A DNA stretch of 64,000 nt from Poseidonibacter antarcticus (GTDB lineage: Bacteria > Campylobacterota > Campylobacteria > Campylobacterales > Arcobacteraceae), in assembly GCF_003667345.1 (NCBI RefSeq), contig NZ_RCWF01000003.1, positions 1 to 64,000 on the forward strand, written 5' to 3'. Positions 1-64,000 of the stretch are shown piece after piece. The notes under the pieces are model-generated. The model did not search any database, was not told where the DNA came from, and saw nothing but the letters and a program-made list of their open reading frames with translations. How positions within the stretch are numbered: the stretch's first letter is position 1; each line of letters begins with the position of its first letter. Both the position numbers and the translations under genes were made by a program.

Positions 1-17
1 TATATTGATTACTCAGT

Positions 18-138
18 TTTGCTGGTGGTTATAGAGAAGAGGAAATACCCAGTCCCATTTCGAACCTGGAAGTCAAGCTCTTCATCGCTGATAATACTGC
101 AGGGTCCCCTTGTCGGAAACGTAGGTCACTGCCAGCTC
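18..138 (+). rRNA. rrf: 5S ribosomal RNA
   Basis: Large-subunit 5S rRNA, the last gene of an rRNA operon whose 16S and 23S lie left of the window. The terminal helix is visible: GCTGGTGGT near position 21 pairs with ACTGCCAGC ending at 136. The conserved loop region with CCCAGTCCCATTTCGAACCTGG and the loop E/helix IV segment around 105-125 are present. Exact ends are approximate by a few bases. A strong hairpin terminator follows directly. Confidence 0.93.
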
Positions 139-156
139 TTGAGTATTTATTCAAAT

Positions 157-206
157 TAGCTTAGCTTTTTACACTTATTCTAGTGTTTTAAGCTAAGCTT
201 TTTTTT
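157..206 (+). terminator. Terminator of the rRNA operon
   Basis: AGCTTAGCT (158-166) pairs with AGCTAAGCT (191-199), and ACAC (171-174) pairs with GTGT (183-186). A run of T residues follows from about 199. This is a typical intrinsic terminator at the end of an rRNA operon. Confidence 0.88.
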
Positions 207-261
207 TGCGCGCGTTTTATGCTTGATTTCTATTTATAAATTAGCTCAAATTTCAGATTTT

Positions 262-978
262 TTATAGTTTTATTCTATATCCCACTCCTGATATATTTTT
301 TATACTTTCTTTACCTATTTTTTTTCTTACTTTATTTAATAAATTCTTTAAAGCTGAATCACTTGCATCAAACATATCTTCCCATATATTTATTTTTAAT
401 TCTTCTTGTGGAATTACTCTATTATTAAATTTTATTAAATAATCTAATAGTAATATTTCTTTTGATGTTAATCCGATTTCTTTATTTTCTAAAGTATTAA
501 ATAATTTTTTTTGTAATACATTATAATTGATATTATTTGGAAAGTTTATAATGTATCTTGAATTATCAATGATATCTTGTACACAATTTATTAAAGCATT
601 TTTTAGCATTTTAAAATCAATAGGCTTTATTAAATAATCTATTAATTTTAATTTAGTGGCTTGTAATAAATAGTTAGTGTCTGTATACGCACTTATAAAA
701 ATTACAGGTATTATCTTATTCTTAATTCTAATTCTTTCAATAAAGTCTAAGCCATTATCTCCATCAAGATTAATATCAGAAATTATTATATCAATATGTG
801 AGTTATTTAATATTTCATTAGCTTTTTCAATTCTTGCTACATCAAAAACTTCTTTACAGAGTAAAGCTAAAGTTTGAGAAACATTCTTTCGTATATTATC
901 TTCATCTTCTATATACAAAACATTTAAATTTCTTAGTATATTATTGAAATTTAAGTTTTCATTATTATTATAATTCAT
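262..978 (-). CDS. Response regulator, OmpR-like (REC plus winged helix)
   Basis: A 238-residue DNA-binding response regulator. The receiver domain spans about residues 18-135, with acidic pocket E24/D25, probable phospho-acceptor D68 (in SDINLDG), S96 and K118. A C-terminal winged helix-turn-helix occupies about 165-238 (LTSKEILLLDYL, then GVGYRIKL at the end). No kinase gene adjoins it. It is divergent from the adhesin secretion genes across a 192-bp gap that holds the promoter of the TolC-like gene, so control of that locus is plausible. The orphan kinase at 12580-13380, at the other end of the locus, is a candidate partner. The start is supported by an AAGG motif in the reverse strand just upstream. 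Function is assigned from domains; target genes are inference. Confidence 0.88.
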   Translation of the reverse strand: MNYNNNENLNFNNILRNLNVLYIEDEDNIRKNVSQTLALLCKEVFDVARIEKANEILNNSHIDIIISDINLDGDNGLDFIERIRIKNKIIPVIFISAYTDTNYLLQATKLKLIDYLIKPIDFKMLKNALINCVQDIIDNSRYIINFPNNINYNVLQKKLFNTLENKEIGLTSKEILLLDYLIKFNNRVIPQEELKINIWEDMFDASDSALKNLLNKVRKKIGKESIKNISGVGYRIKL

Positions 979-1007
979 TATATTACCTTAAAAGCATTAA
1001 ATAAATT

Positions 1008-1073
1008 ATAACATAACTTATTTAATACTAGAATTTATTAAAATATTGTTATGTTGTATTTCATAAATATAAT
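1008..1073 (+). promoter_or_regulatory. Promoter and inverted repeat upstream of the TolC-like gene
   Basis: TTGTTA (1046-1051), a 16-bp spacer and TATAAT (1068-1073) form a sigma-70-like promoter about 100 bp upstream of the TolC-like start. ATAACATAAC (1008-1017) and GTTATGTTGT (1048-1057) form an inverted repeat, 9 of 10 matched, whose right arm overlaps the -35 element. The divergent response regulator could bind here; that is inference. Confidence 0.5.
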
Positions 1074-1170
1074 AGAAAGACTATAGATTTATCAAATATT
1101 AAGTTAAACTTTAATAAAGTTACGAAGAAAATTATTTTTACATTCACTAATTATATAAAAGGAAAACGAT

Positions 1171-2979
1171 ATGAATATTCGTAAACTACTAAAATTTACT
1201 TGTATATCTGTGCTTGCAAGTACATCACTACATGCTATTAGCTTAAAAGATAGTGTTGAAAAGGTTTTGACTACAAATCCTGAAGTTATAGCTGAAAAGA
1301 ACAATCAAAGAGCATTTAGAAAATATGTTGATGAAAGAAGAGGTAACTATTATCCTCGTATTGATATTGATGGAACACTAGAAAAAAGTAATACTGAAAA
1401 AGATTATGACTCTTCTTCAAGTTTAACTGATGGTTCTGATCAAGAAGATGGATATAATTTTGGTATTGCTTTAAATCAAATGCTTTATGATGGTGATTTG
1501 ACTCCAAGTAGAGTTCGAGAAGCAAAACACAATGAACTTGCAAATAAATATAAAACTAGAACGAATATTGAAAATGTTGTTTTAGAAGCTATTACAGCTT
1601 ATACAGGATTAGTTCAATATAATGAATTATTAGCTTTAACAAAAGATATGATCCGAACTAATCAAGAAAACTTATTAATTGCAAAAGAAAAAGAATCAAT
1701 CAGTGGTGAAGTATTAGAAACTTATGAAGTTGATTCAAAATTAAATTTCTTAAAAGAAAAATATTTAGAAGAAAAAGATTTAAGAAGTTCAAGACTTAGT
1801 ACATTTAAAAGATATATTGGTATGGAAGCTGATGGTGATGAAAATAGACCATTTATTGATTTAGGTAAGATTCCTACTAGTTTACAAAAAGCTGTTGAAT
1901 TATCAGTATTAAGAAATAATGAAGTTTTAGAACAAATTGAAAGAATTAAAGCGCAAAGAGAAAAAATAGCACAAGCTGATGCTACTTTTTTACCTAATTT
2001 AAATTTAGAATTAAAAGCTTTAACAGATAGTGATTTAGAATTGGATGAAGAAGGTAAAGAAGATCAAGTTTATGGAAGAATTAATTTATCATGGAATATT
2101 TACAATGGTGGATCTGATTATGCTATTTCAAAACAAGAAGAATTATTCTTAGCAGAACAAAAAGATAGATTAGATGCAATCACAAATAAGGTTGTAGAAA
2201 AAGCTAAAGTTAATTATCAAAGTTTTATGAAAAATAAAGACAGAATTGAAGTACTTAAAAAATATGTGGTAGCAAATGAAAATATTGTTGATGTATATAA
2301 AAGTGAATTTGAAGCGGGTACTAGAACTTTTGTTGATATATTAGATGCTCAACTTGATTTATATGAAGCTCAAAAGAGTTTAGTAAATAGAGAATTTGAT
2401 TTATATGTAAATTATTATGAATTATTGAATAATACGTCAATGTTAAGTGAAACAGTATTATCTTCAGCTGATATTAATTCTGATAATTTTGCAGTTAAAG
2501 CAAATAAGGTTGTTAAAAGTAAAAAAGTTTCACAAATGTTAGAAAATGAAACAAAAATTGATCCAAATAGAGATGCTGAATCTGATGAATTAAATGTATT
2601 ATTAGGTGATGATGAAGTAAAAAGTGTAAGTGTAAATAGACCTATTGCTTCAAATAAACCTGTTGGACAAAGTATTGAAAAAGTTAAAAGTTTATCATTC
2701 TTAGATGCTTCACCAAGAAAATATACAATTAATATTGCAACAACTAATGGTTTATTAAAAGCAAATGAATTTGTAGCTAGAAAAGGACTTGATTCTAGTC
2801 AAGCGTATACATATGAATTTGGACCAGGTATGAAAAGTGCAAAAGTTATTTATGGTGTATTTGATTCTGTTAAAGAAGCAAAAGCTGCAATTGCTAACTT
2901 CTCAGAAGATTTAAAAGCTGGTAAACCTTATATTGATAACATTAGTAAACATCAAAAACTATATAAAAAATATCACTAA
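1171..2979 (+). CDS. TolC-family outer-membrane channel with C-terminal SPOR-like domain (type I secretion)
   Basis: Outer-membrane component of the type I secretion system encoded with the next two genes. The 602 residues begin with a signal peptide (about residues 1-22, ending SLHA). A TolC-type outer membrane efflux region follows to about residue 430, with the typical duplicated helical/strand layout and the YDGDLT and YNGGSD turns. The last 85 residues (about 518-602, YTINIAT... to KYH) look like a SPOR peptidoglycan-binding fold joined by a polar linker. Ordinary TolC proteins are about 420-490 residues, so the tail is an addition. The RBS AAAGGAAAA precedes the ATG. The ABC transporter gene follows after 18 bp, so the genes are probably one operon. 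SPOR assignment is from pattern, not a profile search. Confidence 0.85.
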   Translation: MNIRKLLKFTCISVLASTSLHAISLKDSVEKVLTTNPEVIAEKNNQRAFRKYVDERRGNYYPRIDIDGTLEKSNTEKDYDSSSSLTDGSDQEDGYNFGIALNQMLYDGDLTPSRVREAKHNELANKYKTRTNIENVVLEAITAYTGLVQYNELLALTKDMIRTNQENLLIAKEKESISGEVLETYEVDSKLNFLKEKYLEEKDLRSSRLSTFKRYIGMEADGDENRPFIDLGKIPTSLQKAVELSVLRNNEVLEQIERIKAQREKIAQADATFLPNLNLELKALTDSDLELDEEGKEDQVYGRINLSWNIYNGGSDYAISKQEELFLAEQKDRLDAITNKVVEKAKVNYQSFMKNKDRIEVLKKYVVANENIVDVYKSEFEAGTRTFVDILDAQLDLYEAQKSLVNREFDLYVNYYELLNNTSMLSETVLSSADINSDNFAVKANKVVKSKKVSQMLENETKIDPNRDAESDELNVLLGDDEVKSVSVNRPIASNKPVGQSIEKVKSLSFLDASPRKYTINIATTNGLLKANEFVARKGLDSSQAYTYEFGPGMKSAKVIYGVFDSVKEAKAAIANFSEDLKAGKPYIDNISKHQKLYKKYH

Positions 2980-2997
2980 TCTTGAAAAAAGGCAAAT

Positions 2998-5157
2998 ATG
3001 AAAACTAATGATTCAAATGTAAGAGAAAATGAAACATTAACAAATTTAAAAGATAGAAGAAAAGTGGATGACCTTTTAGGTTGTCTACTTTTTTTATCTA
3101 AATTTCATAAAAGAGAAACATCAGCTGAGTCATTAACTTTTGGTCTACCTATCCATAATACCTCAATGAATATTTCAATGTTCCATGAAGCTGCCGCTAA
3201 AATTGGATTAATTGGAAGAACTGTAAAAAGAAAAAGTTTAAAAAATATCACGAAACTTGCATTACCTTCAGTTTTAATTTTAGATAAGAATAGAGCTTGC
3301 GTATTACTTGATTATGATTTAGCTGAAGGAACAGCTAATGTTATTTTACCTGGTTTAAGTTCAGGTGAGACAATGATTAGTATTCCTAAGTTAGAATTAG
3401 AGTATACAGGTGAAATAATTATTATTAAACCTGAATATAATTTTAATAATAGAATTGAAAAAGAAGTTTTAGTTGATAGTCCAAAAGAGTGGTTTTGGGG
3501 AACATTATTTAGAAATAAGGGTATTTATAAGCAGGTTATTATAGTCTCTTTATTTATAAATATATTTGTTTTAGCAACGCCACTTTTTACTATGAACGTA
3601 TATGATAGAGTTTTACCTAATAATGCAATTGAAACTTTATGGGCATTATTTATTGGAATCTCAATTGTTATGTTTTTTGATTTATTATTAAAAATTTTAC
3701 GAGCACATTTTTTAGGTATTGCTAGTAAAAGAGCTGATACTATTATGTCAAATAAAATATTTAATCATATATTAAATATTAAGATGGATGCAAAACCTGC
3801 TTCAACTGGGCAATTTGTAAGTAGATTACAATCATTTGAAAGTGTAAGAGAATTTTTTACATCTGCTACCCTTGCAGCTGTTGTAGATTTACCTTTCATT
3901 ATAATTTTTATTCTAGTAATTTTTTATATTGCAGGACCTCTTGCCTATATTACTTTGGCAACTGTCGTGATTTCAATAATATTTTCTTGGTATTTACAGC
4001 GACCATTAAAGACAATTATTGAAAAGACTGTAAAAGAAGACCAAATTAAACATACTACATTAATTGAAACTGTTGCAGGTTTAGAAATCATAAAAAGTGT
4101 AAAAGCACAAAATAGAATGAAGACTCATTGGGATAAATCTATTAATAAAACAGTACATTATGCAGAAAAAGGTCATTTTTTATCTCAAAGTATTACATAT
4201 TTTACTGCATTTATTTCTCAATTTTCAAATATCGCAATTGTTGCAGGTGGTGTTTATTTAGCAAAAGATGGTGAAATTACAATGGGTGCAATAATTGCGG
4301 CTATGATTTTAAACGGTAGAGTTATTGCTCCTGTTTCTCAATTAGTTGGTATGATTATTAAATTTGATAGAACTATGTTATCTTTGGATAATTTAGATGA
4401 AGTTATGAATATGCCTGTTGAGAAAGAGAATAAATCATATATAAGTAGACCTAATTTAAAAGGTGATATTGAATTGAAAAATCTCCAATTCTCATATAAA
4501 GATCAAAATCACCAAACATTAAAAGATATTAATTTAAAAATTAAAAAAGGTGAAAAAGTAGCAATTCTGGGGAAAATTGGTTCTGGTAAATCTACATTAT
4601 TAAAAATGATTATAAATTTATATTCTCCAACATCTGGTTCTGTTTTGATTGATGGATTAGATACACGACAAATTGACCCTACAGATTTACGTCATGCAAT
4701 TGGAAGTGTTCCACAAGAACCATTTTTATTTATGGGTTCAATTAAAGATAACCTTACAATAGGTGAACAGTTTGTATCTGATGAAGAGTTATTAAGAGTT
4801 TCAAAAGTTGCTGGATTAGACGACTTTTTAGGTAAGCATGAAGCAGGATATGATCTTCTTGTTGGAGAAAGAGGTGAGGGGTTATCAGGAGGAGAAAGAC
4901 AATCTGTAACTCTAGCTCGTGCTTTAATCTCTGATCCTAATATTATTATGTTAGATGAGCCTACAAATTCAATGGATAGACAAACAGAAAAACAATTTAT
5001 TGATAGGATGATGAATATAATTGAAAATAAAACACTTATTGTTGTTACTCATAAAACATCTCTTTTAAAACTAGTAGATCGTGTTATTATTCTTGAAAAT
5101 GGGCAAGTTATTGTTGATGGTCCTAAAAATGAAGTATTTAAAACGAAGGCAGGTTAG
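2998..5157 (+). CDS. Type I secretion ABC permease/ATPase, LapB/RtxB-like
   Basis: Inner-membrane ATP-driven exporter for the adhesin downstream. Domains of the 719-residue protein: a C39-peptidase-like domain (about 20-150), a six-helix ABC transmembrane domain (about 170-460) and an ATPase domain (about 480-715). The ATPase has Walker A GKIGSGKST (525-533), signature LSGGERQ (629-635) and Walker B ending LDEPT (652-656). The C39-like domain has no DCG catalytic cysteine motif, so it should be a substrate-docking domain rather than a protease, as in HlyB and LapB. Length matches the LapB/RtxB group. It is followed after 2 bp by the membrane fusion gene. Specificity for the neighbouring adhesin is inferred from context. 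Confidence 0.9.
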   Translation: MKTNDSNVRENETLTNLKDRRKVDDLLGCLLFLSKFHKRETSAESLTFGLPIHNTSMNISMFHEAAAKIGLIGRTVKRKSLKNITKLALPSVLILDKNRACVLLDYDLAEGTANVILPGLSSGETMISIPKLELEYTGEIIIIKPEYNFNNRIEKEVLVDSPKEWFWGTLFRNKGIYKQVIIVSLFINIFVLATPLFTMNVYDRVLPNNAIETLWALFIGISIVMFFDLLLKILRAHFLGIASKRADTIMSNKIFNHILNIKMDAKPASTGQFVSRLQSFESVREFFTSATLAAVVDLPFIIIFILVIFYIAGPLAYITLATVVISIIFSWYLQRPLKTIIEKTVKEDQIKHTTLIETVAGLEIIKSVKAQNRMKTHWDKSINKTVHYAEKGHFLSQSITYFTAFISQFSNIAIVAGGVYLAKDGEITMGAIIAAMILNGRVIAPVSQLVGMIIKFDRTMLSLDNLDEVMNMPVEKENKSYISRPNLKGDIELKNLQFSYKDQNHQTLKDINLKIKKGEKVAILGKIGSGKSTLLKMIINLYSPTSGSVLIDGLDTRQIDPTDLRHAIGSVPQEPFLFMGSIKDNLTIGEQFVSDEELLRVSKVAGLDDFLGKHEAGYDLLVGERGEGLSGGERQSVTLARALISDPNIIMLDEPTNSMDRQTEKQFIDRMMNIIENKTLIVVTHKTSLLKLVDRVIILENGQVIVDGPKNEVFKTKAG

Positions 5158-5159
5158 TT

Positions 5160-6698
5160 ATGAGTGATATAAATAAAAAATCTGATGATGATCATTTAAC
5201 AGTAATTGAATACACTAATGAACCTAAAGAAGATACAAAGCCTAGTAATACTAAAGAAATTAAAGAACACTATAATAAAAAAAATTTTGCAAAAGAAATT
5301 AGAAATCCTAAAAAAGGTTTTATTAACTGGATAAAAAAACTTTATGGTGTTAATGATGAAGAGGAAGATGACTTAGAATTTGTTTATTCTAGTTATGCAA
5401 ATTCTAATAAAGAAGCATCAAGAACATCAAATATCATTTTTGTATTGGTTACAGTAATCTTTTCTTCACTCATTTTGTGGGCAGCTTTTGCTGAAATTGA
5501 TGAGTTAGCAAGAGGAAATGGGAAAGTTATTCCTACTGATAAAATACAAACTGTTCAATCTTTGGATGGTGGTATAATTTCTGAAATTTTTATTAAAGAG
5601 GGGCAAACTGTTAAACACGGTGATGCATTAATGAAAATAGATACAACTAGATTTAAAGCTACATTAGAAGAGAGCAAGCAAGAGTATTTATCTTTATTAG
5701 CAGTAATGTCAAGACTTAAAATTGAATCAAGAATTGATGTTAATAAACCATTACCAAAAATAAAATATAATGAAAAAGTTTTAAAAGATAGTTCAAGATA
5801 TGATATTAATGAGACTTTATTATTAGAAAATAGATTTAGAGAACTTAAATCATCTGTTCGTGTATTAGAAAATCAAGCTAGCCAAAAGAGACAAGAATTA
5901 AAAGAAATAAGAAGTAATATTCATAGATTAAATGAGAGTTTAGGTTATATTACTGAGCAAAGAAAAACTATTAAAAAACTTGTTTCAAGGGGAGTTAAAT
6001 CTAAATATGATTTATTAAATATTGAAAAAGAATATACTCAAACTAAAGGTGACTTAGATACTGCTAGATTATCAATTTCTAGATCTAATTATGCAATTAC
6101 TGAAGCTAGAAGTAGAATTAGTGAAAAAATAAATACTTTTAAAGCTGAGGCATCCAATGAGTTACAAAAAACTGCAGGATTAATTAATAAATTTGAAGCA
6201 AAACTTGTTGGTGATCAAGATAAAGTTGCAAAAACCGTTATAACTTCCCCTGTTGATGGTATTATCAAACAATTAAATGTAAATACAATTGGTGGAGTAG
6301 TTCAATCTGGTATGGAATTAGTTGAAATTGTACCATTAAGTGATGCTTTAGTAGTTGAAGCAAAAATAGATCCAAGAGATATTGCTTTTATAAATCCCAG
6401 TCAAAAAGCTATTATAAAAATTACAGCTTATGATTTTTCTATTTATGGTGGACTTGATGGAAAGATAATTGAAATTTCAGCAGATAGTATTGTTGATAAA
6501 GAATCTAAAGAGGGTAAAAGTTACTATAGAATTTTAGTTAAAACAGATAAAAATTATCTTGAAAGAAATGGTATTAAACTTCCAATTATTCCTGGAATGG
6601 TTGCAAGTGTAGATATTATTACTGGAAAGAAATCTATTCTTGATTTTTTACTAAAACCAATTTTAAAAGTAAAAGAAAACTCTTTACATGAAAGATAA
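5160..6698 (+). CDS. HlyD-family membrane fusion protein, LapC-like
   Basis: Periplasmic adaptor linking the ABC exporter to the TolC-like channel. The 512-residue protein has an unusually long polar N-terminal cytoplasmic part (1-90) and one membrane segment (about 91-112). A biotinyl/lipoyl-like half follows (VQSLDGGIISEIFIKEGQTVK), then a long coiled coil (about 180-345). The lipoyl half returns at TSPVDGIIKQLNV, and the C-terminal beta-barrel region ends near IPGMVASVDI. These are hallmarks of type I secretion MFPs. It starts 2 bp after the ABC gene, and a strong hairpin overlaps its stop codon, so the secretion operon appears to end here while the adhesin is transcribed separately. Confidence 0.9.
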   Translation: MSDINKKSDDDHLTVIEYTNEPKEDTKPSNTKEIKEHYNKKNFAKEIRNPKKGFINWIKKLYGVNDEEEDDLEFVYSSYANSNKEASRTSNIIFVLVTVIFSSLILWAAFAEIDELARGNGKVIPTDKIQTVQSLDGGIISEIFIKEGQTVKHGDALMKIDTTRFKATLEESKQEYLSLLAVMSRLKIESRIDVNKPLPKIKYNEKVLKDSSRYDINETLLLENRFRELKSSVRVLENQASQKRQELKEIRSNIHRLNESLGYITEQRKTIKKLVSRGVKSKYDLLNIEKEYTQTKGDLDTARLSISRSNYAITEARSRISEKINTFKAEASNELQKTAGLINKFEAKLVGDQDKVAKTVITSPVDGIIKQLNVNTIGGVVQSGMELVEIVPLSDALVVEAKIDPRDIAFINPSQKAIIKITAYDFSIYGGLDGKIIEISADSIVDKESKEGKSYYRILVKTDKNYLERNGIKLPIIPGMVASVDIITGKKSILDFLLKPILKVKENSLHER

Positions 6699-6721
6699 CT
6701 AATATTTAGTTATCTTTTCTT
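6691..6721 (+). terminator. Terminator after the secretion operon
   Basis: A perfect 12-bp stem, AAAGATAACTAA (6691-6702) with TTAGTTATCTTT (6706-6717), has a 3-nt loop and a T-rich tail. It overlaps the stop codon of the HlyD-like gene and separates it from the 58-residue ORF and the adhesin. Confidence 0.75.
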
Positions 6722-6818
6722 CCAAAAAAATTAAAAAAAATTATTTATAAAACTTTTTAGAGACTTTATTCTTGTAATATAACAATATAAATAATTTTAT
6801 TGAAGGAAAAGTCAGTAA

Positions 6819-6995
6819 ATGATTATCGATGATAATTTACTTATTACTAAAAATGTTACAAGAATTTATATGAATGAGTGGCTTGAAAACTCAATTGAAA
6901 TACTAGATAGTGTAACATATAAAGTTTATCAAGGTGTGGGTGATAGCTCTTTAGTTAAGCTATTAATTAATGAAAATATTAATATTGAATTATAA
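6819..6995 (+). CDS. Small hypothetical protein (58 residues) between secretion genes and adhesin
   Basis: A short ORF starting MIIDDNLLITKNVTRIYMNE and ending NENINIEL, with TAA at 6993-6995. A good ribosome site (GAAGGAAAA, 6801-6810) lies at suitable distance from the ATG. It ends 20 bp before the adhesin start, downstream of the terminator that closes the secretion operon, so it probably shares a transcript with the adhesin. No signal peptide or membrane segment is visible; it is acidic and asparagine/isoleucine-rich. I do not recognise the family. It could be a chaperone or regulator for the adhesin, or a non-functional ORF. It does not resemble the adhesin N-terminus, so a frameshift relic is unlikely. 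Confidence 0.5.
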   Translation: MIIDDNLLITKNVTRIYMNEWLENSIEILDSVTYKVYQGVGDSSLVKLLINENINIEL

Positions 6996-7015
6996 GATAG
7001 AAAAAAGGATATAGA

Positions 7016-10000
7016 ATGAAACTAACAATAAAAGATGGATTTGGTGCAAGCAAAGTTATTGATGTAAATGAAGATTTAGAATTCAATGTTATAGAAGGTC
7101 AACAATATATTTTTTCAAGTGGTTTTTCAAATTATGAATTAAGTTTTTCAGATGGTCAAGAATCAATTTCGTTAGTATTTAATGTTGGTGGTAAAACAAT
7201 AAATATAGAATTAAATAATATTGTTCCTTTATTACAAATAAATGACAATAATACTGATAATCCTACGGCATTAATTATTAATAAAAATATTGACAATGAT
7301 AAAATTGATACAATTTTAGAAAATAATGCTTTTAATGGAAGTGAAATTTTAGATAGTTTAGAAGCTTTAGCTTCAAAATCTTCTACAGGAACAGATGATA
7401 ATTCTCTTATTTTAGTTACTGATTTTCAATCACTTGTTGATTCATTAGGTGCTGCTGGAGCTGGGAATGAAAATGGTACAACTAGTAATGGTTCTAATTT
7501 TGATTCTATTTTAGGAGCAGATGGAAGTACTTCTTTATCAGGTATTGCTGATAGTGATAGATGGTTTAACCTTTCTGAATCAATAATTCCATTAGAGCCT
7601 ATTGATGTGGGAAGTGATACAGCAATTCTAGATACAACAATGATATCAACTGCACCAACAGTAGTAATAACAGAAGATGCAAATAATGATGGAATAATTA
7701 GCTTATCAGAATTAAGTACTGATGGAATAGTAGATGTAAAAGTAACAGTACCAAATGGAACATTAGTTAATGATATATTAAGAGTAACAAATCCAGATGG
7801 AAGTACTACAGATTACACAATAACACAAGATATAATTACAAATGGATTAGCATTAGAATATCAAGCACCAGCAGAAGGTGAAAGTATAACAGTATCAGCA
7901 GTAATTACAGACTTAGCAGGGAATGTATCAGATACAGGAAGTGATACAGCAATTCTAGATACAACAATGATATCAACTGCACCAACAGTAGTAATAACAG
8001 AAGATGCAAATAATGATGGAATAATTAGCTTATCAGAATTAAGTACTGATGGAATAGTAGATGTAAAAGTAACAGTACCAAATGGAACATTAGTTAATGA
8101 TATATTAAGAGTAACAAATCCAGATGGAAGTACTACAGATTACACAATAACACAAGATATAATTACAAATGGATTAGCATTAGAATATCAAGCACCAGCA
8201 GAAGGTGAAAGTATAACAGTATCAGCAGTAATTACAGACTTAGCAGGGAATGTATCAGATACAGGAAGTGATACAGCGACTTTATATATTAATCATGCCC
8301 CAATAGCAATAATAGAAGAGCATGGGAATGCATTATTGGGATTAATAGATGCAAATGTCGCAGACCTAATAATATTATCGGATACTCAACAATTTGCAGT
8401 ATATGATCCAGATAATAATATAAAAACAGTAACAATTAGTTCATCAGGATTGTTATCAGGGTTATTAGGATCAATAACAGGAGAATTAGTATTCAATCTT
8501 CCAAATTCAACAGGATTTACAATAACAGGATCTGGAACAGATTTAATAACAATAACTTCAACAAATCCAAATGGAACAACAAGTGATGCATTTAACGCAT
8601 TATTAGCAAATGTTGATATGGAATATACAGGATTATTAGATAATTTATTAGGAATAAATGTAGATTTATTAACAAATATAACATTAACAGTAACAGATAG
8701 TAAGGGATTAACAGATAGTGCAACAGCAAGTGACTTGCTAGTAGCAGAGATATTAGTTATAGAACCAGTGTTAACAGATGCACCAGTTGTAACAATAATA
8801 GAAGATGTAAATAATGATGGAATAATTAGCTCTGATGAATTAGATGGAGATATTGATGTAACAATAGATATTCCAAGTAAAGCAATAGCTGGAAATATAT
8901 TAACAGTAACAAACCCAGATGGAAGTACTACAGATTACACAATAACACAAAATATGATTACAAATGGATTAGCATTAAGTTATCCAACACAAGCAGAAGG
9001 TACAAGTATAACTGTATCAGCAGTAGTTACTGATTCAAAAGGGACTGTTTCTGCAAAAGGTGAAGATAGTGCAACAATAGGGGACTTAAATCATGCCCCA
9101 ATAGCAATAATAGAAGAGCATGGGAATGCATTATTGGGATTAATAGATGCAAATGTCGCAGACCTAATAATATTATCGGATACTCAACAATTTGCAGTAT
9201 ATGATCCAGATAATAATATAAAAACAGTAACAATTAGTTCATCAGGATTGTTATCAGGGTTATTAGGATCAATAACAGGAGAATTAGTATTCAATCTTCC
9301 AAATTCAACAGGATTTACAATAACAGGATCTGGAACAGATTTAATAACAATAACTTCAACAAATCCAAATGGAACAACAAGTGATGCATTTAACGCATTA
9401 TTAGCAAATGTTGATATGGAATATACAGGATTATTAGATAATTTATTAGGAATAAATGTAGATTTATTAACAAATATAACATTAACAGTAACAGATAGTA
9501 AGGGATTAACAGATAGTGCAACAGCAAGTGACTTGCTAGTAGCAGAGATATTAGTTATAGAACCAGTGTTAACAGATGCACCAGTTGTAACAATAATAGA
9601 AGATGTAAATAATGATGGAATAATTAGCTCTGATGAATTAGATGGAGATATTGATGTAACAATAGATATTCCAAGTAAAGCAATAGCTGGAAATATATTA
9701 ACAGTAACAAACCCAGATGGAAGTACTACAGATTACACAATAACACAAAATATGATTACAAATGGATTAGCATTAAGTTATCCAACACAAGCAGAAGGTA
9801 CAAGTATAACTGTATCAGCAGTAGTTACTGATTCACTAGGAACAGTTTCTGCAAAAGGAAGTGATTCTGTGACGCTTGATACAATTGCATTAGCACCAAT
9901 AGTAATTATTACAGAAGATACAAATGGTGATGGTATAGTAACTGCAGAAGAGTTACAAGGAGATATAGATGTAAAAATTACTATGCCAAATGATGTTGAG

Positions 10001-12514
10001 ATTGGAGATATATTAACAGTAATAAACCCAGATGGAACAATAAGTAAATATACAGTAACACAAAATATTATTGATAATGGATTACCCTTAAGTTATCCAG
10101 CACCTGCACAAGATGGTGAAGTTAAAGTATCTGCAACAATTACAGATAAAGTTGGTAATATATCTGAAGAGGGTGTTGGCTTAATAACTTTAGATAGAAC
10201 ATCGCCAACTGCACCAACAGTAGTAATAACAGAAGATGCAAATAATGATGGATATATTAATGCAGATGAATTAAGTGCAGATGGATTGATAGATGTAACA
10301 ATTACAGTTCCAACAGAAACTAAAGTAGGAGATACATTAATAGTAACAAACCCAGATGGGACTACAACAGATCATGAAATAACACAAGATATTATTGATA
10401 ATGGATTAAACTTAACATATCCTGCCCCAGCAGATGGTGAAGATGTAACAGTGTCTGCTGTAATAGTTGATGCAGTAGGGAATGTATCTGATAAAGGTGA
10501 AGCATCTGTTACTTTAGATCTTTCATCAAGTGATGCTCCAACTGTAGAATTTAGTGAAGATGTAAATAATGATGAAGTGTTAAGTACATCTGAAATAGGA
10601 TTAGATGGACTAGTAAATGTAACAATTACACTTCCAGATAATGCTGTAGTTGGAGATACCTTAATAGTAACAAATCCATATGCAATAAATAATAATGAAA
10701 GTGAATATACAATAACTCAGGATATGTATGATTCTGGCAAATTGATAATAGCTTATCCTGCATCTGCAAATAATACTACAATGGAAGTATCAGCTAAAAT
10801 TAGAGATATAGCAGGGAATATATCTTTAGCAGGTGAAGATAAAGTAACGTTAGATACAGCTGGTACAAGTGCACCTACTGTTATTATTACAGAAGATACA
10901 AATAATGATGGATTGATAAGTGTAAATGAGCTAGAAGGACTATTAAATGTAACAATTACAGTTCCATCTGATGCAGCAGTAGGAGATACTTTATCAGTAA
11001 CTGCTCCAAATGGAACAATAACAGATTATTTAATAACTCAAGAAATAATTAATAATGGATTATCACTATCAGGAGTAGCTCCAGAAGCTGGTACTGATAT
11101 AATTGTATCTGCAATAATTACAGATGCTGTTGGTAATATTTCTGATAAAGGAGAAGATACAGCTACAATAGTTGCAAATAGTGGACCTTATGCAATTATT
11201 GCTAAAGATGGAGCTCCTTTATTAGGATTAATAGATATAAATGTTGCAGATTTAATTGTATTAGAATCAAATCAAAAGTTTGCAGTGTATGACGCTGATG
11301 ATAATATAAAAAGTGTAACAATTAATTCTTCAGGATTAGTATCAAGTTTATTAGGGTTTTTAACAGGAGAATTAGTATTTAATCTTCAAACAACATCAGG
11401 ATTTATAATAACTGGCTCTGGAACAGATTCAATAACAATAACTTCAACAGAAGCAAATGGGACAACAAGTAATGCATTTAATGCATTATTATCAAATGTT
11501 GATATGGAGTATACAGGATTGTTAAATGATTTATTAGGAATAAATCTAGATTTATTAACAAATATAACATTGTCAGTTACAGATAGTAAAGGTGAAAGTC
11601 ATAGTGCAAAAACAGAGGACTTATTAGTTTTAGATTTATTGTCAACTAATGATAATAATACTAATAACTTTAATGAAGATGCACCAATTGCAGCTATATA
11701 TGATAATGGTAATTCTTTATTAGGAGCTGTTGATGCAAATGTGTTAGATTTAATTACTCTAGAATCAAAACAAACATTTGTAGTATTTGATCCAAATAAT
11801 GAGATTAAAACAGTAACAATTTCATCAAGTGGTTTATTAGCAGGGTTAGGATTAGGATCTTTAACAGGAGAATTACATTTTAATATGGGATTAGGTGCGG
11901 ATACAACTGGATTTACAATAATTGGTAATGGTACAAGTTCAATAACAATTACATCAGATGCAGGAGCAACAAATAGTGATTTTAATGAATTGTTATCTCA
12001 TATTGAATTAGATAATGAAGGATTATTAGATGATCTTTTAGGAACAAATATAGATTTATTAACAAGTATTACAATAGATGTAACAGATGCTCAAGGATTA
12101 ACAGATAGTGAAACAGTTAGTGATATTGCTGTTGTAGAATTATTAAAAAGTAGTCCTATTCCAGAAGGACCAGAACCAACTGAACCAATTGTAAATACAC
12201 CAGATGATGAAGATATTGATTTAAGTGCAGCTCTTCAATTAGATTCTAGTATAGATATCATTGATTTAGAAAATAATTCAGTAGATGATAAAATGATTAT
12301 TGAACTAGATGATATATTACTTCAAGATGATCAAGAATTAGTAATAAAAGGTGATAATGGAGATATTGTAGAACTTGATACTCCAAGTGATTGGTCAAAT
12401 GCAGGAACAGAACAAGTAGATGGTGTAAATTATACTGTTTATACTGGAACTGGTGCAAATTCAACAGTTAAATTATTAATTGATGATGATATAGACACTA
12501 CACCTATTGTATAA
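7016..12514 (+). CDS. Large type I secreted adhesin with Ig-like repeats (LapA/BapA-like)
   Basis: An 1832-residue, acidic, Thr/Asp/Asn-rich, cysteine-free surface protein. The N-terminus has no Sec signal and resembles a BapA-prefix/retention-type domain (1-110), followed by a GAAG di-alanine site (145-148). Eight Ig-like repeats of about 105 residues follow, each with an EF-hand-like loop (for example EDANNDGIISLSEL). They are mixed with four copies of a second repeat of about 150 residues (near 426, 692, 1390 and 1556). The last 120 residues (IELDDILLQDDQELVIKGDNG, then VDGVNYTVYTG) match the pattern of C-terminal type I secretion regions. I saw no GGxGxDxxx RTX repeats. Neighbouring ABC, HlyD and TolC genes are the likely exporter. 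Role in attachment or biofilm is inferred. Exact internal DNA duplications are listed separately. Confidence 0.88.
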   Translation: MKLTIKDGFGASKVIDVNEDLEFNVIEGQQYIFSSGFSNYELSFSDGQESISLVFNVGGKTINIELNNIVPLLQINDNNTDNPTALIINKNIDNDKIDTILENNAFNGSEILDSLEALASKSSTGTDDNSLILVTDFQSLVDSLGAAGAGNENGTTSNGSNFDSILGADGSTSLSGIADSDRWFNLSESIIPLEPIDVGSDTAILDTTMISTAPTVVITEDANNDGIISLSELSTDGIVDVKVTVPNGTLVNDILRVTNPDGSTTDYTITQDIITNGLALEYQAPAEGESITVSAVITDLAGNVSDTGSDTAILDTTMISTAPTVVITEDANNDGIISLSELSTDGIVDVKVTVPNGTLVNDILRVTNPDGSTTDYTITQDIITNGLALEYQAPAEGESITVSAVITDLAGNVSDTGSDTATLYINHAPIAIIEEHGNALLGLIDANVADLIILSDTQQFAVYDPDNNIKTVTISSSGLLSGLLGSITGELVFNLPNSTGFTITGSGTDLITITSTNPNGTTSDAFNALLANVDMEYTGLLDNLLGINVDLLTNITLTVTDSKGLTDSATASDLLVAEILVIEPVLTDAPVVTIIEDVNNDGIISSDELDGDIDVTIDIPSKAIAGNILTVTNPDGSTTDYTITQNMITNGLALSYPTQAEGTSITVSAVVTDSKGTVSAKGEDSATIGDLNHAPIAIIEEHGNALLGLIDANVADLIILSDTQQFAVYDPDNNIKTVTISSSGLLSGLLGSITGELVFNLPNSTGFTITGSGTDLITITSTNPNGTTSDAFNALLANVDMEYTGLLDNLLGINVDLLTNITLTVTDSKGLTDSATASDLLVAEILVIEPVLTDAPVVTIIEDVNNDGIISSDELDGDIDVTIDIPSKAIAGNILTVTNPDGSTTDYTITQNMITNGLALSYPTQAEGTSITVSAVVTDSLGTVSAKGSDSVTLDTIALAPIVIITEDTNGDGIVTAEELQGDIDVKITMPNDVEIGDILTVINPDGTISKYTVTQNIIDNGLPLSYPAPAQDGEVKVSATITDKVGNISEEGVGLITLDRTSPTAPTVVITEDANNDGYINADELSADGLIDVTITVPTETKVGDTLIVTNPDGTTTDHEITQDIIDNGLNLTYPAPADGEDVTVSAVIVDAVGNVSDKGEASVTLDLSSSDAPTVEFSEDVNNDEVLSTSEIGLDGLVNVTITLPDNAVVGDTLIVTNPYAINNNESEYTITQDMYDSGKLIIAYPASANNTTMEVSAKIRDIAGNISLAGEDKVTLDTAGTSAPTVIITEDTNNDGLISVNELEGLLNVTITVPSDAAVGDTLSVTAPNGTITDYLITQEIINNGLSLSGVAPEAGTDIIVSAIITDAVGNISDKGEDTATIVANSGPYAIIAKDGAPLLGLIDINVADLIVLESNQKFAVYDADDNIKSVTINSSGLVSSLLGFLTGELVFNLQTTSGFIITGSGTDSITITSTEANGTTSNAFNALLSNVDMEYTGLLNDLLGINLDLLTNITLSVTDSKGESHSAKTEDLLVLDLLSTNDNNTNNFNEDAPIAAIYDNGNSLLGAVDANVLDLITLESKQTFVVFDPNNEIKTVTISSSGLLAGLGLGSLTGELHFNMGLGADTTGFTIIGNGTSSITITSDAGATNSDFNELLSHIELDNEGLLDDLLGTNIDLLTSITIDVTDAQGLTDSETVSDIAVVELLKSSPIPEGPEPTEPIVNTPDDEDIDLSAALQLDSSIDIIDLENNSVDDKMIIELDDILLQDDQELVIKGDNGDIVELDTPSDWSNAGTEQVDGVNYTVYTGTGANSTVKLLIDDDIDTTPIV
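7610..8263 (+). repeat. Two exact tandem copies of a 327-bp unit in the adhesin gene
   Basis: Copy 1 is 7610-7936 and copy 2 is 7937-8263, followed by the first 14 bases of a third copy (GGAAGTGATACAGC). By eye the DNA copies match at every position, synonymous sites included. Each encodes one 109-residue Ig-like repeat (residues 199-307 and 308-416). Identity at silent positions indicates recent duplication or gene conversion. Confidence 0.93.
8291..9835 (+). repeat. Two identical 747-bp segments with a 798-bp period in the adhesin gene
   Basis: 8291-9037 and 9089-9835 are the same by eye, separated by a divergent 51-bp join. Each codes 249 residues: one 150-residue repeat beginning HAPIAIIEEHGN plus one Ig-like repeat ending SAVVTDS. 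The identity extends over silent sites, so this is a second, independent recent duplication inside the same gene. Confidence 0.92.
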
Positions 12515-12517
12515 TGT

Positions 12518-12550
12518 ACAAATAGGATAAATTCCTATTTGTATCTTTTT
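12518..12550 (+). terminator. Terminator of the adhesin gene
   Basis: ACAAATAGGA (12518-12527) pairs perfectly with TCCTATTTGT (12533-12542) across a 5-nt loop, and ATCTTTTTT follows. It lies just after the adhesin stop and before the orphan histidine kinase. Confidence 0.85.
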
Positions 12551-12579
12551 TAATTTTTTATAAAGTTGGGTTTTTAAAT

Positions 12580-13380
12580 ATGAGACAAACAAAGATAGAT
12601 GAATTTTTACAATTAGAAAACCATAATAAAGAACTAGAAAAAAGAGTCAAAGAAGAAGTAGCTAAAAATAGAGAAAAAGATAAGCTACTTTTTCAACAAA
12701 ATAAGATGGCGGCATTGGGTGAGATGTTAAGTAATATTTCACATCAATGGCGTCAACCTCTAATGGAAATTTCTTCAATATTTCTTCCAATTGAAGCTAA
12801 AATAAATATGGATATTCCTTTAGACAATCAGGAACTACTCAATTCAATTCAAAAACTAAATGATATTACAAAATATATGTCAAATACTATTGATGATTTT
12901 AAAAACTTTTTTTTAAAAGAAAAAGAAAAAATCAATTTTGAGATTTTAGAACAAATTAATTCAACTGTAAATATTATAAGTAGTAGTTTAAAACAACATG
13001 ATATTAAACTTGATATTATAATTCAAAAAAATACTCATATGCTAGGTTATAAAAATGAATATTCACAAGTTTTAATAAATATTTTAAATAATGCAAGAGA
13101 TGTATTAATCCAAAGAAAAATCCAAAATCCAAAAATCAAAATCACAATATCAGAAAATAAAAATGATATTATTACAAAAATTGAAGATAATGCAGGTGGA
13201 ATAAAAATCACTCCAATAGAAAAAGTTTTTGACCCTTTTTTTACTTATGAAAAAATTAATGGTTCAGGAATTGGTCTATTTATGTCAAGATTAATTATTG
13301 AAAATAATATGAATGGTAAACTTGAAGTAAAAAATAATAAAGATGGTGCCATTTTTACAGTTATTATTCCAAAATCTTAA
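12580..13380 (+). CDS. Soluble histidine kinase, orphan
   Basis: A 266-residue sensor kinase core without membrane segments or a recognisable sensor domain. A charged coiled coil (about 8-42) leads into the DHp helix with H55 in the ISHQWRQPL box, the variant common in Campylobacterota kinases. The ATPase domain has NNARD (170-174), the DNAGG box near 198 and the GSGIGLFMS box near 226. No response regulator adjoins it. A terminator separates it from the adhesin, while the orphan regulator at 262-978 lies at the other end of the secretion locus, so the two could be a pair. The ribosome site is weak (AAAGTTGGG, rather far from the ATG), leaving the start a little uncertain. The N-terminal coiled coil could instead be the remnant of a longer kinase. 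Confidence 0.82.
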   Translation: MRQTKIDEFLQLENHNKELEKRVKEEVAKNREKDKLLFQQNKMAALGEMLSNISHQWRQPLMEISSIFLPIEAKINMDIPLDNQELLNSIQKLNDITKYMSNTIDDFKNFFLKEKEKINFEILEQINSTVNIISSSLKQHDIKLDIIIQKNTHMLGYKNEYSQVLINILNNARDVLIQRKIQNPKIKITISENKNDIITKIEDNAGGIKITPIEKVFDPFFTYEKINGSGIGLFMSRLIIENNMNGKLEVKNNKDGAIFTVIIPKS

Positions 13381-13395
13381 GTAAAACACTTCATA

Positions 13396-13422
13396 TTGTA
13401 TTTAATCAATTTTAGATATAAT
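13396..13422 (+). promoter_or_regulatory. Probable promoter of transketolase
   Basis: TTGTAT (13396-13401) and TATAAT (13417-13422) with a 15-bp spacer lie 40 bp upstream of the tkt start. The -10 is perfect; the spacer is short, so the -35 assignment is tentative. Confidence 0.4.
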
Positions 13423-13462
13423 CTCAAAAATACAGAAAACCCATCAAATAAATAGGATAATT

Positions 13463-15379
13463 ATGTCAAAAGAATTATTACAAAAACAAGCAAATACAAT
13501 AAGATTTTTAGCAGCAGATATGGTTCAAGCAGCAAACTCAGGACATCCAGGTGCACCTATGGGATTAGCTGATATTGCTACAGTTTTAAGCCAACACTTA
13601 AATATAAACCCAGCAAATGATAAATGGTTAAACAGAGATAGATTAGTATTTTCTGGTGGTCACGCTACTGGTTTAATATACTCATTATTACACCTTTGGG
13701 GATTTGATATCTCATTAAATGACTTAAAAAATTTTAGACAAACTAACTCAAAAACTCCAGGACATCCAGAATATGGACATACTCATGGTATTGAAATTAC
13801 AACAGGACCATTAGGACAAGGTATTGCAAATGCTGTAGGTTTTGCATCGGCTGCAAAATATGCACAAAATACTTTAGGTTCTGATGTTATAAATCATAAA
13901 GTTTACTGTTTATGTGGAGATGGAGATTTACAAGAAGGTATTTCTTATGAAGCAACAGCAACTGCAGGACATTTAAAACTTGATAATCTTGTTATTATTT
14001 ATGATTCAAACTCTATTACAATTGAAGGTAGTACTTCTTTATCATGGAGTGAAAATGTTAAAAAAAGATTCCAAGGTATTGATTTTGAAGTAATTGAAAT
14101 TGATGGACATAATTTTGATCAAATTGAAAAAGCATTTGTTCAAGCAAAAGCTGCTACAAAACCTGTAATGATTATTGCAAAAACTTTAATTGGAAAAGGT
14201 TCAGTTTCAATGGAAGGTTCACACCACGCTCACGGTGCTCCATTAGGTGAAGAAGATATAAAAGCTTCTAAGAAAAAAGCTGGTTTTAATCCAGATGAAA
14301 AATTTATCGTTCCTGCTGATGTAAAAGGTGCTTTTGATAAATTAATCACAGGTTCTGTTGCTGAAAATGAATGGAATGATTCTTTAAGTGCAGAAACTAA
14401 AGCAAAAATTGAAGAACTAAAAAATCCAAATTATGATGCGATTGAATACCCAACATTTGAAGCTGATACAAAAGTAGCTACAAGAGATTCAAATCATAAA
14501 ATATTAAATGCAATTGCAGCAGCAGTTCCAGGATTTTTAGGAGGTTCAGCAGATTTAGGACCATCTAATAAAACTGAATTAAAAGGTGAAGGTGATTTTC
14601 CAAATGGAAGAAATATTCACTTTGGTATTAAAGAACACGCAATGGCAGCAATGGCAAATGCAATGAACCTTTACGGTTTATACAAAGTTTACTCAGCTAC
14701 TTTCTTCGTATTCTCAGATTACTTAAAACCAGCTGCTAGAATTGCTGCATTAGCATCAATTCCTCAACACTTTGTTTGGACTCATGATTCTATTGGTGTT
14801 GGAGAAGATGGACCAACACACCAACCAATTGAGCAATTATCTCAATTTAGAGCATTACCAAACTTCTATACATTTAGACCAGCTGATGCTACTGAAAATG
14901 TTGCATCTTGGAAAAAAGCTTTAACAATGAATGCACCAACTGCATTTGTTTGTTCAAGACAAGGTTTAACTGTATTAAAAGATAAAAAAGAGTTTGGTGA
15001 AGTTGCAAATGGTGCTTATCTACTTAAAAAAAGAGAAAATGCAAATATTACTATTATGGCTTCAGGATCTGAGTTAATGTTAGCATTACAAACATCTTGT
15101 GCATTAGAAAAAGAAGGAATTATTGCAAATGTTGTTTCTGTTCCTTGTTTTGACTTATTCTTAGAACAAGATCAAGCTTATATTGACCAAGTAATTGATA
15201 AAAATACTCAAGTATTTGCAGTTGAAGCAGCACGTGGTTTAGAATATTATAGATTCGCGCATAAAGTTTATGGAATGGATACATTTGGAGCAAGTGGACC
15301 TGCAAATGATTTATTTGAACAATTTGGATTTACAATTGATAAATTAAAAGCTAATATCATAGCTGACTTAAAAAAATAA
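13463..15379 (+). CDS. tkt: Transketolase
   Basis: Thiamine-diphosphate enzyme transferring two-carbon ketol units between sugar phosphates in the non-oxidative pentose phosphate pathway; cytoplasmic. At 638 residues it is close to the usual 630-670. The N-terminal part carries the substrate-site histidine in SGHPGAPMG, HGIEITTGPLGQG, and the ThDP motif starting GDGDLQEG (about 153) and ending near DSN. The middle domain has the GIKEHAMAAMANA glutamate motif and FVWTHDSIGVGEDGPTHQP. The C-terminal domain is complete. The start follows AATAGGATAATT. It is apparently monocistronic, ending in a terminator shared with the convergent DUF4405 gene. Confidence 0.97.
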   Translation: MSKELLQKQANTIRFLAADMVQAANSGHPGAPMGLADIATVLSQHLNINPANDKWLNRDRLVFSGGHATGLIYSLLHLWGFDISLNDLKNFRQTNSKTPGHPEYGHTHGIEITTGPLGQGIANAVGFASAAKYAQNTLGSDVINHKVYCLCGDGDLQEGISYEATATAGHLKLDNLVIIYDSNSITIEGSTSLSWSENVKKRFQGIDFEVIEIDGHNFDQIEKAFVQAKAATKPVMIIAKTLIGKGSVSMEGSHHAHGAPLGEEDIKASKKKAGFNPDEKFIVPADVKGAFDKLITGSVAENEWNDSLSAETKAKIEELKNPNYDAIEYPTFEADTKVATRDSNHKILNAIAAAVPGFLGGSADLGPSNKTELKGEGDFPNGRNIHFGIKEHAMAAMANAMNLYGLYKVYSATFFVFSDYLKPAARIAALASIPQHFVWTHDSIGVGEDGPTHQPIEQLSQFRALPNFYTFRPADATENVASWKKALTMNAPTAFVCSRQGLTVLKDKKEFGEVANGAYLLKKRENANITIMASGSELMLALQTSCALEKEGIIANVVSVPCFDLFLEQDQAYIDQVIDKNTQVFAVEAARGLEYYRFAHKVYGMDTFGASGPANDLFEQFGFTIDKLKANIIADLKK

Positions 15380-15386
15380 CACTTTA

Positions 15387-15414
15387 AAATAGATGAGTTA
15401 GCTCATCTATTTTT
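15387..15414. terminator. Bidirectional terminator between tkt and the DUF4405 gene
   Basis: AAATAGATGAG (about 15387-15397) pairs with CTCATCTATTT (15402-15412), with A residues on the left side and T residues on the right. It can serve both convergent genes. The stop codon of the reverse-strand gene (TAG, 15407-15409) lies inside the stem. Confidence 0.82.
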
Positions 15415-15892
15415 CTGTTATTATATTTATAATATTAAAAGGTGAAGTTTTATTTACTTTTGCTATTTCTTGAAATGTTGTAGCAGTTCCTATTTTTAAT
15501 CCTGCTTTTTCTAACTTTTGTTTTGCATTTTCTAAATTACTATTAAATACTAAAAGTGAATCATTTATTGGTGCATTAATTACAGACATAATTATTGTTT
15601 TTTTAACATTTGTACCTTTTGGTGCATTTACAATAAAACCAAGTGCTATTACTGATACTACAATTCCTGAGAATAAAAATACTTTTTTACTAAAATAACT
15701 TCTCATTCCCTTCCAATTAAAGAAAACATGGAAAAATACAATTGCTACAAAAGCTAAACCAAGAATTTTATGCATTTCTTTTGTGTAGTTATCCAAAATA
15801 TGATAAAACATAAATACACCAGTAGTTGCCATTACAATAAAAATAAATGTTGTAAATGAGGTTGCCAAGTCTCTTTTGAAAAATTTGTTCAT
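15407..15892 (-). CDS. DUF4405-family membrane protein
   Basis: A 161-residue protein with three predicted membrane helices (about 12-30, 42-60 and 70-88) and a C-terminal soluble domain (about 95-161) of alpha/beta look. Conserved-type histidines sit in or next to helices 1 and 2 (FYHIL, MHKIL, FFHVFFNW), as in DUF4405 proteins, which resemble small cytochrome-b-like bundles. Whether it binds heme is unknown. The start is preceded by AAAGGATTT on the reverse strand. The 119-bp gap to the divergent dehydrogenase operon holds that operon's promoter. No function is assigned. Confidence 0.75.
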   Translation of the reverse strand: MNKFFKRDLATSFTTFIFIVMATTGVFMFYHILDNYTKEMHKILGLAFVAIVFFHVFFNWKGMRSYFSKKVFLFSGIVVSVIALGFIVNAPKGTNVKKTIIMSVINAPINDSLLVFNSNLENAKQKLEKAGLKIGTATTFQEIAKVNKTSPFNIINIITEK

Positions 15893-15953
15893 TTTAAATC
15901 CTTTTTGGGATTATAAGACATTAATTTTAACGGCAAATTAACAAATATATAAT

Positions 15954-15982
15954 TTGACAAATTAGTTATGCTTGATTATAAT
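15954..15982 (+). promoter_or_regulatory. Consensus sigma-70 promoter of the dehydrogenase-tautomerase-LrgAB operon
   Basis: TTGACA (15954-15959), a 17-bp spacer and TATAAT (15977-15982) make a perfect consensus promoter, ending 29 bp upstream of the first ATG. Campylobacterota promoters normally have poor -35 elements, so this should be unusually strong or tightly repressed. Confidence 0.8.
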
Positions 15983-16011
15983 CATAGGAAAATATATTTT
16001 GGAGACTTTTT

Positions 16012-16866
16012 ATGAAAATTGGATTTATAGGACTTGGAAATTTAGGTACAGCAATTGCTACAAGATTAAAGCAAGTTGGTGAAAATGTATTAACATATAA
16101 TAGAACAAAACAAACAGCAATAGATAAAGGTTTTGATGTAGTAGATACTCCAAAAGAGTTACTAAAAACTTGTAATGTAATTTTTATGTGTTTATTTGAT
16201 TCTCCTGCTGTTGACAATGTTTTTAATATGGAAAATGGACTTTTATGTGATGAATTAAAAGGTAAAACTATTATTGATTTAAGTACACATCATTATGAAG
16301 AAGTTTTAAAATTTCATGAATTATGTGAAAAAGCGGGTGCTAAATATTTAGAAAATCCAGTATTTGGAAGTGTTGCCCCTGCATTATCAGGAGCATTAAC
16401 TTTGGTATCTTCTGGAAAACCAGAAGTTTTTGAAGAAGTAGAGCCATTACTTGAAAAACTTGGGAAAGAGATTTTCTTTTTAGAAAAACAAGGAAGTGCT
16501 ACAAAAATGAAACTAATCAATAATCTTTGTCTAGGTTCATTTATGGCAACTATTGCTGAGTGTACATCATTGGCTGAAGCTTGTAGTATTCCTAAAGAAG
16601 AGGCTTTAAATATCTTAGGTGTTGGTGGTGGTTCTTCACTTGTTTTAAATGGGAAAAAACAAAAACTAATCAACGAAGATTTTTCTGCACATTTCTCAAA
16701 TGATGCAATAAATAAAGATTTACATTTATTACAAGATTTAGCATATACACTTAAAAGACCTTTATATTCTGCTGCTATTCCAAAAGAGTTGTTTTCAAAA
16801 ATGAAAATGAGAGGTGAAGGTAAAGAGGATTTTTCTTCTATTTACAAGTTATTCAAAGGAGAATAA
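16012..16866 (+). CDS. NAD(P)-dependent beta-hydroxyacid dehydrogenase
   Basis: Member of the 3-hydroxyisobutyrate dehydrogenase family (glyoxylate, tartronate-semialdehyde and succinic-semialdehyde reductases are relatives). It has 284 residues, the normal length. The Rossmann motif GFIGLGNLGTAIA is at 4-16, the substrate loop ENPVFGSVAPALSGA near 117-131, and the catalytic lysine in ATKMKLINN near 169. The ending DFSSIYKLF recalls the glyoxylate/succinic-semialdehyde reductase branch. It is first in an operon with a tautomerase and the LrgA/LrgB pair, with a ribosome site GGAGA. The exact substrate cannot be told from sequence; a small 2- or 3-carbon semialdehyde is likely. Confidence 0.85.
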   Translation: MKIGFIGLGNLGTAIATRLKQVGENVLTYNRTKQTAIDKGFDVVDTPKELLKTCNVIFMCLFDSPAVDNVFNMENGLLCDELKGKTIIDLSTHHYEEVLKFHELCEKAGAKYLENPVFGSVAPALSGALTLVSSGKPEVFEEVEPLLEKLGKEIFFLEKQGSATKMKLINNLCLGSFMATIAECTSLAEACSIPKEEALNILGVGGGSSLVLNGKKQKLINEDFSAHFSNDAINKDLHLLQDLAYTLKRPLYSAAIPKELFSKMKMRGEGKEDFSSIYKLFKGE

Positions 16867-17259
16867 ATGCCACATTTACAATTTGAAATAAATAAAAGAA
16901 TATCAAATGAAACAAAAAATAAGTTTGTTGATGAAATAAGAGATGTTTTTTCAAGCGTTATGGATACAGGAACTGATCATATTGCTATTAGTATTAGAGA
17001 GTATGAAAAATATAATCTTACAATTGGAAGAGCTAACCCTCTTGATGATATTTGTTTAATGAACCTTGATATTAGAGAAGGAAGAACTATTGAACAACGT
17101 CGTGAGATTGCCTTACGTTATATGGAAATAGTTCATACTTTATTTGAGATTGATTTAAAGAATCAATATATTACCTTTACTCAACACGGTGGTGAAGATT
17201 TTCACTTAATTGAGAAGTATTTAGGTTCATGGGAAAGAGGGGAAGATCCTCTTGCTTAA
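16867..17259 (+). CDS. Tautomerase-superfamily protein
   Basis: A 130-residue protein beginning MPHLQF, so a catalytic N-terminal proline would be exposed after Met removal, the hallmark of the 4-oxalocrotonate tautomerase/MIF superfamily. Length fits the trimeric MIF or CHMI-like branch rather than the 60-residue 4-OT type. An IREGRTIEQRREIA segment (about 70-83) resembles the helix following the second strand of the fold. It starts directly after the dehydrogenase stop (TAAATG) and overlaps lrgA by 8 bp, so it is translationally coupled. Reaction unknown; keto-enol isomerisation of a small acid used by the dehydrogenase is a reasonable guess. Confidence 0.78.
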   Translation: MPHLQFEINKRISNETKNKFVDEIRDVFSSVMDTGTDHIAISIREYEKYNLTIGRANPLDDICLMNLDIREGRTIEQRREIALRYMEIVHTLFEIDLKNQYITFTQHGGEDFHLIEKYLGSWERGEDPLA

Positions 17260-17608
17260 AGGAATTATTACACTTTTAATATTTCAATTCTTGGGTGAAT
17301 GTATTTCAAAACTTTTTGAATTACTAGTTCCTGGTCCAGTAATTGGAATGGTTTTATTACTTATTTTTTTAATGATTAAGAAAAGTAGTTTTCCAAGTTT
17401 AGATTCAGCTGTATTCTTGCATTTAAGATATTTACCTCTTTTATTTATTCCAGCAGCTATGGGTATTATCACACAAATAGATGTTATTACAAGAGAATTT
17501 TGGGCAATTTTAATTTCTTTGGTAGTTGGTACATTGGTAGCTTTAGTTTTCGCATCGAAATTTATGGATTATTTAACACAAAAAGTAGAGGATAAAAATG
17601 AATTATAA
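17252..17608 (+). CDS. LrgA/CidA-family membrane protein
   Basis: A 118-residue protein with four hydrophobic helices and the family motif LGECISKLFELLVPGPVIGMVLL (split over about 15-36). LrgA/CidA partners with LrgB/CidB. The pair was first linked to murein hydrolase control and later shown in several organisms to act in uptake or release of small organic acids; the plant fusion PLGG1 carries glycolate and glycerate. It overlaps the tautomerase by 8 bp and lrgB by 11 bp, so the three are coupled. Next to a beta-hydroxyacid dehydrogenase, a role in moving a small acid is favoured over one in lysis. Confidence 0.87.
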   Translation: MLKGIITLLIFQFLGECISKLFELLVPGPVIGMVLLLIFLMIKKSSFPSLDSAVFLHLRYLPLLFIPAAMGIITQIDVITREFWAILISLVVGTLVALVFASKFMDYLTQKVEDKNEL

Positions 17609-18314
17609 TGCATTATTAGAGTATATAAATCAAACACCCTTAACGTGGTTAGTAGTAACTTTGCTTTCATATAAATTAGGAATTATAATTTATGAGAAGT
17701 TTAATAAACATACTTTATTACAACCAATTATTACTTCATATATTATAATTTTATCATTGATTGTTTACACAAATACATCTTTTGAAGAGTATTTTAAAAG
17801 TGTTGAAATTATTCACTTCTTTTTAGGACCAGCAACGGTTGCATTGGCTCTTCCTTTGTATAATAATTTAAAGCATTTAAAAGCACTTTTTATTCCAATT
17901 GTTGCTACACTTTTTATAGCAGGTGTATTTTCAATCGTACTAGCAGTTGGTTTATTATGGGCTTTAGGAGCAGAACTTCCTACAATTTTATCAATGACAA
18001 CAAAATCAATAACAGCACCAATTGCAGTAATTACTTCTGAACAAATAGGAGCAATACCTTCACTAGCAGTTGGTTTTGTGGTTATTACAGGGATGATTGG
18101 AGCAATTTTTGGTACAAGTATTTTTAAATTAATAAATGTAAAACGTGAAACTTCGCAAGGTTTTGCATTAGGTTTAGTATCACATGGAATAGGAACAGCA
18201 AGAGCAATTGAAATAGGTGAAAAAGCAGCAGCATTTTCAGCGCTTGCCATGGGACTTAGTGGAATTTTAACCGCAGTTTTTTTACCACTTATTATTCAAA
18301 TGATTAATCCGTAA
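17598..18314 (+). CDS. LrgB/CidB-family membrane protein
   Basis: A 238-residue integral membrane protein, the standard LrgB length, with about seven or eight helices. It has the family signatures FFLGPATVALALPLY (about 74-88), TKSITAPIAV (about 135-144) and SHGIGTARA near 195. It overlaps lrgA by 11 bp and is followed after 1 bp by the MOSC gene, so it lies mid-operon. Probably forms a transporter with the LrgA partner; substrate unknown. Confidence 0.9.
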   Translation: MNYNALLEYINQTPLTWLVVTLLSYKLGIIIYEKFNKHTLLQPIITSYIIILSLIVYTNTSFEEYFKSVEIIHFFLGPATVALALPLYNNLKHLKALFIPIVATLFIAGVFSIVLAVGLLWALGAELPTILSMTTKSITAPIAVITSEQIGAIPSLAVGFVVITGMIGAIFGTSIFKLINVKRETSQGFALGLVSHGIGTARAIEIGEKAAAFSALAMGLSGILTAVFLPLIIQMINP

Positions 18315-18315
18315 A

Positions 18316-18996
18316 ATGAGATTAAGAATAAAGAATATTTATGTAGGAAGTGAAAAAACTTTCAAAAAAAGAGATACAAGTTTTAAAAGTAGCTATGAAA
18401 AACAAAAGATAAATGATGATATTTTTGTAACTACTTTAGGATTAAAAGCTGATACACAATCAGATAAAATATCTCACGGTGGAAAAGATAGAGCACTTTG
18501 TGTTTATACACAAGGTGCATATAATTTTTTTAAAGACAAATATAAACTAGATTTAAAAGAATGTGCTTTTGGTGAAAATATCATCTTAGAAAATTGTGAT
18601 GATAGTGATATTTGTTTAGGGGATATTTTTACTTGTTCAAATGCAGTTTTAGAAGTATGCCAACCAAGACTCCCCTGTTGGAAAATATCTTTTATAAGTG
18701 AAATTAAAAATCTCACATCAATAGTTGTAAAAGAAGGGAAAACAGGATTTCAACTTCGAGTACTAAAAGAAGGGGAAATATCTAAAAATGATAAGTTTAT
18801 TTTACAAGAAAGAAAATATCCAAATATCTCAATAGAGTTTATAAATAAATGCTTTTATAATGCCAAAGAAAACCAAGAAAATATTAGAAATATATTAAAA
18901 ATAGAAGTATTGGCAAGTGCTTATAAAAAAACATTAGAAAAAAGATACTTGAATAAAAGTATTGGAATTACTAAATATCAAGAGGATAAGGTGTAA
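18316..18996 (+). CDS. MOSC-domain protein, YiiM-like
   Basis: A 226-residue soluble protein of the MOSC family, which binds molybdenum cofactor. Typical segments are SHGGKDRALCVYT (about 55-67), FGENI and VCQPRLPCWKIS with the conserved cysteine (about 115-126). YiiM-type proteins reduce N-hydroxylated compounds with bound Moco. It starts 1 bp after lrgB and so is last in the operon. Link to the upstream metabolism is unclear; it may only share the promoter. Confidence 0.85.
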   Translation: MRLRIKNIYVGSEKTFKKRDTSFKSSYEKQKINDDIFVTTLGLKADTQSDKISHGGKDRALCVYTQGAYNFFKDKYKLDLKECAFGENIILENCDDSDICLGDIFTCSNAVLEVCQPRLPCWKISFISEIKNLTSIVVKEGKTGFQLRVLKEGEISKNDKFILQERKYPNISIEFINKCFYNAKENQENIRNILKIEVLASAYKKTLEKRYLNKSIGITKYQEDKV

Positions 18997-19043
18997 ATGA
19001 GAATAATAAAATAATTCTTTCTTTTAAAAGAAAATAAATATAC

Positions 19044-19059
19044 ATCAAGATATATTGAT
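19044..19059. promoter_or_regulatory. ArsR-like operator upstream of arsR
   Basis: ATCAA (19044-19048) and TTGAT (19055-19059) form an imperfect palindrome, ACATCAAGATATATTGATAT, 47 bp upstream of arsR. The same core (CATCAAGATATATT) recurs upstream of arsB. Binding by ArsR with autorepression is inferred. Confidence 0.65.
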
Positions 19060-19105
19060 ATATAAAAAATATTATGATACACTTCCATAAATTATAAGGA
19101 AAAGC

Positions 19106-19417
19106 ATGGATATATTTTTAAAATCTGTTTCAGCGTTAAATGATGAAACTAGAATAAAGTTAATTAAATTTATAAATATTCATGGCGAATGTTGTGTATG
19201 TGATTTAGAAAACTCTTTTGATATGATTCAATCTAGACTTTCAAGACATCTTAAAATATTAAAAGAAGCGGGATTTTTAAAAGTTGAGAGAGTAGGGCGT
19301 TGGGCTTATTATAGTCTTAGGTCTCCACTTGATGAGTTTAGACAAAGTTCTATAAAAGAGATAATGACATTAGAAATAGAACTACCAAATTTAATAAAGG
19401 CTTGTAATTCAAAATGA
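19106..19417 (+). CDS. arsR: ArsR-family arsenite-responsive repressor
   Basis: A 103-residue ArsR/SmtB winged-helix repressor. C29, C30 and C32 in ECCVCDL lie at the start of the metal-sensing helix, matching the CxC-type As(III)/Sb(III) site. The recognition helix follows in QSRLSRHLKIL (about 42-52), and a wing at RVGRWAYYSL. In this family the apo-protein represses and arsenite releases it. A palindrome lies 47 bp upstream and another before arsB. The stop overlaps the next start by 4 bp (ATGA). Confidence 0.92.
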   Translation: MDIFLKSVSALNDETRIKLIKFINIHGECCVCDLENSFDMIQSRLSRHLKILKEAGFLKVERVGRWAYYSLRSPLDEFRQSSIKEIMTLEIELPNLIKACNSK

Positions 19418-19767
19418 CTGAAACACTTTTTGTATATGGTACTTTGATGCCAAATTGTCCAAATGCGTATTTTTTAGAAAATATAGTTGGTAAATTTGTT
19501 CCAGCAACTGTACAAGGGAAATTAGTAGATGCAGGTTGGTCTGCTAGTATGGGTTACCCTGGAATTAGACTTGATAAAAAAAGAGATACTATTCACGGGT
19601 TTCTATTTTATTCATCAAATTTAATAAATCATTGGGATAGTTTAGATGAGTTTGAAGGTGAAGAGTTTGTTAGAACTTCTGTAACAGTTGAGCGATATGA
19701 TGAATTAGATGTTGATACATATATTTATATGTTAAAACCAGAAATTATAGGAATGGAAGAAAAGTAA
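19414..19767 (+). CDS. Gamma-glutamylcyclotransferase-like protein in the ars operon
   Basis: A 117-residue protein of the GGCT/YtfP (AIG2-like) fold. It shows VYGTLMP (7-13), YPGIRL (48-53), HGFLFY and the acidic LDEFEGEEFVR stretch (77-87) that carries the catalytic glutamate in this family. Relatives release 5-oxoproline from gamma-glutamyl compounds. It is translationally coupled to arsR by a 4-bp overlap, and a terminator followed by an ArsR-like box separates it from arsB. The coupling suggests induction by arsenite together with arsR. What gamma-glutamyl or arsenic-thiol substrate it would handle is unknown. Confidence 0.8.
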   Translation: MTETLFVYGTLMPNCPNAYFLENIVGKFVPATVQGKLVDAGWSASMGYPGIRLDKKRDTIHGFLFYSSNLINHWDSLDEFEGEEFVRTSVTVERYDELDVDTYIYMLKPEIIGMEEK

Positions 19768-19789
19768 CTGAAAAGTTGCTTTTTTTTTA
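19763..19789 (+). terminator. Terminator between the GGCT-like gene and arsB
   Basis: AGTAACT (19763-19769), a GAAA tetraloop and AGTTGCT (19774-19780) form a 7-bp stem (one G-U pair) followed by eight T residues. It overlaps the GGCT stop codon. Hence arsR-GGCT and arsB onward are probably two transcripts. Confidence 0.82.
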
Positions 19790-19794
19790 TAAAA

Positions 19795-19826
19795 TTACAT
19801 CAAGATATATTAATATATTGATGTAA
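19795..19826. promoter_or_regulatory. ArsR-like operator upstream of arsB
   Basis: TTACATCAA (19795-19803) and TTGATGTAA (19818-19826) are perfect inverted arms around GATATATTAATATA. This is a longer version of the palindrome upstream of arsR and lies 31 bp before the arsB start. It is the probable ArsR site for the efflux/reductase transcript. Confidence 0.75.
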
Positions 19827-19857
19827 CTAATACACAAAATACTTTTTAGGAAAAAAT

Positions 19858-21117
19858 ATGATATTAGCAAGTGCTATTTTTATTATTACATTAATTTTTG
19901 TAATATGGCAACCAAAAGATTTACAAATAGGAACAAGTGCTGTAATTGGTGCACTTATTGCATTGGTTTTAGGAGTTGTTTCTTTTTCAGATGTTTTAAT
20001 CGTTACAAATATAGTTTGGGATGCAACACTTTCGTTTATAGGAATCATTATTTTATCACTTGTTTTAGATGAAATTGGATTTTTTGAATGGTGTGCTTTG
20101 AAAATGACAAAGTTTTCAAATGGCAATGGAATGAAAATGTTTGTTTATTCTATTTTATTAGGTGCTTTTGTTTCTGCATTATTTGCAAATGATGGAGCAG
20201 CACTTATTTTAACTCCAATTTTATTGGCTCAAATGAAAATATTAAAATTAAATTTAAAAACAATTATTGCATTTTTATTAGCAGGTGGATTTATTAGTGA
20301 TAGTGCGTCTTTGCCTTTGGTATTTTCAAACCTTACAAATATTGTAACTGCAAACTATTTTAATATTGGATTTAGTGAATATATTTCAAATATGTTAATA
20401 CCTTATATTGTAAGTGTATTTGCTTCAATTGTTTTTTTATGGATAATTTTAAGAAAAGATATTCCAAAACAAGTTGATATTTCTTTATTAAAAGACCCAC
20501 AAAGTGCGATTAAAAACAAAACACTTTTTTATATTGCATGGATATTTTTAGCTGTTTTATTAGTAGGCTATTTCATTGGAGATATGTATGATTTACCTGT
20601 TTCAGTATTTGCATTGGGTGGAGGAATTATCTTCCTTATTATTGCAAGTATATTTAAAACTGTTGAACCTGTAAAAATTATAAAAGATGCACCTTGGCAA
20701 GTTGTATGGTTTAGTATTGGATTATATATTGTTGTTTATGGTTTAAAAAACGCAGGATTAACTGATTATTTAGCGGTGATTTTACAAGATTTAAGTCACA
20801 GAGGTGATGTTATTGCAATTGTAGGAACAGGTTTTTTAGCTGCAATTTTATCAGCAATTATGAATAATATGCCAACTGTTATGATTATGGATATAGCTTT
20901 ACAAGATATTCCAAATCAAGCTTTGGCTTATGCGAATATTATCGGTTGTAATTTAGGACCTAAAATGACTCCATTTGGTTCATTAGCAACTCTTTTATGG
21001 TTACACGTTTTAGCAAAAAAAGGTGTAAATATTTCATTTGCTCAATATAGTAAATTTGGTTTAATCATTACTCCACCAGTATTATTAATAGTATTATTAT
21101 CATTAGCATGGTTTTAA
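19858..21117 (+). CDS. arsB: Arsenite efflux permease ArsB
   Basis: A 419-residue integral membrane protein of the ArsB/NhaD-type ion transporter superfamily that extrudes arsenite and antimonite. About 11-12 helices are visible. Family motifs are FANDGAALILTPI (about 103-115), GFISDSASLPLVFSNLTNI (about 142-160) and MNNMPTVMIMDIAL (about 340-353). Length matches ArsB (about 425). The RBS TTTTTAGGAAAA precedes the ATG. It is followed after 1 bp by the metallo-beta-lactamase-fold gene. No arsA is present, so it would be driven by membrane potential. Confidence 0.93.
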   Translation: MILASAIFIITLIFVIWQPKDLQIGTSAVIGALIALVLGVVSFSDVLIVTNIVWDATLSFIGIIILSLVLDEIGFFEWCALKMTKFSNGNGMKMFVYSILLGAFVSALFANDGAALILTPILLAQMKILKLNLKTIIAFLLAGGFISDSASLPLVFSNLTNIVTANYFNIGFSEYISNMLIPYIVSVFASIVFLWIILRKDIPKQVDISLLKDPQSAIKNKTLFYIAWIFLAVLLVGYFIGDMYDLPVSVFALGGGIIFLIIASIFKTVEPVKIIKDAPWQVVWFSIGLYIVVYGLKNAGLTDYLAVILQDLSHRGDVIAIVGTGFLAAILSAIMNNMPTVMIMDIALQDIPNQALAYANIIGCNLGPKMTPFGSLATLLWLHVLAKKGVNISFAQYSKFGLIITPPVLLIVLLSLAWF

Positions 21118-21118
21118 A

Positions 21119-22036
21119 ATGAAAAAAATTATATTGATATGTATCTTGCCAATTCTTAGTTTATTTGCAAATAGTTATGATTTTAAAGCTGTAAAAGTTA
21201 CTTCTAATATTGATTGTTTCATAGGTGATTTTAATCCACCTATGAAGAGTAATAAAGGTTTTGTATCAAATGTTTGTACTGTTGATATTGGAGATTCTAT
21301 TGTAGTAATTGAAGCGGGTCCTACATATAATTTTGCAAAAGAGTTAAGTGAATTTATAAGTAAAAAACATAATAAAAAGATTTCTTATGTAATTGTGACA
21401 AATTTCCACGATGATAGATATACAGGTGCTTCTTTTTATAAAGAGAAAAAGATTCCAATTATTGCACATAAAACAGTAGTAAAAGAGTTAGAAGAAAATT
21501 CAGAAAAGTTTAATAGAATACCAAAAATCACGACAGAAGAGGAGTATTTAAATTCAAAAATAGTACAAGCAGATATTTTTACAGATGATAAATATATTAT
21601 CAAAGGTAAAAATATAAATATTGAAGTTTTAAAACTAAGCAATTCATCAAATTCAGTTTCGGATATTGCAGTTTTCGTTCCTAGTGAAGATTTCATATTT
21701 GCAGGAAATATTGTATTTAATGGAAGAATGGTTAAGTTTGCAAAATATTCAAATCTTGATAATTGGATTAAAGCTTTAGAAAAATTAGAGTCTATGAATG
21801 TTAAATATGTAATGGGTGGACATGGAAAGCAGTTTGATAAAAACTCTTATAAACCAACATTGGAATATTTAAGAGTATTAAAAAATGATGTTTCAAAAGC
21901 TTATGATGATGAAATTCAAAGAGAGGATATTTATAAATATATAGATGATAAAAAGTTTTCATATTATAAACATTATAAACAAGTAGCCCCTGAAAATGCA
22001 AAAGAATATTATGATTTCCTTAAATGGGCTGAATAA
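21119..22036 (+). CDS. Exported metallo-beta-lactamase-fold protein with altered metal ligands
   Basis: A 305-residue protein with a signal peptide (about 1-18, ending FANS) and an MBL fold related to the quinoprotein-associated/SoxH-like and class B lactamase group. The first metal motif, usually HxHxDH or HxHxDR, reads N95-F-H97-D-D99-R100, as in subclass B2 lactamases. The position of the third-strand His looks like S179 (SNSVSD), the Cys/Asp bridging position is N197 (FAGNIVF), and only H235 (GGHG) is canonical at the end. So at most three usual ligands remain. It starts 1 bp after arsB and is followed by arsC, so it is co-expressed with arsenic resistance and probably acts in the periplasm. 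Function unknown. Confidence 0.8.
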   Translation: MKKIILICILPILSLFANSYDFKAVKVTSNIDCFIGDFNPPMKSNKGFVSNVCTVDIGDSIVVIEAGPTYNFAKELSEFISKKHNKKISYVIVTNFHDDRYTGASFYKEKKIPIIAHKTVVKELEENSEKFNRIPKITTEEEYLNSKIVQADIFTDDKYIIKGKNINIEVLKLSNSSNSVSDIAVFVPSEDFIFAGNIVFNGRMVKFAKYSNLDNWIKALEKLESMNVKYVMGGHGKQFDKNSYKPTLEYLRVLKNDVSKAYDDEIQREDIYKYIDDKKFSYYKHYKQVAPENAKEYYDFLKWAE

Positions 22037-22096
22037 TATTTATTAATAAGAGTGATTTTAAAGTAACAAAATATATTAAATAAAAAGGATTAGAAA

Positions 22097-22501
22097 ATGG
22101 AAAAGAAAGTTTTAATTTTATGTACAGGAAATTCTTGTAGAAGTATAGTTGCAGAAGCATTAATAAATGCAAAATTAGATGGTGTAGTAGCTGATTCTTC
22201 AGGTGTAAAAGCAAGTGGAAAAGTTAATCCAAATGCAAAGAAGTTATTAGAAGAAAAAGGTATTTGGAAAGATGAATATCATTCAAAAACTATTGACAAA
22301 GTTATAGATAATGCCTATGATTTAGTAGTTACAGTTTGTGATAATGCTCATGAAACTTGCCCAATGTTTCCAAAAGCTGTGAAAGTTATTCATATTAGCT
22401 TTGAAGATCCAGATGGAAAAGGTTTTGATGCATTTATTGATACATACAATGAAATTGAAGAAAAATTACTTCCAAAGGTAAAAGAAACGTTAGGAGTGTA
22501 A
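22097..22501 (+). CDS. arsC: Arsenate reductase, thioredoxin-coupled
   Basis: Reduces arsenate to arsenite for export by ArsB. The 134-residue protein belongs to the low-molecular-weight phosphatase-like ArsC class of the pI258 type: P-loop C9-TGNSC-R15, with the relay cysteines C81 and C88 in VCDNAHETCPMFP. This class takes electrons from thioredoxin rather than glutaredoxin. The RBS AAAAAGGATT precedes the ATG. A 60-bp gap separates it from the MBL gene and the ArsP-like permease follows after 3 bp. Confidence 0.95.
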   Translation: MEKKVLILCTGNSCRSIVAEALINAKLDGVVADSSGVKASGKVNPNAKKLLEEKGIWKDEYHSKTIDKVIDNAYDLVVTVCDNAHETCPMFPKAVKVIHISFEDPDGKGFDAFIDTYNEIEEKLLPKVKETLGV

Positions 22502-22504
22502 AAA

Positions 22505-23467
22505 ATGTTTACATTATGGGAAAAACTTGTTGATTATTTAGTTTATGCTTTAATAGGATTAGATAAAACAACACATTTAGGACAAGCAATTCATTTTTTT
22601 ATTTTTGATACAGTAAAAATATTTATATTGCTTATTGTTATTATTTATTTAGTTTCACTTTTAAGAAGCTATTTCCCAGTTGAGAAAGTAAGAGATTATC
22701 TACAAGGTAAGCATAAACTTTTGGGACATATTTTAGCAGCTTTTTTTGGAATGCTAACACCTTTTTGTTCGTGTAGTGCAATACCACTTTTCTTAGGTTT
22801 CTTACAAGCTAGGATTCCTTTAGGTGTTACATTTTCATATCTAATATCAGCACCACTTAGTGATGCTGTTGTTATTGCACTTTTATTTTCATTATTTGGA
22901 TGGAAAATCACACTTTTATATGTAGCTTGTGCATTATTAATTGCAATTGTTGCAGGTTTGATTATTGGAAGTTTAAACTTAGAAAAAGAAGTACTTATAG
23001 ATATAAAACCAGCAGCTTGTTGTAGTGGAAATGATTTAAATGAGATAAATAGTTTTAAAAATCATATGAATGAAGCTTGGGATGGAACTAGAGATATATT
23101 CACAAAAATTTATCTTTATGTTATTATCGGTATTGCAATTGGAGCGTTTATACATGGATTTGTTCCAGCTGAGACTATTGCTTATTATGCAGGTGGGGAT
23201 TCTTGGTATACGCCTTTAATAGCTGTAGTTATGGGAATACCAATGTATTCAAATGCTGCTGGAATGATTCCATTAATTGAGGTTTTAACTTCAAAAGGAA
23301 TGCTTCTTGGAACTGCTTTATCATTTATGATGGCAGTAGTTGCTCTTAGTCTACCTGAGGCAATGATTTTAAAAAGAGTATTATCTATGAAATTAATCGG
23401 AATATTCTTTGGTATCGTAGGAAGTGCTATTTTATTAGTTGGATATGCTTTTAATGCAATTTTATAA
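22505..23467 (+). CDS. ArsP/SO_0444-type permease
   Basis: A 320-residue membrane protein of the permease family that includes ArsP (exporter of trivalent organoarsenicals) and the SO_0444-like metal exporters. About eight helices are seen. The signature FCSCSAIPLFLGF has C88 and C90 in the membrane, and the matching second half is GIPMYSNAAGMIPL (about 249-262). A cysteine pair in the cytoplasmic loop (AACCSGN, about 173) may bind the substrate. It lies between arsC and a mini-thioredoxin. ArsP function is inferred from family and context. Confidence 0.85.
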   Translation: MFTLWEKLVDYLVYALIGLDKTTHLGQAIHFFIFDTVKIFILLIVIIYLVSLLRSYFPVEKVRDYLQGKHKLLGHILAAFFGMLTPFCSCSAIPLFLGFLQARIPLGVTFSYLISAPLSDAVVIALLFSLFGWKITLLYVACALLIAIVAGLIIGSLNLEKEVLIDIKPAACCSGNDLNEINSFKNHMNEAWDGTRDIFTKIYLYVIIGIAIGAFIHGFVPAETIAYYAGGDSWYTPLIAVVMGIPMYSNAAGMIPLIEVLTSKGMLLGTALSFMMAVVALSLPEAMILKRVLSMKLIGIFFGIVGSAILLVGYAFNAIL

Positions 23468-23500
23468 ATAGTGTTAAAACAGTTATAAAAAGGAAAAATT

Positions 23501-23728
23501 ATGAAAATTGAAATTTTAGGAACAGGTTGTTCAAAATGTAAAGCTTTAGAAGCAAATGCAAAAAAAGCTGTTGCTGATGCTGGAATATTTGCACAAGTTG
23601 AAAAAGTTGAAGATATAGTTAAAATTATGGATTATGGTGTTATGAGTACTCCTAGTCTTGTAATTAATGGTGAAGTTAAATCTACAGGTAAAGTTTTAAA
23701 TGCAGAAGAGATAAAAGCTTTATTTTAA
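23501..23728 (+). CDS. Mini-thioredoxin (small redox disulfide protein)
   Basis: A 75-residue thioredoxin-fold protein of the MTH895/TM0996 type, shorter than ordinary thioredoxin (about 105). The redox motif is C10-S-K-C13, and a cis-proline is at STPSLVI (about 51-57). Such genes often sit next to ArsP-like permeases. It may reduce ArsC or hand a thiol-bound metal to the permease. It is the last gene of the ars cluster, 33 bp after the permease, with RBS AAAAAGGAAAA. Confidence 0.87.
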   Translation: MKIEILGTGCSKCKALEANAKKAVADAGIFAQVEKVEDIVKIMDYGVMSTPSLVINGEVKSTGKVLNAEEIKALF

Positions 23729-23774
23729 AATATTTTTGGCTATAGTTGAAAAAATTTAATATAAAGTAATTATT

Positions 23775-24686
23775 TTGAGTGAAAGCAAACTAGGTCAAAT
23801 ATATGGTATATTTGCATTCTTATTTTGGGGTGCAATTGCCCCTATTTATTTTAAAGAAGTTTCAAGTGTTGAACCTTTAGAAGTGTTGATTCATAGAATC
23901 ATTTGGTCATTTGTTGTATTAGTTCCATTGTTATATCTTACTAAGCAAGTAGATGTTTATAAATTACTTATTAAAGATGTGCGGAAGTTGAAATATTTAG
24001 CTTTTTCAACACTTTTTATTTCTTTAAATTGGTTAATCTATATTTGGGCAGTTACAAATAATATGTTAATGGAAACTGCTCTTGGTTATTATATAAATCC
24101 TTTAGTAAATGTATTGTTAGGCTTTTTATTTTTTCAAGAAAGAATGAGTAAAAATCAATATTTTGCAATTTTTATTGCTTTTTGTGCAGTTTTATATCAA
24201 TTAATTAGCTTAGGTTCTATTCCTATTGTTTCTTTATCTCTTGCTTTTTCTTTTGCTTTCTATGGAATGCTTAGAAAAAAAGTTAATGTAGGCTCAATTG
24301 TTGGACTATTTGTAGAAACATTAATAATGATGCCTTTTGCACTTATTGGAATATATTATCTTTATGCAAATGATTCTATTTCATTTCTAAATTCAAGTAA
24401 TTATATAAATATTATGCTAACTCTTGGTGGTTTAATGACTATTATTCCTCTTCTTTTATTTAATGGAGCAGCCACAAGAATGAAACTTACAACTTTAGGT
24501 TTTTTACAATATATCGGACCTACTTGTGCTTTTTTACTTGCTGTTTTTGTTTATGATGAAGAGTTTAATTTTGATAAAATGATTACTTTTTCATTAATTT
24601 GGATAGCTTTAGTAATATTTTCAATAGACTCAATAAAAAAATATAGAAAAGAGAAAAAAGAAATAAAAATTAAAAGTAAAGAGTAG
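23775..24686 (+). CDS. rarD: RarD-type EamA transporter
   Basis: A 303-residue drug/metabolite superfamily permease with ten helices. Family segments are AFLFWGAIAPIYFK (about 14-27), NWLIYIWAVTN (about 85-95), GYYINPLVNVLLG (about 105-117) and LQYIGPTCAFLLAVF (about 249-263). The start is TTG at 23775; no in-frame ATG lies near the N-terminus, and the ribosome site is poor, so translation may be weak. RarD substrates are uncertain. The stop lies inside the first of two inverted repeats that flank the next promoter. Confidence 0.85.
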   Translation: MSESKLGQIYGIFAFLFWGAIAPIYFKEVSSVEPLEVLIHRIIWSFVVLVPLLYLTKQVDVYKLLIKDVRKLKYLAFSTLFISLNWLIYIWAVTNNMLMETALGYYINPLVNVLLGFLFFQERMSKNQYFAIFIAFCAVLYQLISLGSIPIVSLSLAFSFAFYGMLRKKVNVGSIVGLFVETLIMMPFALIGIYYLYANDSISFLNSSNYINIMLTLGGLMTIIPLLLFNGAATRMKLTTLGFLQYIGPTCAFLLAVFVYDEEFNFDKMITFSLIWIALVIFSIDSIKKYRKEKKEIKIKSKE

Positions 24687-24699
24687 AACTCTTGACTTT
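24673..24699. promoter_or_regulatory. Inverted repeat 1 of a paired operator
   Basis: AAAGTAAAGAG (24673-24683), five bases, CTCTTGACTTT (24689-24699). It overlaps the rarD stop and the -35 box of the next promoter. A second copy with the same architecture lies 52 bp downstream. Likely bound by the MerR-family protein encoded next; that is inference. Confidence 0.65.
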
Positions 24700-24720
24700 T
24701 AAATAAAATTAATCTATACT
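24692..24720 (+). promoter_or_regulatory. Promoter of the MerR-family/aas operon
   Basis: TTGACT (24692-24697), a 17-bp spacer and TATACT (24715-24720) match the sigma-70 consensus at 10 of 12 positions. The -35 sits in inverted repeat 1, and repeat 2 begins 4 bp after the -10, so a bound repressor would block both ends of the promoter. Confidence 0.75.
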
Positions 24721-24724
24721 TCCA

Positions 24725-24751
24725 AAAGTAAAGAGTTTAGCTCTTCACTTT
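24725..24751. promoter_or_regulatory. Inverted repeat 2 of a paired operator
   Basis: AAAGTAAAGAG (24725-24735), five bases, CTCTTCACTTT (24741-24751). The left arm is identical to repeat 1 and the right arm differs by one base. It covers the expected transcription start and ends just before the ribosome site AAGGA. Confidence 0.65.
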
Positions 24752-24762
24752 AAGGAATAAGA

Positions 24763-25401
24763 ATGAAAGTTATAGAAAATAAAAACTACTATAAAATGTC
24801 TGAATTAGTTGAGGTAAGTACTTTGAGTAATCATACAATCTCTTTTTATTATAAAAAAGGTTTATTACCAAATACTTTAAGTACTTCAAAGAATATGAAG
24901 TATTACCCTGAAATTACAATCACTGTTTTAAATATGATTAAATATTTTAAAGACAATCTTAACTTTTCTCTTGATTATATAAAAGAACTTTTTGATTATT
25001 ATCAAATCAATTTTGAAAATAGAGCTGATTTGATATTACAATCAATTCAAATGTTATCAAGTGAAATAAAAAATCCAATTAATAAAAAAGACTTAGATAT
25101 TGATATTTTAAATGAAGCAATTTCTTTAGATTTATTAGATGATAAAGAAGTATATTTTAAGACAGAAATTGAGGTTTTAAATGTATATAAACAATTAAGA
25201 GAATATGATATTTCAACTGATTTGATTAGTGAATATGTATCTACAAGTAAAAAACTTGCTATATTAGAAAGAAAATTGAGTACAAAAGTTTTAGAAAAAA
25301 CTGGCTTTTTACCTGAGGTTTTAGTTCTTGATATTTTAAATGCATTTAAACCATATATTTTCAATCGTCATACAATTGAAGAATTTAAAAAGGCTTACTA
25401 A
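24763..25401 (+). CDS. MerR-family transcriptional regulator
   Basis: A 212-residue regulator with a MerR-type winged helix at about 10-80: YKMSELVEVS, TISFYYKKGLLP and a second helical part KYYPEITITVLNMIKYFKDN. The rest is a helical domain with no cysteine cluster, so a metal sensor is unlikely and a lipid or organic ligand is possible. It is the first gene of an operon with aas, overlapping it by 1 bp (TAATG). Two matching inverted repeats bracket its promoter, pointing to autoregulation. Unlike classical MerR operators they do not sit between -35 and -10, so repression rather than DNA-distortion activation is suggested. Confidence 0.82.
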   Translation: MKVIENKNYYKMSELVEVSTLSNHTISFYYKKGLLPNTLSTSKNMKYYPEITITVLNMIKYFKDNLNFSLDYIKELFDYYQINFENRADLILQSIQMLSSEIKNPINKKDLDIDILNEAISLDLLDDKEVYFKTEIEVLNVYKQLREYDISTDLISEYVSTSKKLAILERKLSTKVLEKTGFLPEVLVLDILNAFKPYIFNRHTIEEFKKAY

Positions 25402-28400
25402 TGAGTGCTATATTAGAAAGTATAAGTAAAATAAAAAACGTATCTACAATAAAACTAGCATTTTTATTTGTAGTGTTTTGTAATGCTCTTGTAGATGTTT
25501 CACATAAAGTTTTACTTCAAAATATTGCATTTAAAGTATTTGATGGGAGTGAACAAGTTATATGGATTTCTGTTATAAATTCTATGATAATTATTCCTTT
25601 TTTACTTTTATTTACGCTAAGTGGTTATTTATCTGATAAGTATAATAAAAAAACAATACTAATTTATGGTGCAGTTTCGTCTTTTTGTTTATCTGTTCTT
25701 ATGATACTTGCATACTTAAGTGGAAACTTTTATTTTGCTATGATTTCTTTAGTTTTATTAGCTGTACAAAGTGCTATTTATTCTCCTGCAAAATTTGGCT
25801 TGATTTTGGATATTTATGGTAAAAAAAATCTAGCAAAAGGTAATTCCGCTTTACAAACAATTTCTATTCTTGCAATACTATTTGCAATAGGAATTACTTC
25901 TTATATTTTTGAGGGTTTTTATACTTCAAATAACTTAGATTTATTAAGTACAAAAGAAGAGTTACTTAGTCAAATACTTCCTTTAACATATTATATTTTA
26001 CCTGTAGCTTTTTTAGAAATGATTGTTTCATTATTTATTCTAAAGAAAATAAGAACAGTATATAAAAAGAATGATCGTTTAGAATTAAATAAAAATGATT
26101 TACTAAAAGGAAAATTATTAGTAAAAAATATAAATACGATTTTTTCAAATAATATAATCTTTTTATCAATAATAGGACTTTCAATTTTTTGGGGAATATC
26201 ACAAGCATTATTATCAGTATTTCCATCGTATGCAAAGCAGTATTTAGATATTACGGATGTATTTGTTATAAATGGTGTATTAGCATCTTCAGGAATTGGT
26301 ATAGCTCTTGGTGCAATTATATATTCAAAAGTTTCAAAGCATTATATTGAAATAGGAACAATACCTATTGCTGCTTTTGGAATGGCTCTTATGATTTATA
26401 TAGCTACTATTGTACAAACACCTTTTTTACTTATTATGTCATTTTTATTATTTGGTGTTTTTGGAGGATTATTTGTAGTTCCGCTAAATGCTTTAATACA
26501 ATTTAATGCAAATAAAAAGATTTTAGGAACTATTCTAGCTGGGAATAATTGGTTTAATTCTTTAGCAATGTTTATAATGTTAAGTATGACAACAATAGTA
26601 TCATTTTTTGCACTTGATCCTTTAAATACAATATATATAATCCTTGCAATTACATTTATAGGTTCTATGTATACAGTTGTAAAATTTCCTCAATCTATGC
26701 TTTTATTATTCGTAAAACTTATTGTTGGATTAAAGTATAAATTAGAAGTAAATGGCGTTAAAAACATTCCTTCAAATAAAGGTGTTTTATTATTAGGAAA
26801 TCACGTTTCATGGATTGATTGGGCAGTTATTTTAATGTCTGTTCCAAGAGAAGTAAAATTTGTTATGGAAAAATCTATTTATAATAAATGGTATCTAAAA
26901 TGGTTACTAAAAATGTTTAATGCAATTCCAATTTCAGGAGCTTCAAGTAAAACTACAATGCAAACAGTTGCAAAAGAGTTAGACGCTGGAAATATTGTAG
27001 TTTTATTTCCAGAAGGGAATATCACAAGAAATGGACATTTAGGGGAATTTAAAAGAGGTTTTGAATTAATATTAAGACAAACAAATAATGATGTAAGTGT
27101 TGTATCTTTTTATATTAGAGGTTTATGGGAGTCTATGTTTAGTAGAGCAAGTAATAAACTAAAAAGAACTTATAGAACAAATACCGTTACTGTTTCTTTC
27201 TCAAAAGTTATGAATAAAGAAAATGCAAATGTTGCAAGTATCAAACAAGAAGTTATTGCCTTATCTACAAAATCTTGGAGAGAGCATATCAAAAATTTAG
27301 GAACACTAAGTGAGACTATTTTTGATAAGTTAAAAGAAGTATCAGATGAAATGATAATAGCAGATTCTACAGGTATAGAATTAAGTGGGAACAAGTTTCT
27401 AACAGCATCAATTCTTTTTAAAAATTTACTAGAAAAAAAAGTAAAAGGTCAAAATATTGGACTTCTAATTCCATCAAGTGCAGCGGGAGCTTTTATAAAT
27501 AATTCAGTATTAATGATGGGAAAAACAGCTGTAAATTTAAACTATACAGCTCAAATAGATTCACTAAAACTAGCAGTAGAAAAAGCAGAAATAAAAACTA
27601 TTATTGCATCTTCAAAATTTGTAGAGAAACTAAAAGCAAAAGGTATAGATATTTCTTCATTGTTAGATTTAGTTGAGGTTATATATTTAGAAGATATTAA
27701 AAAAGATATAAGTAAAGTTAGTGGATTATTAACTTTATTATCTGTTAAATATTTACCAAGTTTTTTACTTAAAGCTATACACATAAAGAAAATAAAAAAA
27801 GATGATACTGTACTTATTTTATTCTCTTCAGGAAGTGAAGGAACACCTAAAGGTGTTGAATTAAGTAGTGATAATGTATTAGGTAATTCACAGCAAATCG
27901 CAAATGTTTTAAATGTAAATGATGATGATGTTTTTGTAGGTTCTCTTCCTACTTTCCATGCTTTTGGAATAGTTGTAACAACATTTCTCCCTTTAATTGA
28001 AGGAATTAAAACTGTTGCACATCCAGATCCCACTGATGGTTTAGGATTAGGTAAATTAATCTATAAATATAAAGCAACAATTTTAACAGGAACATCAACA
28101 TTTTTTAGACTTTATACAAAAAATAGAAAAGTAAATCCTTTAATGTTTGAAAGCTTAAGAATAATAGTAGCAGGTGCAGAGAAATTAAGAGAAGATGTAC
28201 GAAGTGATTTTAAGAAGAAATTTGGAAAAGATATTTTAGAAGGTTTTGGAACAACAGAAACAACACCTGTAACTTCTTGTAATTTACCTGATGTTTTAAC
28301 ACCTGATTTTACTGTACAAAAAGGAAGTAAAATAGGAACAGTAGGAATGGCACTTCCTGGAACATTAATAAAAATCACAGATCCAGTAACTTTTGAAGAG

Positions 28401-28904
28401 TTAGAAATAGGGGAAGAAGGAATGGTTCTAATCTCTGGTATTCAAGTAATGAAAGGATATTTAAAAGATGAGAAAAAAACAAAAGAAGTTCTAAAAGAAA
28501 TAAATGGACGAACTTTTTATATAACAGGAGATAAAGGAAAGCTAGATAGTGATGGTTTTTTAACTATTGTTGATAGATATTCAAGATTTGCAAAATTAGG
28601 CGGAGAAATGGTTAGTTTAAGTGCTATTGAAAATCTAATATCAAAAATTATAAAACTAGATGAAGATTCCTTAACAGATTATATAGCAACTTCAATAGAA
28701 GATGAAAAAAAAGGTGAAAAAATCATACTTTTAATATCAAATGTTGATGATGAGTTTATTGAAGATTTAAAAGAAAAGATTATTTCTGCATTTGATAATA
28801 ATCTAATGATTCCAAGTATTATAAAAATAGTTGATGAAATCCCAAAACTAGGGACTGGTAAAAGAGATTTTAAAGGAGCTAAACTCTTAGCTCAAAGTGT
28901 TTAA
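25401..28904 (+). CDS. aas: Fused MFS transporter / lysophospholipid acyltransferase / acyl-ACP synthetase
   Basis: A 1167-residue three-part protein. An MFS transporter of about 12 helices (1-430) resembles LplT, which flips lysophospholipids inward. A PlsC-type acyltransferase follows (about 445-630) with GNHVSWID (HX4D) and FPEGNITRNG. An AMP-forming acyl-ACP synthetase completes it (about 650-1165) with SSGSEGTPKGVELS, GFGTTETTP and TGDKGKLD. In E. coli LplT and Aas are separate neighbours that re-acylate 2-acyl-GPE; here all three steps are in one chain. Translation is coupled to the MerR-type gene (TAATG). Probable role is membrane phospholipid repair and fatty-acid recycling. Functional assignment is from domains. 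Confidence 0.92.
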   Translation: MSAILESISKIKNVSTIKLAFLFVVFCNALVDVSHKVLLQNIAFKVFDGSEQVIWISVINSMIIIPFLLLFTLSGYLSDKYNKKTILIYGAVSSFCLSVLMILAYLSGNFYFAMISLVLLAVQSAIYSPAKFGLILDIYGKKNLAKGNSALQTISILAILFAIGITSYIFEGFYTSNNLDLLSTKEELLSQILPLTYYILPVAFLEMIVSLFILKKIRTVYKKNDRLELNKNDLLKGKLLVKNINTIFSNNIIFLSIIGLSIFWGISQALLSVFPSYAKQYLDITDVFVINGVLASSGIGIALGAIIYSKVSKHYIEIGTIPIAAFGMALMIYIATIVQTPFLLIMSFLLFGVFGGLFVVPLNALIQFNANKKILGTILAGNNWFNSLAMFIMLSMTTIVSFFALDPLNTIYIILAITFIGSMYTVVKFPQSMLLLFVKLIVGLKYKLEVNGVKNIPSNKGVLLLGNHVSWIDWAVILMSVPREVKFVMEKSIYNKWYLKWLLKMFNAIPISGASSKTTMQTVAKELDAGNIVVLFPEGNITRNGHLGEFKRGFELILRQTNNDVSVVSFYIRGLWESMFSRASNKLKRTYRTNTVTVSFSKVMNKENANVASIKQEVIALSTKSWREHIKNLGTLSETIFDKLKEVSDEMIIADSTGIELSGNKFLTASILFKNLLEKKVKGQNIGLLIPSSAAGAFINNSVLMMGKTAVNLNYTAQIDSLKLAVEKAEIKTIIASSKFVEKLKAKGIDISSLLDLVEVIYLEDIKKDISKVSGLLTLLSVKYLPSFLLKAIHIKKIKKDDTVLILFSSGSEGTPKGVELSSDNVLGNSQQIANVLNVNDDDVFVGSLPTFHAFGIVVTTFLPLIEGIKTVAHPDPTDGLGLGKLIYKYKATILTGTSTFFRLYTKNRKVNPLMFESLRIIVAGAEKLREDVRSDFKKKFGKDILEGFGTTETTPVTSCNLPDVLTPDFTVQKGSKIGTVGMALPGTLIKITDPVTFEELEIGEEGMVLISGIQVMKGYLKDEKKTKEVLKEINGRTFYITGDKGKLDSDGFLTIVDRYSRFAKLGGEMVSLSAIENLISKIIKLDEDSLTDYIATSIEDEKKGEKIILLISNVDDEFIEDLKEKIISAFDNNLMIPSIIKIVDEIPKLGTGKRDFKGAKLLAQSV

Positions 28905-28932
28905 ATTATACTCATTATTAATAGGAGTTAAA

Positions 28933-28947
28933 TGCAACTAAGTTGCA
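28933..28947. promoter_or_regulatory. 15-bp palindrome 1 upstream of znuA
   Basis: TGCAACTAAGTTGCA, embedded in a longer perfect hairpin (TTAAATGCAAC 28928-28938, GTTGCATTTAA 28942-28952). No T tract follows, so it is unlikely to be a terminator of aas. A matching palindrome is 47 bp downstream. A zinc-responsive operator is a possibility. Confidence 0.55.
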
Positions 28948-28979
28948 TTTAATCCAATATTTTATATTATCTCTTTAAT

Positions 28980-28994
28980 TGCAACTAGCTTGCA
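28980..28994. promoter_or_regulatory. 15-bp palindrome 2 upstream of znuA
   Basis: TGCAACTAGCTTGCA, identical to palindrome 1 in 13 of 15 bases, ending 16 bp before the znuA start and next to the ribosome site AAAGGAAA. Its position suits a repressor that blocks znuA transcription or translation initiation. Confidence 0.55.
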
Positions 28995-29010
28995 TATAGA
29001 AAGGAAATAA

Positions 29011-29868
29011 ATGAAATATCTACTAATCATATCAATTTTTGCAAATTATCTTTTTGCTCAAATTAATATCGCAGTTAGTTTGTTACCTCAAAAAACTTTT
29101 GTTGAAAAAATAGCAGGGAATAAAGCTAATGTTATTGCAATGGTTCAACCAGGAAGTAATCCACACTCATACGAACCAAAACCGTCACAATTAAGAGAAC
29201 TTTCTAAAGTACAGATTTATTTTCCAATACATATTGGTTTTGAAAATGTATGGTTAGAAAAATTTGCTACACAAAATAAAAATATGAAAATTGTTTCTAT
29301 GACAAAAGGTGTAAAGTATATTCTTATGAAAAAACATAAGCGTAAAAATGCGGAGCATAGTCATGATAAAAAAACTTATGTAAAACCAGATCCTCATACT
29401 TGGACAAGTACTTTAAATGTAAAGATTATGGCAAAAAATATTTATAATGAATTAATAAAAATTGATTCAAAAAATAAAGATTTTTATAAGAAAAATTTCT
29501 TAGCATTTTTAGATGAAATAAACTCAACAGATAAAAAAATTAGAGAATTACTATTAAATGTACCAAGTGATTCAAAATTTATGGTTTTCCATCCTTCATG
29601 GGGATATTTTGCAAGGGATTTCGGATTAAGTCAATTTCCAATAGAAATAGAAGGAAAAGAGCCAAAACCAAAAGTACTTTTAGAATTAATAAAAAAAGCT
29701 GAAGAAGAAAATATAAAAGCTATTTTTACACAAAGTGAATTTTCAGATAAAAGTGCAAAAAGTCTTGCTAAAGAATTAAAAATAAAAGTAATAAAAGAAT
29801 CAACACTTAGTAAAGATTGGTCACAAAATCTTATAAATATGGCAACTGCAATTGCCAATAATAAGTAA
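29011..29868 (+). CDS. znuA: Zinc ABC transporter substrate-binding protein, ZnuA-like
   Basis: A 285-residue periplasmic metal-binding protein of the cluster A-I (ZnuA/TroA) type. A signal peptide (about 1-17, ending LFAQ) is followed by PGSNPHSYEPKPSQL with ligand H51 and a short histidine-rich loop (KHKRKNAEHSHDKK, about 110-123). The ligand PDPHTW and the second-lobe FHPSWGYFARDF are also visible. The His loop favours zinc over manganese. No znuB or znuC lies beside it: the gene stands alone between aas and the convergent glnD, so permease and ATPase must come from elsewhere. Two 15-bp palindromes lie upstream. Confidence 0.88.
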   Translation: MKYLLIISIFANYLFAQINIAVSLLPQKTFVEKIAGNKANVIAMVQPGSNPHSYEPKPSQLRELSKVQIYFPIHIGFENVWLEKFATQNKNMKIVSMTKGVKYILMKKHKRKNAEHSHDKKTYVKPDPHTWTSTLNVKIMAKNIYNELIKIDSKNKDFYKKNFLAFLDEINSTDKKIRELLLNVPSDSKFMVFHPSWGYFARDFGLSQFPIEIEGKEPKPKVLLELIKKAEEENIKAIFTQSEFSDKSAKSLAKELKIKVIKESTLSKDWSQNLINMATAIANNK

Positions 29869-29969
29869 AAAGTAGACTTAAATAAAAAAATTTTAAGTTT
29901 ATTAATATTCTTGACTTATTATGTACTTGTTTAAAATCCTACTATTTTAGAGCAAGTATAAGTAAACTC

Positions 29970-30003
29970 AAAGTAGATAAAAATTTTAACTTTTATCTAC
30001 TTT
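29970..30003 (-). terminator. Terminator of glnD, convergent with znuA
   Basis: AAAGTAGATAAAA (29970-29982) and TTTTATCTACTTT (29991-30003) form a perfect 13-bp stem with an 8-nt loop that holds the glnD stop. A weaker hairpin at 29876-29898 (ACTTAAA/TTTAAGT) follows znuA. Confidence 0.65.
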
Positions 30004-32532
30004 ATTCTCAATACATAATAAATCAATAATTTCATCTTGTTTAGTACAAAAATTACCATTCTTTTCAATCAAAAATAAATCTTTTGCATATCCTTTAATT
30101 GTATGAAGTTTTGCACTTTCAATTTCAATATTAAAATCATCAAAAATCTTTGCAATATAAGCAAATAAACCTTTTTGATCTTTAACAACTAGATTCATAG
30201 CTGCTAGATAAGCTGTATGATTACAGTTAACTTTTATATTTTCTTTTTTGATTATAGGAATTATTGATTTAGTAGTTTTTGTCATATCAAAAGAACTTTT
30301 TATAATTTCTTCAATAAAAGGTAAATCTTCATCATCTACTTTTTCAGTAAATGAAATATAAAATGCTTTCTTATTATCATAAAGTTTAAATATATTCATT
30401 GATGCAATATTTAAAAACTCTAATTTTCCTAAAAGATAACCAAGGTTTAAAGGTACATTTCTAATAATTCTAATTGTTAACTGAGTTGTATTCATTATTT
30501 TATAAATGTAATTATCTACATCTTTTGCTTTAATTGCAATATCTAAAATATCTTCAGCTTTTAATTTTAAGAATATCTGATTTGAAGAAATGTACATTAT
30601 TTTCTTTTTAACTAAATTTGGAAGTTCTTTATATCTTTTTAAATTCTTAATAGTATTTTGTTTTGCAACTCTTCTTGCACTTTCATTTAATAAATCTTGA
30701 TTCTCAAAAGCAGGGAGTGACTGTGCATATAACTGTTTTAAAAGAGAAGCCATTGAACTATTATAAATATTTTTTCCTACAGCTGAAATATCACAGTATG
30801 TAACTACATATAACATTCTTAATGCAATCTCTGATTTTACTAATCCTGTGAAGTTAAGAATAGTTTTCTCTGAATATATATCTTCATGTGTAGCAACATA
30901 GGACATCATATTATGATATCTTACAAGTGTAGATCCAACTCTTATATGTTCTTCATCAAAACCAAATGATATACCCATAGTCTTAAATAACTTTTCACCA
31001 ACAATATGATGATCTGTAGGTCTTCCTTTTCCAATATCATGAAATAATGCTACAAGTTTTGTAATAGTTTGTTGTTGTTTAGTTAAAGAATTGAAAAGCT
31101 TTTGAATATAAGGATCTTTAATATTTTCTGCAAACTTTAATGTTTTAATTGAGTGAACATCAACAGGATGTTGATGATATCCATCAAATTGTGGCTGATC
31201 AATAATTTTTTTTGTACTAGGAAGAATCGCTTGAAATAAGCCAGAATTATAAATTAATTTAATTACTGGATATAAAGATTTTTTAAATAACATTGCTTTA
31301 ATATTTTTCTTTAATTCCTTAGATTGTGTACTTGGAAGTTTTGTTTTACTTGCATAATAAATATAAGATCTATCAAATCTCTGTACTGTTGAAGGTAATT
31401 CAATTAATTCTTTTAATAAATTATTTAAACTTTTAGGTTTTGCATTAAAAGATGTATATAAAGTATTATCTACAATATAAAGATTCTTTTTATATCTATG
31501 AGCTTTTAATTTAGGAATATTATCAGTGTTATAGATTATTTTTCTTGTGAATTTTTTGACCATAGTTACTGTGAAACTATGAATTATATGTAAACATCTT
31601 AAAAGTTTTGCCATACATTGTCTATCTTTTGTATGACGAGGTGTATTTTGAAATCCTAGTTTTGTACTTAAATCAGGAAGGATATCAAAGGTTACAAGAT
31701 CTTGTTTTTTTCTTGCAATATTATGCAATGCATTTCTAACTTGAAAAATATATTCTAAAGATTGTCTATACCTTTTATATTCTTCTTCAGTAAATTCACT
31801 ACCAATTAAAGTTTTTGTATCAGAAGTTCCATATAGAATATTTGCTATCCAATATAGCATATTTGATTCTCTAATACCACCATAACCATCTTTTATATTT
31901 GGTTCCATATTTAGTGGGTATTTTAATAATCGTTGTTTATGTTCTTCAAGTTTTTCTAAAATAAACTCTTTTTGGTTTGTTTTTCTAATAAGATGCAGTA
32001 CATTTTCATATCCATACCAAAGATATTTAGAACCAAAAATCATTCTTGATTCTAAAATAGAACTCTTAATAGTTATATCCTCTTCAACACTTAATGCAAC
32101 TTCTTTTAATTCATGAACTCTTGAACCTAGTTTTAAACCACAATCCCATGCTAGAGTAATAAACTCTTCCATAATTTCTTTTAAATTATAACCCTTGATT
32201 TCTTCATATAAAATCATAATATCAATATCTGAATATATACAAAGTTGTTGTCTACCATAAGAACCAAGTGCTATTAAACTAATAGGGATTGACGAACTCA
32301 TTGGTTGATAAGAACCAAAATTTTTTCGTAGGATATATTTGTAAAGTAAGATTAAGAATTTGTCAGTGTGTTTTGTATGTTTTACAAAAAAATCTTTTCC
32401 ACCAGTAGTTTCTAATGTTGTGTCAATTGATGCTACATAATTTTTAAAATAGTTCTTAAAAACTTTTGATATTTCAAAATCACTTGCTTTTTGTGATATT
32501 AAGTCTTCTATTTGTATATTTAATTCAATCAT
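29986..32532 (-). CDS. glnD: GlnD-type PII uridylyltransferase/uridylyl-removing enzyme
   Basis: Nitrogen-status sensor that uridylylates PII protein when glutamine is low and removes UMP when it is high. The 848-residue chain has a nucleotidyltransferase domain with G90-S91 and D102-x-D104, an HD domain (about 455-570; HPVDVHS then LFHDIGKGRPTDHH), and a C-terminal region of two ACT domains (about 690-848). The ACT region contains KDQKGLFAYIAKIFDD. Length is typical. It overlaps the upstream NtrC-like gene by 4 bp (ATGA), so the two are co-translated. The location fits the nitrogen genes to its right. Confidence 0.9.
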   Translation of the reverse strand: MIELNIQIEDLISQKASDFEISKVFKNYFKNYVASIDTTLETTGGKDFFVKHTKHTDKFLILLYKYILRKNFGSYQPMSSSIPISLIALGSYGRQQLCIYSDIDIMILYEEIKGYNLKEIMEEFITLAWDCGLKLGSRVHELKEVALSVEEDITIKSSILESRMIFGSKYLWYGYENVLHLIRKTNQKEFILEKLEEHKQRLLKYPLNMEPNIKDGYGGIRESNMLYWIANILYGTSDTKTLIGSEFTEEEYKRYRQSLEYIFQVRNALHNIARKKQDLVTFDILPDLSTKLGFQNTPRHTKDRQCMAKLLRCLHIIHSFTVTMVKKFTRKIIYNTDNIPKLKAHRYKKNLYIVDNTLYTSFNAKPKSLNNLLKELIELPSTVQRFDRSYIYYASKTKLPSTQSKELKKNIKAMLFKKSLYPVIKLIYNSGLFQAILPSTKKIIDQPQFDGYHQHPVDVHSIKTLKFAENIKDPYIQKLFNSLTKQQQTITKLVALFHDIGKGRPTDHHIVGEKLFKTMGISFGFDEEHIRVGSTLVRYHNMMSYVATHEDIYSEKTILNFTGLVKSEIALRMLYVVTYCDISAVGKNIYNSSMASLLKQLYAQSLPAFENQDLLNESARRVAKQNTIKNLKRYKELPNLVKKKIMYISSNQIFLKLKAEDILDIAIKAKDVDNYIYKIMNTTQLTIRIIRNVPLNLGYLLGKLEFLNIASMNIFKLYDNKKAFYISFTEKVDDEDLPFIEEIIKSSFDMTKTTKSIIPIIKKENIKVNCNHTAYLAAMNLVVKDQKGLFAYIAKIFDDFNIEIESAKLHTIKGYAKDLFLIEKNGNFCTKQDEIIDLLCIENKVDKS

Positions 32533-33281
32533 AATAATTCTTTATGTGTTTCTAATTTCTTTCTTAATGTTATCCTATTTAAGCCTAAATGTTTTGCAAC
32601 TTGTACTTGAGATTTATATTTTTTTGTAGATGCTTTTATCAAAGGAACTTCAAATAAGTAAAGAAGATTTTTATATGCATTTTCTTCTCCTAAATTTTCT
32701 CCTAAGTATTTTTCTAAAAACATTAATATTTCTTCTTCTCCAATAGTTTCAAAAAGATAAGAAAAGTATATCGATTTTCTAAGTGAATGACTATTATTTG
32801 TAATATTTGTAATTAGTTTTGATGTTGAAATCATATCCATATCTAAAGTTTTAGAAGCTTCAATTGAAAATTTATGAATTAATGCTTTTGTATCTAATTC
32901 CCTTTTATATAAAGAAGGCATCTCAAGGTTTATAGAAAATATATCTTTTAATTTCTGATTTAACATATTATTATCTGAAATGGCAATAATCCTAATATTA
33001 TTAGTGCTTATCCAATTTAGAAAAAGATCTACATTTGTAATTTCATTAATTTTATCTATGATAATTGCATCATCTTGTAAAATAACTACTTCATCTTGAA
33101 TATCTTGTTGTAATATTTTCGAATTATAAATCTTTGAATTAGGTAAAATGTACTGAGCGAGTGATTTTTTACCAACTCCAGGAGCCCCTAATATTAAGGC
33201 ATGTACGTTAACCGCTTGTAATAATTTTGCTGAATTTAATATCTCTTTCGAGATTTCATCTTGTGCTATAAAGTCTTGCAT
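32529..33281 (-). CDS. Minimal NtrC-like AAA/Fis-type DNA-binding protein
   Basis: A 250-residue protein that looks like a sigma-54 activator with much removed. Walker A is G32-APGVGKKS-40 and a Walker B-like VVILQDDA follows after only about 25 residues. An arginine-finger/sensor stretch and PSLYKRELDTKALIHKF (the PPLRxR-like segment) come next, then a Fis-type helix-turn-helix (about 225-250; QVQVAKHLGLNRITLRKKL). The GAFTGA loop that contacts sigma-54 is absent, and there is no receiver domain. It should bind DNA but is not expected to open sigma-54 promoters. Its stop overlaps the glnD start, so a role in nitrogen control is likely. Some cofactor-independent or antagonist role is possible. 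Confidence 0.8.
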   Translation of the reverse strand: MQDFIAQDEISKEILNSAKLLQAVNVHALILGAPGVGKKSLAQYILPNSKIYNSKILQQDIQDEVVILQDDAIIIDKINEITNVDLFLNWISTNNIRIIAISDNNMLNQKLKDIFSINLEMPSLYKRELDTKALIHKFSIEASKTLDMDMISTSKLITNITNNSHSLRKSIYFSYLFETIGEEEILMFLEKYLGENLGEENAYKNLLYLFEVPLIKASTKKYKSQVQVAKHLGLNRITLRKKLETHKELL

Positions 33282-33301
33282 ATTTTTTAACCTTCTTTTA
33301 T

Positions 33302-33347
33302 ATAAATTAATTATACAGAAATTAATTATAATAAATTAATTATACAG
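33302..33347. repeat. 17-bp direct repeats upstream of the NtrC-like gene
   Basis: ATAAATTAATTATACAG occurs at 33302-33318 and 33331-33347, 29 bp apart, with the same AAATTAATTATAA core repeated in between. They begin 21 bp upstream of the reverse-strand start. Probably tandem binding sites or duplicated promoter DNA; the region is very AT-rich, so function is uncertain. Confidence 0.45.
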
Positions 33348-33510
33348 TATATTTTTATGATATTTTTCTAAAACTGTTTATTAAATATGCATTTGATTAT
33401 TATATAATGAATTTTTATTATCGCTTATTATTTATATTTAAATGAACTAAAAAAACTTTTTAATAACAAGTGTAGCATCTAGAATAAAACTTACAAAAGA
33501 GTTAAGTATT

Positions 33511-33564
33511 TAGGAGCTGAATTCATTGTTTCAATATATATTAAAACAATGAATCCTAAACTCC
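33511..33564 (-). terminator. Long imperfect hairpin after the PDC-like gene
   Basis: ATTCATTGTTT (33521-33531) pairs with AAACAATGAAT (33544-33554), and GGAG/CTCC extends the outer stem with bulges. It lies just downstream of the reverse-strand gene ending at 33570. No T run follows on either strand, so factor-dependent or structural termination is a guess. Confidence 0.4.
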
Positions 33565-33569
33565 GAGTA

Positions 33570-34433
33570 TTACTTATGTTTTTTGTTAGAAAAATGAATA
33601 AATGCAGTAAGTGATAATAATATTACTGAAATACCAGCAATTAAATAAAAGGCATTTATCATTTTGTCATAATCGTGAAGTGCTATTTTAAATACTACAA
33701 TCAAGGCTTCAATAGATAATGCAATAATAATCGTACTTAAAAACTTTGTTAAAACTTTTGTTTCAACTTTTGAGTTTTTAGAATATGATTTGAAAAATAC
33801 TTCTTGTTCTAATATTGTTTTTGCTAAGTCAAATATCGCAATACTCAAGGTTAATGCAATAATAGGTTTAAAAATCATTTCTAAAGTTAATGTAGTTTCA
33901 AGAAAGATATAATAAACAAATTCATACAAAGAGTAACCAATAGTCATAATTGATAATAACACCATTGAAAAACCAGCAGTAATATAAAAACCTTTTGTTA
34001 CCTTATGAAAAGTTTGATTTAACTCAATAAGATTTAACTTTTCAAGTAAAATATCAAGTCTAAAATCTAAAAATATTATTTGGTCATTTTCTTTAATAGT
34101 TGCTGTAATACAAGTATTTCTAGTAGCAGAACTAATATAAGGTTTTGAAAAAGCTATATTACCTTCTTTAAATTCTAATTTTGATATTAAATGTGATCTA
34201 TTTTTACCCTTTGCTTCAGGGTCTAGTTTATTTCTATAATAGTTTGATGCTGACTGAATTTTTGTATCTTTATTTGTAAAATAAATAAGTTCCAATGAAG
34301 GGAAAACATTAAAAACTTTTTCAAAATTATCTTGTTTATGTATAAATAAATTACCTAAGTTTTTAATACTTTCTTGTATAAAAAATTCAATTTCATCTTG
34401 ATGTTCATTATAAGTTTCTATAAATTCTCTCAT
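33570..34433 (-). CDS. PDC/Cache-like sensor membrane protein of unknown function
   Basis: A 287-residue protein. The N-terminal part (about 1-135) reads like a compact PDC/Cache sensor: a long first helix, then FPSLELIYFTNKDTKIQSAS, YISSATRNTCITATI and a hydrophobic strand IIFLDFRLDILLEKL. No signal or membrane segment precedes it. Four membrane helices fill the rest (about 148-170, 180-203, 225-247 and 258-280), ending in HFSNKKHK. No kinase, GGDEF or methyl-accepting output domain is attached, so output is unknown. It stands alone between the NtrC-like gene (same strand, 288 bp away) and the divergent polyamine operon. Confidence 0.6.
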   Translation of the reverse strand: MREFIETYNEHQDEIEFFIQESIKNLGNLFIHKQDNFEKVFNVFPSLELIYFTNKDTKIQSASNYYRNKLDPEAKGKNRSHLISKLEFKEGNIAFSKPYISSATRNTCITATIKENDQIIFLDFRLDILLEKLNLIELNQTFHKVTKGFYITAGFSMVLLSIMTIGYSLYEFVYYIFLETTLTLEMIFKPIIALTLSIAIFDLAKTILEQEVFFKSYSKNSKVETKVLTKFLSTIIIALSIEALIVVFKIALHDYDKMINAFYLIAGISVILLSLTAFIHFSNKKHK

Positions 34434-34834
34434 CTTAATCCTATATATTTTTTCTTATTATACAATTTATACTAATAATTTTGTATATTAAATGAATAAA
34501 TAATATACAATGCTAAACCTTTTGTATATTATTTAATAAGTAAATATAGTACATTAATACAGATAAGCCATTAGTTCTGTAAGTGCAATTATAATAAATA
34601 TTAAATGGGCAGTTATTTCATAAAGTATAGATCAAAGATTTTTTAAACTAGAAAAAAAATTAATTTTTTAAAACTACTATCTAAATATATACCAACAATT
34701 CAATAAATCTTTATAATAAATACATAATTCTAATAAACTTTTATTAAATTGACTAAAAAATATACAATAAATTATTATAATAAATAGATAATTCTAATAA
34801 ACTTTTATTACAAATAATTTAAATAAGGTTTAAA
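34434..34834. promoter_or_regulatory. 400-bp regulatory gap upstream of the polyamine-type transporter
   Basis: Non-coding, very AT-rich, between divergent genes. TTGTATATTA appears at 34481-34490 and 34522-34531 and its reverse complement TAATATACAA at 34501-34510, spaced about 20 bp apart like successive helical-turn sites. TAATATACAA recurs at 58813-58822, upstream of the guanine deaminase gene. A 46-bp direct repeat lies closer to potA. I see no ORF or RNA gene here. Confidence 0.5.
34701..34810 (+). repeat. 46-bp direct repeat upstream of potA
   Basis: 34701-34746 and 34765-34810 match at 43 of 46 positions by eye (CAATAAAT, then TTATAATAAATA[C/G]ATAATTCTAATAAACTTTTATTA), with a 64-bp period. 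The second copy ends 24 bp before the potA start. Each copy contains TATAAT, so this may be a duplicated promoter or operator. Confidence 0.75.
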
Positions 34835-35935
34835 ATGGATTCTTCGTATGTTGTATTTGAAAATGTCAAAAAAAGTTATGATAATAAGAAACTTGTTGTA
34901 AAAGATTTTAATTTAAAAGTAAAAAAAGGTGAATTTCTAACAATGTTAGGACCATCAGGAAGTGGTAAAACAACTTGTTTAATGATGTTAGCAGGTTTTG
35001 AAAGTATAACGAGTGGAGAAATATCTTTAAATGGGGTTGCAATTAATGATATTGCTCCTCATAAAAGAAATATTGGAGTTGTTTTCCAAAACTATGCACT
35101 TTTCCCACATATGACAATTGCAGAAAATCTAGCATATCCTTTAAAAATTAGAAAAATGGATAAAGAACTAATAAAAGAAAAAGTAAATAAATCTTTGGCT
35201 TTAGTTGAATTACTAGATTTTGAAAAAAGATATCCAGGTCAATTATCAGGTGGACAAAAACAAAGAGTTGCTCTAGCTCGTGTTCTTATTTATGAACCAG
35301 AAATTATTTTGATGGATGAACCTTTAGGTGCTTTAGATAAGCAACTAAGAGAGCAAATGCAATATGAAATAAAAAAATTACATGAAGAATTAAAATTAAC
35401 AATTATTTATATCACACATGACCAAACAGAAGCTCTTACAATGTCAGATAGAATTGTAATTTTTAATGATGGAATAGCACAACAAATAGATGCACCTATG
35501 AAACTATATGAAGAACCTGCAAATTCATTTGTAGCAAACTTTATGGGTGAAAATAATCAATTTAGAGGAAAAGTTATTGGAGATGACGAAGAAGAAGAGG
35601 GAATTATTAATATTGAAACTAAATTTGGAGTTATTAAAGCTTTAAATGTAAACAATTATAAAACAGGTGATAGTACATTAGTTTCAATTAGACCTGAAAA
35701 GATTCTTTTATCTCCTGATGAAAAATTAGGAATCAAAAACAATTTTAAAGCAACAATCAAAGATATTCTTTATATAGGTGACCATATTAGATTAGTAATC
35801 AATATTGGAGCTGAAAAAAAAGATTTTGTTATTAGACATACTGTATCAATGGATGCACACGCGTATAAAAAAGGTGATCAAATTGATATTGGATGGCATA
35901 GAAAAGATTGTAGAGCATTAGATGTTAGTAAATAA
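34835..35935 (+). CDS. potA: Polyamine-type ABC transporter ATPase, PotA-like
   Basis: A 366-residue cytoplasmic ATPase for uptake of spermidine, putrescine or a related amine. Walker A GPSGSGKTT is at 39-47, the Q-loop at VVFQNYALFPHM, the signature LSGGQKQRVALARVL near 133-147 and Walker B ILMDEPLGALD. A C-terminal TOBE regulatory domain spans about 260-366. It is the first gene of an operon with binding protein, two permeases, an aminotransferase and an SDR. Length matches PotA. Substrate is inferred from family and from the aminotransferase. Confidence 0.9.
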   Translation: MDSSYVVFENVKKSYDNKKLVVKDFNLKVKKGEFLTMLGPSGSGKTTCLMMLAGFESITSGEISLNGVAINDIAPHKRNIGVVFQNYALFPHMTIAENLAYPLKIRKMDKELIKEKVNKSLALVELLDFEKRYPGQLSGGQKQRVALARVLIYEPEIILMDEPLGALDKQLREQMQYEIKKLHEELKLTIIYITHDQTEALTMSDRIVIFNDGIAQQIDAPMKLYEEPANSFVANFMGENNQFRGKVIGDDEEEEGIINIETKFGVIKALNVNNYKTGDSTLVSIRPEKILLSPDEKLGIKNNFKATIKDILYIGDHIRLVINIGAEKKDFVIRHTVSMDAHAYKKGDQIDIGWHRKDCRALDVSK

Positions 35936-36028
35936 TTTTAATAAAAAAGGAGACTCAAACTAATTTTACTTTTGTGGTAGGTGTGTATAAAATTTTACAT
36001 AAAATAAAAAATTAATTAAGGAAATAAC

Positions 36029-37057
36029 ATGAAGAAAATAGTATTAGCAGCGTCATTAGTAGCATCATTAACAGTATCGAGTTTTGCCCAAGAGACTTTA
36101 ACAGTAATTTCATTTGGTGGAGATTATGGAAAAGCACAGAAAAAACATATGATTGATCCTTTTGTTAAGCAATCAGGAGTAAAAGTTTTCTTTGATGATT
36201 ACAAAGGTGGATCAGCAGAGTTAAAAGCACAAGTATCTACAGGTCAAGTTAAATGGGATGTAATTGATATGGAATATGTTGATTTAGAAAAAGCTTGTAA
36301 TGAAAACTTATTAGAAAGAATTGATCCATCATTTTTACCAAAAGGTGACGATGGAGTTGATGCAAAAGATGACTTTTATCCAATGGCAATTAATGAATGT
36401 GCAATTGGTAATATTTTTTGGGCAACTGCATTTGCATACAATGAAAAATTCATAGGAGATGTTAAACCAACAACTATGAATGACTTATTTGATCTTAAGA
36501 AATTCCCAGGGAAAAGAGCATTAAAGAAAAGAGCTCAAATTAACTTAGAATGGGCATTAATAGCAGATGGAGTTGCAGCTAAAGATGTTTATGATGTTTT
36601 AGAAACAGATGAAGGTATTAAAAGAGCATTTGCAAAGCTTGACACTATTAAAGACTCAGTTATTTGGTTTGACTCATGGTCACAAGCACCTCAATTATTA
36701 AATGATGGTTCAGTAATTTTAGCACAAGCAGCAAATGGTAGATTAACACAGTTTACTGTTGTTTGGGATGGACAAGCATTTGATTTAGATGGTTGGGCAA
36801 TTGTTAAAGGTACTAAAAATTTAGAATTAGCTAAAAAATTCATTGCATCATCTACTTCATCTGTTCCATTATCAGGAATGAAAGATGTAAATTATGGACC
36901 AACAAGAAAATCAGGAACTAAGTTATTAACAGCTGAAGAACAAAATAAATTACCAACAGCTCACTTAGAAGAAGGGTTCAAAGTTGATAGTGGTTTTTGG
37001 TCTGATTATGGTACTGAATTAAATGAAAAATTTAATGCTTGGTTATTAAAAAAATAA
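36029..37057 (+). CDS. potD: Polyamine-type ABC transporter substrate-binding protein
   Basis: A 342-residue periplasmic binding protein with a signal peptide (about 1-20, ending SSFAQ). It belongs to the spermidine/putrescine-type cluster (ISFGGDYGKAQ near 27, KWDVIDMEYVDL near 75 and a tryptophan-rich second lobe VIWFDSWSQAPQ). The branch with VISFGGDYG is broader than true PotD and includes binding proteins for omega-amino acids. A 93-bp gap after potA may allow a separate promoter or differential expression. Ligand not certain. Confidence 0.85.
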   Translation: MKKIVLAASLVASLTVSSFAQETLTVISFGGDYGKAQKKHMIDPFVKQSGVKVFFDDYKGGSAELKAQVSTGQVKWDVIDMEYVDLEKACNENLLERIDPSFLPKGDDGVDAKDDFYPMAINECAIGNIFWATAFAYNEKFIGDVKPTTMNDLFDLKKFPGKRALKKRAQINLEWALIADGVAAKDVYDVLETDEGIKRAFAKLDTIKDSVIWFDSWSQAPQLLNDGSVILAQAANGRLTQFTVVWDGQAFDLDGWAIVKGTKNLELAKKFIASSTSSVPLSGMKDVNYGPTRKSGTKLLTAEEQNKLPTAHLEEGFKVDSGFWSDYGTELNEKFNAWLLKK

Positions 37058-37084
37058 GGCAACTTATTTGGGAGTAAATGAATA

Positions 37085-38305
37085 ATGAATGAAGATAATT
37101 CCTTTAAACAAAAAGATAGAAAAGAAAAATTAAAAGCGTTCGCCTTAGTATCGCCTTTATTATTGTTTGTCTTGGTTTTTTTTATTACGCCAATATGTAT
37201 TATCCTTATAAAAGGGGTATATAATCCAAAAATAAAAACGTTACTTCCAAATACGGTTGTTTCTATGCAAACTTATAAATATCAAAATGTGTTTCCTAAA
37301 GATGAAACAATAAAAATCCTTTTGTCAGAACTTAAAGTTTTGGCAAAAGAAAGAAATAGTGGTGTTTTATCAGAAGAGTTAAATAGGATGGTACCTGGTT
37401 TTGGAAGTGTTATTAAAAAGACTTCAAGAAAAATTAAAAAGATTGATATTGAAAATATAGAATCTTATAAAGATTTTTTACTAAATATCAGTAAAAGATG
37501 GGAAAATCCAAAATATTGGATGACAATTAAAAGAGCTAATGATGGATTTACATTATCTTATGTTTTATCTGCACTAGATTTAGAATTTAATATTGAAGGG
37601 AAGATTGTTCAAAAAGATGAATCTTTAAGAATATACCTACCTATTTTATTAAAAACATTATATATGGCATTTTTAATTACTCTAATTACTATGATCTTGG
37701 CATATCCAACATCATACTACTTAGCAAGTCTTCCAAAAAGTAAAGCAAATCTATTAATGATTTTTGTTTTATTACCATTTTGGACATCAATTTTAGTAAG
37801 AATAGTTTCTTGGATAACTCTTTTACAACAAAAAGGTGTTGCAAATGATGTAATGATGTATTTTAATATTATAAATCAACCATTAGACATGATGTTTAAT
37901 CAGTTTGCAACAATAATAACAATGACACATATTTTATTACCATTTATGGTTTTACCATTATATGGTTCTATGCGTTCTGTTGATCAAACATATATTAGAG
38001 CTTCATCATCACTTGGTGCTAATCCTTTTACTACATTTTTTAAGGTTTATTTTCCATTAACTGTCCCAGGATTAAGTGCTGGAGCAATTCTAGTATTTAT
38101 TATTTCTGTTGGTTACTATATAACTCCTGCACTAGTTGGAGGAATTGATGGACAAATGATAAGTAATATGATTGAGTTTCATATGAGAACATCAAACAAT
38201 TGGGAGTTAGCTTCTGCAATGGGTGGTATATTACTTATAATTACTATTACATTGTATTGGGTTTACGACAAATTAGTTGGTGTTAATAGTTTAAAATTAG
38301 GATAG
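37085..38305 (+). CDS. potB: Polyamine-type ABC transporter permease, PotB-like, with large periplasmic insert
   Basis: A 406-residue inner-membrane permease, longer than E. coli PotB (about 285). After TM1 (20-43) an insert of about 140 residues (44-185) precedes the usual five-helix core. The core has the EAA-like loop STFFKVYFPL-type sequence (RASSSLGANPFTTFFKVYFP, near 305-325). The insert is rich in lysine and lacks membrane segments; similar long-loop PotB proteins exist in amine transporters of other bacteria. RBS GGGAG lies 10 bp before the ATG; an ATG 7 bp upstream is in another frame and hits a stop at once. potC follows after 4 bp. Confidence 0.88.
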   Translation: MNEDNSFKQKDRKEKLKAFALVSPLLLFVLVFFITPICIILIKGVYNPKIKTLLPNTVVSMQTYKYQNVFPKDETIKILLSELKVLAKERNSGVLSEELNRMVPGFGSVIKKTSRKIKKIDIENIESYKDFLLNISKRWENPKYWMTIKRANDGFTLSYVLSALDLEFNIEGKIVQKDESLRIYLPILLKTLYMAFLITLITMILAYPTSYYLASLPKSKANLLMIFVLLPFWTSILVRIVSWITLLQQKGVANDVMMYFNIINQPLDMMFNQFATIITMTHILLPFMVLPLYGSMRSVDQTYIRASSSLGANPFTTFFKVYFPLTVPGLSAGAILVFIISVGYYITPALVGGIDGQMISNMIEFHMRTSNNWELASAMGGILLIITITLYWVYDKLVGVNSLKLG

Positions 38306-38309
38306 AAAG

Positions 38310-39149
38310 ATGATAGAAAAAATTGAAAAGCTGTTTTATAAAAATTTTTATAGATTAATTAGAACTTTCTCAATTGGAGTTTTTATATTCTTAATTCTTC
38401 CTATATTGATTTTAGTTCCTTTATCTTTTAATTCAGGTGCATTTTTTACATTTACACCTGAAATGCTAAGTTTTGATCCTGATGGATTCTCACTTAGATG
38501 GTATAAAGAATTTTTAAATAGTCCAAATTGGATGATGTCTGTTAAAAATTCATTTTTTATAGCAATTGTTAGTAGTTTTTTTGCAATTGTATTTGGTACG
38601 GTTGCAGCCATGGGATTAAATTCTGAAAAGATGCCTTTTAGAAGTTTAATAATGATTATTTTCATTTCGCCTATGATTGTACCTTTGATTATTTTAGCAG
38701 CTGGTATGTACTTCTTTTATTCTTATACAGGATTATTAAGTACATATACAGGGCTTATTATTGCACATGCAATTTTAGGTGTGCCTTTTGTTGTGATTAA
38801 TGTATTAACATCATTAAATGCATATGATAAAAATTTGACTAAAGCTTCTTATAGTTTAGGAGCAAATCCAGTATCAACATTTTTTGATATTACATTTCCA
38901 ATCATAAAACCAGGAATTATTTCAGGTGGATTATTTGCTTTTATTACTTCATTTGATGAAGTTGTAATTATAATATTTTTAGCAAGTCCAGAACAAAGAA
39001 CTATTCCTAAGCAGATGTTCTCAGGACTAAGAGAACAAATTAGTCCAACGATTTTAGCGGCTTCTTCGTTACTGTTAATACTTTCGGTTATTCTTCTGGT
39101 CAGTATTCAATACTTACAAAGAAGAAACGAAAAACTTAGAGGTTATTGA
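38310..39149 (+). CDS. potC: Polyamine-type ABC transporter permease, PotC-like
   Basis: A 279-residue permease with six membrane helices, normal for PotC. TM1 is about 17-38, the core starts at SPNWMMSVKNSFFIA, and the coupling loop is KASYSLGANPVSTFFDITFPI (about 188-208). It pairs with the PotB-like protein and PotA-like ATPase. It lies 4 bp after potB, and the aminotransferase begins 31 bp downstream. Confidence 0.9.
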   Translation: MIEKIEKLFYKNFYRLIRTFSIGVFIFLILPILILVPLSFNSGAFFTFTPEMLSFDPDGFSLRWYKEFLNSPNWMMSVKNSFFIAIVSSFFAIVFGTVAAMGLNSEKMPFRSLIMIIFISPMIVPLIILAAGMYFFYSYTGLLSTYTGLIIAHAILGVPFVVINVLTSLNAYDKNLTKASYSLGANPVSTFFDITFPIIKPGIISGGLFAFITSFDEVVIIIFLASPEQRTIPKQMFSGLREQISPTILAASSLLLILSVILLVSIQYLQRRNEKLRGY

Positions 39150-39180
39150 TATAAAATTTAAATTATAAGAGGAAAGAAAA

Positions 39181-40482
39181 ATGATAAATAGAGAAGTATT
39201 GTGGAAACCATTCACGCCAAATAGAGAGTTTAATAAAAATCCAAAAATATTCGTTGAATCAGATGGGATGTATTATACTACAGATAAAGGTCAGAAAGTT
39301 CTTGATGCAGTATCAGGACTTTGGTGTTGTAACTTAGGGAATAATTACCCTACAGTTGTTGAAGCTATAAAAGAACAAGCAGGTAAAATGTATTATTCAC
39401 CTGCTTTTCAAATTGGTAATGAATTAGAACTAGAATTAGCAAAACAATTAGTTTCAATTACACCTGAAGGTTTAAATCATGCTTTTTTTACAAATTCAGG
39501 TTCTGAATCAGTAGAAAGTGCTTTAAAAATGGCATTAGCTTATCAAAAAGCTATTGGGAATTCATCTAAAACGATGATAATTGGACGAGAACATTCTTAT
39601 CATGGTGTAAACTTTGGTGGTATTTCTGTTGGTGGTTTAGTTAATAATAAAAGACAATATAACAATTTACTAAAAGTAGCTCATATTCCTACTATTTTAG
39701 ATATTGAAAAAAATGCTTTCTCAAAAGGTATGCCAGAACATGGTCTTTATAAAGCTGAAGCATTATTAGACACTATTAATTTATATGGTGCAGAAAACAT
39801 TGCAGCACTTATTATGGAACCAATGGCAGGTTCAGCTGGAGTTCATATCCCACCAAAAGGTTATTTAGAAAGAATATCTCAAATTTGTAAAGATAATGAT
39901 ATTTTACTAATTTTTGATGAAGTAATCACAGGTTTTGGAAGATTAGGAAAAGCATTTGCATCTATTAAATTTGGAATAACTCCTGATATTATGACAACTG
40001 CAAAAGGTCTTACAAATGGTTCTGTTCCAATGGGTGCGATAGTTGCAAGTGACAAAGTTTATGATGGGATTATAAATAATAGTAAAACACCAATTGAGTT
40101 TTTCCATGGATATACATATTCAGGTCATCCAATTGCAGCAGCAGCAGGAATTGCGACTATTAAAGCTTACAAAGAAGAAAAACTATTTGAAAGAGTTGCA
40201 CTTTTAGCTGATTATTTTGAAGAAAAATTACATACAATTAAAGATGCAAAGAATGTAATTGATATTAGAAATATTGGTCTAGTTGGAGCAGTTCAATTAG
40301 CTCCAAAAGCAGGAAAAGCTGGAGTAAGAGGAAATGATGTTTTTGAAGAATGTTTCAAAAAAGGAGTTCTTGTAAGAGCAACTGGTGATACTATTGCTTT
40401 ATCTCCTGCATATATTGTTACAAAAGAACAAATTGATGAAATTGTTAATACATTAAAAGATGTAATTAATAGTATAGATTAG
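39181..40482 (+). CDS. Class III omega-aminotransferase (omega-amino acid:pyruvate type)
   Basis: A 433-residue PLP enzyme moving the terminal amino group of an omega-amino acid or diamine to pyruvate. It starts LWKPFTPNREF. The PLP phosphate loop is NSGSESVESAL (about 101-111), the EHSYHG motif follows, then DEVITGFGRLG and the Schiff-base lysine K275 (MTTAKGLTNG). FHGYTYSGHP is characteristic of the beta-alanine/omega-amino acid:pyruvate group. Co-location with an amine transporter suggests the first catabolic step for the imported substrate, releasing nitrogen as alanine. Beta-alanine, putrescine or a related amine are candidates. Confidence 0.88.
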   Translation: MINREVLWKPFTPNREFNKNPKIFVESDGMYYTTDKGQKVLDAVSGLWCCNLGNNYPTVVEAIKEQAGKMYYSPAFQIGNELELELAKQLVSITPEGLNHAFFTNSGSESVESALKMALAYQKAIGNSSKTMIIGREHSYHGVNFGGISVGGLVNNKRQYNNLLKVAHIPTILDIEKNAFSKGMPEHGLYKAEALLDTINLYGAENIAALIMEPMAGSAGVHIPPKGYLERISQICKDNDILLIFDEVITGFGRLGKAFASIKFGITPDIMTTAKGLTNGSVPMGAIVASDKVYDGIINNSKTPIEFFHGYTYSGHPIAAAAGIATIKAYKEEKLFERVALLADYFEEKLHTIKDAKNVIDIRNIGLVGAVQLAPKAGKAGVRGNDVFEECFKKGVLVRATGDTIALSPAYIVTKEQIDEIVNTLKDVINSID

Positions 40483-40520
40483 AATTATTTACAAAAGATA
40501 ATTAATAAAAAAGGATATAG

Positions 40521-41225
40521 ATGTTAAAAAGAGTATTAGTAACAGGTGGAAATAAAGGTATAGGATTAGCATTAGTAACAAGGTTTTTAGAGGCTGATTA
40601 TGACGTAGTTGTAGTTGGAAGGGATTTTTCACAATTCCCATATAAAGACAATAAAAAAGTAACTACTATTGTATATGACTTATCAAACGTAGAAGATTTA
40701 CCTCTTCTTGCTGAACAAGTTGGTGAAATTGATACACTAATAAATAATGCAGGATATATGCAGCCTAAATATTCTTATGATAATTATCCTAAAGAAGCAA
40801 AAGAAAAGATTCTGAATGTTGATCTTCATACTCCAGTTGAATTAATGACTATATTTTCAAAAGATATGAAAAAAAGAGGATATGGAAGAATCGTAAATGC
40901 TGCTTCAATAGCTGGTCAAATTGGACATCCTGATATTTGGTATGGAATTGCAAAAGCTGGTTTAATTAATGCAACAAAAATCTTTGCTAAGTTATTAGGA
41001 AGTCAAGGTATTGTAGTAAACTGTATAGCTCCAAGTCCAGTTGAAACTGATATGCAAAAAGATAATAGTGAAGAAAGAAAAGAAGAATTTAAAAAAATGG
41101 TACCATCAGGGAGATTTGCAGATGCAAGTGAAGCTGCTGAAGTTATGTTTTGGTTAGCAACTGCTTGTCCTGAATATGTAAATGGAACTACTGTAGACTT
41201 TAACAATGGTTCATATGTAAGATAG
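40521..41225 (+). CDS. Short-chain dehydrogenase/reductase
   Basis: A 234-residue classical SDR. The cofactor motif TGGNKGIGLAL is at 8-18, NNAGYM near 74-79, the catalytic serine in NAASIAGQIG, and YGIAK supplies Tyr and Lys (about 138-142). The C-terminus is complete. It is the last gene of the amine-uptake operon, 38 bp after the aminotransferase, and ends in a terminator. It probably oxidises or reduces a semialdehyde or hydroxy acid formed downstream of transamination; SDRs are too diverse to fix the substrate. Confidence 0.83.
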   Translation: MLKRVLVTGGNKGIGLALVTRFLEADYDVVVVGRDFSQFPYKDNKKVTTIVYDLSNVEDLPLLAEQVGEIDTLINNAGYMQPKYSYDNYPKEAKEKILNVDLHTPVELMTIFSKDMKKRGYGRIVNAASIAGQIGHPDIWYGIAKAGLINATKIFAKLLGSQGIVVNCIAPSPVETDMQKDNSEERKEEFKKMVPSGRFADASEAAEVMFWLATACPEYVNGTTVDFNNGSYVR

Positions 41226-41240
41226 GGATTCCCTATCTTA
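41218..41240 (+). terminator. Hairpin at the end of the amine-uptake operon
   Basis: TAAGATAGGGA (41218-41228) pairs with TCCCTATCTTA (41230-41240), 11 bp with a minimal loop; the SDR stop lies inside the left arm. Convergent with nirD, so it may serve both sides. Confidence 0.65.
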
Positions 41241-41262
41241 TTAAATTAAAGTTTCTTTTATT

Positions 41263-41571
41263 TTAAAGATTAATATAAAAAATATCATCCTCAATTTTAC
41301 TCTCATAAGTATTAGTACATCCATTATCATTACCTAAAGCTTTTCCACTTTTTAGGTCTATATCCCAGTTATGCATTGGACATGTTACCACATGGTCATG
41401 AACTAAACCTTCACTTAGTTTCCCTTGCTTGTGAGGGCATTGATTATTTATTGCGAAAATTGAACCATCTCTTGTTTTGAATACTGCAATTTCTAGTTCA
41501 CCATATTGTATTACTCTTGAACCCATTTCTGGTATATTTTCAGTTTGAGTGATTTTAATCCATTTTGACAT
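41263..41571 (-). CDS. nirD: Nitrite reductase (NADH) small subunit, Rieske type
   Basis: Small subunit of cytoplasmic NADH-dependent nitrite reductase. The 102-residue Rieske-fold protein keeps all four [2Fe-2S] ligands: CPH near 45-47 and CPMH near 64-67. In enteric NirD these ligands are lost, so this protein belongs to the cluster-bearing group found in assimilatory enzymes. It starts one base inside the nirB stop (TAATG), second in a two-gene operon. Confidence 0.92.
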   Translation of the reverse strand: MSKWIKITQTENIPEMGSRVIQYGELEIAVFKTRDGSIFAINNQCPHKQGKLSEGLVHDHVVTCPMHNWDIDLKSGKALGNDNGCTNTYESKIEDDIFYINL

Positions 41572-44039
41572 TATACTGTTTCCTTTGCTTCAAAGCTTTC
41601 TGAATTTTCTGGTGCTATTACGATTGGGCTAAACTCTTTTGCAAAACCATCTTTTCGTGATTGTTCCCATGGATCAATTTGTGCTGTTCTTTGTGACTCA
41701 TCAAATCTTGCAGCATAAAAATCAATTCCTGATTTATCTTTTAATAATACATCTTTAACATATTCTAAACCAACTCTTTCAACCCAATGAGCAGTTCTCT
41801 CAAGATAATATGCATCTTCTCTATAAAATTGCATAATTGCTTTTATATGATGATATAACTCTTCATTTGTAGCAACTTTTGTAAAGAAGTCTGTTACTCT
41901 AACTTTGATTCCACCATTTCCAGCAATACTAATTTCCCATCCTGAATCAACAGCAATCACACCAATATCTTTTATAGTAGCTTCAGCACAGTTTCTTGGA
42001 CATCCTGATACTGCAATCTTGAATTTATGTGGAGTCCATGAGCCCCAAGTCATTTTCTCAATATCTATACCTGTTTGCATTGCATCTTGTGTTCCAAATC
42101 TACACCACTGGTTACCTACACAAGTTTTTACAGTTCTTAAACCTTTTGCATACGCTTGACCTGATACAAAACCTGCATCATTTAAATCTTTCCACATTGG
42201 TGCTAATTGTTCTTTTTTAACACCTAACATATCAAGTCGCTGACCACCTGTAAACTTTACAGTTGGAACATCATATTTAACAGCAATATCTGCCATATCT
42301 TTTAGCTCTTTTGGACTTGTTAATCCACCCCAAATTCTAGGTACCACTGAATAGGTACCATCTTTTTGAATATTTGCAAATACCCTATCGTTTACTAGAG
42401 CTGATCTTTTATCATTTTTGTATTTATCATCATTGTATTTTACAAGTAAATAGTAATTTACAGCAGGACGACATTTCATACAACCATCTTGCGTCTTCCA
42501 ATCAAGTTTTTTGAAAACATCATAAACATTATCAAACTCATTTGTATTTATACAGGCTTTTATATCTTTATGTCCAACATCACAACAATCACAAATTCCC
42601 TCTACTGTATTATTGTATTCATCACCTAAAGTATCAACTAAAATTTGTTCAACAATTCCAAGACAAGAACCACATGAAGCTCCTGCTTTTGTACAGCTTT
42701 TTACTTCACCCAAAGTTTTTAAGTCATTTTCTTTGATACCACATACAACAGCACCTTTTGTAATACCATTACATCCACATATCTCTTCATCATCGCTCAT
42801 CGATTTTATATCATTTCCACCATGACCAGAATCACCTGCTAGTGCTGATTTACCAAATAGTATTTTTGTTCTTAAATCACTAATATCTGTATGCTCTTTT
42901 AATAGTTTTAAATACCAAGAAGCATCAACAGTATCTCCATATAAAACAATACCAATAATTTTATCTTGATAAATTACAAGCTTTTTATAAATACCTGCTT
43001 TTTCATCAAGTAAGATTAACTCTTCAGTCGTTTCATCACCTAAATAATCACCAGCAGAAAACAAATCAATACCAGAAATTTTAAGTCTAGTAGAAAGTGT
43101 AGAACCACTATAACCATCACTTTCTTTTCCTGCTAGTTTTTTAGCACAAAATTTAGCTTGTTCATAAAGTGGTGCTACTAAACCATAAGTATTTCCATTA
43201 TGTTCAGCACATTCACCAATGGCAAAGATATTTTCATCTGATGTTTGAAGGTAATCGTTTACTACAATACCTTTTTTAGTTTCAAGTCCAGATTCAATTG
43301 CAAGAGATTTATTAGGAATAATTCCCGTAGCAAATACTACAATATTTGACTCAACTGTTTGCCCATCAGTAAAAGTTACACTTTCAACTTTTGTGTCACC
43401 TTCAATTTTTTCAATAGTTGTATTTAGTTTAAATTCAATTCCGTAAGATTCTAGATTTTTTTGAAGAAGTCTACCACCTGTAGAGTCAAGTTGTTGACTC
43501 ATAATAGAGCCACTTCTATGAACTAAAATAGTTTTAATTCCATGCATTGCAATACCGTAAGCTGCTTCAAGTCCAAGAAGTCCACCACCAACAACTACTG
43601 CTGTTTTGTCTTTTGAGATTAGTTTTAAAATAGTATCACTATCAAGTTTTGTTCTAAAACCAATAACATTTTCAAGTTCACTACCAATTGTTTTAGGAAT
43701 AAAAGAGTTAGAACCAGTTGCAATTAGTAATTTGTCGTATGAAAGTTCTTTTCCATTTTGTGATAATACTTTTTTAGCTTCTTTATCAATTTTAATTGCT
43801 TTATCACCTTTATGTAAAGTGATATTGTGTTCATCGTACCAAGTTTGATGATTGATAATTGTTTCTTCAAAAGTTTTTTCACCTGATAAAAGGTAAGAAA
43901 GCATTATTCGATTATAATTTACATGAGGTTCTTCCCCAAAGATTGTGATATCATACTTATCTTTTTGTATATCAAACAAGTCTTCAAGAACTCGTAAACC
44001 ACTCATACCATTACCAATTACTATTAATTTCTCTTTCAT
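41571..44039 (-). CDS. nirB: Nitrite reductase (NADH) large subunit
   Basis: Reduces nitrite to ammonium in the cytoplasm using NAD(P)H. Domains of the 822-residue chain: an FAD/NAD disulfide-oxidoreductase-like part (about 1-320; GNGMSGLRVLEDL at the start, VVGGGLLGLEAAYG near 149), a BFD-type [2Fe-2S] domain (about 412-465; CGCNGI and CTKAGASCGSC) and a second cysteine cluster near 485-530. The C-terminal siroheme nitrite/sulfite reductase half has CVGNQWC and CPRNC as [4Fe-4S] ligands (about 640-685). No nitrite transporter or siroheme genes are beside it. It heads the nirBD operon; 168 bp upstream lie clear of genes. Confidence 0.95.
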   Translation of the reverse strand: MKEKLIVIGNGMSGLRVLEDLFDIQKDKYDITIFGEEPHVNYNRIMLSYLLSGEKTFEETIINHQTWYDEHNITLHKGDKAIKIDKEAKKVLSQNGKELSYDKLLIATGSNSFIPKTIGSELENVIGFRTKLDSDTILKLISKDKTAVVVGGGLLGLEAAYGIAMHGIKTILVHRSGSIMSQQLDSTGGRLLQKNLESYGIEFKLNTTIEKIEGDTKVESVTFTDGQTVESNIVVFATGIIPNKSLAIESGLETKKGIVVNDYLQTSDENIFAIGECAEHNGNTYGLVAPLYEQAKFCAKKLAGKESDGYSGSTLSTRLKISGIDLFSAGDYLGDETTEELILLDEKAGIYKKLVIYQDKIIGIVLYGDTVDASWYLKLLKEHTDISDLRTKILFGKSALAGDSGHGGNDIKSMSDDEEICGCNGITKGAVVCGIKENDLKTLGEVKSCTKAGASCGSCLGIVEQILVDTLGDEYNNTVEGICDCCDVGHKDIKACINTNEFDNVYDVFKKLDWKTQDGCMKCRPAVNYYLLVKYNDDKYKNDKRSALVNDRVFANIQKDGTYSVVPRIWGGLTSPKELKDMADIAVKYDVPTVKFTGGQRLDMLGVKKEQLAPMWKDLNDAGFVSGQAYAKGLRTVKTCVGNQWCRFGTQDAMQTGIDIEKMTWGSWTPHKFKIAVSGCPRNCAEATIKDIGVIAVDSGWEISIAGNGGIKVRVTDFFTKVATNEELYHHIKAIMQFYREDAYYLERTAHWVERVGLEYVKDVLLKDKSGIDFYAARFDESQRTAQIDPWEQSRKDGFAKEFSPIVIAPENSESFEAKETV

Positions 44040-44207
44040 AAATATTCCTTTTTATGCTTATGAAATTATTATGGCAGATAAGAATAATTTATTGTAATAA
44101 AAAATGTATATAAAATAGTCATTTACTTAATTTTAAATTAAATTAACCAGTTTAAAGAAAATATAACAAGTAAAATATGTCTTATAGCTTAATTTTACAT
44201 TAAATAT

Positions 44208-44867
44208 CTAATATTTAATTAATTTGTATCCTTCACCTCTAAAATTTACAATCATTCCACTTTTTAGCTTTTTCTTTAGTTTATGAATTAAACTTCTCAT
44301 ACTAACAGCTTCCATCTCTTTTGAATCCCAAACATATTCGTGAATCATTTCTATTGAAGTTATACTATTTATATTTTGAACAAGTAGGGACATTAGAAGT
44401 TTTTCTTTGATACTTAAATCTACTATTTTTTGTTTATGATATAAAGTTTGTTCTAATAAATCAAAGCTATAAGAGTTGTCCAATTGAACTAAAAATTTAT
44501 CTGTATTATTTAATTTTTGTATATGGTACTGTATTCGTAAAAACAATTCTTCAAATTCAAAAGGTTTTTTTATGTAATCATTACATCCAAGAGCATAAGA
44601 CTTTCTAATATTTTCCATATCAATTTGTGCACTTATTATTATTACAGGTGTATCCTTATTTGATTCTCGAATAATTTCTAAGATTTTATGACCATCAAAA
44701 CCAATAACATTTAAATCAAGTACAAAAAGATCATATGAATTTTGCATAACCATTTCAACAGCTTTATATCCATCGAAACAATTATCAACAAAAAAACCTC
44801 TACTTTTTAATGAATTTGTAATTATTTTATTTAATGAAAAATCATCTTCTAGTAAAAAAACTTTCAT
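44208..44867 (-). CDS. Response regulator, OmpR-like
   Basis: A 219-residue transcriptional regulator with a receiver domain (1-120) and a winged helix (about 135-219). Acidic residues E7, D8 and D9, phospho-site D51, S79 and K101 are in place; the DNA-binding end is NFRGEGYKLIKY. It is transcribed 3 bp after the REC-kinase gene, so the two are a two-component pair. It lies between nirBD (same strand, downstream) and a divergent hybrid kinase. Nitrogen-related targets such as nirBD or the urea genes are possible but not shown. Confidence 0.9.
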   Translation of the reverse strand: MKVFLLEDDFSLNKIITNSLKSRGFFVDNCFDGYKAVEMVMQNSYDLFVLDLNVIGFDGHKILEIIRESNKDTPVIIISAQIDMENIRKSYALGCNDYIKKPFEFEELFLRIQYHIQKLNNTDKFLVQLDNSYSFDLLEQTLYHKQKIVDLSIKEKLLMSLLVQNINSITSIEMIHEYVWDSKEMEAVSMRSLIHKLKKKLKSGMIVNFRGEGYKLIKY

Positions 44868-44870
44868 ATT

Positions 44871-45905
44871 TTACCCTATTGATATTTGAGAAAAATCATA
44901 AGAAAATTCTGTATATCTTTTATTTATATTTAAATCAATTTTTATTTTGTATTTTTCACATATTTCTTTTATGATATTTAGCCCCAATCCTAAACCTTTT
45001 TCATTATCATCTTGATGAAAGGCTTTAAATATATTATCACTTGATTTTATTTTATGTCCATAGTTTTGAATTTTTATTCTGTTTTTTTCTATAAATACAT
45101 CAACTGTTGTATCTTTAAATGAATGTTTAATTGCATTTGATAATGTGTTATCAATTATTCTTTCAAGTTCATATTTATTCATATTTATATAAAAATTATC
45201 TTCTAAATGTAATTCTAAAAAAATATCTTTTATCGATGCTAACTCATGAAAAAATGAAACTCTTTTTGATAAATAACGTAGTATATCAATTTTCTCTACA
45301 TCTAAAACTCTTTTTTCTTTTTTACTTAAATAATAGATATCTTCGTATATAGAAGATAGAGATTTTGAAGAAGCTCTTATTGCTTCAAATTCATCTTTGT
45401 CTCCGATCTTTGATTCTAAACTATTTATATTTAAAGTAATAATACCTAAAGGTGTGTTCATTTCATGTATTATTTTTTTTAAGAAAAAGTCTTGCTGCTT
45501 ATATAAATCACTTATAGTTTTTTTATTTTGTGCTAGTTCTAGTTGTGTTTTTATTCTAGCTTTTATCTCTTTTTCTTCAAAAGGTTTTGTAATATAATCA
45601 ACTCCGCCATGCTCAAAAGCTTCAACCTTACTATTTACATCATCTAATGCACTAATGAAGATAATTGGAATCTCTTTTATGTTATCGTGTCCTTTTAATA
45701 TTTTACAAACCTCAAAACCATTAAGTTCAGGCATTTTAATATCTAATAAAATTAAATCAACAGGATTATTAATAGCAGAATCAATTGCAAAACTTGCATT
45801 TGTTGTTGCTTTTATTTCATAGTTTTCTTCTTTTAAAATAGTATTTAAATATTTTAAATTCTCAACTTTATCATCAATTATTAGTATTGTATATTTTTTA
45901 ATCAT
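44871..45905 (-). CDS. REC-histidine kinase (receiver domain followed by kinase)
   Basis: A 344-residue soluble protein in an order inverse to hybrid kinases: receiver domain first (1-120; D55, K107), then a DHp helix with H147 (IIHEMNTPLG) and an ATPase domain (NTLSNAIKH near 250, GLGLGLNIIKEI near 315). The G1 box is not DxGxG but NYGHKI, as in a subset of kinases. Such proteins take phosphate from another kinase, here plausibly the divergent hybrid kinase at 45982-48225, and control their own kinase output. It is in an operon with the OmpR-like regulator. Confidence 0.87.
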   Translation of the reverse strand: MIKKYTILIIDDKVENLKYLNTILKEENYEIKATTNASFAIDSAINNPVDLILLDIKMPELNGFEVCKILKGHDNIKEIPIIFISALDDVNSKVEAFEHGGVDYITKPFEEKEIKARIKTQLELAQNKKTISDLYKQQDFFLKKIIHEMNTPLGIITLNINSLESKIGDKDEFEAIRASSKSLSSIYEDIYYLSKKEKRVLDVEKIDILRYLSKRVSFFHELASIKDIFLELHLEDNFYINMNKYELERIIDNTLSNAIKHSFKDTTVDVFIEKNRIKIQNYGHKIKSSDNIFKAFHQDDNEKGLGLGLNIIKEICEKYKIKIDLNINKRYTEFSYDFSQISIG

Positions 45906-45981
45906 ATTTAAATCACCTAGGAGTTTTTGTCTTGGTTAAGATTATAGAAGAACTTACGTTAGATATATATAAGGAAATCTC

Positions 45982-48225
45982 TTGAATCTAAAGAAACTTT
46001 TTATGTTGCTGTTTATTTTAAATACAGTTTCTTTTATCTGTGTTGCTATTGTTATCAATAAATATCAAAAAGCTACAATCCAATTAGAAAATGCTTACCA
46101 AATGCAATATAATTCACTAGTTTTAGCACAAGAGCTAAGACAAAGTAGTGATGATTTAACAAGAATGGCAAGAACGTATGTAGTTACAAGAAAAGCTATG
46201 TTTAAAGAACAATTTCAAACTGTATTAGATATTAGAAATGGTGTAATTCCTAGACCTTCACGATACAAAGGGATATTTTGGGATTTTTATACATTAACTA
46301 ATGAAAAACCAATACTTGATGGTGAAAAAGTATCTTTACGTGAACTTATGCAAAGAGCAAATTTCTCACAATATGAATTAGATTTACTTATAAACTCACA
46401 ATATGAATCAGATTATCTTACAAATTTAGAGCGAAGAGCGATGAAAGCAGTAGAAGAAGGAAGATATAAATATGCTCGAGATTTAATGCATTCTGATGAA
46501 TATCACGAAGCAAAAGTAAAAATAATGAAACCTTTGGATAAATTTTATAAAGCTTTTGAAAATAGAACAAAAATGAAAGTAGAACAATCACAATTTGAAG
46601 TAAAAGAGCTAGAATTTTATGTAAATGTTATAGTTTTATTTTCAATTATCTTTTTTCTGATGTCCTTTTTTATTATTTTAATTAGAATTGTATATCCAAT
46701 TGATTTACTAAGAATTTCAATGCTTAAACTCTCTTCAAATAATATGGATGTTGACTTAGATAAAGATAAGTATCAAGATGAGGTAGGAGATATGATAGGT
46801 TCAGTTGCGATTTTTAAAGAAAATACACAAAGACTAATTTCAAGTGAAGAGCAACTAAAACTAGCAATTGCAGATGCAAGAAGTGCAAATAAAGCAAAAT
46901 CAATATTTTTAGCAAGAATGAGCCATGAACTAAGAACACCATTAAATGCAATACTTGGTTTTTCAAATTTACTTTCAAAATCAAAAAATATAAATACAAA
47001 TGAAAAAGATAATCTACAAACAATAAGAAAAAGTGCAAATTATCTACTAAACATAATAAATGAAATATTAGAACTATCAAAAATAGAAGCAGGGAAAATA
47101 GAAGTTGTATCAAAAACATTTAATCTATATGAAACTATAAAAGAAATTGAGGCTTTATTTTTATATAGATCAAAAGCAAAAGGACTAAAATTTCATATAG
47201 AGTATGATGCGAATTTGCCAAAATATATAACATTAGATGAGCAAAGATTAAGACAAATATTAATCAATTTATTGAGTAATTCTTTAAAATTTACAAGAAA
47301 AGGTGGAATAAAACTATATATCTATGAAAGTATGAACAAACTATTTTTTGAAGTAAGTGATACAGGAATAGGAATAGAAAAAGAAGATTTAAAAAAGATT
47401 TTTAAACCATTTGAGCAAATAAAAGAAGAAAGTTACAATAAGAATGGAACAGGCTTAGGATTAGCAATAACAAAAGAATTAATAAGTTTAATGGGTGGGA
47501 GTATATCTGTAAAAAGTCAAAGAGACAAAGGAAGTAAATTTTATTTTTCAGTTCTTTATAAAAATGCAACAAAAGATTTAATCAAAACTATAAAAGATAA
47601 AAACTTAATCGTAGGAATGAAAAATAAAGAGTTCACAAAAACCGCATTAGTAGTTGATGATATTGAAGAAAATAGAAAACTACTCGTTCAAATACTTAGT
47701 TTTTATGGTATTAAAACACTTGAAGCAAAAGATGGATTAGAAGTTTTAGACATCTATAAAAAAGAGAAAATAGATATTATTTTTATGGATATTTTAATGC
47801 CCAAATTAAATGGAATTGAAACGATAAAAGCAATAAGATTAGAAAATACTACTCTTCCTATTGTTGTAGTATCTGCCAATGTATTTACAGAAGATAAAAA
47901 GAACGCAATAGACAATGGAGCAAATGATTTTCTATCAAAACCAATAGAAGAGAGTGAATTGTTATTAATGCTTAAAAAATATATAGATGCAAGTTTACTT
48001 TATGATGAAGATATTCAAGAGAAAAAAGAAATAGATTATAAAACTATTAATAAACAAATCCTAGAAAAACTAATTGTAGCTTGTAATAATATGGACAATA
48101 CCGCTATTTTAAACCTTCTAAAGAATAAACAAATATCAAAAGATTTATGTGAGGATATAAATAAAAGAGTAGATGAATTTAAATATCATGAGATTATTAA
48201 ACTGTGTAAAAATGCTTTTAGATGA
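45982..48225 (+). CDS. Membrane hybrid histidine kinase with receiver domain
   Basis: A 747-residue sensor kinase. TM1 is about 5-27 and TM2 about 212-235, enclosing a helical periplasmic domain (28-211) whose QELRQSSDDLTRMARTYVV start is common to a family of extracytoplasmic sensors. A HAMP-like linker leads to DHp with H315 (MSHELRTPLNAI) and the ATPase (N433; DTGIGI; GTGLGLAI). The receiver has D603 and K653, and a C-terminal helical tail (about 675-747) could be a degenerate phosphotransfer domain. It starts at TTG 45982 with AAGGAAA 7 bp upstream. It is divergent from the REC-kinase/regulator operon across 76 bp, suggesting a phosphorelay. Confidence 0.87.
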   Translation: MNLKKLFMLLFILNTVSFICVAIVINKYQKATIQLENAYQMQYNSLVLAQELRQSSDDLTRMARTYVVTRKAMFKEQFQTVLDIRNGVIPRPSRYKGIFWDFYTLTNEKPILDGEKVSLRELMQRANFSQYELDLLINSQYESDYLTNLERRAMKAVEEGRYKYARDLMHSDEYHEAKVKIMKPLDKFYKAFENRTKMKVEQSQFEVKELEFYVNVIVLFSIIFFLMSFFIILIRIVYPIDLLRISMLKLSSNNMDVDLDKDKYQDEVGDMIGSVAIFKENTQRLISSEEQLKLAIADARSANKAKSIFLARMSHELRTPLNAILGFSNLLSKSKNINTNEKDNLQTIRKSANYLLNIINEILELSKIEAGKIEVVSKTFNLYETIKEIEALFLYRSKAKGLKFHIEYDANLPKYITLDEQRLRQILINLLSNSLKFTRKGGIKLYIYESMNKLFFEVSDTGIGIEKEDLKKIFKPFEQIKEESYNKNGTGLGLAITKELISLMGGSISVKSQRDKGSKFYFSVLYKNATKDLIKTIKDKNLIVGMKNKEFTKTALVVDDIEENRKLLVQILSFYGIKTLEAKDGLEVLDIYKKEKIDIIFMDILMPKLNGIETIKAIRLENTTLPIVVVSANVFTEDKKNAIDNGANDFLSKPIEESELLLMLKKYIDASLLYDEDIQEKKEIDYKTINKQILEKLIVACNNMDNTAILNLLKNKQISKDLCEDINKRVDEFKYHEIIKLCKNAFR

Positions 48226-48305
48226 TTTACAAAACTGTTGGAGAGAAGAAATAGTTTAGAATGATAAATATTCTAGAGACTTTAAAAAGAAATTGGAGGA
48301 ATTAA

Positions 48306-49511
48306 TTGAATAAAGTACAAAATGCATTAGGAAAGACAGGGACACTGATATTTTTAGTAGTAATGAGTGCATTTCCACCTTTAACAACTGATTTATATTT
48401 ACCTGCGTTACCTCAAATGGTAAGTATATTTAACACTAGTGAATCAATGGTTAATTTGACATTGAGCATGTATTTTATTGTTTATGCAACAGGATTACTT
48501 TTTTGGGGTCCATTAAGTGATAAATTTGGTCGCAAACCAATTATGATGATTGGTATATTAATTTACATAATTTCTAGTTTATTATGTGCATTAGCTACTA
48601 ATATAGAATTTTTGATTGTATCTCGACTTATTGAAGCATTTGGTGGAAGTGCAGCTACAGTTGTGGCAACTGCTATTGTTAAAGATCTTTATGATGGACG
48701 TGAACGTGAAAAGATTATGGCTACAATTATGTCCTTAGTAATTATTGCACCAATGGTTGCTCCTGTATTGGGTGCTTTTTTATTAAAAATCTCATCATGG
48801 TCAATGATATTTGTATTTCTTGCTATTTTTGGCATTATTTCAGCCATTTTAGCTTTTTATTATGAAGAAACATTAGAAAATCGGTATAAAGGTTCTGTAT
48901 TTAAATCATGGGGACGTTTAATAGTAGTAGTTAAAAACCCAAACTTTGTTTCATTACTTTGTATATTTTCAATAACTCCTATGACAATAATGGCTTTTTT
49001 AGCATCAGGTTCGTATGTTTATATTGATGGTTTTGGATTGACAGAGCAAGAATTTGGTTATGCTTTTGCATTTAATGCCTTGTGTGCATCTTTTGGTCCT
49101 ACTATTTATATGAAACTTTCACGCTTAGTTTCTATTAAAAGTATTATTACATGTTGTTTTTCTGTGATATTACTATGTGGTATTTGTACTTATACAGTTG
49201 GCAATTTATCTGCTTGGATATTTGCTTTTATTGCTGCTTTATCAACAATTGCAATGATAACTATGCGAGTGCCTGGAGTTAATTTAATGCTTGATCAACA
49301 AAATGAAGATACTGGTTCAGCTGTAGCTATAATCCAATTTTGTGCCATGATTTGTGGCTCTATTGGTATGATACTAGTTTCTTTAAGACCAGATTCTTTG
49401 ATTCAAGATTTGGGAATTATTCAGTTTGCAGTAGGAGCAATAGGCGGAATATTATGGTTTATGGCAAAGAAACGTTCATATGTAGTTGATAAGTTAATCA
49501 AATATGATTAA
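48306..49511 (+). CDS. Bcr/CflA-type MFS drug exporter, probably acquired
   Basis: A 401-residue MFS protein with 12 helices of the Bcr/CflA family (proton-driven efflux of drugs such as bicyclomycin or sulfonamides). Motifs are LPALPQM (about 32-38), GPLSDKFGRKPIM (motif A, about 67-79) and EAFGGSAATVVATAIVKDLYDG. The start is TTG with a perfect GGAGGA 5 bp upstream. Codon use differs from its neighbours: of ten arginine codons I counted nine CGN and one AGA, while flanking genes use mostly AGA. That suggests recent transfer. Substrate unknown; it interrupts the kinase-urt neighbourhood without an obvious link to either. Confidence 0.85.
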   Translation: MNKVQNALGKTGTLIFLVVMSAFPPLTTDLYLPALPQMVSIFNTSESMVNLTLSMYFIVYATGLLFWGPLSDKFGRKPIMMIGILIYIISSLLCALATNIEFLIVSRLIEAFGGSAATVVATAIVKDLYDGREREKIMATIMSLVIIAPMVAPVLGAFLLKISSWSMIFVFLAIFGIISAILAFYYEETLENRYKGSVFKSWGRLIVVVKNPNFVSLLCIFSITPMTIMAFLASGSYVYIDGFGLTEQEFGYAFAFNALCASFGPTIYMKLSRLVSIKSIITCCFSVILLCGICTYTVGNLSAWIFAFIAALSTIAMITMRVPGVNLMLDQQNEDTGSAVAIIQFCAMICGSIGMILVSLRPDSLIQDLGIIQFAVGAIGGILWFMAKKRSYVVDKLIKYD

Positions 49512-49643
49512 TTCCATTTATTAAATGTATATTTTTTATACAAAAGAACTCAATTGTTATTTCCAAAGCAACACTTAAACAACACTTCTTTCTTATACTT
49601 TCAAACATAGGTCAAGAGACTTAATTTTGAAAGGAAAATTAAA

Positions 49644-50921
49644 ATGAAAAAATTCACGAAAGCATTAGCCGCTTCTGCATTACTTAGTCTGACAATATCA
49701 GCTGCAACTGCTGCTGAAACAATTAAAGTAGGGGTTCTTCACTCACTCTCAGGAACAATGGCAATTTCTGAAACTACATTAAAAGATACAGTTTTAATGT
49801 TAATTGAAGAGCAAAATAAAAAAGGTGGGGTTTTAGGAAAACAATTAGAACCTGTAGTTGTTGATCCTGCATCAAACTGGCCTTTATTTGCTGAAAAAAT
49901 GAGAGGTTTACTAACTAAAGATAAAGTTGATGTAACATTTGGTTGTTGGACATCAGTTTCTAGAAAATCTGTTTTACCAGTTGTTGAAGAGTTAAATGGT
50001 TTATTATTTTATCCTGTTCAATATGAAGGTGAAGAATCTTCTAAAAATGTATTTTATACGGGTGCTGCGCCTAACCAACAAGCAATACCAGCTGTTGATT
50101 ATTTAATGAATGATATGGGTGTTAAAAAATGGGTTCTAGCTGGGACTGATTATGTATATCCAAGAACTACAAATAAAATCTTAGAATCATATTTAAAAGC
50201 AAAAGGTGTACCAGCTTCTAATATTATGGTTAATTATACTCCATTTGGTCACTCAGATTGGCAATCAATTGTAAGTGATATTAAGAAATTTGGTTCTACT
50301 GGTCTTAAAACAGCGGTTGTTTCAACAATTAATGGTGATGCAAATGTTCCTTTCTATAAAGAATTAGGTAACCAAGGTATTTCATCTTCTGATATTCCTG
50401 TTGTTGCATTCTCTGTAGGTGAAGAAGAGTTATCAGGTCTTGATGCTAAACCTCTTGTTGGACATTTAGCTGCGTGGAATTATTTCCAAAGTGCAGAATC
50501 AAAAGAGAATGATGAGTTTATTAAAACTTGGAGAGAATACAAAAAAGACGATACAAAAGTTACAAATGACCCAATGGAAGCTACTTATATCGGATTTAAT
50601 ATGTGGGTAAAAGCTGTTGAAAAAGCTGGATCTACAAATGTTGATAAAGTTGCTGATGCAATGATTGGTATTACTGTTCCAAACTTAACAGGTGGTACTG
50701 CGAAAATGCTTAAAAATCACCATTTAACTAAACCTGTTTTAATTGGAGAAATTCAAGAAGATGGTCAATTTGAAACTGTATGGGAAACTGAAGGTGAAGT
50801 TGCAGGTGATGCATGGTCTGACTTCTTACCAGGATCTAAAGATTTAATCTCTGACTGGACAAAACCTCTTAATTGTGGGAACTACAACACTGTTACAAAA
50901 AAATGTATAGGTGCTAACTAA
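49644..50921 (+). CDS. urtA: Urea ABC transporter substrate-binding protein
   Basis: A 425-residue periplasmic urea-binding protein. A signal peptide (about 1-24, ending TAAAE) is followed by KVGVLHSLSGTMAISE, FGCWTSVSRKSVLPV and FYPVQYEGEE, which are close to the UrtA/FmdD signatures rather than to LivJ. Length is typical. The 132-bp gap upstream contains a TATACT element near 49595. A 14-bp stem-loop follows the stop, consistent with higher expression of the binding protein than of the permease genes. Confidence 0.95.
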   Translation: MKKFTKALAASALLSLTISAATAAETIKVGVLHSLSGTMAISETTLKDTVLMLIEEQNKKGGVLGKQLEPVVVDPASNWPLFAEKMRGLLTKDKVDVTFGCWTSVSRKSVLPVVEELNGLLFYPVQYEGEESSKNVFYTGAAPNQQAIPAVDYLMNDMGVKKWVLAGTDYVYPRTTNKILESYLKAKGVPASNIMVNYTPFGHSDWQSIVSDIKKFGSTGLKTAVVSTINGDANVPFYKELGNQGISSSDIPVVAFSVGEEELSGLDAKPLVGHLAAWNYFQSAESKENDEFIKTWREYKKDDTKVTNDPMEATYIGFNMWVKAVEKAGSTNVDKVADAMIGITVPNLTGGTAKMLKNHHLTKPVLIGEIQEDGQFETVWETEGEVAGDAWSDFLPGSKDLISDWTKPLNCGNYNTVTKKCIGAN

Positions 50922-50924
50922 ATT

Positions 50925-50953
50925 AAAATATGAGAGTTTAACTCTCATATTTT
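50925..50953 (+). terminator. Stem-loop between urtA and urtB
   Basis: AAAATATGAGAGTT (50925-50938) pairs with AACTCTCATATTTT (50940-50953), 14 bp with a minimal loop and T residues in the right arm. Probably a partial terminator or a 3'-end stabiliser giving more urtA than urtBCDE. Confidence 0.7.
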
Positions 50954-50968
50954 GACAGAAAGGTAATC

Positions 50969-52564
50969 ATGAAAATATTTAAAATAATATTACTTAATTT
51001 ATTAATACTTAGTATTGCTTTTGGAGAAACTCTTCAAGAAGATGCTAATAAATTACTAACAAAAAGTTTTAAAACAAAAGAAAAAGTTATAGTTGATTTA
51101 ACTTCAAAATATAGCCAAGATGAAAAATTGGAGTTTTTATTTCAAAAGTTATTAGTTGGTGACTTACTTTATACTAAAAAAAATAAAGTTATAGTTTATT
51201 TAAAAGATAAAAAAGAAAACAATTATTTAACAACTGACATTTTTTCAGGTGAAGATTTAGAACCTAGTTCAAAATATGACTTCTCAAAAATTAAAATCAA
51301 TAATAAATTAAGAAGTATTATCAAAAGTTCTCTTGCAAAAATAAACTTATTTTCAAAAAATGAAGATACTAGACTTAAATCAGCAAAGAATTTATTAACA
51401 AATCTTGATATTAAAAATGAAGAATTAATCAATCAAGTTTTAGAAAAAGAAACAAGTTCAAAAGTAAAAGAAGTACTTGATGAAGCTAGTACAGTTTTAA
51501 TTGCAAAATATAAAGATGGTGAAGATAAAAAAGAAGCTATTAAAAAACTAGGCTCTTTTTTATCTCCAAAATCTCTTGAAGTTTTAAAAGAAATTTCAAG
51601 TAATAGTGAAGATATAGAATTAGTAAAACTTGCAAATACATCAATTGCATCAATAGAAAGTAGTAAATCATTTTACTCATTTTTAGAAACTGCATTTTTT
51701 GGTTTAAGTATGGGTTCTGTTTTACTTCTTGCAGCTATTGGTTTAGCAGTTACATTTGGTGTTATGAAAGTTATTAATATGGCTCATGGTGAGCTTATTA
51801 TGATTGGTGCTTATACTACTTATGCACTTCAACAAATTATGCCAAATCTAATTGAGTATTCAATTATCATAGCAATTCCTGCTGCATTTATAGTAAGTGG
51901 TCTTGTAGGTATTTTAATTGAAAGACTTGTAATTAGACATTTATATGGAAGACCTCTTGAAACATTATTGGCTACATTTGGTATTTCATTAGTATTACAA
52001 CAAATTGTAAGAACTGTTTTTTCTCCTTTAAATCAAGAAGTTAAAACACCACAATGGATGAGTGGAGCATGGGAAATAAATAGTGCATTATCTCTTACAT
52101 ATAATAGATTATATATTGTGATTTTCTCAATAATAGTATTTTTATTTGTTTTATATATTTTAAATAAAACATCTTTAGGATTAAAAGTTAGAGCTGTTTC
52201 ACAAAATAGAGAAATAGCTCGAGCAATGGGAATAAAAGCTTCATGGATTGATGCAATTACATTTGGACTTGGTTCTGGTATTGCAGGTGTTGCTGGTGTT
52301 GCTTTATCTCAACTTACAAATGTTGGACCAAATTTAGGACAAGCTTATATTGTTGATTCATTTATGGTTGTTGTTTTTGGTGGAGTTGGTAATTTATGGG
52401 GTACATTAATCGCAGCATTTACACTAGGAGAGTTTAATAAATTCTTAGAACCATACGCAGGGGCTGTTTTAGCAAAAGTAATTATCTTGGTATTTATCAT
52501 TTTATTTATACAAAAAAGACCTAGAGGATTATTTCCTCAAAAAGGTCGAGATGCACAGGATTAG
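50969..52564 (+). CDS. urtB: Urea ABC transporter permease UrtB
   Basis: A 531-residue permease. As in other UrtB proteins a signal-like segment (1-19) and a non-membrane periplasmic domain of about 210 residues precede the LivH-like membrane core (about 235-525). The core has GLAVTFGVMKVINMAHGE and IAGVAGVALSQL. The N-terminal domain is helical and lysine-rich, HEAT-like in appearance. It is followed by urtC after 3 bp. Confidence 0.93.
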   Translation: MKIFKIILLNLLILSIAFGETLQEDANKLLTKSFKTKEKVIVDLTSKYSQDEKLEFLFQKLLVGDLLYTKKNKVIVYLKDKKENNYLTTDIFSGEDLEPSSKYDFSKIKINNKLRSIIKSSLAKINLFSKNEDTRLKSAKNLLTNLDIKNEELINQVLEKETSSKVKEVLDEASTVLIAKYKDGEDKKEAIKKLGSFLSPKSLEVLKEISSNSEDIELVKLANTSIASIESSKSFYSFLETAFFGLSMGSVLLLAAIGLAVTFGVMKVINMAHGELIMIGAYTTYALQQIMPNLIEYSIIIAIPAAFIVSGLVGILIERLVIRHLYGRPLETLLATFGISLVLQQIVRTVFSPLNQEVKTPQWMSGAWEINSALSLTYNRLYIVIFSIIVFLFVLYILNKTSLGLKVRAVSQNREIARAMGIKASWIDAITFGLGSGIAGVAGVALSQLTNVGPNLGQAYIVDSFMVVVFGGVGNLWGTLIAAFTLGEFNKFLEPYAGAVLAKVIILVFIILFIQKRPRGLFPQKGRDAQD

Positions 52565-52567
52565 ATT

Positions 52568-53686
52568 ATGAGAAAATCAATAATATTAAAAATTTTAGAA
52601 AATGATAGAGGTGGAAAGATTGTATTAGGAACACTTTTTATTGTAGTTGCTTTGGTAGCTATTTTAAATCTAGCAGTTCCTGCTGATTCTATTTTTCATG
52701 TATCTACTTTTACAGTTACATTACTTGGTAAATATTTAGCATTTGCACTTTTAGCACTTGCGCTTGATTTAGTTTGGGGATATTTAGGAGTACTTAGTCT
52801 TGGTCATGGAGCATTTTTTGCTCTTGGTGGTTATGCTATGGGCATGTATTTAATGCGTCAAATTGGAGACCGTGGTGTTTATGGAAACCCCGATTTACCA
52901 GACTTTATGGTATTTATGAATTTAAAAGAAATACCTTGGTTTTGGTATGGTTTTGATAATCCATTATTTATGTTCTTAATGGTTATGTTAGTTCCAGGAA
53001 TTTTAGCTTTTATATTTGGATGGTTAGCATTTAAATCAAGAGTTACAGGTGTTTATCTTTCGATTATTACTCAAGCTTTAACGTATGCTTTAATGTTAGC
53101 ATTCTTCAGAAACGATATGGGGTTTGGTGGAAATAACGGTCTTACAGATTTTAAAGATATTTTAGGTTTTGATTTATCATTAGATTCTACAAGAATTGCA
53201 TTATTAATCATTTCTTATTTTGCTCTTTTAGGTGGATATTTAATAGCAAGATTTATAATGAATTCACGACTAGGTAGAGTTGTTATGTCTATTAGAGATC
53301 AAGAAAGTCGTGTACGATTTATTGGTTATAAAGTTGAGCAATATAAACTATTTATTTTTATTGTTTCAGCTGTACTTGCTGCAATTGCAGGGGCTTTATA
53401 TGTACCACAAGTAGGAATTATTAATCCTGGTGTATTTTCACCATTATTTTCAATTGAGCTTGTAATTTGGGTAGCAGTTGGTGGACGAGGAACTTTATAT
53501 GGAGCAATTATTGGAGCTATTATAGTTAACTTTGCTAGTTCGTACTTTACATCTGCTCTTCCTGAAGTTTGGTTATATGCACTTGGTGGATTGTTTGTTC
53601 TTGTTACTTTATTTTTACCACAAGGTGTGGTTGGACTTGTTATTAAGATAAAAGACAAACTAAACAGTAGAAAAGAGGTGGCGTAA
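52568..53686 (+). CDS. urtC: Urea ABC transporter permease UrtC
   Basis: A 372-residue LivM-like permease with about nine or ten helices. Signatures are LDLVWGYLGVLSLGHGAFFALGGY (split, about 74-97) and, near the end, WVAVGGRGTLYGAIIGA. The loop with QIGDRGVYGNPDLPDFMVF is typical of UrtC and longer than in LivM. It pairs with UrtB in the membrane. It overlaps urtD by one base (TAATG). Confidence 0.94.
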   Translation: MRKSIILKILENDRGGKIVLGTLFIVVALVAILNLAVPADSIFHVSTFTVTLLGKYLAFALLALALDLVWGYLGVLSLGHGAFFALGGYAMGMYLMRQIGDRGVYGNPDLPDFMVFMNLKEIPWFWYGFDNPLFMFLMVMLVPGILAFIFGWLAFKSRVTGVYLSIITQALTYALMLAFFRNDMGFGGNNGLTDFKDILGFDLSLDSTRIALLIISYFALLGGYLIARFIMNSRLGRVVMSIRDQESRVRFIGYKVEQYKLFIFIVSAVLAAIAGALYVPQVGIINPGVFSPLFSIELVIWVAVGGRGTLYGAIIGAIIVNFASSYFTSALPEVWLYALGGLFVLVTLFLPQGVVGLVIKIKDKLNSRKEVA

Positions 53687-54474
53687 TGATTTTATTAAAT
53701 CCTGAAAATTCACAAAATATTGGTGAGTTAAAAAAAGGTAAAAGAATACTTCTTGTAGATGGTGTAACTGTTAGTTTTGATGGTTTTAAAGCTTTGAACA
53801 ATTTAAGTTTCTCTATTAACTATGGAGAACTTAGATGTATTATTGGTGCAAATGGTGCTGGTAAATCAACAATGATGGATGTAGTAACAGGAAAAACAAG
53901 ACCCGATGAAGGAACAGTTACTTTTGGTGATGCTGTAAATTTACTAGAAATGGATGAACCTTCAATAGCAGAAATTGGAATAGGAAGAAAATTTCAAAAG
54001 CCAACAGTATTTCAAAATAATACAGTTTTTGAAAACTTAGAACTTGCAATGCAAGATGATAAGAGATTTTTCAAAACACTTTTTTCAAAAATAAGCGGTG
54101 AGCAAAAAGATAAAATTGAAGAAACAATGGGACTTATTGGTTTAAAAGATTTATTTAACCAAGAAGCAGGAATTTTATCACATGGTCAAAAACAGTGGTT
54201 AGAAATTGGAATGCTAATTATGCAAAATCCAAAACTATTACTAGTTGATGAGCCAGTTGCTGGAATGACACCTCAAGAAGTTGATAAAACAGGTGAGATT
54301 TTGCGAGATTTAGCAAAAGAACAAGCTGTTGTAGTAGTTGAGCATGATATGGAATTTATTAGAAGTATCGCTTCTAAAGTAACTGTTCTTCACGAAGGTT
54401 CAGTTTTAGCAGAAGGGAATATGGAAAGTATTCAGAATAATGAGAAAGTACGAAAAGTATATTTAGGTGAATAA
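53686..54474 (+). CDS. urtD: Urea ABC transporter ATPase UrtD
   Basis: A 262-residue LivG-like ATPase. Walker A is GANGAGKST (about 59-67), the signature LSHGQKQWLEIGM, where the urea-type ILSHGQKQWLE replaces LSGGQ, and Walker B LLVDEPVAGMTP. That signature is characteristic of UrtD. It starts inside the urtC stop and is followed by urtE after 2 bp. Confidence 0.94.
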   Translation: MILLNPENSQNIGELKKGKRILLVDGVTVSFDGFKALNNLSFSINYGELRCIIGANGAGKSTMMDVVTGKTRPDEGTVTFGDAVNLLEMDEPSIAEIGIGRKFQKPTVFQNNTVFENLELAMQDDKRFFKTLFSKISGEQKDKIEETMGLIGLKDLFNQEAGILSHGQKQWLEIGMLIMQNPKLLLVDEPVAGMTPQEVDKTGEILRDLAKEQAVVVVEHDMEFIRSIASKVTVLHEGSVLAEGNMESIQNNEKVRKVYLGE

Positions 54475-54476
54475 TT

Positions 54477-55172
54477 ATGATACAAATAGATAAATTAAAT
54501 CAGTTTTATGCTCAAAGTCATACTTTGTGGGATTTAACTTTAGAGCTAAAAAAAGGTAGATGTACTTGTCTTATGGGAAGAAATGGTGTTGGTAAAACAA
54601 CACTTTCCAAAGTTATTATGGGTTTACTTCCTATTTCAAGTGGAAAGCTAATTTATGAGGGTAACGATATTTCAAAACTAAATGCTCACGATAGAGCAGG
54701 AATTGCAATAGGTTATGTTCCTCAAGGTAGAGAAATATTCTCTCAATTAACAGTAGAAGAAAATCTTCAAATTGGTGTATTATCAAATAGAAATAAAATC
54801 AAAAGTGTTCCAGATAAAATATATGATTTATTTCCAGTTTTAAAAGATATGGCACATAGAAAAGGTGGAGATTTAAGTGGAGGTCAACAACAGCAATTAG
54901 CTATTGGAAGAGCCTTATGTATTGATCCAAAGTTCTTGATTTTGGATGAACCAAGTGAAGGAATTCAACCAAATATTGTGGCTCAAATTGGTGATGTTAT
55001 TGATTATCTTACAAAAGAAGAGCAAATGACAGTTATGTTAGTTGAGCAAAAACTACCATTTGCAAGAAAACATGGTGATGATTTCTATGTAGTTGATAGA
55101 GGCGCTGTTGTTGCAAATGGCGAAATATCACAATTAAGTGATGAAATAGTTAAACAACATTTATCTGTATAA
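54477..55172 (+). CDS. urtE: Urea ABC transporter ATPase UrtE
   Basis: A 231-residue LivF-like ATPase. It starts MIQIDKLNQFYAQSHTLWD, as UrtE proteins do. Walker A is GRNGVGKTT (about 35-43), the signature DLSGGQQQQLAIGRAL and Walker B LILDEPSEGIQPN. It completes the UrtABCDE system. The ureD gene follows after 76 bp on the same strand. Confidence 0.94.
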   Translation: MIQIDKLNQFYAQSHTLWDLTLELKKGRCTCLMGRNGVGKTTLSKVIMGLLPISSGKLIYEGNDISKLNAHDRAGIAIGYVPQGREIFSQLTVEENLQIGVLSNRNKIKSVPDKIYDLFPVLKDMAHRKGGDLSGGQQQQLAIGRALCIDPKFLILDEPSEGIQPNIVAQIGDVIDYLTKEEQMTVMLVEQKLPFARKHGDDFYVVDRGAVVANGEISQLSDEIVKQHLSV

Positions 55173-55248
55173 ATGGTTATAAAATATACAGTTGTAGAAA
55201 TATTAAACTTATTGTTTTTGCTAAAATATTTTTACAAGGGTTAATAAT

Positions 55249-56004
55249 ATGAGTTTAAAGTTTAGTTTTAAAAATGATAAGTTTTCACTGGATAGATTAA
55301 ATCTTCCTTCACGATATTATTTGTTTAATGATGATGAAAATTATATCAAACTTCTTAATATTGGAGAGGGAATCTTTCCAAAAGATAGAATTAAAACTAA
55401 CTTTAAATTAGATAACTCAAATCTAATAATTACAACAGAATCAGCTACTAAAATATATCCGTCAAATTCCAAATATTTTAGTATAAATAGTATAGATATA
55501 GAGCTTAAAAATTCATCTAACTTAGAGTTTTTAAATGATGAGTTAATTTTGTATAAAGATGCAAAATTTATTCAAACATTTAGGCTAAATTTTGATGAAA
55601 GTTCTACTTTCTTTTATACAGATATTTTAAGTAATGGAAGAACTTTTGAAGATTTTGATTTTTCAATAATGAAAATAAAAAACTCTTTTTTAGAAAATAA
55701 AAAATGTGAATATTTAGAAAAGTTTGATGTTCAAGGATCTGAGCTAAAAGATTATATAAAAAGAAAAAGTAGCTCAAGTAATTTGTTTGCAAAAGTATAT
55801 ATAAAGACTTTAGATAATGAAAACTTTTTAGATGTATTATCAAAAGAAGAGTTTACAACTTTCACATATAGTAAATCTAAAAAGTTAATAATAGGTGTTT
55901 TAAGTGGCGATAATATGGCTATTTTAAAAAATAAAGTCTCAGATGTTTGGAATATCTATAGAAATACTTTAAATAAAAATAAATTTAATATGGGGAAACA
56001 ATAA
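55249..56004 (+). CDS. ureD: Urease accessory protein UreD, divergent
   Basis: A 251-residue protein recognisable as UreD (UreH), which with UreF and UreG delivers nickel to urease. The strand pattern includes ITTESATKIYPS (about 62-73; usually TTQAATKVYR), a DELILYKDAKF segment in place of the usual PxPxILF stretch, and FFYTDILSNGR before the GRxxxGE region. It is a little shorter and more divergent than typical UreD (about 270). It lies between urtE and a nickel permease. The catalytic subunits and UreE/F/G are not in this window, which is unusual. RBS AAGGG precedes the ATG. Confidence 0.75.
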   Translation: MSLKFSFKNDKFSLDRLNLPSRYYLFNDDENYIKLLNIGEGIFPKDRIKTNFKLDNSNLIITTESATKIYPSNSKYFSINSIDIELKNSSNLEFLNDELILYKDAKFIQTFRLNFDESSTFFYTDILSNGRTFEDFDFSIMKIKNSFLENKKCEYLEKFDVQGSELKDYIKRKSSSSNLFAKVYIKTLDNENFLDVLSKEEFTTFTYSKSKKLIIGVLSGDNMAILKNKVSDVWNIYRNTLNKNKFNMGKQ

Positions 56005-56005
56005 A

Positions 56006-56644
56006 ATGGAATTAGGATTAATACTTATTTTTTGGTATGGAATTCTTCATGCCTTTGGACCAGATCATATTGTGGCAATTGTAAATTTTTCACTTGGTAA
56101 AAGTAAAAGTAAAACTCTTTTAATCACAATCTCTTTTGCAATAGGTCATGGGTTAATGTTATTTATTTTTGCAAAAATTCTTCAATCATATACTTCTATT
56201 GAAGAGTATTTAGCTTATGGAGATTATATCAGTACTTTTGTAATTATTGCAATGGGAATTTATATGATTTATTTAGTAACAGCAAAAAGAATCATTTTAG
56301 AAAAGCATGTACATAAAGGACATGAACATATTCACTTAAGTTTTCAAAAAAATCATACGCATAAAAGTAATGAAACCAAAAATGCTTTTATGATGGGTTC
56401 ACTTATGGGAATAGGTGGAGTTAGAGGAATGCTTATTACTCTTAGTGTTATAAGTTCAGCTAGTGTAAACCTTTATATGGTGATAGCTTTTATTTTAGGT
56501 GTTAGTCTAGTATTTGTAGGATTTGGTCTTATAATTAATTTTATTAATGAAAATATTTTAAATAGTAAAAGAAATATAAAAAGAGTATTTATTTTAACTG
56601 GAATTATATCAATTTTAGTTGGTTTAAACATAGTTTTTATTTAG
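56006..56644 (+). CDS. Nickel permease, UreH/NicO-like
   Basis: A 212-residue membrane protein with six helices. H15-AFGPD-H21 in TM1 matches the nickel/cobalt transporter HX4DH signature and FAIGHGL (45-51) is the second family motif. The cytoplasmic loop between helices 3 and 4 is histidine-rich (H101, 103, 106, 108, 110, 117 and 119), as expected for nickel handling. It starts 1 bp after ureD, so the two are coupled. It is likely to supply nickel for urease; cobalt cannot be excluded. Confidence 0.85.
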   Translation: MELGLILIFWYGILHAFGPDHIVAIVNFSLGKSKSKTLLITISFAIGHGLMLFIFAKILQSYTSIEEYLAYGDYISTFVIIAMGIYMIYLVTAKRIILEKHVHKGHEHIHLSFQKNHTHKSNETKNAFMMGSLMGIGGVRGMLITLSVISSASVNLYMVIAFILGVSLVFVGFGLIINFINENILNSKRNIKRVFILTGIISILVGLNIVFI

Positions 56645-56710
56645 TATAAATAATTCTATGGTATAAATTAGATAGTAAGTATTATAAAAAATATTAAAAG
56701 GAGTTATTTA

Positions 56711-57373
56711 GTGTTTGACCCAGATAATAATTTAAGTTTAGAAGACAATATTGTTAATTATATATTTGATTCTATTTTTACAAAAAAGCTTCATCCAGGT
56801 ATTAAACTTTCAGAAAGTGTATTAGCAAAAGAATTTGATGTAAGTAGAGAAGTTGCAAGAAAGGCTTTTAGTCAATTACAAAGTATGGGTATTCTAACTT
56901 ATAAAAAGAATCAAGGTTTCCATATCGTTTGGTTATCAGAAGAGGACACAAGAAATATTTATGCAACACGTAAAATCTTAGAAATAGGAATAATACAAAA
57001 TTTAACACAAAAGCATGCAAAAGGTGAGTTAGATTTATCTTTATTAAATGAAAATATTGAAACAGAAAAATATTTAAAGATATCTCTTAAAAATGGTGAG
57101 TATGTAAAAACTTCTTGCGATTTTCATCTAAATTTAGCACTACTAAGTGATAATGAGTTTTTAATAAATGCACTTAAACCACTAATTCCATTAAGTATAT
57201 TAGCTGGACTTATTTTCGATGATAATGAAACTTCATTTTGTTCTTATGAAGAACATAATAATTTGATAAAAGCTATTGAAAATCATGATGTAGAAAATTC
57301 AAAAAGTATTATGAATTTACATTTAAATCATTGTATTGAAGCATTAAATTTTGGAATTAATACTAAAAAATAG
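56711..57373 (+). CDS. GntR-family (FCD) transcriptional regulator of purine genes
   Basis: A 220-residue repressor with an N-terminal winged helix (about 10-75; LHPGIKLSESVLAKEFDVSREVARKAF split at 33-59) and an all-helical FCD ligand domain (about 85-215; CDFHLNLALLSDNEFL). FCD domains bind small acids, often with a metal held by histidines. The start is GTG at 56711 with AAGGAG upstream. It is convergent with guanine deaminase and close to the purine operon. The ATTGTnnACAAT palindromes in the guaD/permease gap fit FCD-GntR operators, so regulation of purine catabolism is a good inference. The ligand may be a purine breakdown product. Confidence 0.85.
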   Translation: MFDPDNNLSLEDNIVNYIFDSIFTKKLHPGIKLSESVLAKEFDVSREVARKAFSQLQSMGILTYKKNQGFHIVWLSEEDTRNIYATRKILEIGIIQNLTQKHAKGELDLSLLNENIETEKYLKISLKNGEYVKTSCDFHLNLALLSDNEFLINALKPLIPLSILAGLIFDDNETSFCSYEEHNNLIKAIENHDVENSKSIMNLHLNHCIEALNFGINTKK

Positions 57374-57397
57374 AAAAAAGTTTTAATAAACTTTTTT
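57374..57397. terminator. Bidirectional terminator between the gntR-type gene and guaD
   Basis: AAAAAAGTTT (57374-57383), loop TAAT and AAACTTTTTT (57388-57397), with A and T runs making it usable on both strands. It overlaps the guaD stop. Confidence 0.8.
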
Positions 57398-58729
57398 TCC
57401 ATTTACAAAAGTTGATATGATATTTCTATCATCTCCCATAATCATTAATGCAAAGAGTTTTTCTTCTAGTTTTTCTAAATCACTTTTTTTTGATTCTTCT
57501 ATTTTATTAATTCTTAAATTTTGTAGTGCATCAGGTTTAAAATCAATGACAATAAAATCAGCTTCATAACCTTTTTCTATTTTTCCAATTTTATCATCAA
57601 GATATAAACTTTGTGCTGCACCTAATGTTGCTTGATAAAATGCTTCAAATGATCCAAATGCTTCTCTTTTTGTATTATTATTTTGTTCTAATGAAATGAC
57701 TTTATATGCTTCAGCCAATGTTTTAATCATACTAAAACTAGTTCCAGCTCCAACATCAGTTCCTAATCCAATTTTTATATCACGATTTTCTTTTTTCATC
57801 TCTCTTATTTTAAAAAGTCCACTTCCTAAAAATAAATTAGAAGTAGGACAAAAACTAATAGCAGCACCTTTGTCATGCAAAGTTTGATATTCTTCATCTT
57901 CTAAATGAATTGCATGTGCAAAGATACTTCTTTTATCAACTAAACCAAAACTATCGTATACATCTAGATAATTCTTTGATTGAGGGAATAATGATTTAAC
58001 CCAAGCTATTTCTTTTTTATTTTCACTTAAATGTGTATGTACATATGTTGTTGGATATTTCTTTTTTAATTCCCCTGCAAGTTTTAACTGTTCATTAGAA
58101 GAAGTTGGTGCAAACCTTGGCGTTATTGCATATAAAAGTCTATTGTTTTCATGCCATTTTTTGATTAATTCTTCACTTTTTTCATAACTATCTTTAGGAG
58201 TATCAAGAAGTTCTTTTGGAGCATTTCTATCCATCATTACTTTTCCTGCAATTAATCTCATATCGATACTATTTGCAACTTCAAAGATTGCATCAATAGA
58301 TTCTTCATGCACTGTTCCTAATACTAATGCAGTAGTTGTACCATTTTTTAGAAGCTCATGTATAAAGAAGTCTGAGATTTTACTTGCGTATTCTTTATCT
58401 TTAAATTTTAACTCAGCAGGAAAAGTATATTTTTCTAACCATGGCAATAATTCTTCACCAAAAGAACCTATGATTTCAGTTTGTGCATAATGAATATGTG
58501 TATCTATAAATCCAGACATAATTAATTTATCTTTATATATCTTGTTTATATCACTATCATTTATCATATATTTTTTTTTAATATTTTCATAATTACCAAC
58601 ATCTTTAATAAATCCATTTTCTATTATAAGTAAACCATTTTTATAATAGTTTATTGAATTAGAAGATAATTTGCTTTTTGTAGGATCTTTACTAAAAGAT
58701 AGTATTTCTGCCATATATATATCAATCAT
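57383..58729 (-). CDS. guaD: Guanine deaminase
   Basis: Zinc amidohydrolase converting guanine to xanthine and ammonia; cytoplasmic. The 448 residues match the family length. Metal ligands are H78 and H80 (GFIDTHIHYAQTEIIGSFG, diagnostic for guanine deaminase), a histidine in THLSENKKE (about 233), one in FAHAIHLE (about 270) and the aspartate in GLGTDVGAG (about 325). The start ATG is at 58729. It is transcribed away from the purine permease operon, sharing a 287-bp control region. Confidence 0.93.
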   Translation of the reverse strand: MIDIYMAEILSFSKDPTKSKLSSNSINYYKNGLLIIENGFIKDVGNYENIKKKYMINDSDINKIYKDKLIMSGFIDTHIHYAQTEIIGSFGEELLPWLEKYTFPAELKFKDKEYASKISDFFIHELLKNGTTTALVLGTVHEESIDAIFEVANSIDMRLIAGKVMMDRNAPKELLDTPKDSYEKSEELIKKWHENNRLLYAITPRFAPTSSNEQLKLAGELKKKYPTTYVHTHLSENKKEIAWVKSLFPQSKNYLDVYDSFGLVDKRSIFAHAIHLEDEEYQTLHDKGAAISFCPTSNLFLGSGLFKIREMKKENRDIKIGLGTDVGAGTSFSMIKTLAEAYKVISLEQNNNTKREAFGSFEAFYQATLGAAQSLYLDDKIGKIEKGYEADFIVIDFKPDALQNLRINKIEESKKSDLEKLEEKLFALMIMGDDRNIISTFVNGKKVY

Positions 58730-58767
58730 GATGTTATATCCTTTATTGTTAAGTGTAAATATCTGTG

Positions 58768-58779
58768 ATTGTATACAAT
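58768..58779. promoter_or_regulatory. ATTGTATACAAT palindrome upstream of guaD
   Basis: A perfect 12-bp palindrome, 38 bp upstream of the guaD start. It shares the ATTGTnnACAAT pattern with the site upstream of the permease operon. A TAATATACAA half-site-like element is at 58813-58822. Probable operator for the neighbouring FCD-GntR protein. Confidence 0.7.
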
Positions 58780-58958
58780 AAGAGTATTAAATAGTACTAT
58801 TTAATGTACATATAATATACAAAAATAAAAGAATATCTATTTATTAAGATAAATATAAAACTTGTAGGTACTCAACTAACTACATTAAAGAGTTGTCTTA
58901 TTTATTTATAAAAAATAAAAGTACAGATAATTTGTCTAATAAATATACATAGATGCTT

Positions 58959-58976
58959 TATAATATTGTAGACAAT
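58959..58976 (+). promoter_or_regulatory. -10 box and ATTGTAGACAAT palindrome upstream of the purine operon
   Basis: TATAAT (58959-58964) directly abuts the palindrome ATTGTAGACAAT (58965-58976), 40 bp before the permease start. A protein bound there would cover the transcription start, so repression is expected. No good -35 was found at 17 bp; TTGTCT at 58932 gives a 21-bp spacer. Confidence 0.65.
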
Positions 58977-59016
58977 CTGATATTATATTCACAGATTAAA
59001 GACAAAGGACAAAATT

Positions 59017-60303
59017 ATGTTTAAATTAAAAGAGCATGGTACAAATGTTTCAACTGAATTATCAGCAGGTTTTACAATTTTTTTAACAATGATGTATATA
59101 GTTCCAGTAAATGGATTTATACTCGCGGATGCTGGACTTCCAATGGATGCAGTTGTAACTGCAACTGCACTTATTACAATTTTGGCAACATTATTTAGTG
59201 GATTATGGGGAAATACTCCAATTGCAATGTCAGTTGGAATGGGATTAAATGCATATTTCTCATATGGATTAGTATTGGGTATGAAAATCCCATGGGAAAC
59301 TGCCTTAGGAATTGTTTTCTTATCGGGTATTTTATTCGTAATTTTGTCTTTAACAAATTTTAGAATTTGGATTATGACTTCTATCCCGATGTCTTTAAGA
59401 CGAGCAATCTCAGCAGGAATTGGTTGTTTTATTGCTTTTATTGGTTTAAAACAAATGGGAATGATTGTCGAAAATAAAGCAACATTAGTTAGTCTTGGAG
59501 ATTTCTCAGATGGGAATGTATTACTAGGAGTTCTAGGATTAGTTTTAGCTTTTGCTTTTTACTCTTATAGAATTAAAGGTTCTTTTATTCTTTCTATTGC
59601 AATTACTTCAATTGTAGCTTGGAGTTTTGGTATTGGATCTTTTCCAAGTGAAATTTTAAGTGCACCAGCTTCAATTGAACCAATCTTTTTTAAGCTTGAT
59701 ATTATGAGTGCTTTAACATTCTCATTACTTCCTGTAATTATTACTTTTTTAATTACTGATATGTTTGATACGCTTGGAACTTTAACAGGTGTAGGAACAA
59801 GAGCTAACCTTTTCCAAGAGAATAATAAAGATGACAAATCTCTACAAAGAACATTAGAAGCAGATGCAATTGCAACTACAGCAGGAGCATTTATGGGTGT
59901 TTCTACAACAACATCATTTATCGAAAGTGCTTCAGGAGTTGAGGAAGGTGGACGAACTGGGTTAACAGCAGTTTTTACTGCAATGTTTTTTGTAACTACT
60001 TTATTTATGTTACCACTATTTAAATCAATTCCTGGCAATGCAATTTATCCAGTACTTGTAGTTGTTGGTGTCCTAATGTTTACAGAACTTGGAAAAATTA
60101 AATTTGAAGATTCCGATTTAGCAACTAGTGCAGGAGCATTTTTTATTGTTCTTTTAATGCCTTTAACTTTCTCAATTACAAATGGAATTGCAGCAGGTTT
60201 TATAGTGTATACATTAATCAAACTAGTAAAAAAACAAACTGAAGATTTAAATTTAGGAATTTTAGTTATTACATTTATAAGTGCATTAGCATTTATATTA
60301 TAA
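59017..60303 (+). CDS. NCS2-family purine permease (AzgA-like)
   Basis: A 428-residue permease with about 12-14 helices of the AzgA/GhxP branch of NCS2, which imports hypoxanthine, guanine, adenine or xanthine with protons. Key segments are NTPIAMSVGMGLNAYFSYG (about 67-85), FLITDMFDTLGTLTGVG (about 245-261), and STTTSFIESASGVEEGGRTGL (about 299-319). It is the first gene of the purine degradation operon; puuE follows after 12 bp. Confidence 0.93.
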   Translation: MFKLKEHGTNVSTELSAGFTIFLTMMYIVPVNGFILADAGLPMDAVVTATALITILATLFSGLWGNTPIAMSVGMGLNAYFSYGLVLGMKIPWETALGIVFLSGILFVILSLTNFRIWIMTSIPMSLRRAISAGIGCFIAFIGLKQMGMIVENKATLVSLGDFSDGNVLLGVLGLVLAFAFYSYRIKGSFILSIAITSIVAWSFGIGSFPSEILSAPASIEPIFFKLDIMSALTFSLLPVIITFLITDMFDTLGTLTGVGTRANLFQENNKDDKSLQRTLEADAIATTAGAFMGVSTTTSFIESASGVEEGGRTGLTAVFTAMFFVTTLFMLPLFKSIPGNAIYPVLVVVGVLMFTELGKIKFEDSDLATSAGAFFIVLLMPLTFSITNGIAAGFIVYTLIKLVKKQTEDLNLGILVITFISALAFIL

Positions 60304-60315
60304 GGAGTATAAAAG

Positions 60316-61248
60316 ATGAATGATTTTTTAGATAACTATCCAAGAGATATGATTGGATATGCAAATGAACCAATTAATCCCAAGTGGCCAAATAAAGCAA
60401 AGCTTGCTGTTCAATTTGTATTAAATTATGAGGAAGGTTCTGAAAACTGTGTTTTACATGGTGATGAAGCTTCTGAAGTTTTTTTATCTGAGATTATCAA
60501 TGCTCAAGCTTTTACTTCTAGACATAAAAGTATGGAGTCTATTTATGAATATGGTTCAAGAGTTGGTGTTTGGAGAATATTAGAATTATTTAAAAGTTTT
60601 AATATTCCTATTACTATTTTTGGTGTTGCAATGGCACTTGCACGAAATCCTAAGCTTGCAGAATATTTAGCACTTCATAATTACGATATATGTTCACATG
60701 GTTATAGATGGCTTTCATATCAAAATATTGAAGAAAGTATTGAACGAGATCACTTATATAAAAGTATTGAGCTTTTAGAAAAAATGATTGGGAAGAGACC
60801 TCTTGGATGGTATACAGGAAGAGATAGTGAAAATACAAGAAAATTAATAGTTGAAGAAGGTGGTTTTTTATATGACAGCGATGCTTATAATGATGATTTA
60901 CCTTATTTTGCAACAGATGTACCAAAAGATGTTGAGCATTTAGTTATTCCTTATACATTGGATGTAAATGATATGAGATTTGCGTCAGCTCAAGGTTTTA
61001 ATTCTGGAGATCAATTTTTTACTTATTTAAAAGATAGTTTTGACGCTCTTTATTTAGAAGGTCAAACAGCACCAAAAATGATGTCAATTGGAATGCATTG
61101 TAGGATTCTTGGTCGACCTGGAAGAATAATGGCAATGAGAAGATTTTTAGAATATGTATCAAATTTCGATGATGTTTGGTTTTGCAAAAGAGAAGATATT
61201 GCAAAACATTGGATTAAAAATTTTGGAGAAAAAAGGATCGAAATATGA
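60316..61248 (+). CDS. puuE: Allantoinase PuuE
   Basis: Hydrolyses allantoin to allantoate. The 310-residue enzyme is of the polysaccharide-deacetylase-like, metal-independent PuuE class first described in Pseudomonas, not the amidohydrolase AllB class. Signatures are PRDMIGYANEPINPKWPN (about 9-26), NYEEGSENCVLHGD (about 42-55), ICSHGYRWL and GWYTGRDSENTRKLI, with HCRILGRPGR near the end. It overlaps uraD by 4 bp. Confidence 0.94.
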   Translation: MNDFLDNYPRDMIGYANEPINPKWPNKAKLAVQFVLNYEEGSENCVLHGDEASEVFLSEIINAQAFTSRHKSMESIYEYGSRVGVWRILELFKSFNIPITIFGVAMALARNPKLAEYLALHNYDICSHGYRWLSYQNIEESIERDHLYKSIELLEKMIGKRPLGWYTGRDSENTRKLIVEEGGFLYDSDAYNDDLPYFATDVPKDVEHLVIPYTLDVNDMRFASAQGFNSGDQFFTYLKDSFDALYLEGQTAPKMMSIGMHCRILGRPGRIMAMRRFLEYVSNFDDVWFCKREDIAKHWIKNFGEKRIEI

Positions 61249-61766
61249 TTTATCCACATGACTTAGCTAATGAAAACAAATCAGAATTTTTAAAAACATT
61301 TGATGAGCTATATGAGCATTCTCCTTGGGTTATAGAAAAATCTTTTGAGAGTATTAAAAAGGATTTGAAATATAACGATTTAGAAGAATTTCACAAAATA
61401 CTTTCAAATACAGTTTTTAATGAAAGTATTGATTTACAAATGAGTTTAATAAAAGCTCACCCAATGTTAGCAGGGAAACAAGCTAAAAATAATGAATTAA
61501 CAGACTTTTCAACAAATGAACAAAAATCAGCTGGTTTAAATTCATGTACAGATGAAGAAATAAAATTATTTGATGAATTAAATAAAAAGTATTTTGATAA
61601 ATTTGATTTTCCTTATATTTTAGCAGTAAAAGGAAGAGTTAAAAAAGAAATTATTGAAAACTTTAGATCAAGATTGGAAAACTCTTTTGAAGATGAAAAA
61701 CAAGAGGCGTTAGATCAAATCAATCAAATTGCACTAATTAGAATAAAGGGTATTTATGGCAAATAG
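61245..61766 (+). CDS. uraD: OHCU decarboxylase
   Basis: Decarboxylates 2-oxo-4-hydroxy-4-carboxy-5-ureidoimidazoline to S-allantoin. The 173-residue, all-helical protein has the catalytic histidine in IKAHPMLAG (about 67-75), the YEHSPWV helix at 21-27, and the conserved FPYILAVKGR segment (about 124-133). Length and pattern match UraD. It overlaps puuE by 4 bp and alc by 11 bp, so translation is tightly coupled. Confidence 0.94.
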   Translation: MIYPHDLANENKSEFLKTFDELYEHSPWVIEKSFESIKKDLKYNDLEEFHKILSNTVFNESIDLQMSLIKAHPMLAGKQAKNNELTDFSTNEQKSAGLNSCTDEEIKLFDELNKKYFDKFDFPYILAVKGRVKKEIIENFRSRLENSFEDEKQEALDQINQIALIRIKGIYGK

Positions 61767-62790
61767 ACAAAAAGAACTTATGGATGTTGCAAGTTTAGAA
61801 CTTGGAACAGAAATTATTTATGTAACAGATGAATTCTTTGCAAATGCAAATAGAATGCTTCAAGCAACTGAACCAGTTTTTAAAGATGAATATGATGAAA
61901 ATGGACATTGGATGGACGGTTGGGAAACTAGAAGAAGAAGAGATGATGGAAATGATTATGCAATTTTAAGACTAGGACAGGTTTCTAGAATTATTGAAAT
62001 TGAAATTGATACAAGTTATTTCAAAGGAAACTTTCCTCCTTCTGCATCTGTTAAAGGATGTTATGCTCCTGATGCAAGTGATGATGAGATTATTGATAAT
62101 CCTGATAATTTTGAATGGTTTACGCTAGTGGCTCAAACAGATTTAGGACCTCATGATATTTTTTCTTTAGAATCTAAATATCAACAAAGTGTAACTCACT
62201 TGAAAATTGATATTTTCCCTGATGGTGGTATTGCTAGATTTAAAGCTTATGGATTTATTTCTTTTGATCATAAACTTTTTGAAAAAGAAAATATTAATGT
62301 AATTTCAAGAAGAACAGGTGCAAGAGCAATATATGCAAATAATGAATTCTTTGGTTCATTAAAAAATATTATTAAAATTACAGAAGCTGTAAATATGGGT
62401 GATGGTTGGGAAACTAGAAGACGAAGAGAACCAGGTTATGATTGGGGAATTATTGAATTAGCAAATCCTGCAATTATTGATAATCTTATGATTGATACTA
62501 ATTTCTTCAAAGGAAATTATCCAGATTATTTCTCATTAAATGCGGCATATATTCCAAATACAACACATAGTTCAGTTGTAACACAAAGTATATTCTGGGA
62601 AGAACTTCTTCCTAAACAAAAGTTGCAAATGGATCAAAAACATTATTTTGATAGTTCAAGTTTTTCACATCAAAAACCAATAACTCACGTAAGAATAAAT
62701 ATCTATCCTGATGGTGGAGTTTCAAGATTTAGATTATTTGGGAAATTTATTAAATATAAAGAAGCAGAGAAAATATTATGCGAACAATAA
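61756..62790 (+). CDS. alc: Allantoicase
   Basis: Converts allantoate to ureidoglycolate and urea. The 344-residue enzyme is made of two similar jelly-roll domains, visible as two matching halves: DGWETRRRRDDGNDYAILRLG (split, about 55-75) and GDGWETRRRREPGYDWGIIEL near 215-235. Each is followed by DTSYFKGNFP or DTNFFKGNYP and by an IDIFPDGGIARFKAYG or INIYPDGGVSRFRLFG strand pair. It overlaps both neighbours. Release of urea links it to the urt genes. Confidence 0.95.
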   Translation: MANRQKELMDVASLELGTEIIYVTDEFFANANRMLQATEPVFKDEYDENGHWMDGWETRRRRDDGNDYAILRLGQVSRIIEIEIDTSYFKGNFPPSASVKGCYAPDASDDEIIDNPDNFEWFTLVAQTDLGPHDIFSLESKYQQSVTHLKIDIFPDGGIARFKAYGFISFDHKLFEKENINVISRRTGARAIYANNEFFGSLKNIIKITEAVNMGDGWETRRRREPGYDWGIIELANPAIIDNLMIDTNFFKGNYPDYFSLNAAYIPNTTHSSVVTQSIFWEELLPKQKLQMDQKHYFDSSSFSHQKPITHVRINIYPDGGVSRFRLFGKFIKYKEAEKILCEQ

Positions 62791-63290
62791 GTCCTATAAG
62801 TTTAGAAGATGAAGAGTTTTCTAAATATGGAAAAATTATTAGTGTTGATAATTCTGATTCAATAGTAATAAATAATGGTTTTGCTTCTAAGCATTACAAC
62901 CTTTGTAATATTGATGCAAATGATAATGGTGGAGTAGCTACTTTACATTTATATGAAGGAAAAAAAAGAGAGTTTCCTTTGAAAATAAATATGATGGAAA
63001 AGCATCCTCATTTTTCACAAACTTTTATACCTAGAAGCAAAACACCTTTTATAATTGTTGTTGCTTTGGGTGCGAAAGAACCTGATTTGAATACTTTAAG
63101 TGTGTTTAAATCAAATGGAAATCAAGGTGTCCATTACAATAAAAATGTTTGGCATTTTCCTCTTATAAGTTTAGAAGATAATGAACAGTTTATCGTAGTT
63201 GATAGAAATGATCTAGGAAAAGAAGAAAATAAAATAATTGATTGTATTGAATTAGAACTCAATCAAGATATAGAAATTTTAAAGGATTAA
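62778..63290 (+). CDS. allA: Ureidoglycolate lyase
   Basis: Splits ureidoglycolate into glyoxylate and urea. The 170-residue cupin-like protein has the family elements PISLEDEEFSKYGKII, KMNMMEKHPHFSQTFIP-type strand (EKHPHFSQTFIP, about 74-85), VVALGAKEPDLNTL and the metal/substrate region GVHYNKNVWHFPL (about 115-127). It overlaps alc by 13 bp and is followed after 3 bp by the truncated puuD. Confidence 0.94.
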   Translation: MRTISPISLEDEEFSKYGKIISVDNSDSIVINNGFASKHYNLCNIDANDNGGVATLHLYEGKKREFPLKINMMEKHPHFSQTFIPRSKTPFIIVVALGAKEPDLNTLSVFKSNGNQGVHYNKNVWHFPLISLEDNEQFIVVDRNDLGKEENKIIDCIELELNQDIEILKD

Positions 63291-63293
63291 TTT

Positions 63294-64000
63294 ATGGAAG
63301 CTTATATAATGGATTGGCTAAATGCCATGCTTCGTTTTGCACATTTTGTTACAGGGGTTGCATGGATTGGAGCATCATTTTACTTTAACTGGTTAGAAAA
63401 TAATCTAAACAGACAAGGACAACAAAAAGAGGGAATCTCTGGACATTTATGGGCTGTTCATGGTGGAGGATTTTATTATTTAGAAAAATTTAAATCTTAT
63501 CCAAATAAATTACCAAAACATCTTCATTGGTTTAAATGGGAAGCTTACTTCACATTAATAACTGGATTTGCTCTTTTATGTGTTGTTTATTATTACAATG
63601 CAAACTCTTATCTTTTAAAAAGTGGAACAGATATAAGTGCAACAACAGGAATATTATTAAGTTTAGCAGGATTGGTTGTAGGTTGGTTAATTTATGACAA
63701 TGTTACAAAATCAGCACTTGTTAAAAAACAAGCTATTGTTGCACTTATTATGTTAGTAGTTGTTGCAGTATCAGCATTTTTTTATCAACAATTTTTTGCT
63801 CCACGAGCTGTATTCATTCAAATTGGTGCGATGATTGGTGTGATAATGGTATTCAATGTATTCTTTGTAATTATGCCATCACAACGAGAACTTGTAAAAG
63901 CGTGTGTTGAAAAATCTGAACTAGGTGAAGAGATTGGTTTTAGAGGTTATATAAGATCAAGAAATAACAACTATTTTACACTTCCTGTTTTATTTATAAT
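63294..64000 (+). CDS. puuD: Urate hydroxylase PuuD, N-terminal part (runs off the window)
   Basis: An ORF from ATG 63294 that stays open to the window end (235 codons). It encodes the multi-helix membrane domain of PuuD, the membrane-bound uric acid oxidase whose full length is about 400 residues with a C-terminal cytochrome c. Visible signatures are MDWLNAMLRFAHFVTGVAW and IGASFYFNWLENNL, and HGGGFYYLEKFKSYPNKLP. Further helices lie at about 83-102, 119-135 and 145-163. It begins 3 bp after allA with RBS AAAGGA. The cytochrome part is outside the window, so integrity is untested. Confidence 0.92.
   Translation, partial: MEAYIMDWLNAMLRFAHFVTGVAWIGASFYFNWLENNLNRQGQQKEGISGHLWAVHGGGFYYLEKFKSYPNKLPKHLHWFKWEAYFTLITGFALLCVVYYYNANSYLLKSGTDISATTGILLSLAGLVVGWLIYDNVTKSALVKKQAIVALIMLVVVAVSAFFYQQFFAPRAVFIQIGAMIGVIMVFNVFFVIMPSQRELVKACVEKSELGEEIGFRGYIRSRNNNYFTLPVLFI

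Follow-up and report, generated by a model that had tools for sequence, protein, structure and literature searches.

A predicted pair of operators at the promoter of a MerR-family regulator and lplT-aas in Poseidonibacter antarcticus and related bacteria

In Poseidonibacter antarcticus, a promoter flanked by two long inverted repeats precedes a gene for a MerR-family protein and the phospholipid-repair gene aas, and the arrangement raises the question of whether the repeats are the operators of that protein and how it would act from them. The window analysed here is a stretch of 64,000 nucleotides (contig NZ_RCWF01000003.1, positions 1 to 64,000). An earlier note on this DNA had reported two near-identical repeats 52 bp apart, and both lie exactly where it placed them. 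Site 1, a 27-bp palindrome of sequence AAAGTAAAGAGTAGAACTCTTGACTTT, spans positions 24673-24699 with its centre at 24686, and site 2 (AAAGTAAAGAGTTTAGCTCTTCACTTT), also of 27 bp, spans 24725-24751 with its centre at 24738; no strand is assigned to either predicted operator, and the centre-to-centre distance is 52 bp. The description as near-identical inverted repeats calls for a small correction, as each copy has one mismatched arm position (A against G in site 1 and A against C in site 2). The consensus among relatives is a longer repeat, AAAAGTAAAGAGTT-N-AACTCTTTACTTTT. When up to three mismatches are allowed, the two sites are the only occurrences in the window, for which shuffled sequences predict 0.01 matches. 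They are also the only close matches in the source genome; weaker ones with two and three mismatches occur elsewhere, and a reversed control pattern gave one weaker match too. The two-mismatch match (C2:239328) is located, judged by eye, just beyond the end of a D-amino-acid dehydrogenase-like gene and resembles an intergenic hairpin, and the three-mismatch match is at chance level; a larger regulon is thus disfavoured.

Three genes on the forward strand frame the repeats. Upstream, rarD (EamA family, 23775-24686; TIGR00688, 220.6 bits) runs into site 1, the left arm of which (24673-24686) encodes its final codons and its stop codon at 24684-24686. Downstream is a gene (24763-25401) for a protein of 212 amino acids, in which a winged helix at the N-terminus (residues 10-78) is followed by a helical C-terminal domain. 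Its identification as a MerR-family protein is borne out by a match of the N-terminus to Pfam MerR_1 (PF13411, E 7.3e-16, above the cut-off), which is shared by 30 of 30 aligned members and agrees with the structure model. The protein falls outside the metal-sensing subfamilies (MerR, CueR, CadR and ZntR equivalogs), its best score being 32.7 bits against a cut-off of 150.85. The regulator stop codon overlaps the start codon of the third gene (25401-28904), which encodes an lplT-aas fusion of 1167 amino acids that combines an MFS lysophospholipid transporter, an acyltransferase and an acyl-ACP synthetase (NCBIfam NF006386, 1475.9 bits, cut-off 1221; Pfam MFS_1, Acyltransferase and AMP-binding).

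The makeup of the neighbourhood varies. In other genomes rarD lies outside the unit: the upstream neighbour changes, and the sites, promoter and regulator stay together. Genome G012 carries four genes between regulator and aas in the same operon (L069, 108-2682), which encode a small membrane protein and CDP-alcohol phosphatidyltransferase-like, CdsA-like and PlsC-like proteins of phospholipid synthesis; G019 has a gap of equal length and resembles G012 in this length and in the end of the last inserted gene. Several relatives have an amidohydrolase (PF04909) gene at this place (L071, 147-1145, and other g10 genomes). A regulator paralogue of 30% identity is encoded away from aas in G076 (L074, 4414-5085), preceded by a palindrome-like element, ATGTAAAGTGTCACTTTACAATTTACAT, and adjoining a short gene similar, as judged by eye, to the AhpD/carboxymuconolactone decarboxylase group.

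The promoter of the regulator-aas operon (24692-24720, forward strand) consists of TTGACT (24692-24697), a 17-bp spacer and TATACT (24715-24720). It is the best sigma-70 match within the surrounding 600 bp; a match of this kind is by itself within chance (2 found, 4.3 expected). The coordinates confirm that one repeat covers the -35 and the other the start region. The right arm of site 1 contains the -35 hexamer, a gap of 4 bp separates the -10 hexamer from site 2, and the inferred transcription start, at about 24727, falls inside site 2. If transcription starts 7 bases past the -10, the sites are centred at about -41 and +12. This geometry differs from that of the classical MerR activators (MerR, CueR, CadR, BmrR). 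The N-terminal domain of the regulator matches MerR_1 and known structures as theirs does, but those proteins bind a palindrome between the -35 and -10 hexamers, within a spacer of 19-20 bp, and activate by distortion (PMC9909328), whereas here the spacer has 17 bp and both sites lie outside it.

Conservation of the motif in related genomes had been set beforehand as a test on which the proposal could fail, and both repeats turned out to be well conserved. A search of 104 Arcobacteraceae genomes yielded 25 loci, including that of P. antarcticus, that contain the start of the regulator gene together with the DNA upstream of it. Site 2 precedes the regulator in all 25, and both palindromes are retained in 18, with centres exactly 52 bp apart in 17; in the other locus (L017) the distance is 68 bp, longer by 16 bp or about one and a half helical turns. 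One more pair at 52 bp lies directly before a regulator start at a contig end of G029 (L076). The remaining seven loci (L020, L023, L026-L030) have site 2 only, and six of the seven carry a better -35, TTGACA. The 4-bp gap between the -10 and site 2 is constant in all but one of the 25 loci, and the hexamers and their 17-bp spacing are retained among the relatives, with a -10 of TAGACT at this spacing in L010 (by eye). Across the 17 aligned loci the arms carry 1.65-1.91 bits per position (1.91 in both arms of site 1), compared with 1.07 in the promoter spacer and 0.63 in the upstream flank. The right arm of site 1 almost always reads TTGACT where perfect symmetry would require TTTACT, as expected of a site that doubles as a -35; L018 has TTTACT and a fully symmetric site 1, and L022 deviates differently.

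Loci without the regulator give the complementary picture. At 14 such aas loci the best palindrome scores are 14-18 of 26, the same as in shuffled sequence. In two genomes of the same genus (L067, L068) rarD leads almost straight into aas, and the regulator and both palindromes are missing together. Three further loci (L040, L041, L047) have lost the regulator and the palindromes and retain TTGACT-17-TATACT or TAAATT, which indicates that the promoter is independent of the regulator protein and argues against a need for an activator. Since some genomes keep aas without the regulator, the control is dispensable.

When 397 genomes of the class were searched with a profile, 19 more members of the regulator group came to light in other families of the order. 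These distant orthologues, at 24-37% identity, all directly precede a gene that begins like lplT-aas. Upstream of them, at the -35, is a single variant palindrome, AAAGTGTARAGTGNCACTTKACACTTT, which scores 19-25 of 26, whereas the shuffle maximum is 16-18; a second such site was not seen. The copies vary, with those of L092 and L106 nearly perfect and those of L101 and L107 among the weaker ones. The start codon of L091 had been set ten codons too far upstream, which did not affect the palindrome found. Two of the distant loci, L092 and L094, also have a different palindrome round the ribosome-binding site, just before the start codon (TCACAAGTCAATAAAAAGGATTTGTGA and TCATAAATCAATTAAAGGATTTATGA). 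The operator and the DNA-recognition region of the protein differ together between the Arcobacteraceae and the distant group. The protein tree, in which several inner branches are weakly supported, places the distant members outside one well-supported Arcobacteraceae clade, within which the state of site 1 must have changed twice or more. Read from these sequences, the simplest history would have site 1 as the ancestral site at the -35, site 2 gained in the Arcobacteraceae, and site 1 then lost at least twice.

Because they are conserved and lost with the regulator and recur at the -35 of its distant orthologues, the palindromes are very probably the operators of the adjacent MerR-family protein. 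The co-inheritance thus upholds the connection made earlier between the repeats, the next-door gene and the regulator-aas operon. As to the manner of action, the regulator is probably a local autorepressor that blocks RNA polymerase from two operators and is released by a membrane-damage signal. One regulator dimer at the start (site 2) and another at the -35 (site 1), which might cooperate, would exclude RNA polymerase from the near-consensus promoter or hold it there, so that the regulator and lplT-aas are kept at a low level. The C-terminal domain would bind a signal that arises from membrane damage, with a fatty acid or a lysophospholipid as the likeliest candidate, and the protein would then be released; with the operon switched on, phospholipid would be repaired and the signal removed, as aas consumes the acyl lipid. 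This explanation draws on the conservation of the arms, the co-inheritance, the 17-bp spacer and the lack of a third close site in the genome, and the operators overlap the promoter of the regulator's own operon, as a MerR-type local autorepressor requires. Of the earlier proposal of a blocking autorepressor of aas, the positions at about -41 and +12 and the spacer fit and do not suit a classical activator; repression is the step that we infer from them. Two points count against the explanation: activators, too, work from positions near -41, and the control is dispensable in some genomes.

The first of these points leads to the main rival, in which the protein would activate from site 1, the place of a class II activator, and repress from site 2, as GlnR does in Paenibacillus (PMC6191146). 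The presence of sites on both sides of the core promoter and the retention of only the -35 site in the distant families would suit such dual control, which we nevertheless consider unlikely: the -35 hexamer is itself within the palindrome, so that the protein, once bound, would compete with sigma, both hexamers are close to the consensus at 17-bp spacing, three lineages without the regulator have kept the promoter, and the loci that lack site 1 mostly have an improved rather than a weakened -35. The earlier note had also considered looping, and the exact spacing of 52 bp, or five helical turns, in 17 loci and in L076 would indeed allow the dimers on the two sites to form a DNA loop or to cooperate in phase. 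The spacing, however, follows from the fixed positions of the -35, the -10 and the 4-bp gap; the two sites of L017 are off phase, 68 bp apart, site 2 stands alone at seven loci, as does site 1 in the distant families, and a loop model for GlnR was proposed and then found unsupported (PMC6191146). Looping is therefore a highly improbable reading and that part of the earlier proposal is not supported.

The palindromes might instead act as RNA, site 1 as the rarD terminator and site 2 as a hairpin at the 5' end of the mRNA. Site 1 folds somewhat better than shuffled sequences (z -1.7), and similar palindromes followed by T runs end sox-type genes in relatives in a terminator-like manner. Yet no terminator-like site was found, site 2 folds no better than shuffles (z +0.41) and leaves a position unpaired at 18 of the 25 loci, with two compensatory cells in all, site 1 persists next to divergent upstream genes (L010, L011, L025), and both sites vanish together with the regulator, which leaves an RNA role hardly credible. 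The variant at the sox-type gene ends, AAAGTCAAGA..TCTTGACTTT before a T run, occurs in several relatives (L073, about 1069-1095; L072, about 610-636) and is probably a terminator whose likeness to the operator is coincidental. A different DNA-binding protein might use the palindromes, given that binding by the regulator is itself inferred and that MerR proteins more often bind between the -35 and -10; the joint gain and loss of sites and regulator gene, and their covariation across the order, make this barely conceivable.

The nature of the signal was approached through structure models of the regulator. An alignment of 16 near-identical sequences led to a poor first model (pLDDT 55), and inclusion of the distant members in the alignment gave a model with a mean pLDDT of 89, the N-terminal domain of which fits known MerR structures. 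The whole-chain structural neighbours are SCO5550 (2dg6, Z 9.1, 183 residues) and the Rv1264 N-terminal regulatory domain (Rv1264N; 2ev1, Z 7.9, 162 residues), and the C-terminal half also resembles Rv1828/FtsR (5ydc, Z 7.2, 109 residues). Z values of 7-9 among helical proteins may reflect no more than a common arrangement, and these nearest folds share 9-14% identity with the regulator and control other genes, Rv1264 being an adenylyl cyclase. Profile comparison gave a probability of only 8% to another MerR-like winged helix in the C-terminal half, and none is claimed. The structure of Rv1264 was determined with oleic acid (PMC12505454), and a fatty-acid response is listed for Rv1828 (PMC9909328). 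On the strength of the model and of the lipid-repair function of the operon, an acyl-lipid signal appears plausible, and a fatty acid as the ligand is a weak lead; the phospholipid-synthesis genes in the G012 operon fit a lipid signal.

The binding mode had been called unusual for the MerR family, and uncommon it is, although not without precedent: among MerR-type repressors, GlnR and CarA/CarH have operators that lie on or beside the -35 or beyond the transcription start (PMC6191146, PMC8156234). GlnR of Bacillus and Paenibacillus is likewise a winged-helix, autoregulated MerR-type repressor with two palindromes at one promoter: at B. subtilis glnRA one overlaps the -35 and the other lies just upstream, and at Paenibacillus nif one precedes the -35 and the other follows the start (PMC6191146). 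In contrast to the 27-bp palindrome, single operon and different C-terminal domain described here, GlnR recognizes a smaller site, TGTNAN7TNACA, regulates many genes, responds to feedback-inhibited glutamine synthetase and dimerises differently (PMC5045206); the consensus here, AAAGTAAAGAGTTNAACTCTTTACTTT, does not match the GlnR/TnrA operator. CarA/CarH of Myxococcus and Thermus share the MerR-type DNA-binding domain, an operator overlapping the -35 and repression by blocking polymerase (PMC8156234), but have operators of 11-bp direct repeats or a segment of about 55 bp from -70 to -19, a B12-binding C-terminal domain and light as the signal. Operators outside the spacer are thus known from other MerR-type repressors, and this regulator, the positions of its sites and its possible fatty-acid signal appear undescribed; a limited literature search found no description of this regulator or of an aas regulator in this group.

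Lysophospholipids can reach unusually high levels in Campylobacter jejuni under stress, at 20-45% of its lipids (PMC12709257), and no description of transcription control of lysophospholipid repair in Campylobacterales was found in the limited literature search. It is possible, if rather doubtful, that a MerR-type sensor of fatty acids or lysophospholipids governs lplT-aas throughout the Campylobacterales through an operator over the -35, and that within the Arcobacteraceae this operator shifted to the start region through a stage with two operators. With a dedicated regulator and a defined operator, membrane-damage sensing in these bacteria becomes testable, and the promoters with one site, two sites or a moved site would together make a clear natural example of the shifting of a repressor site in evolution.
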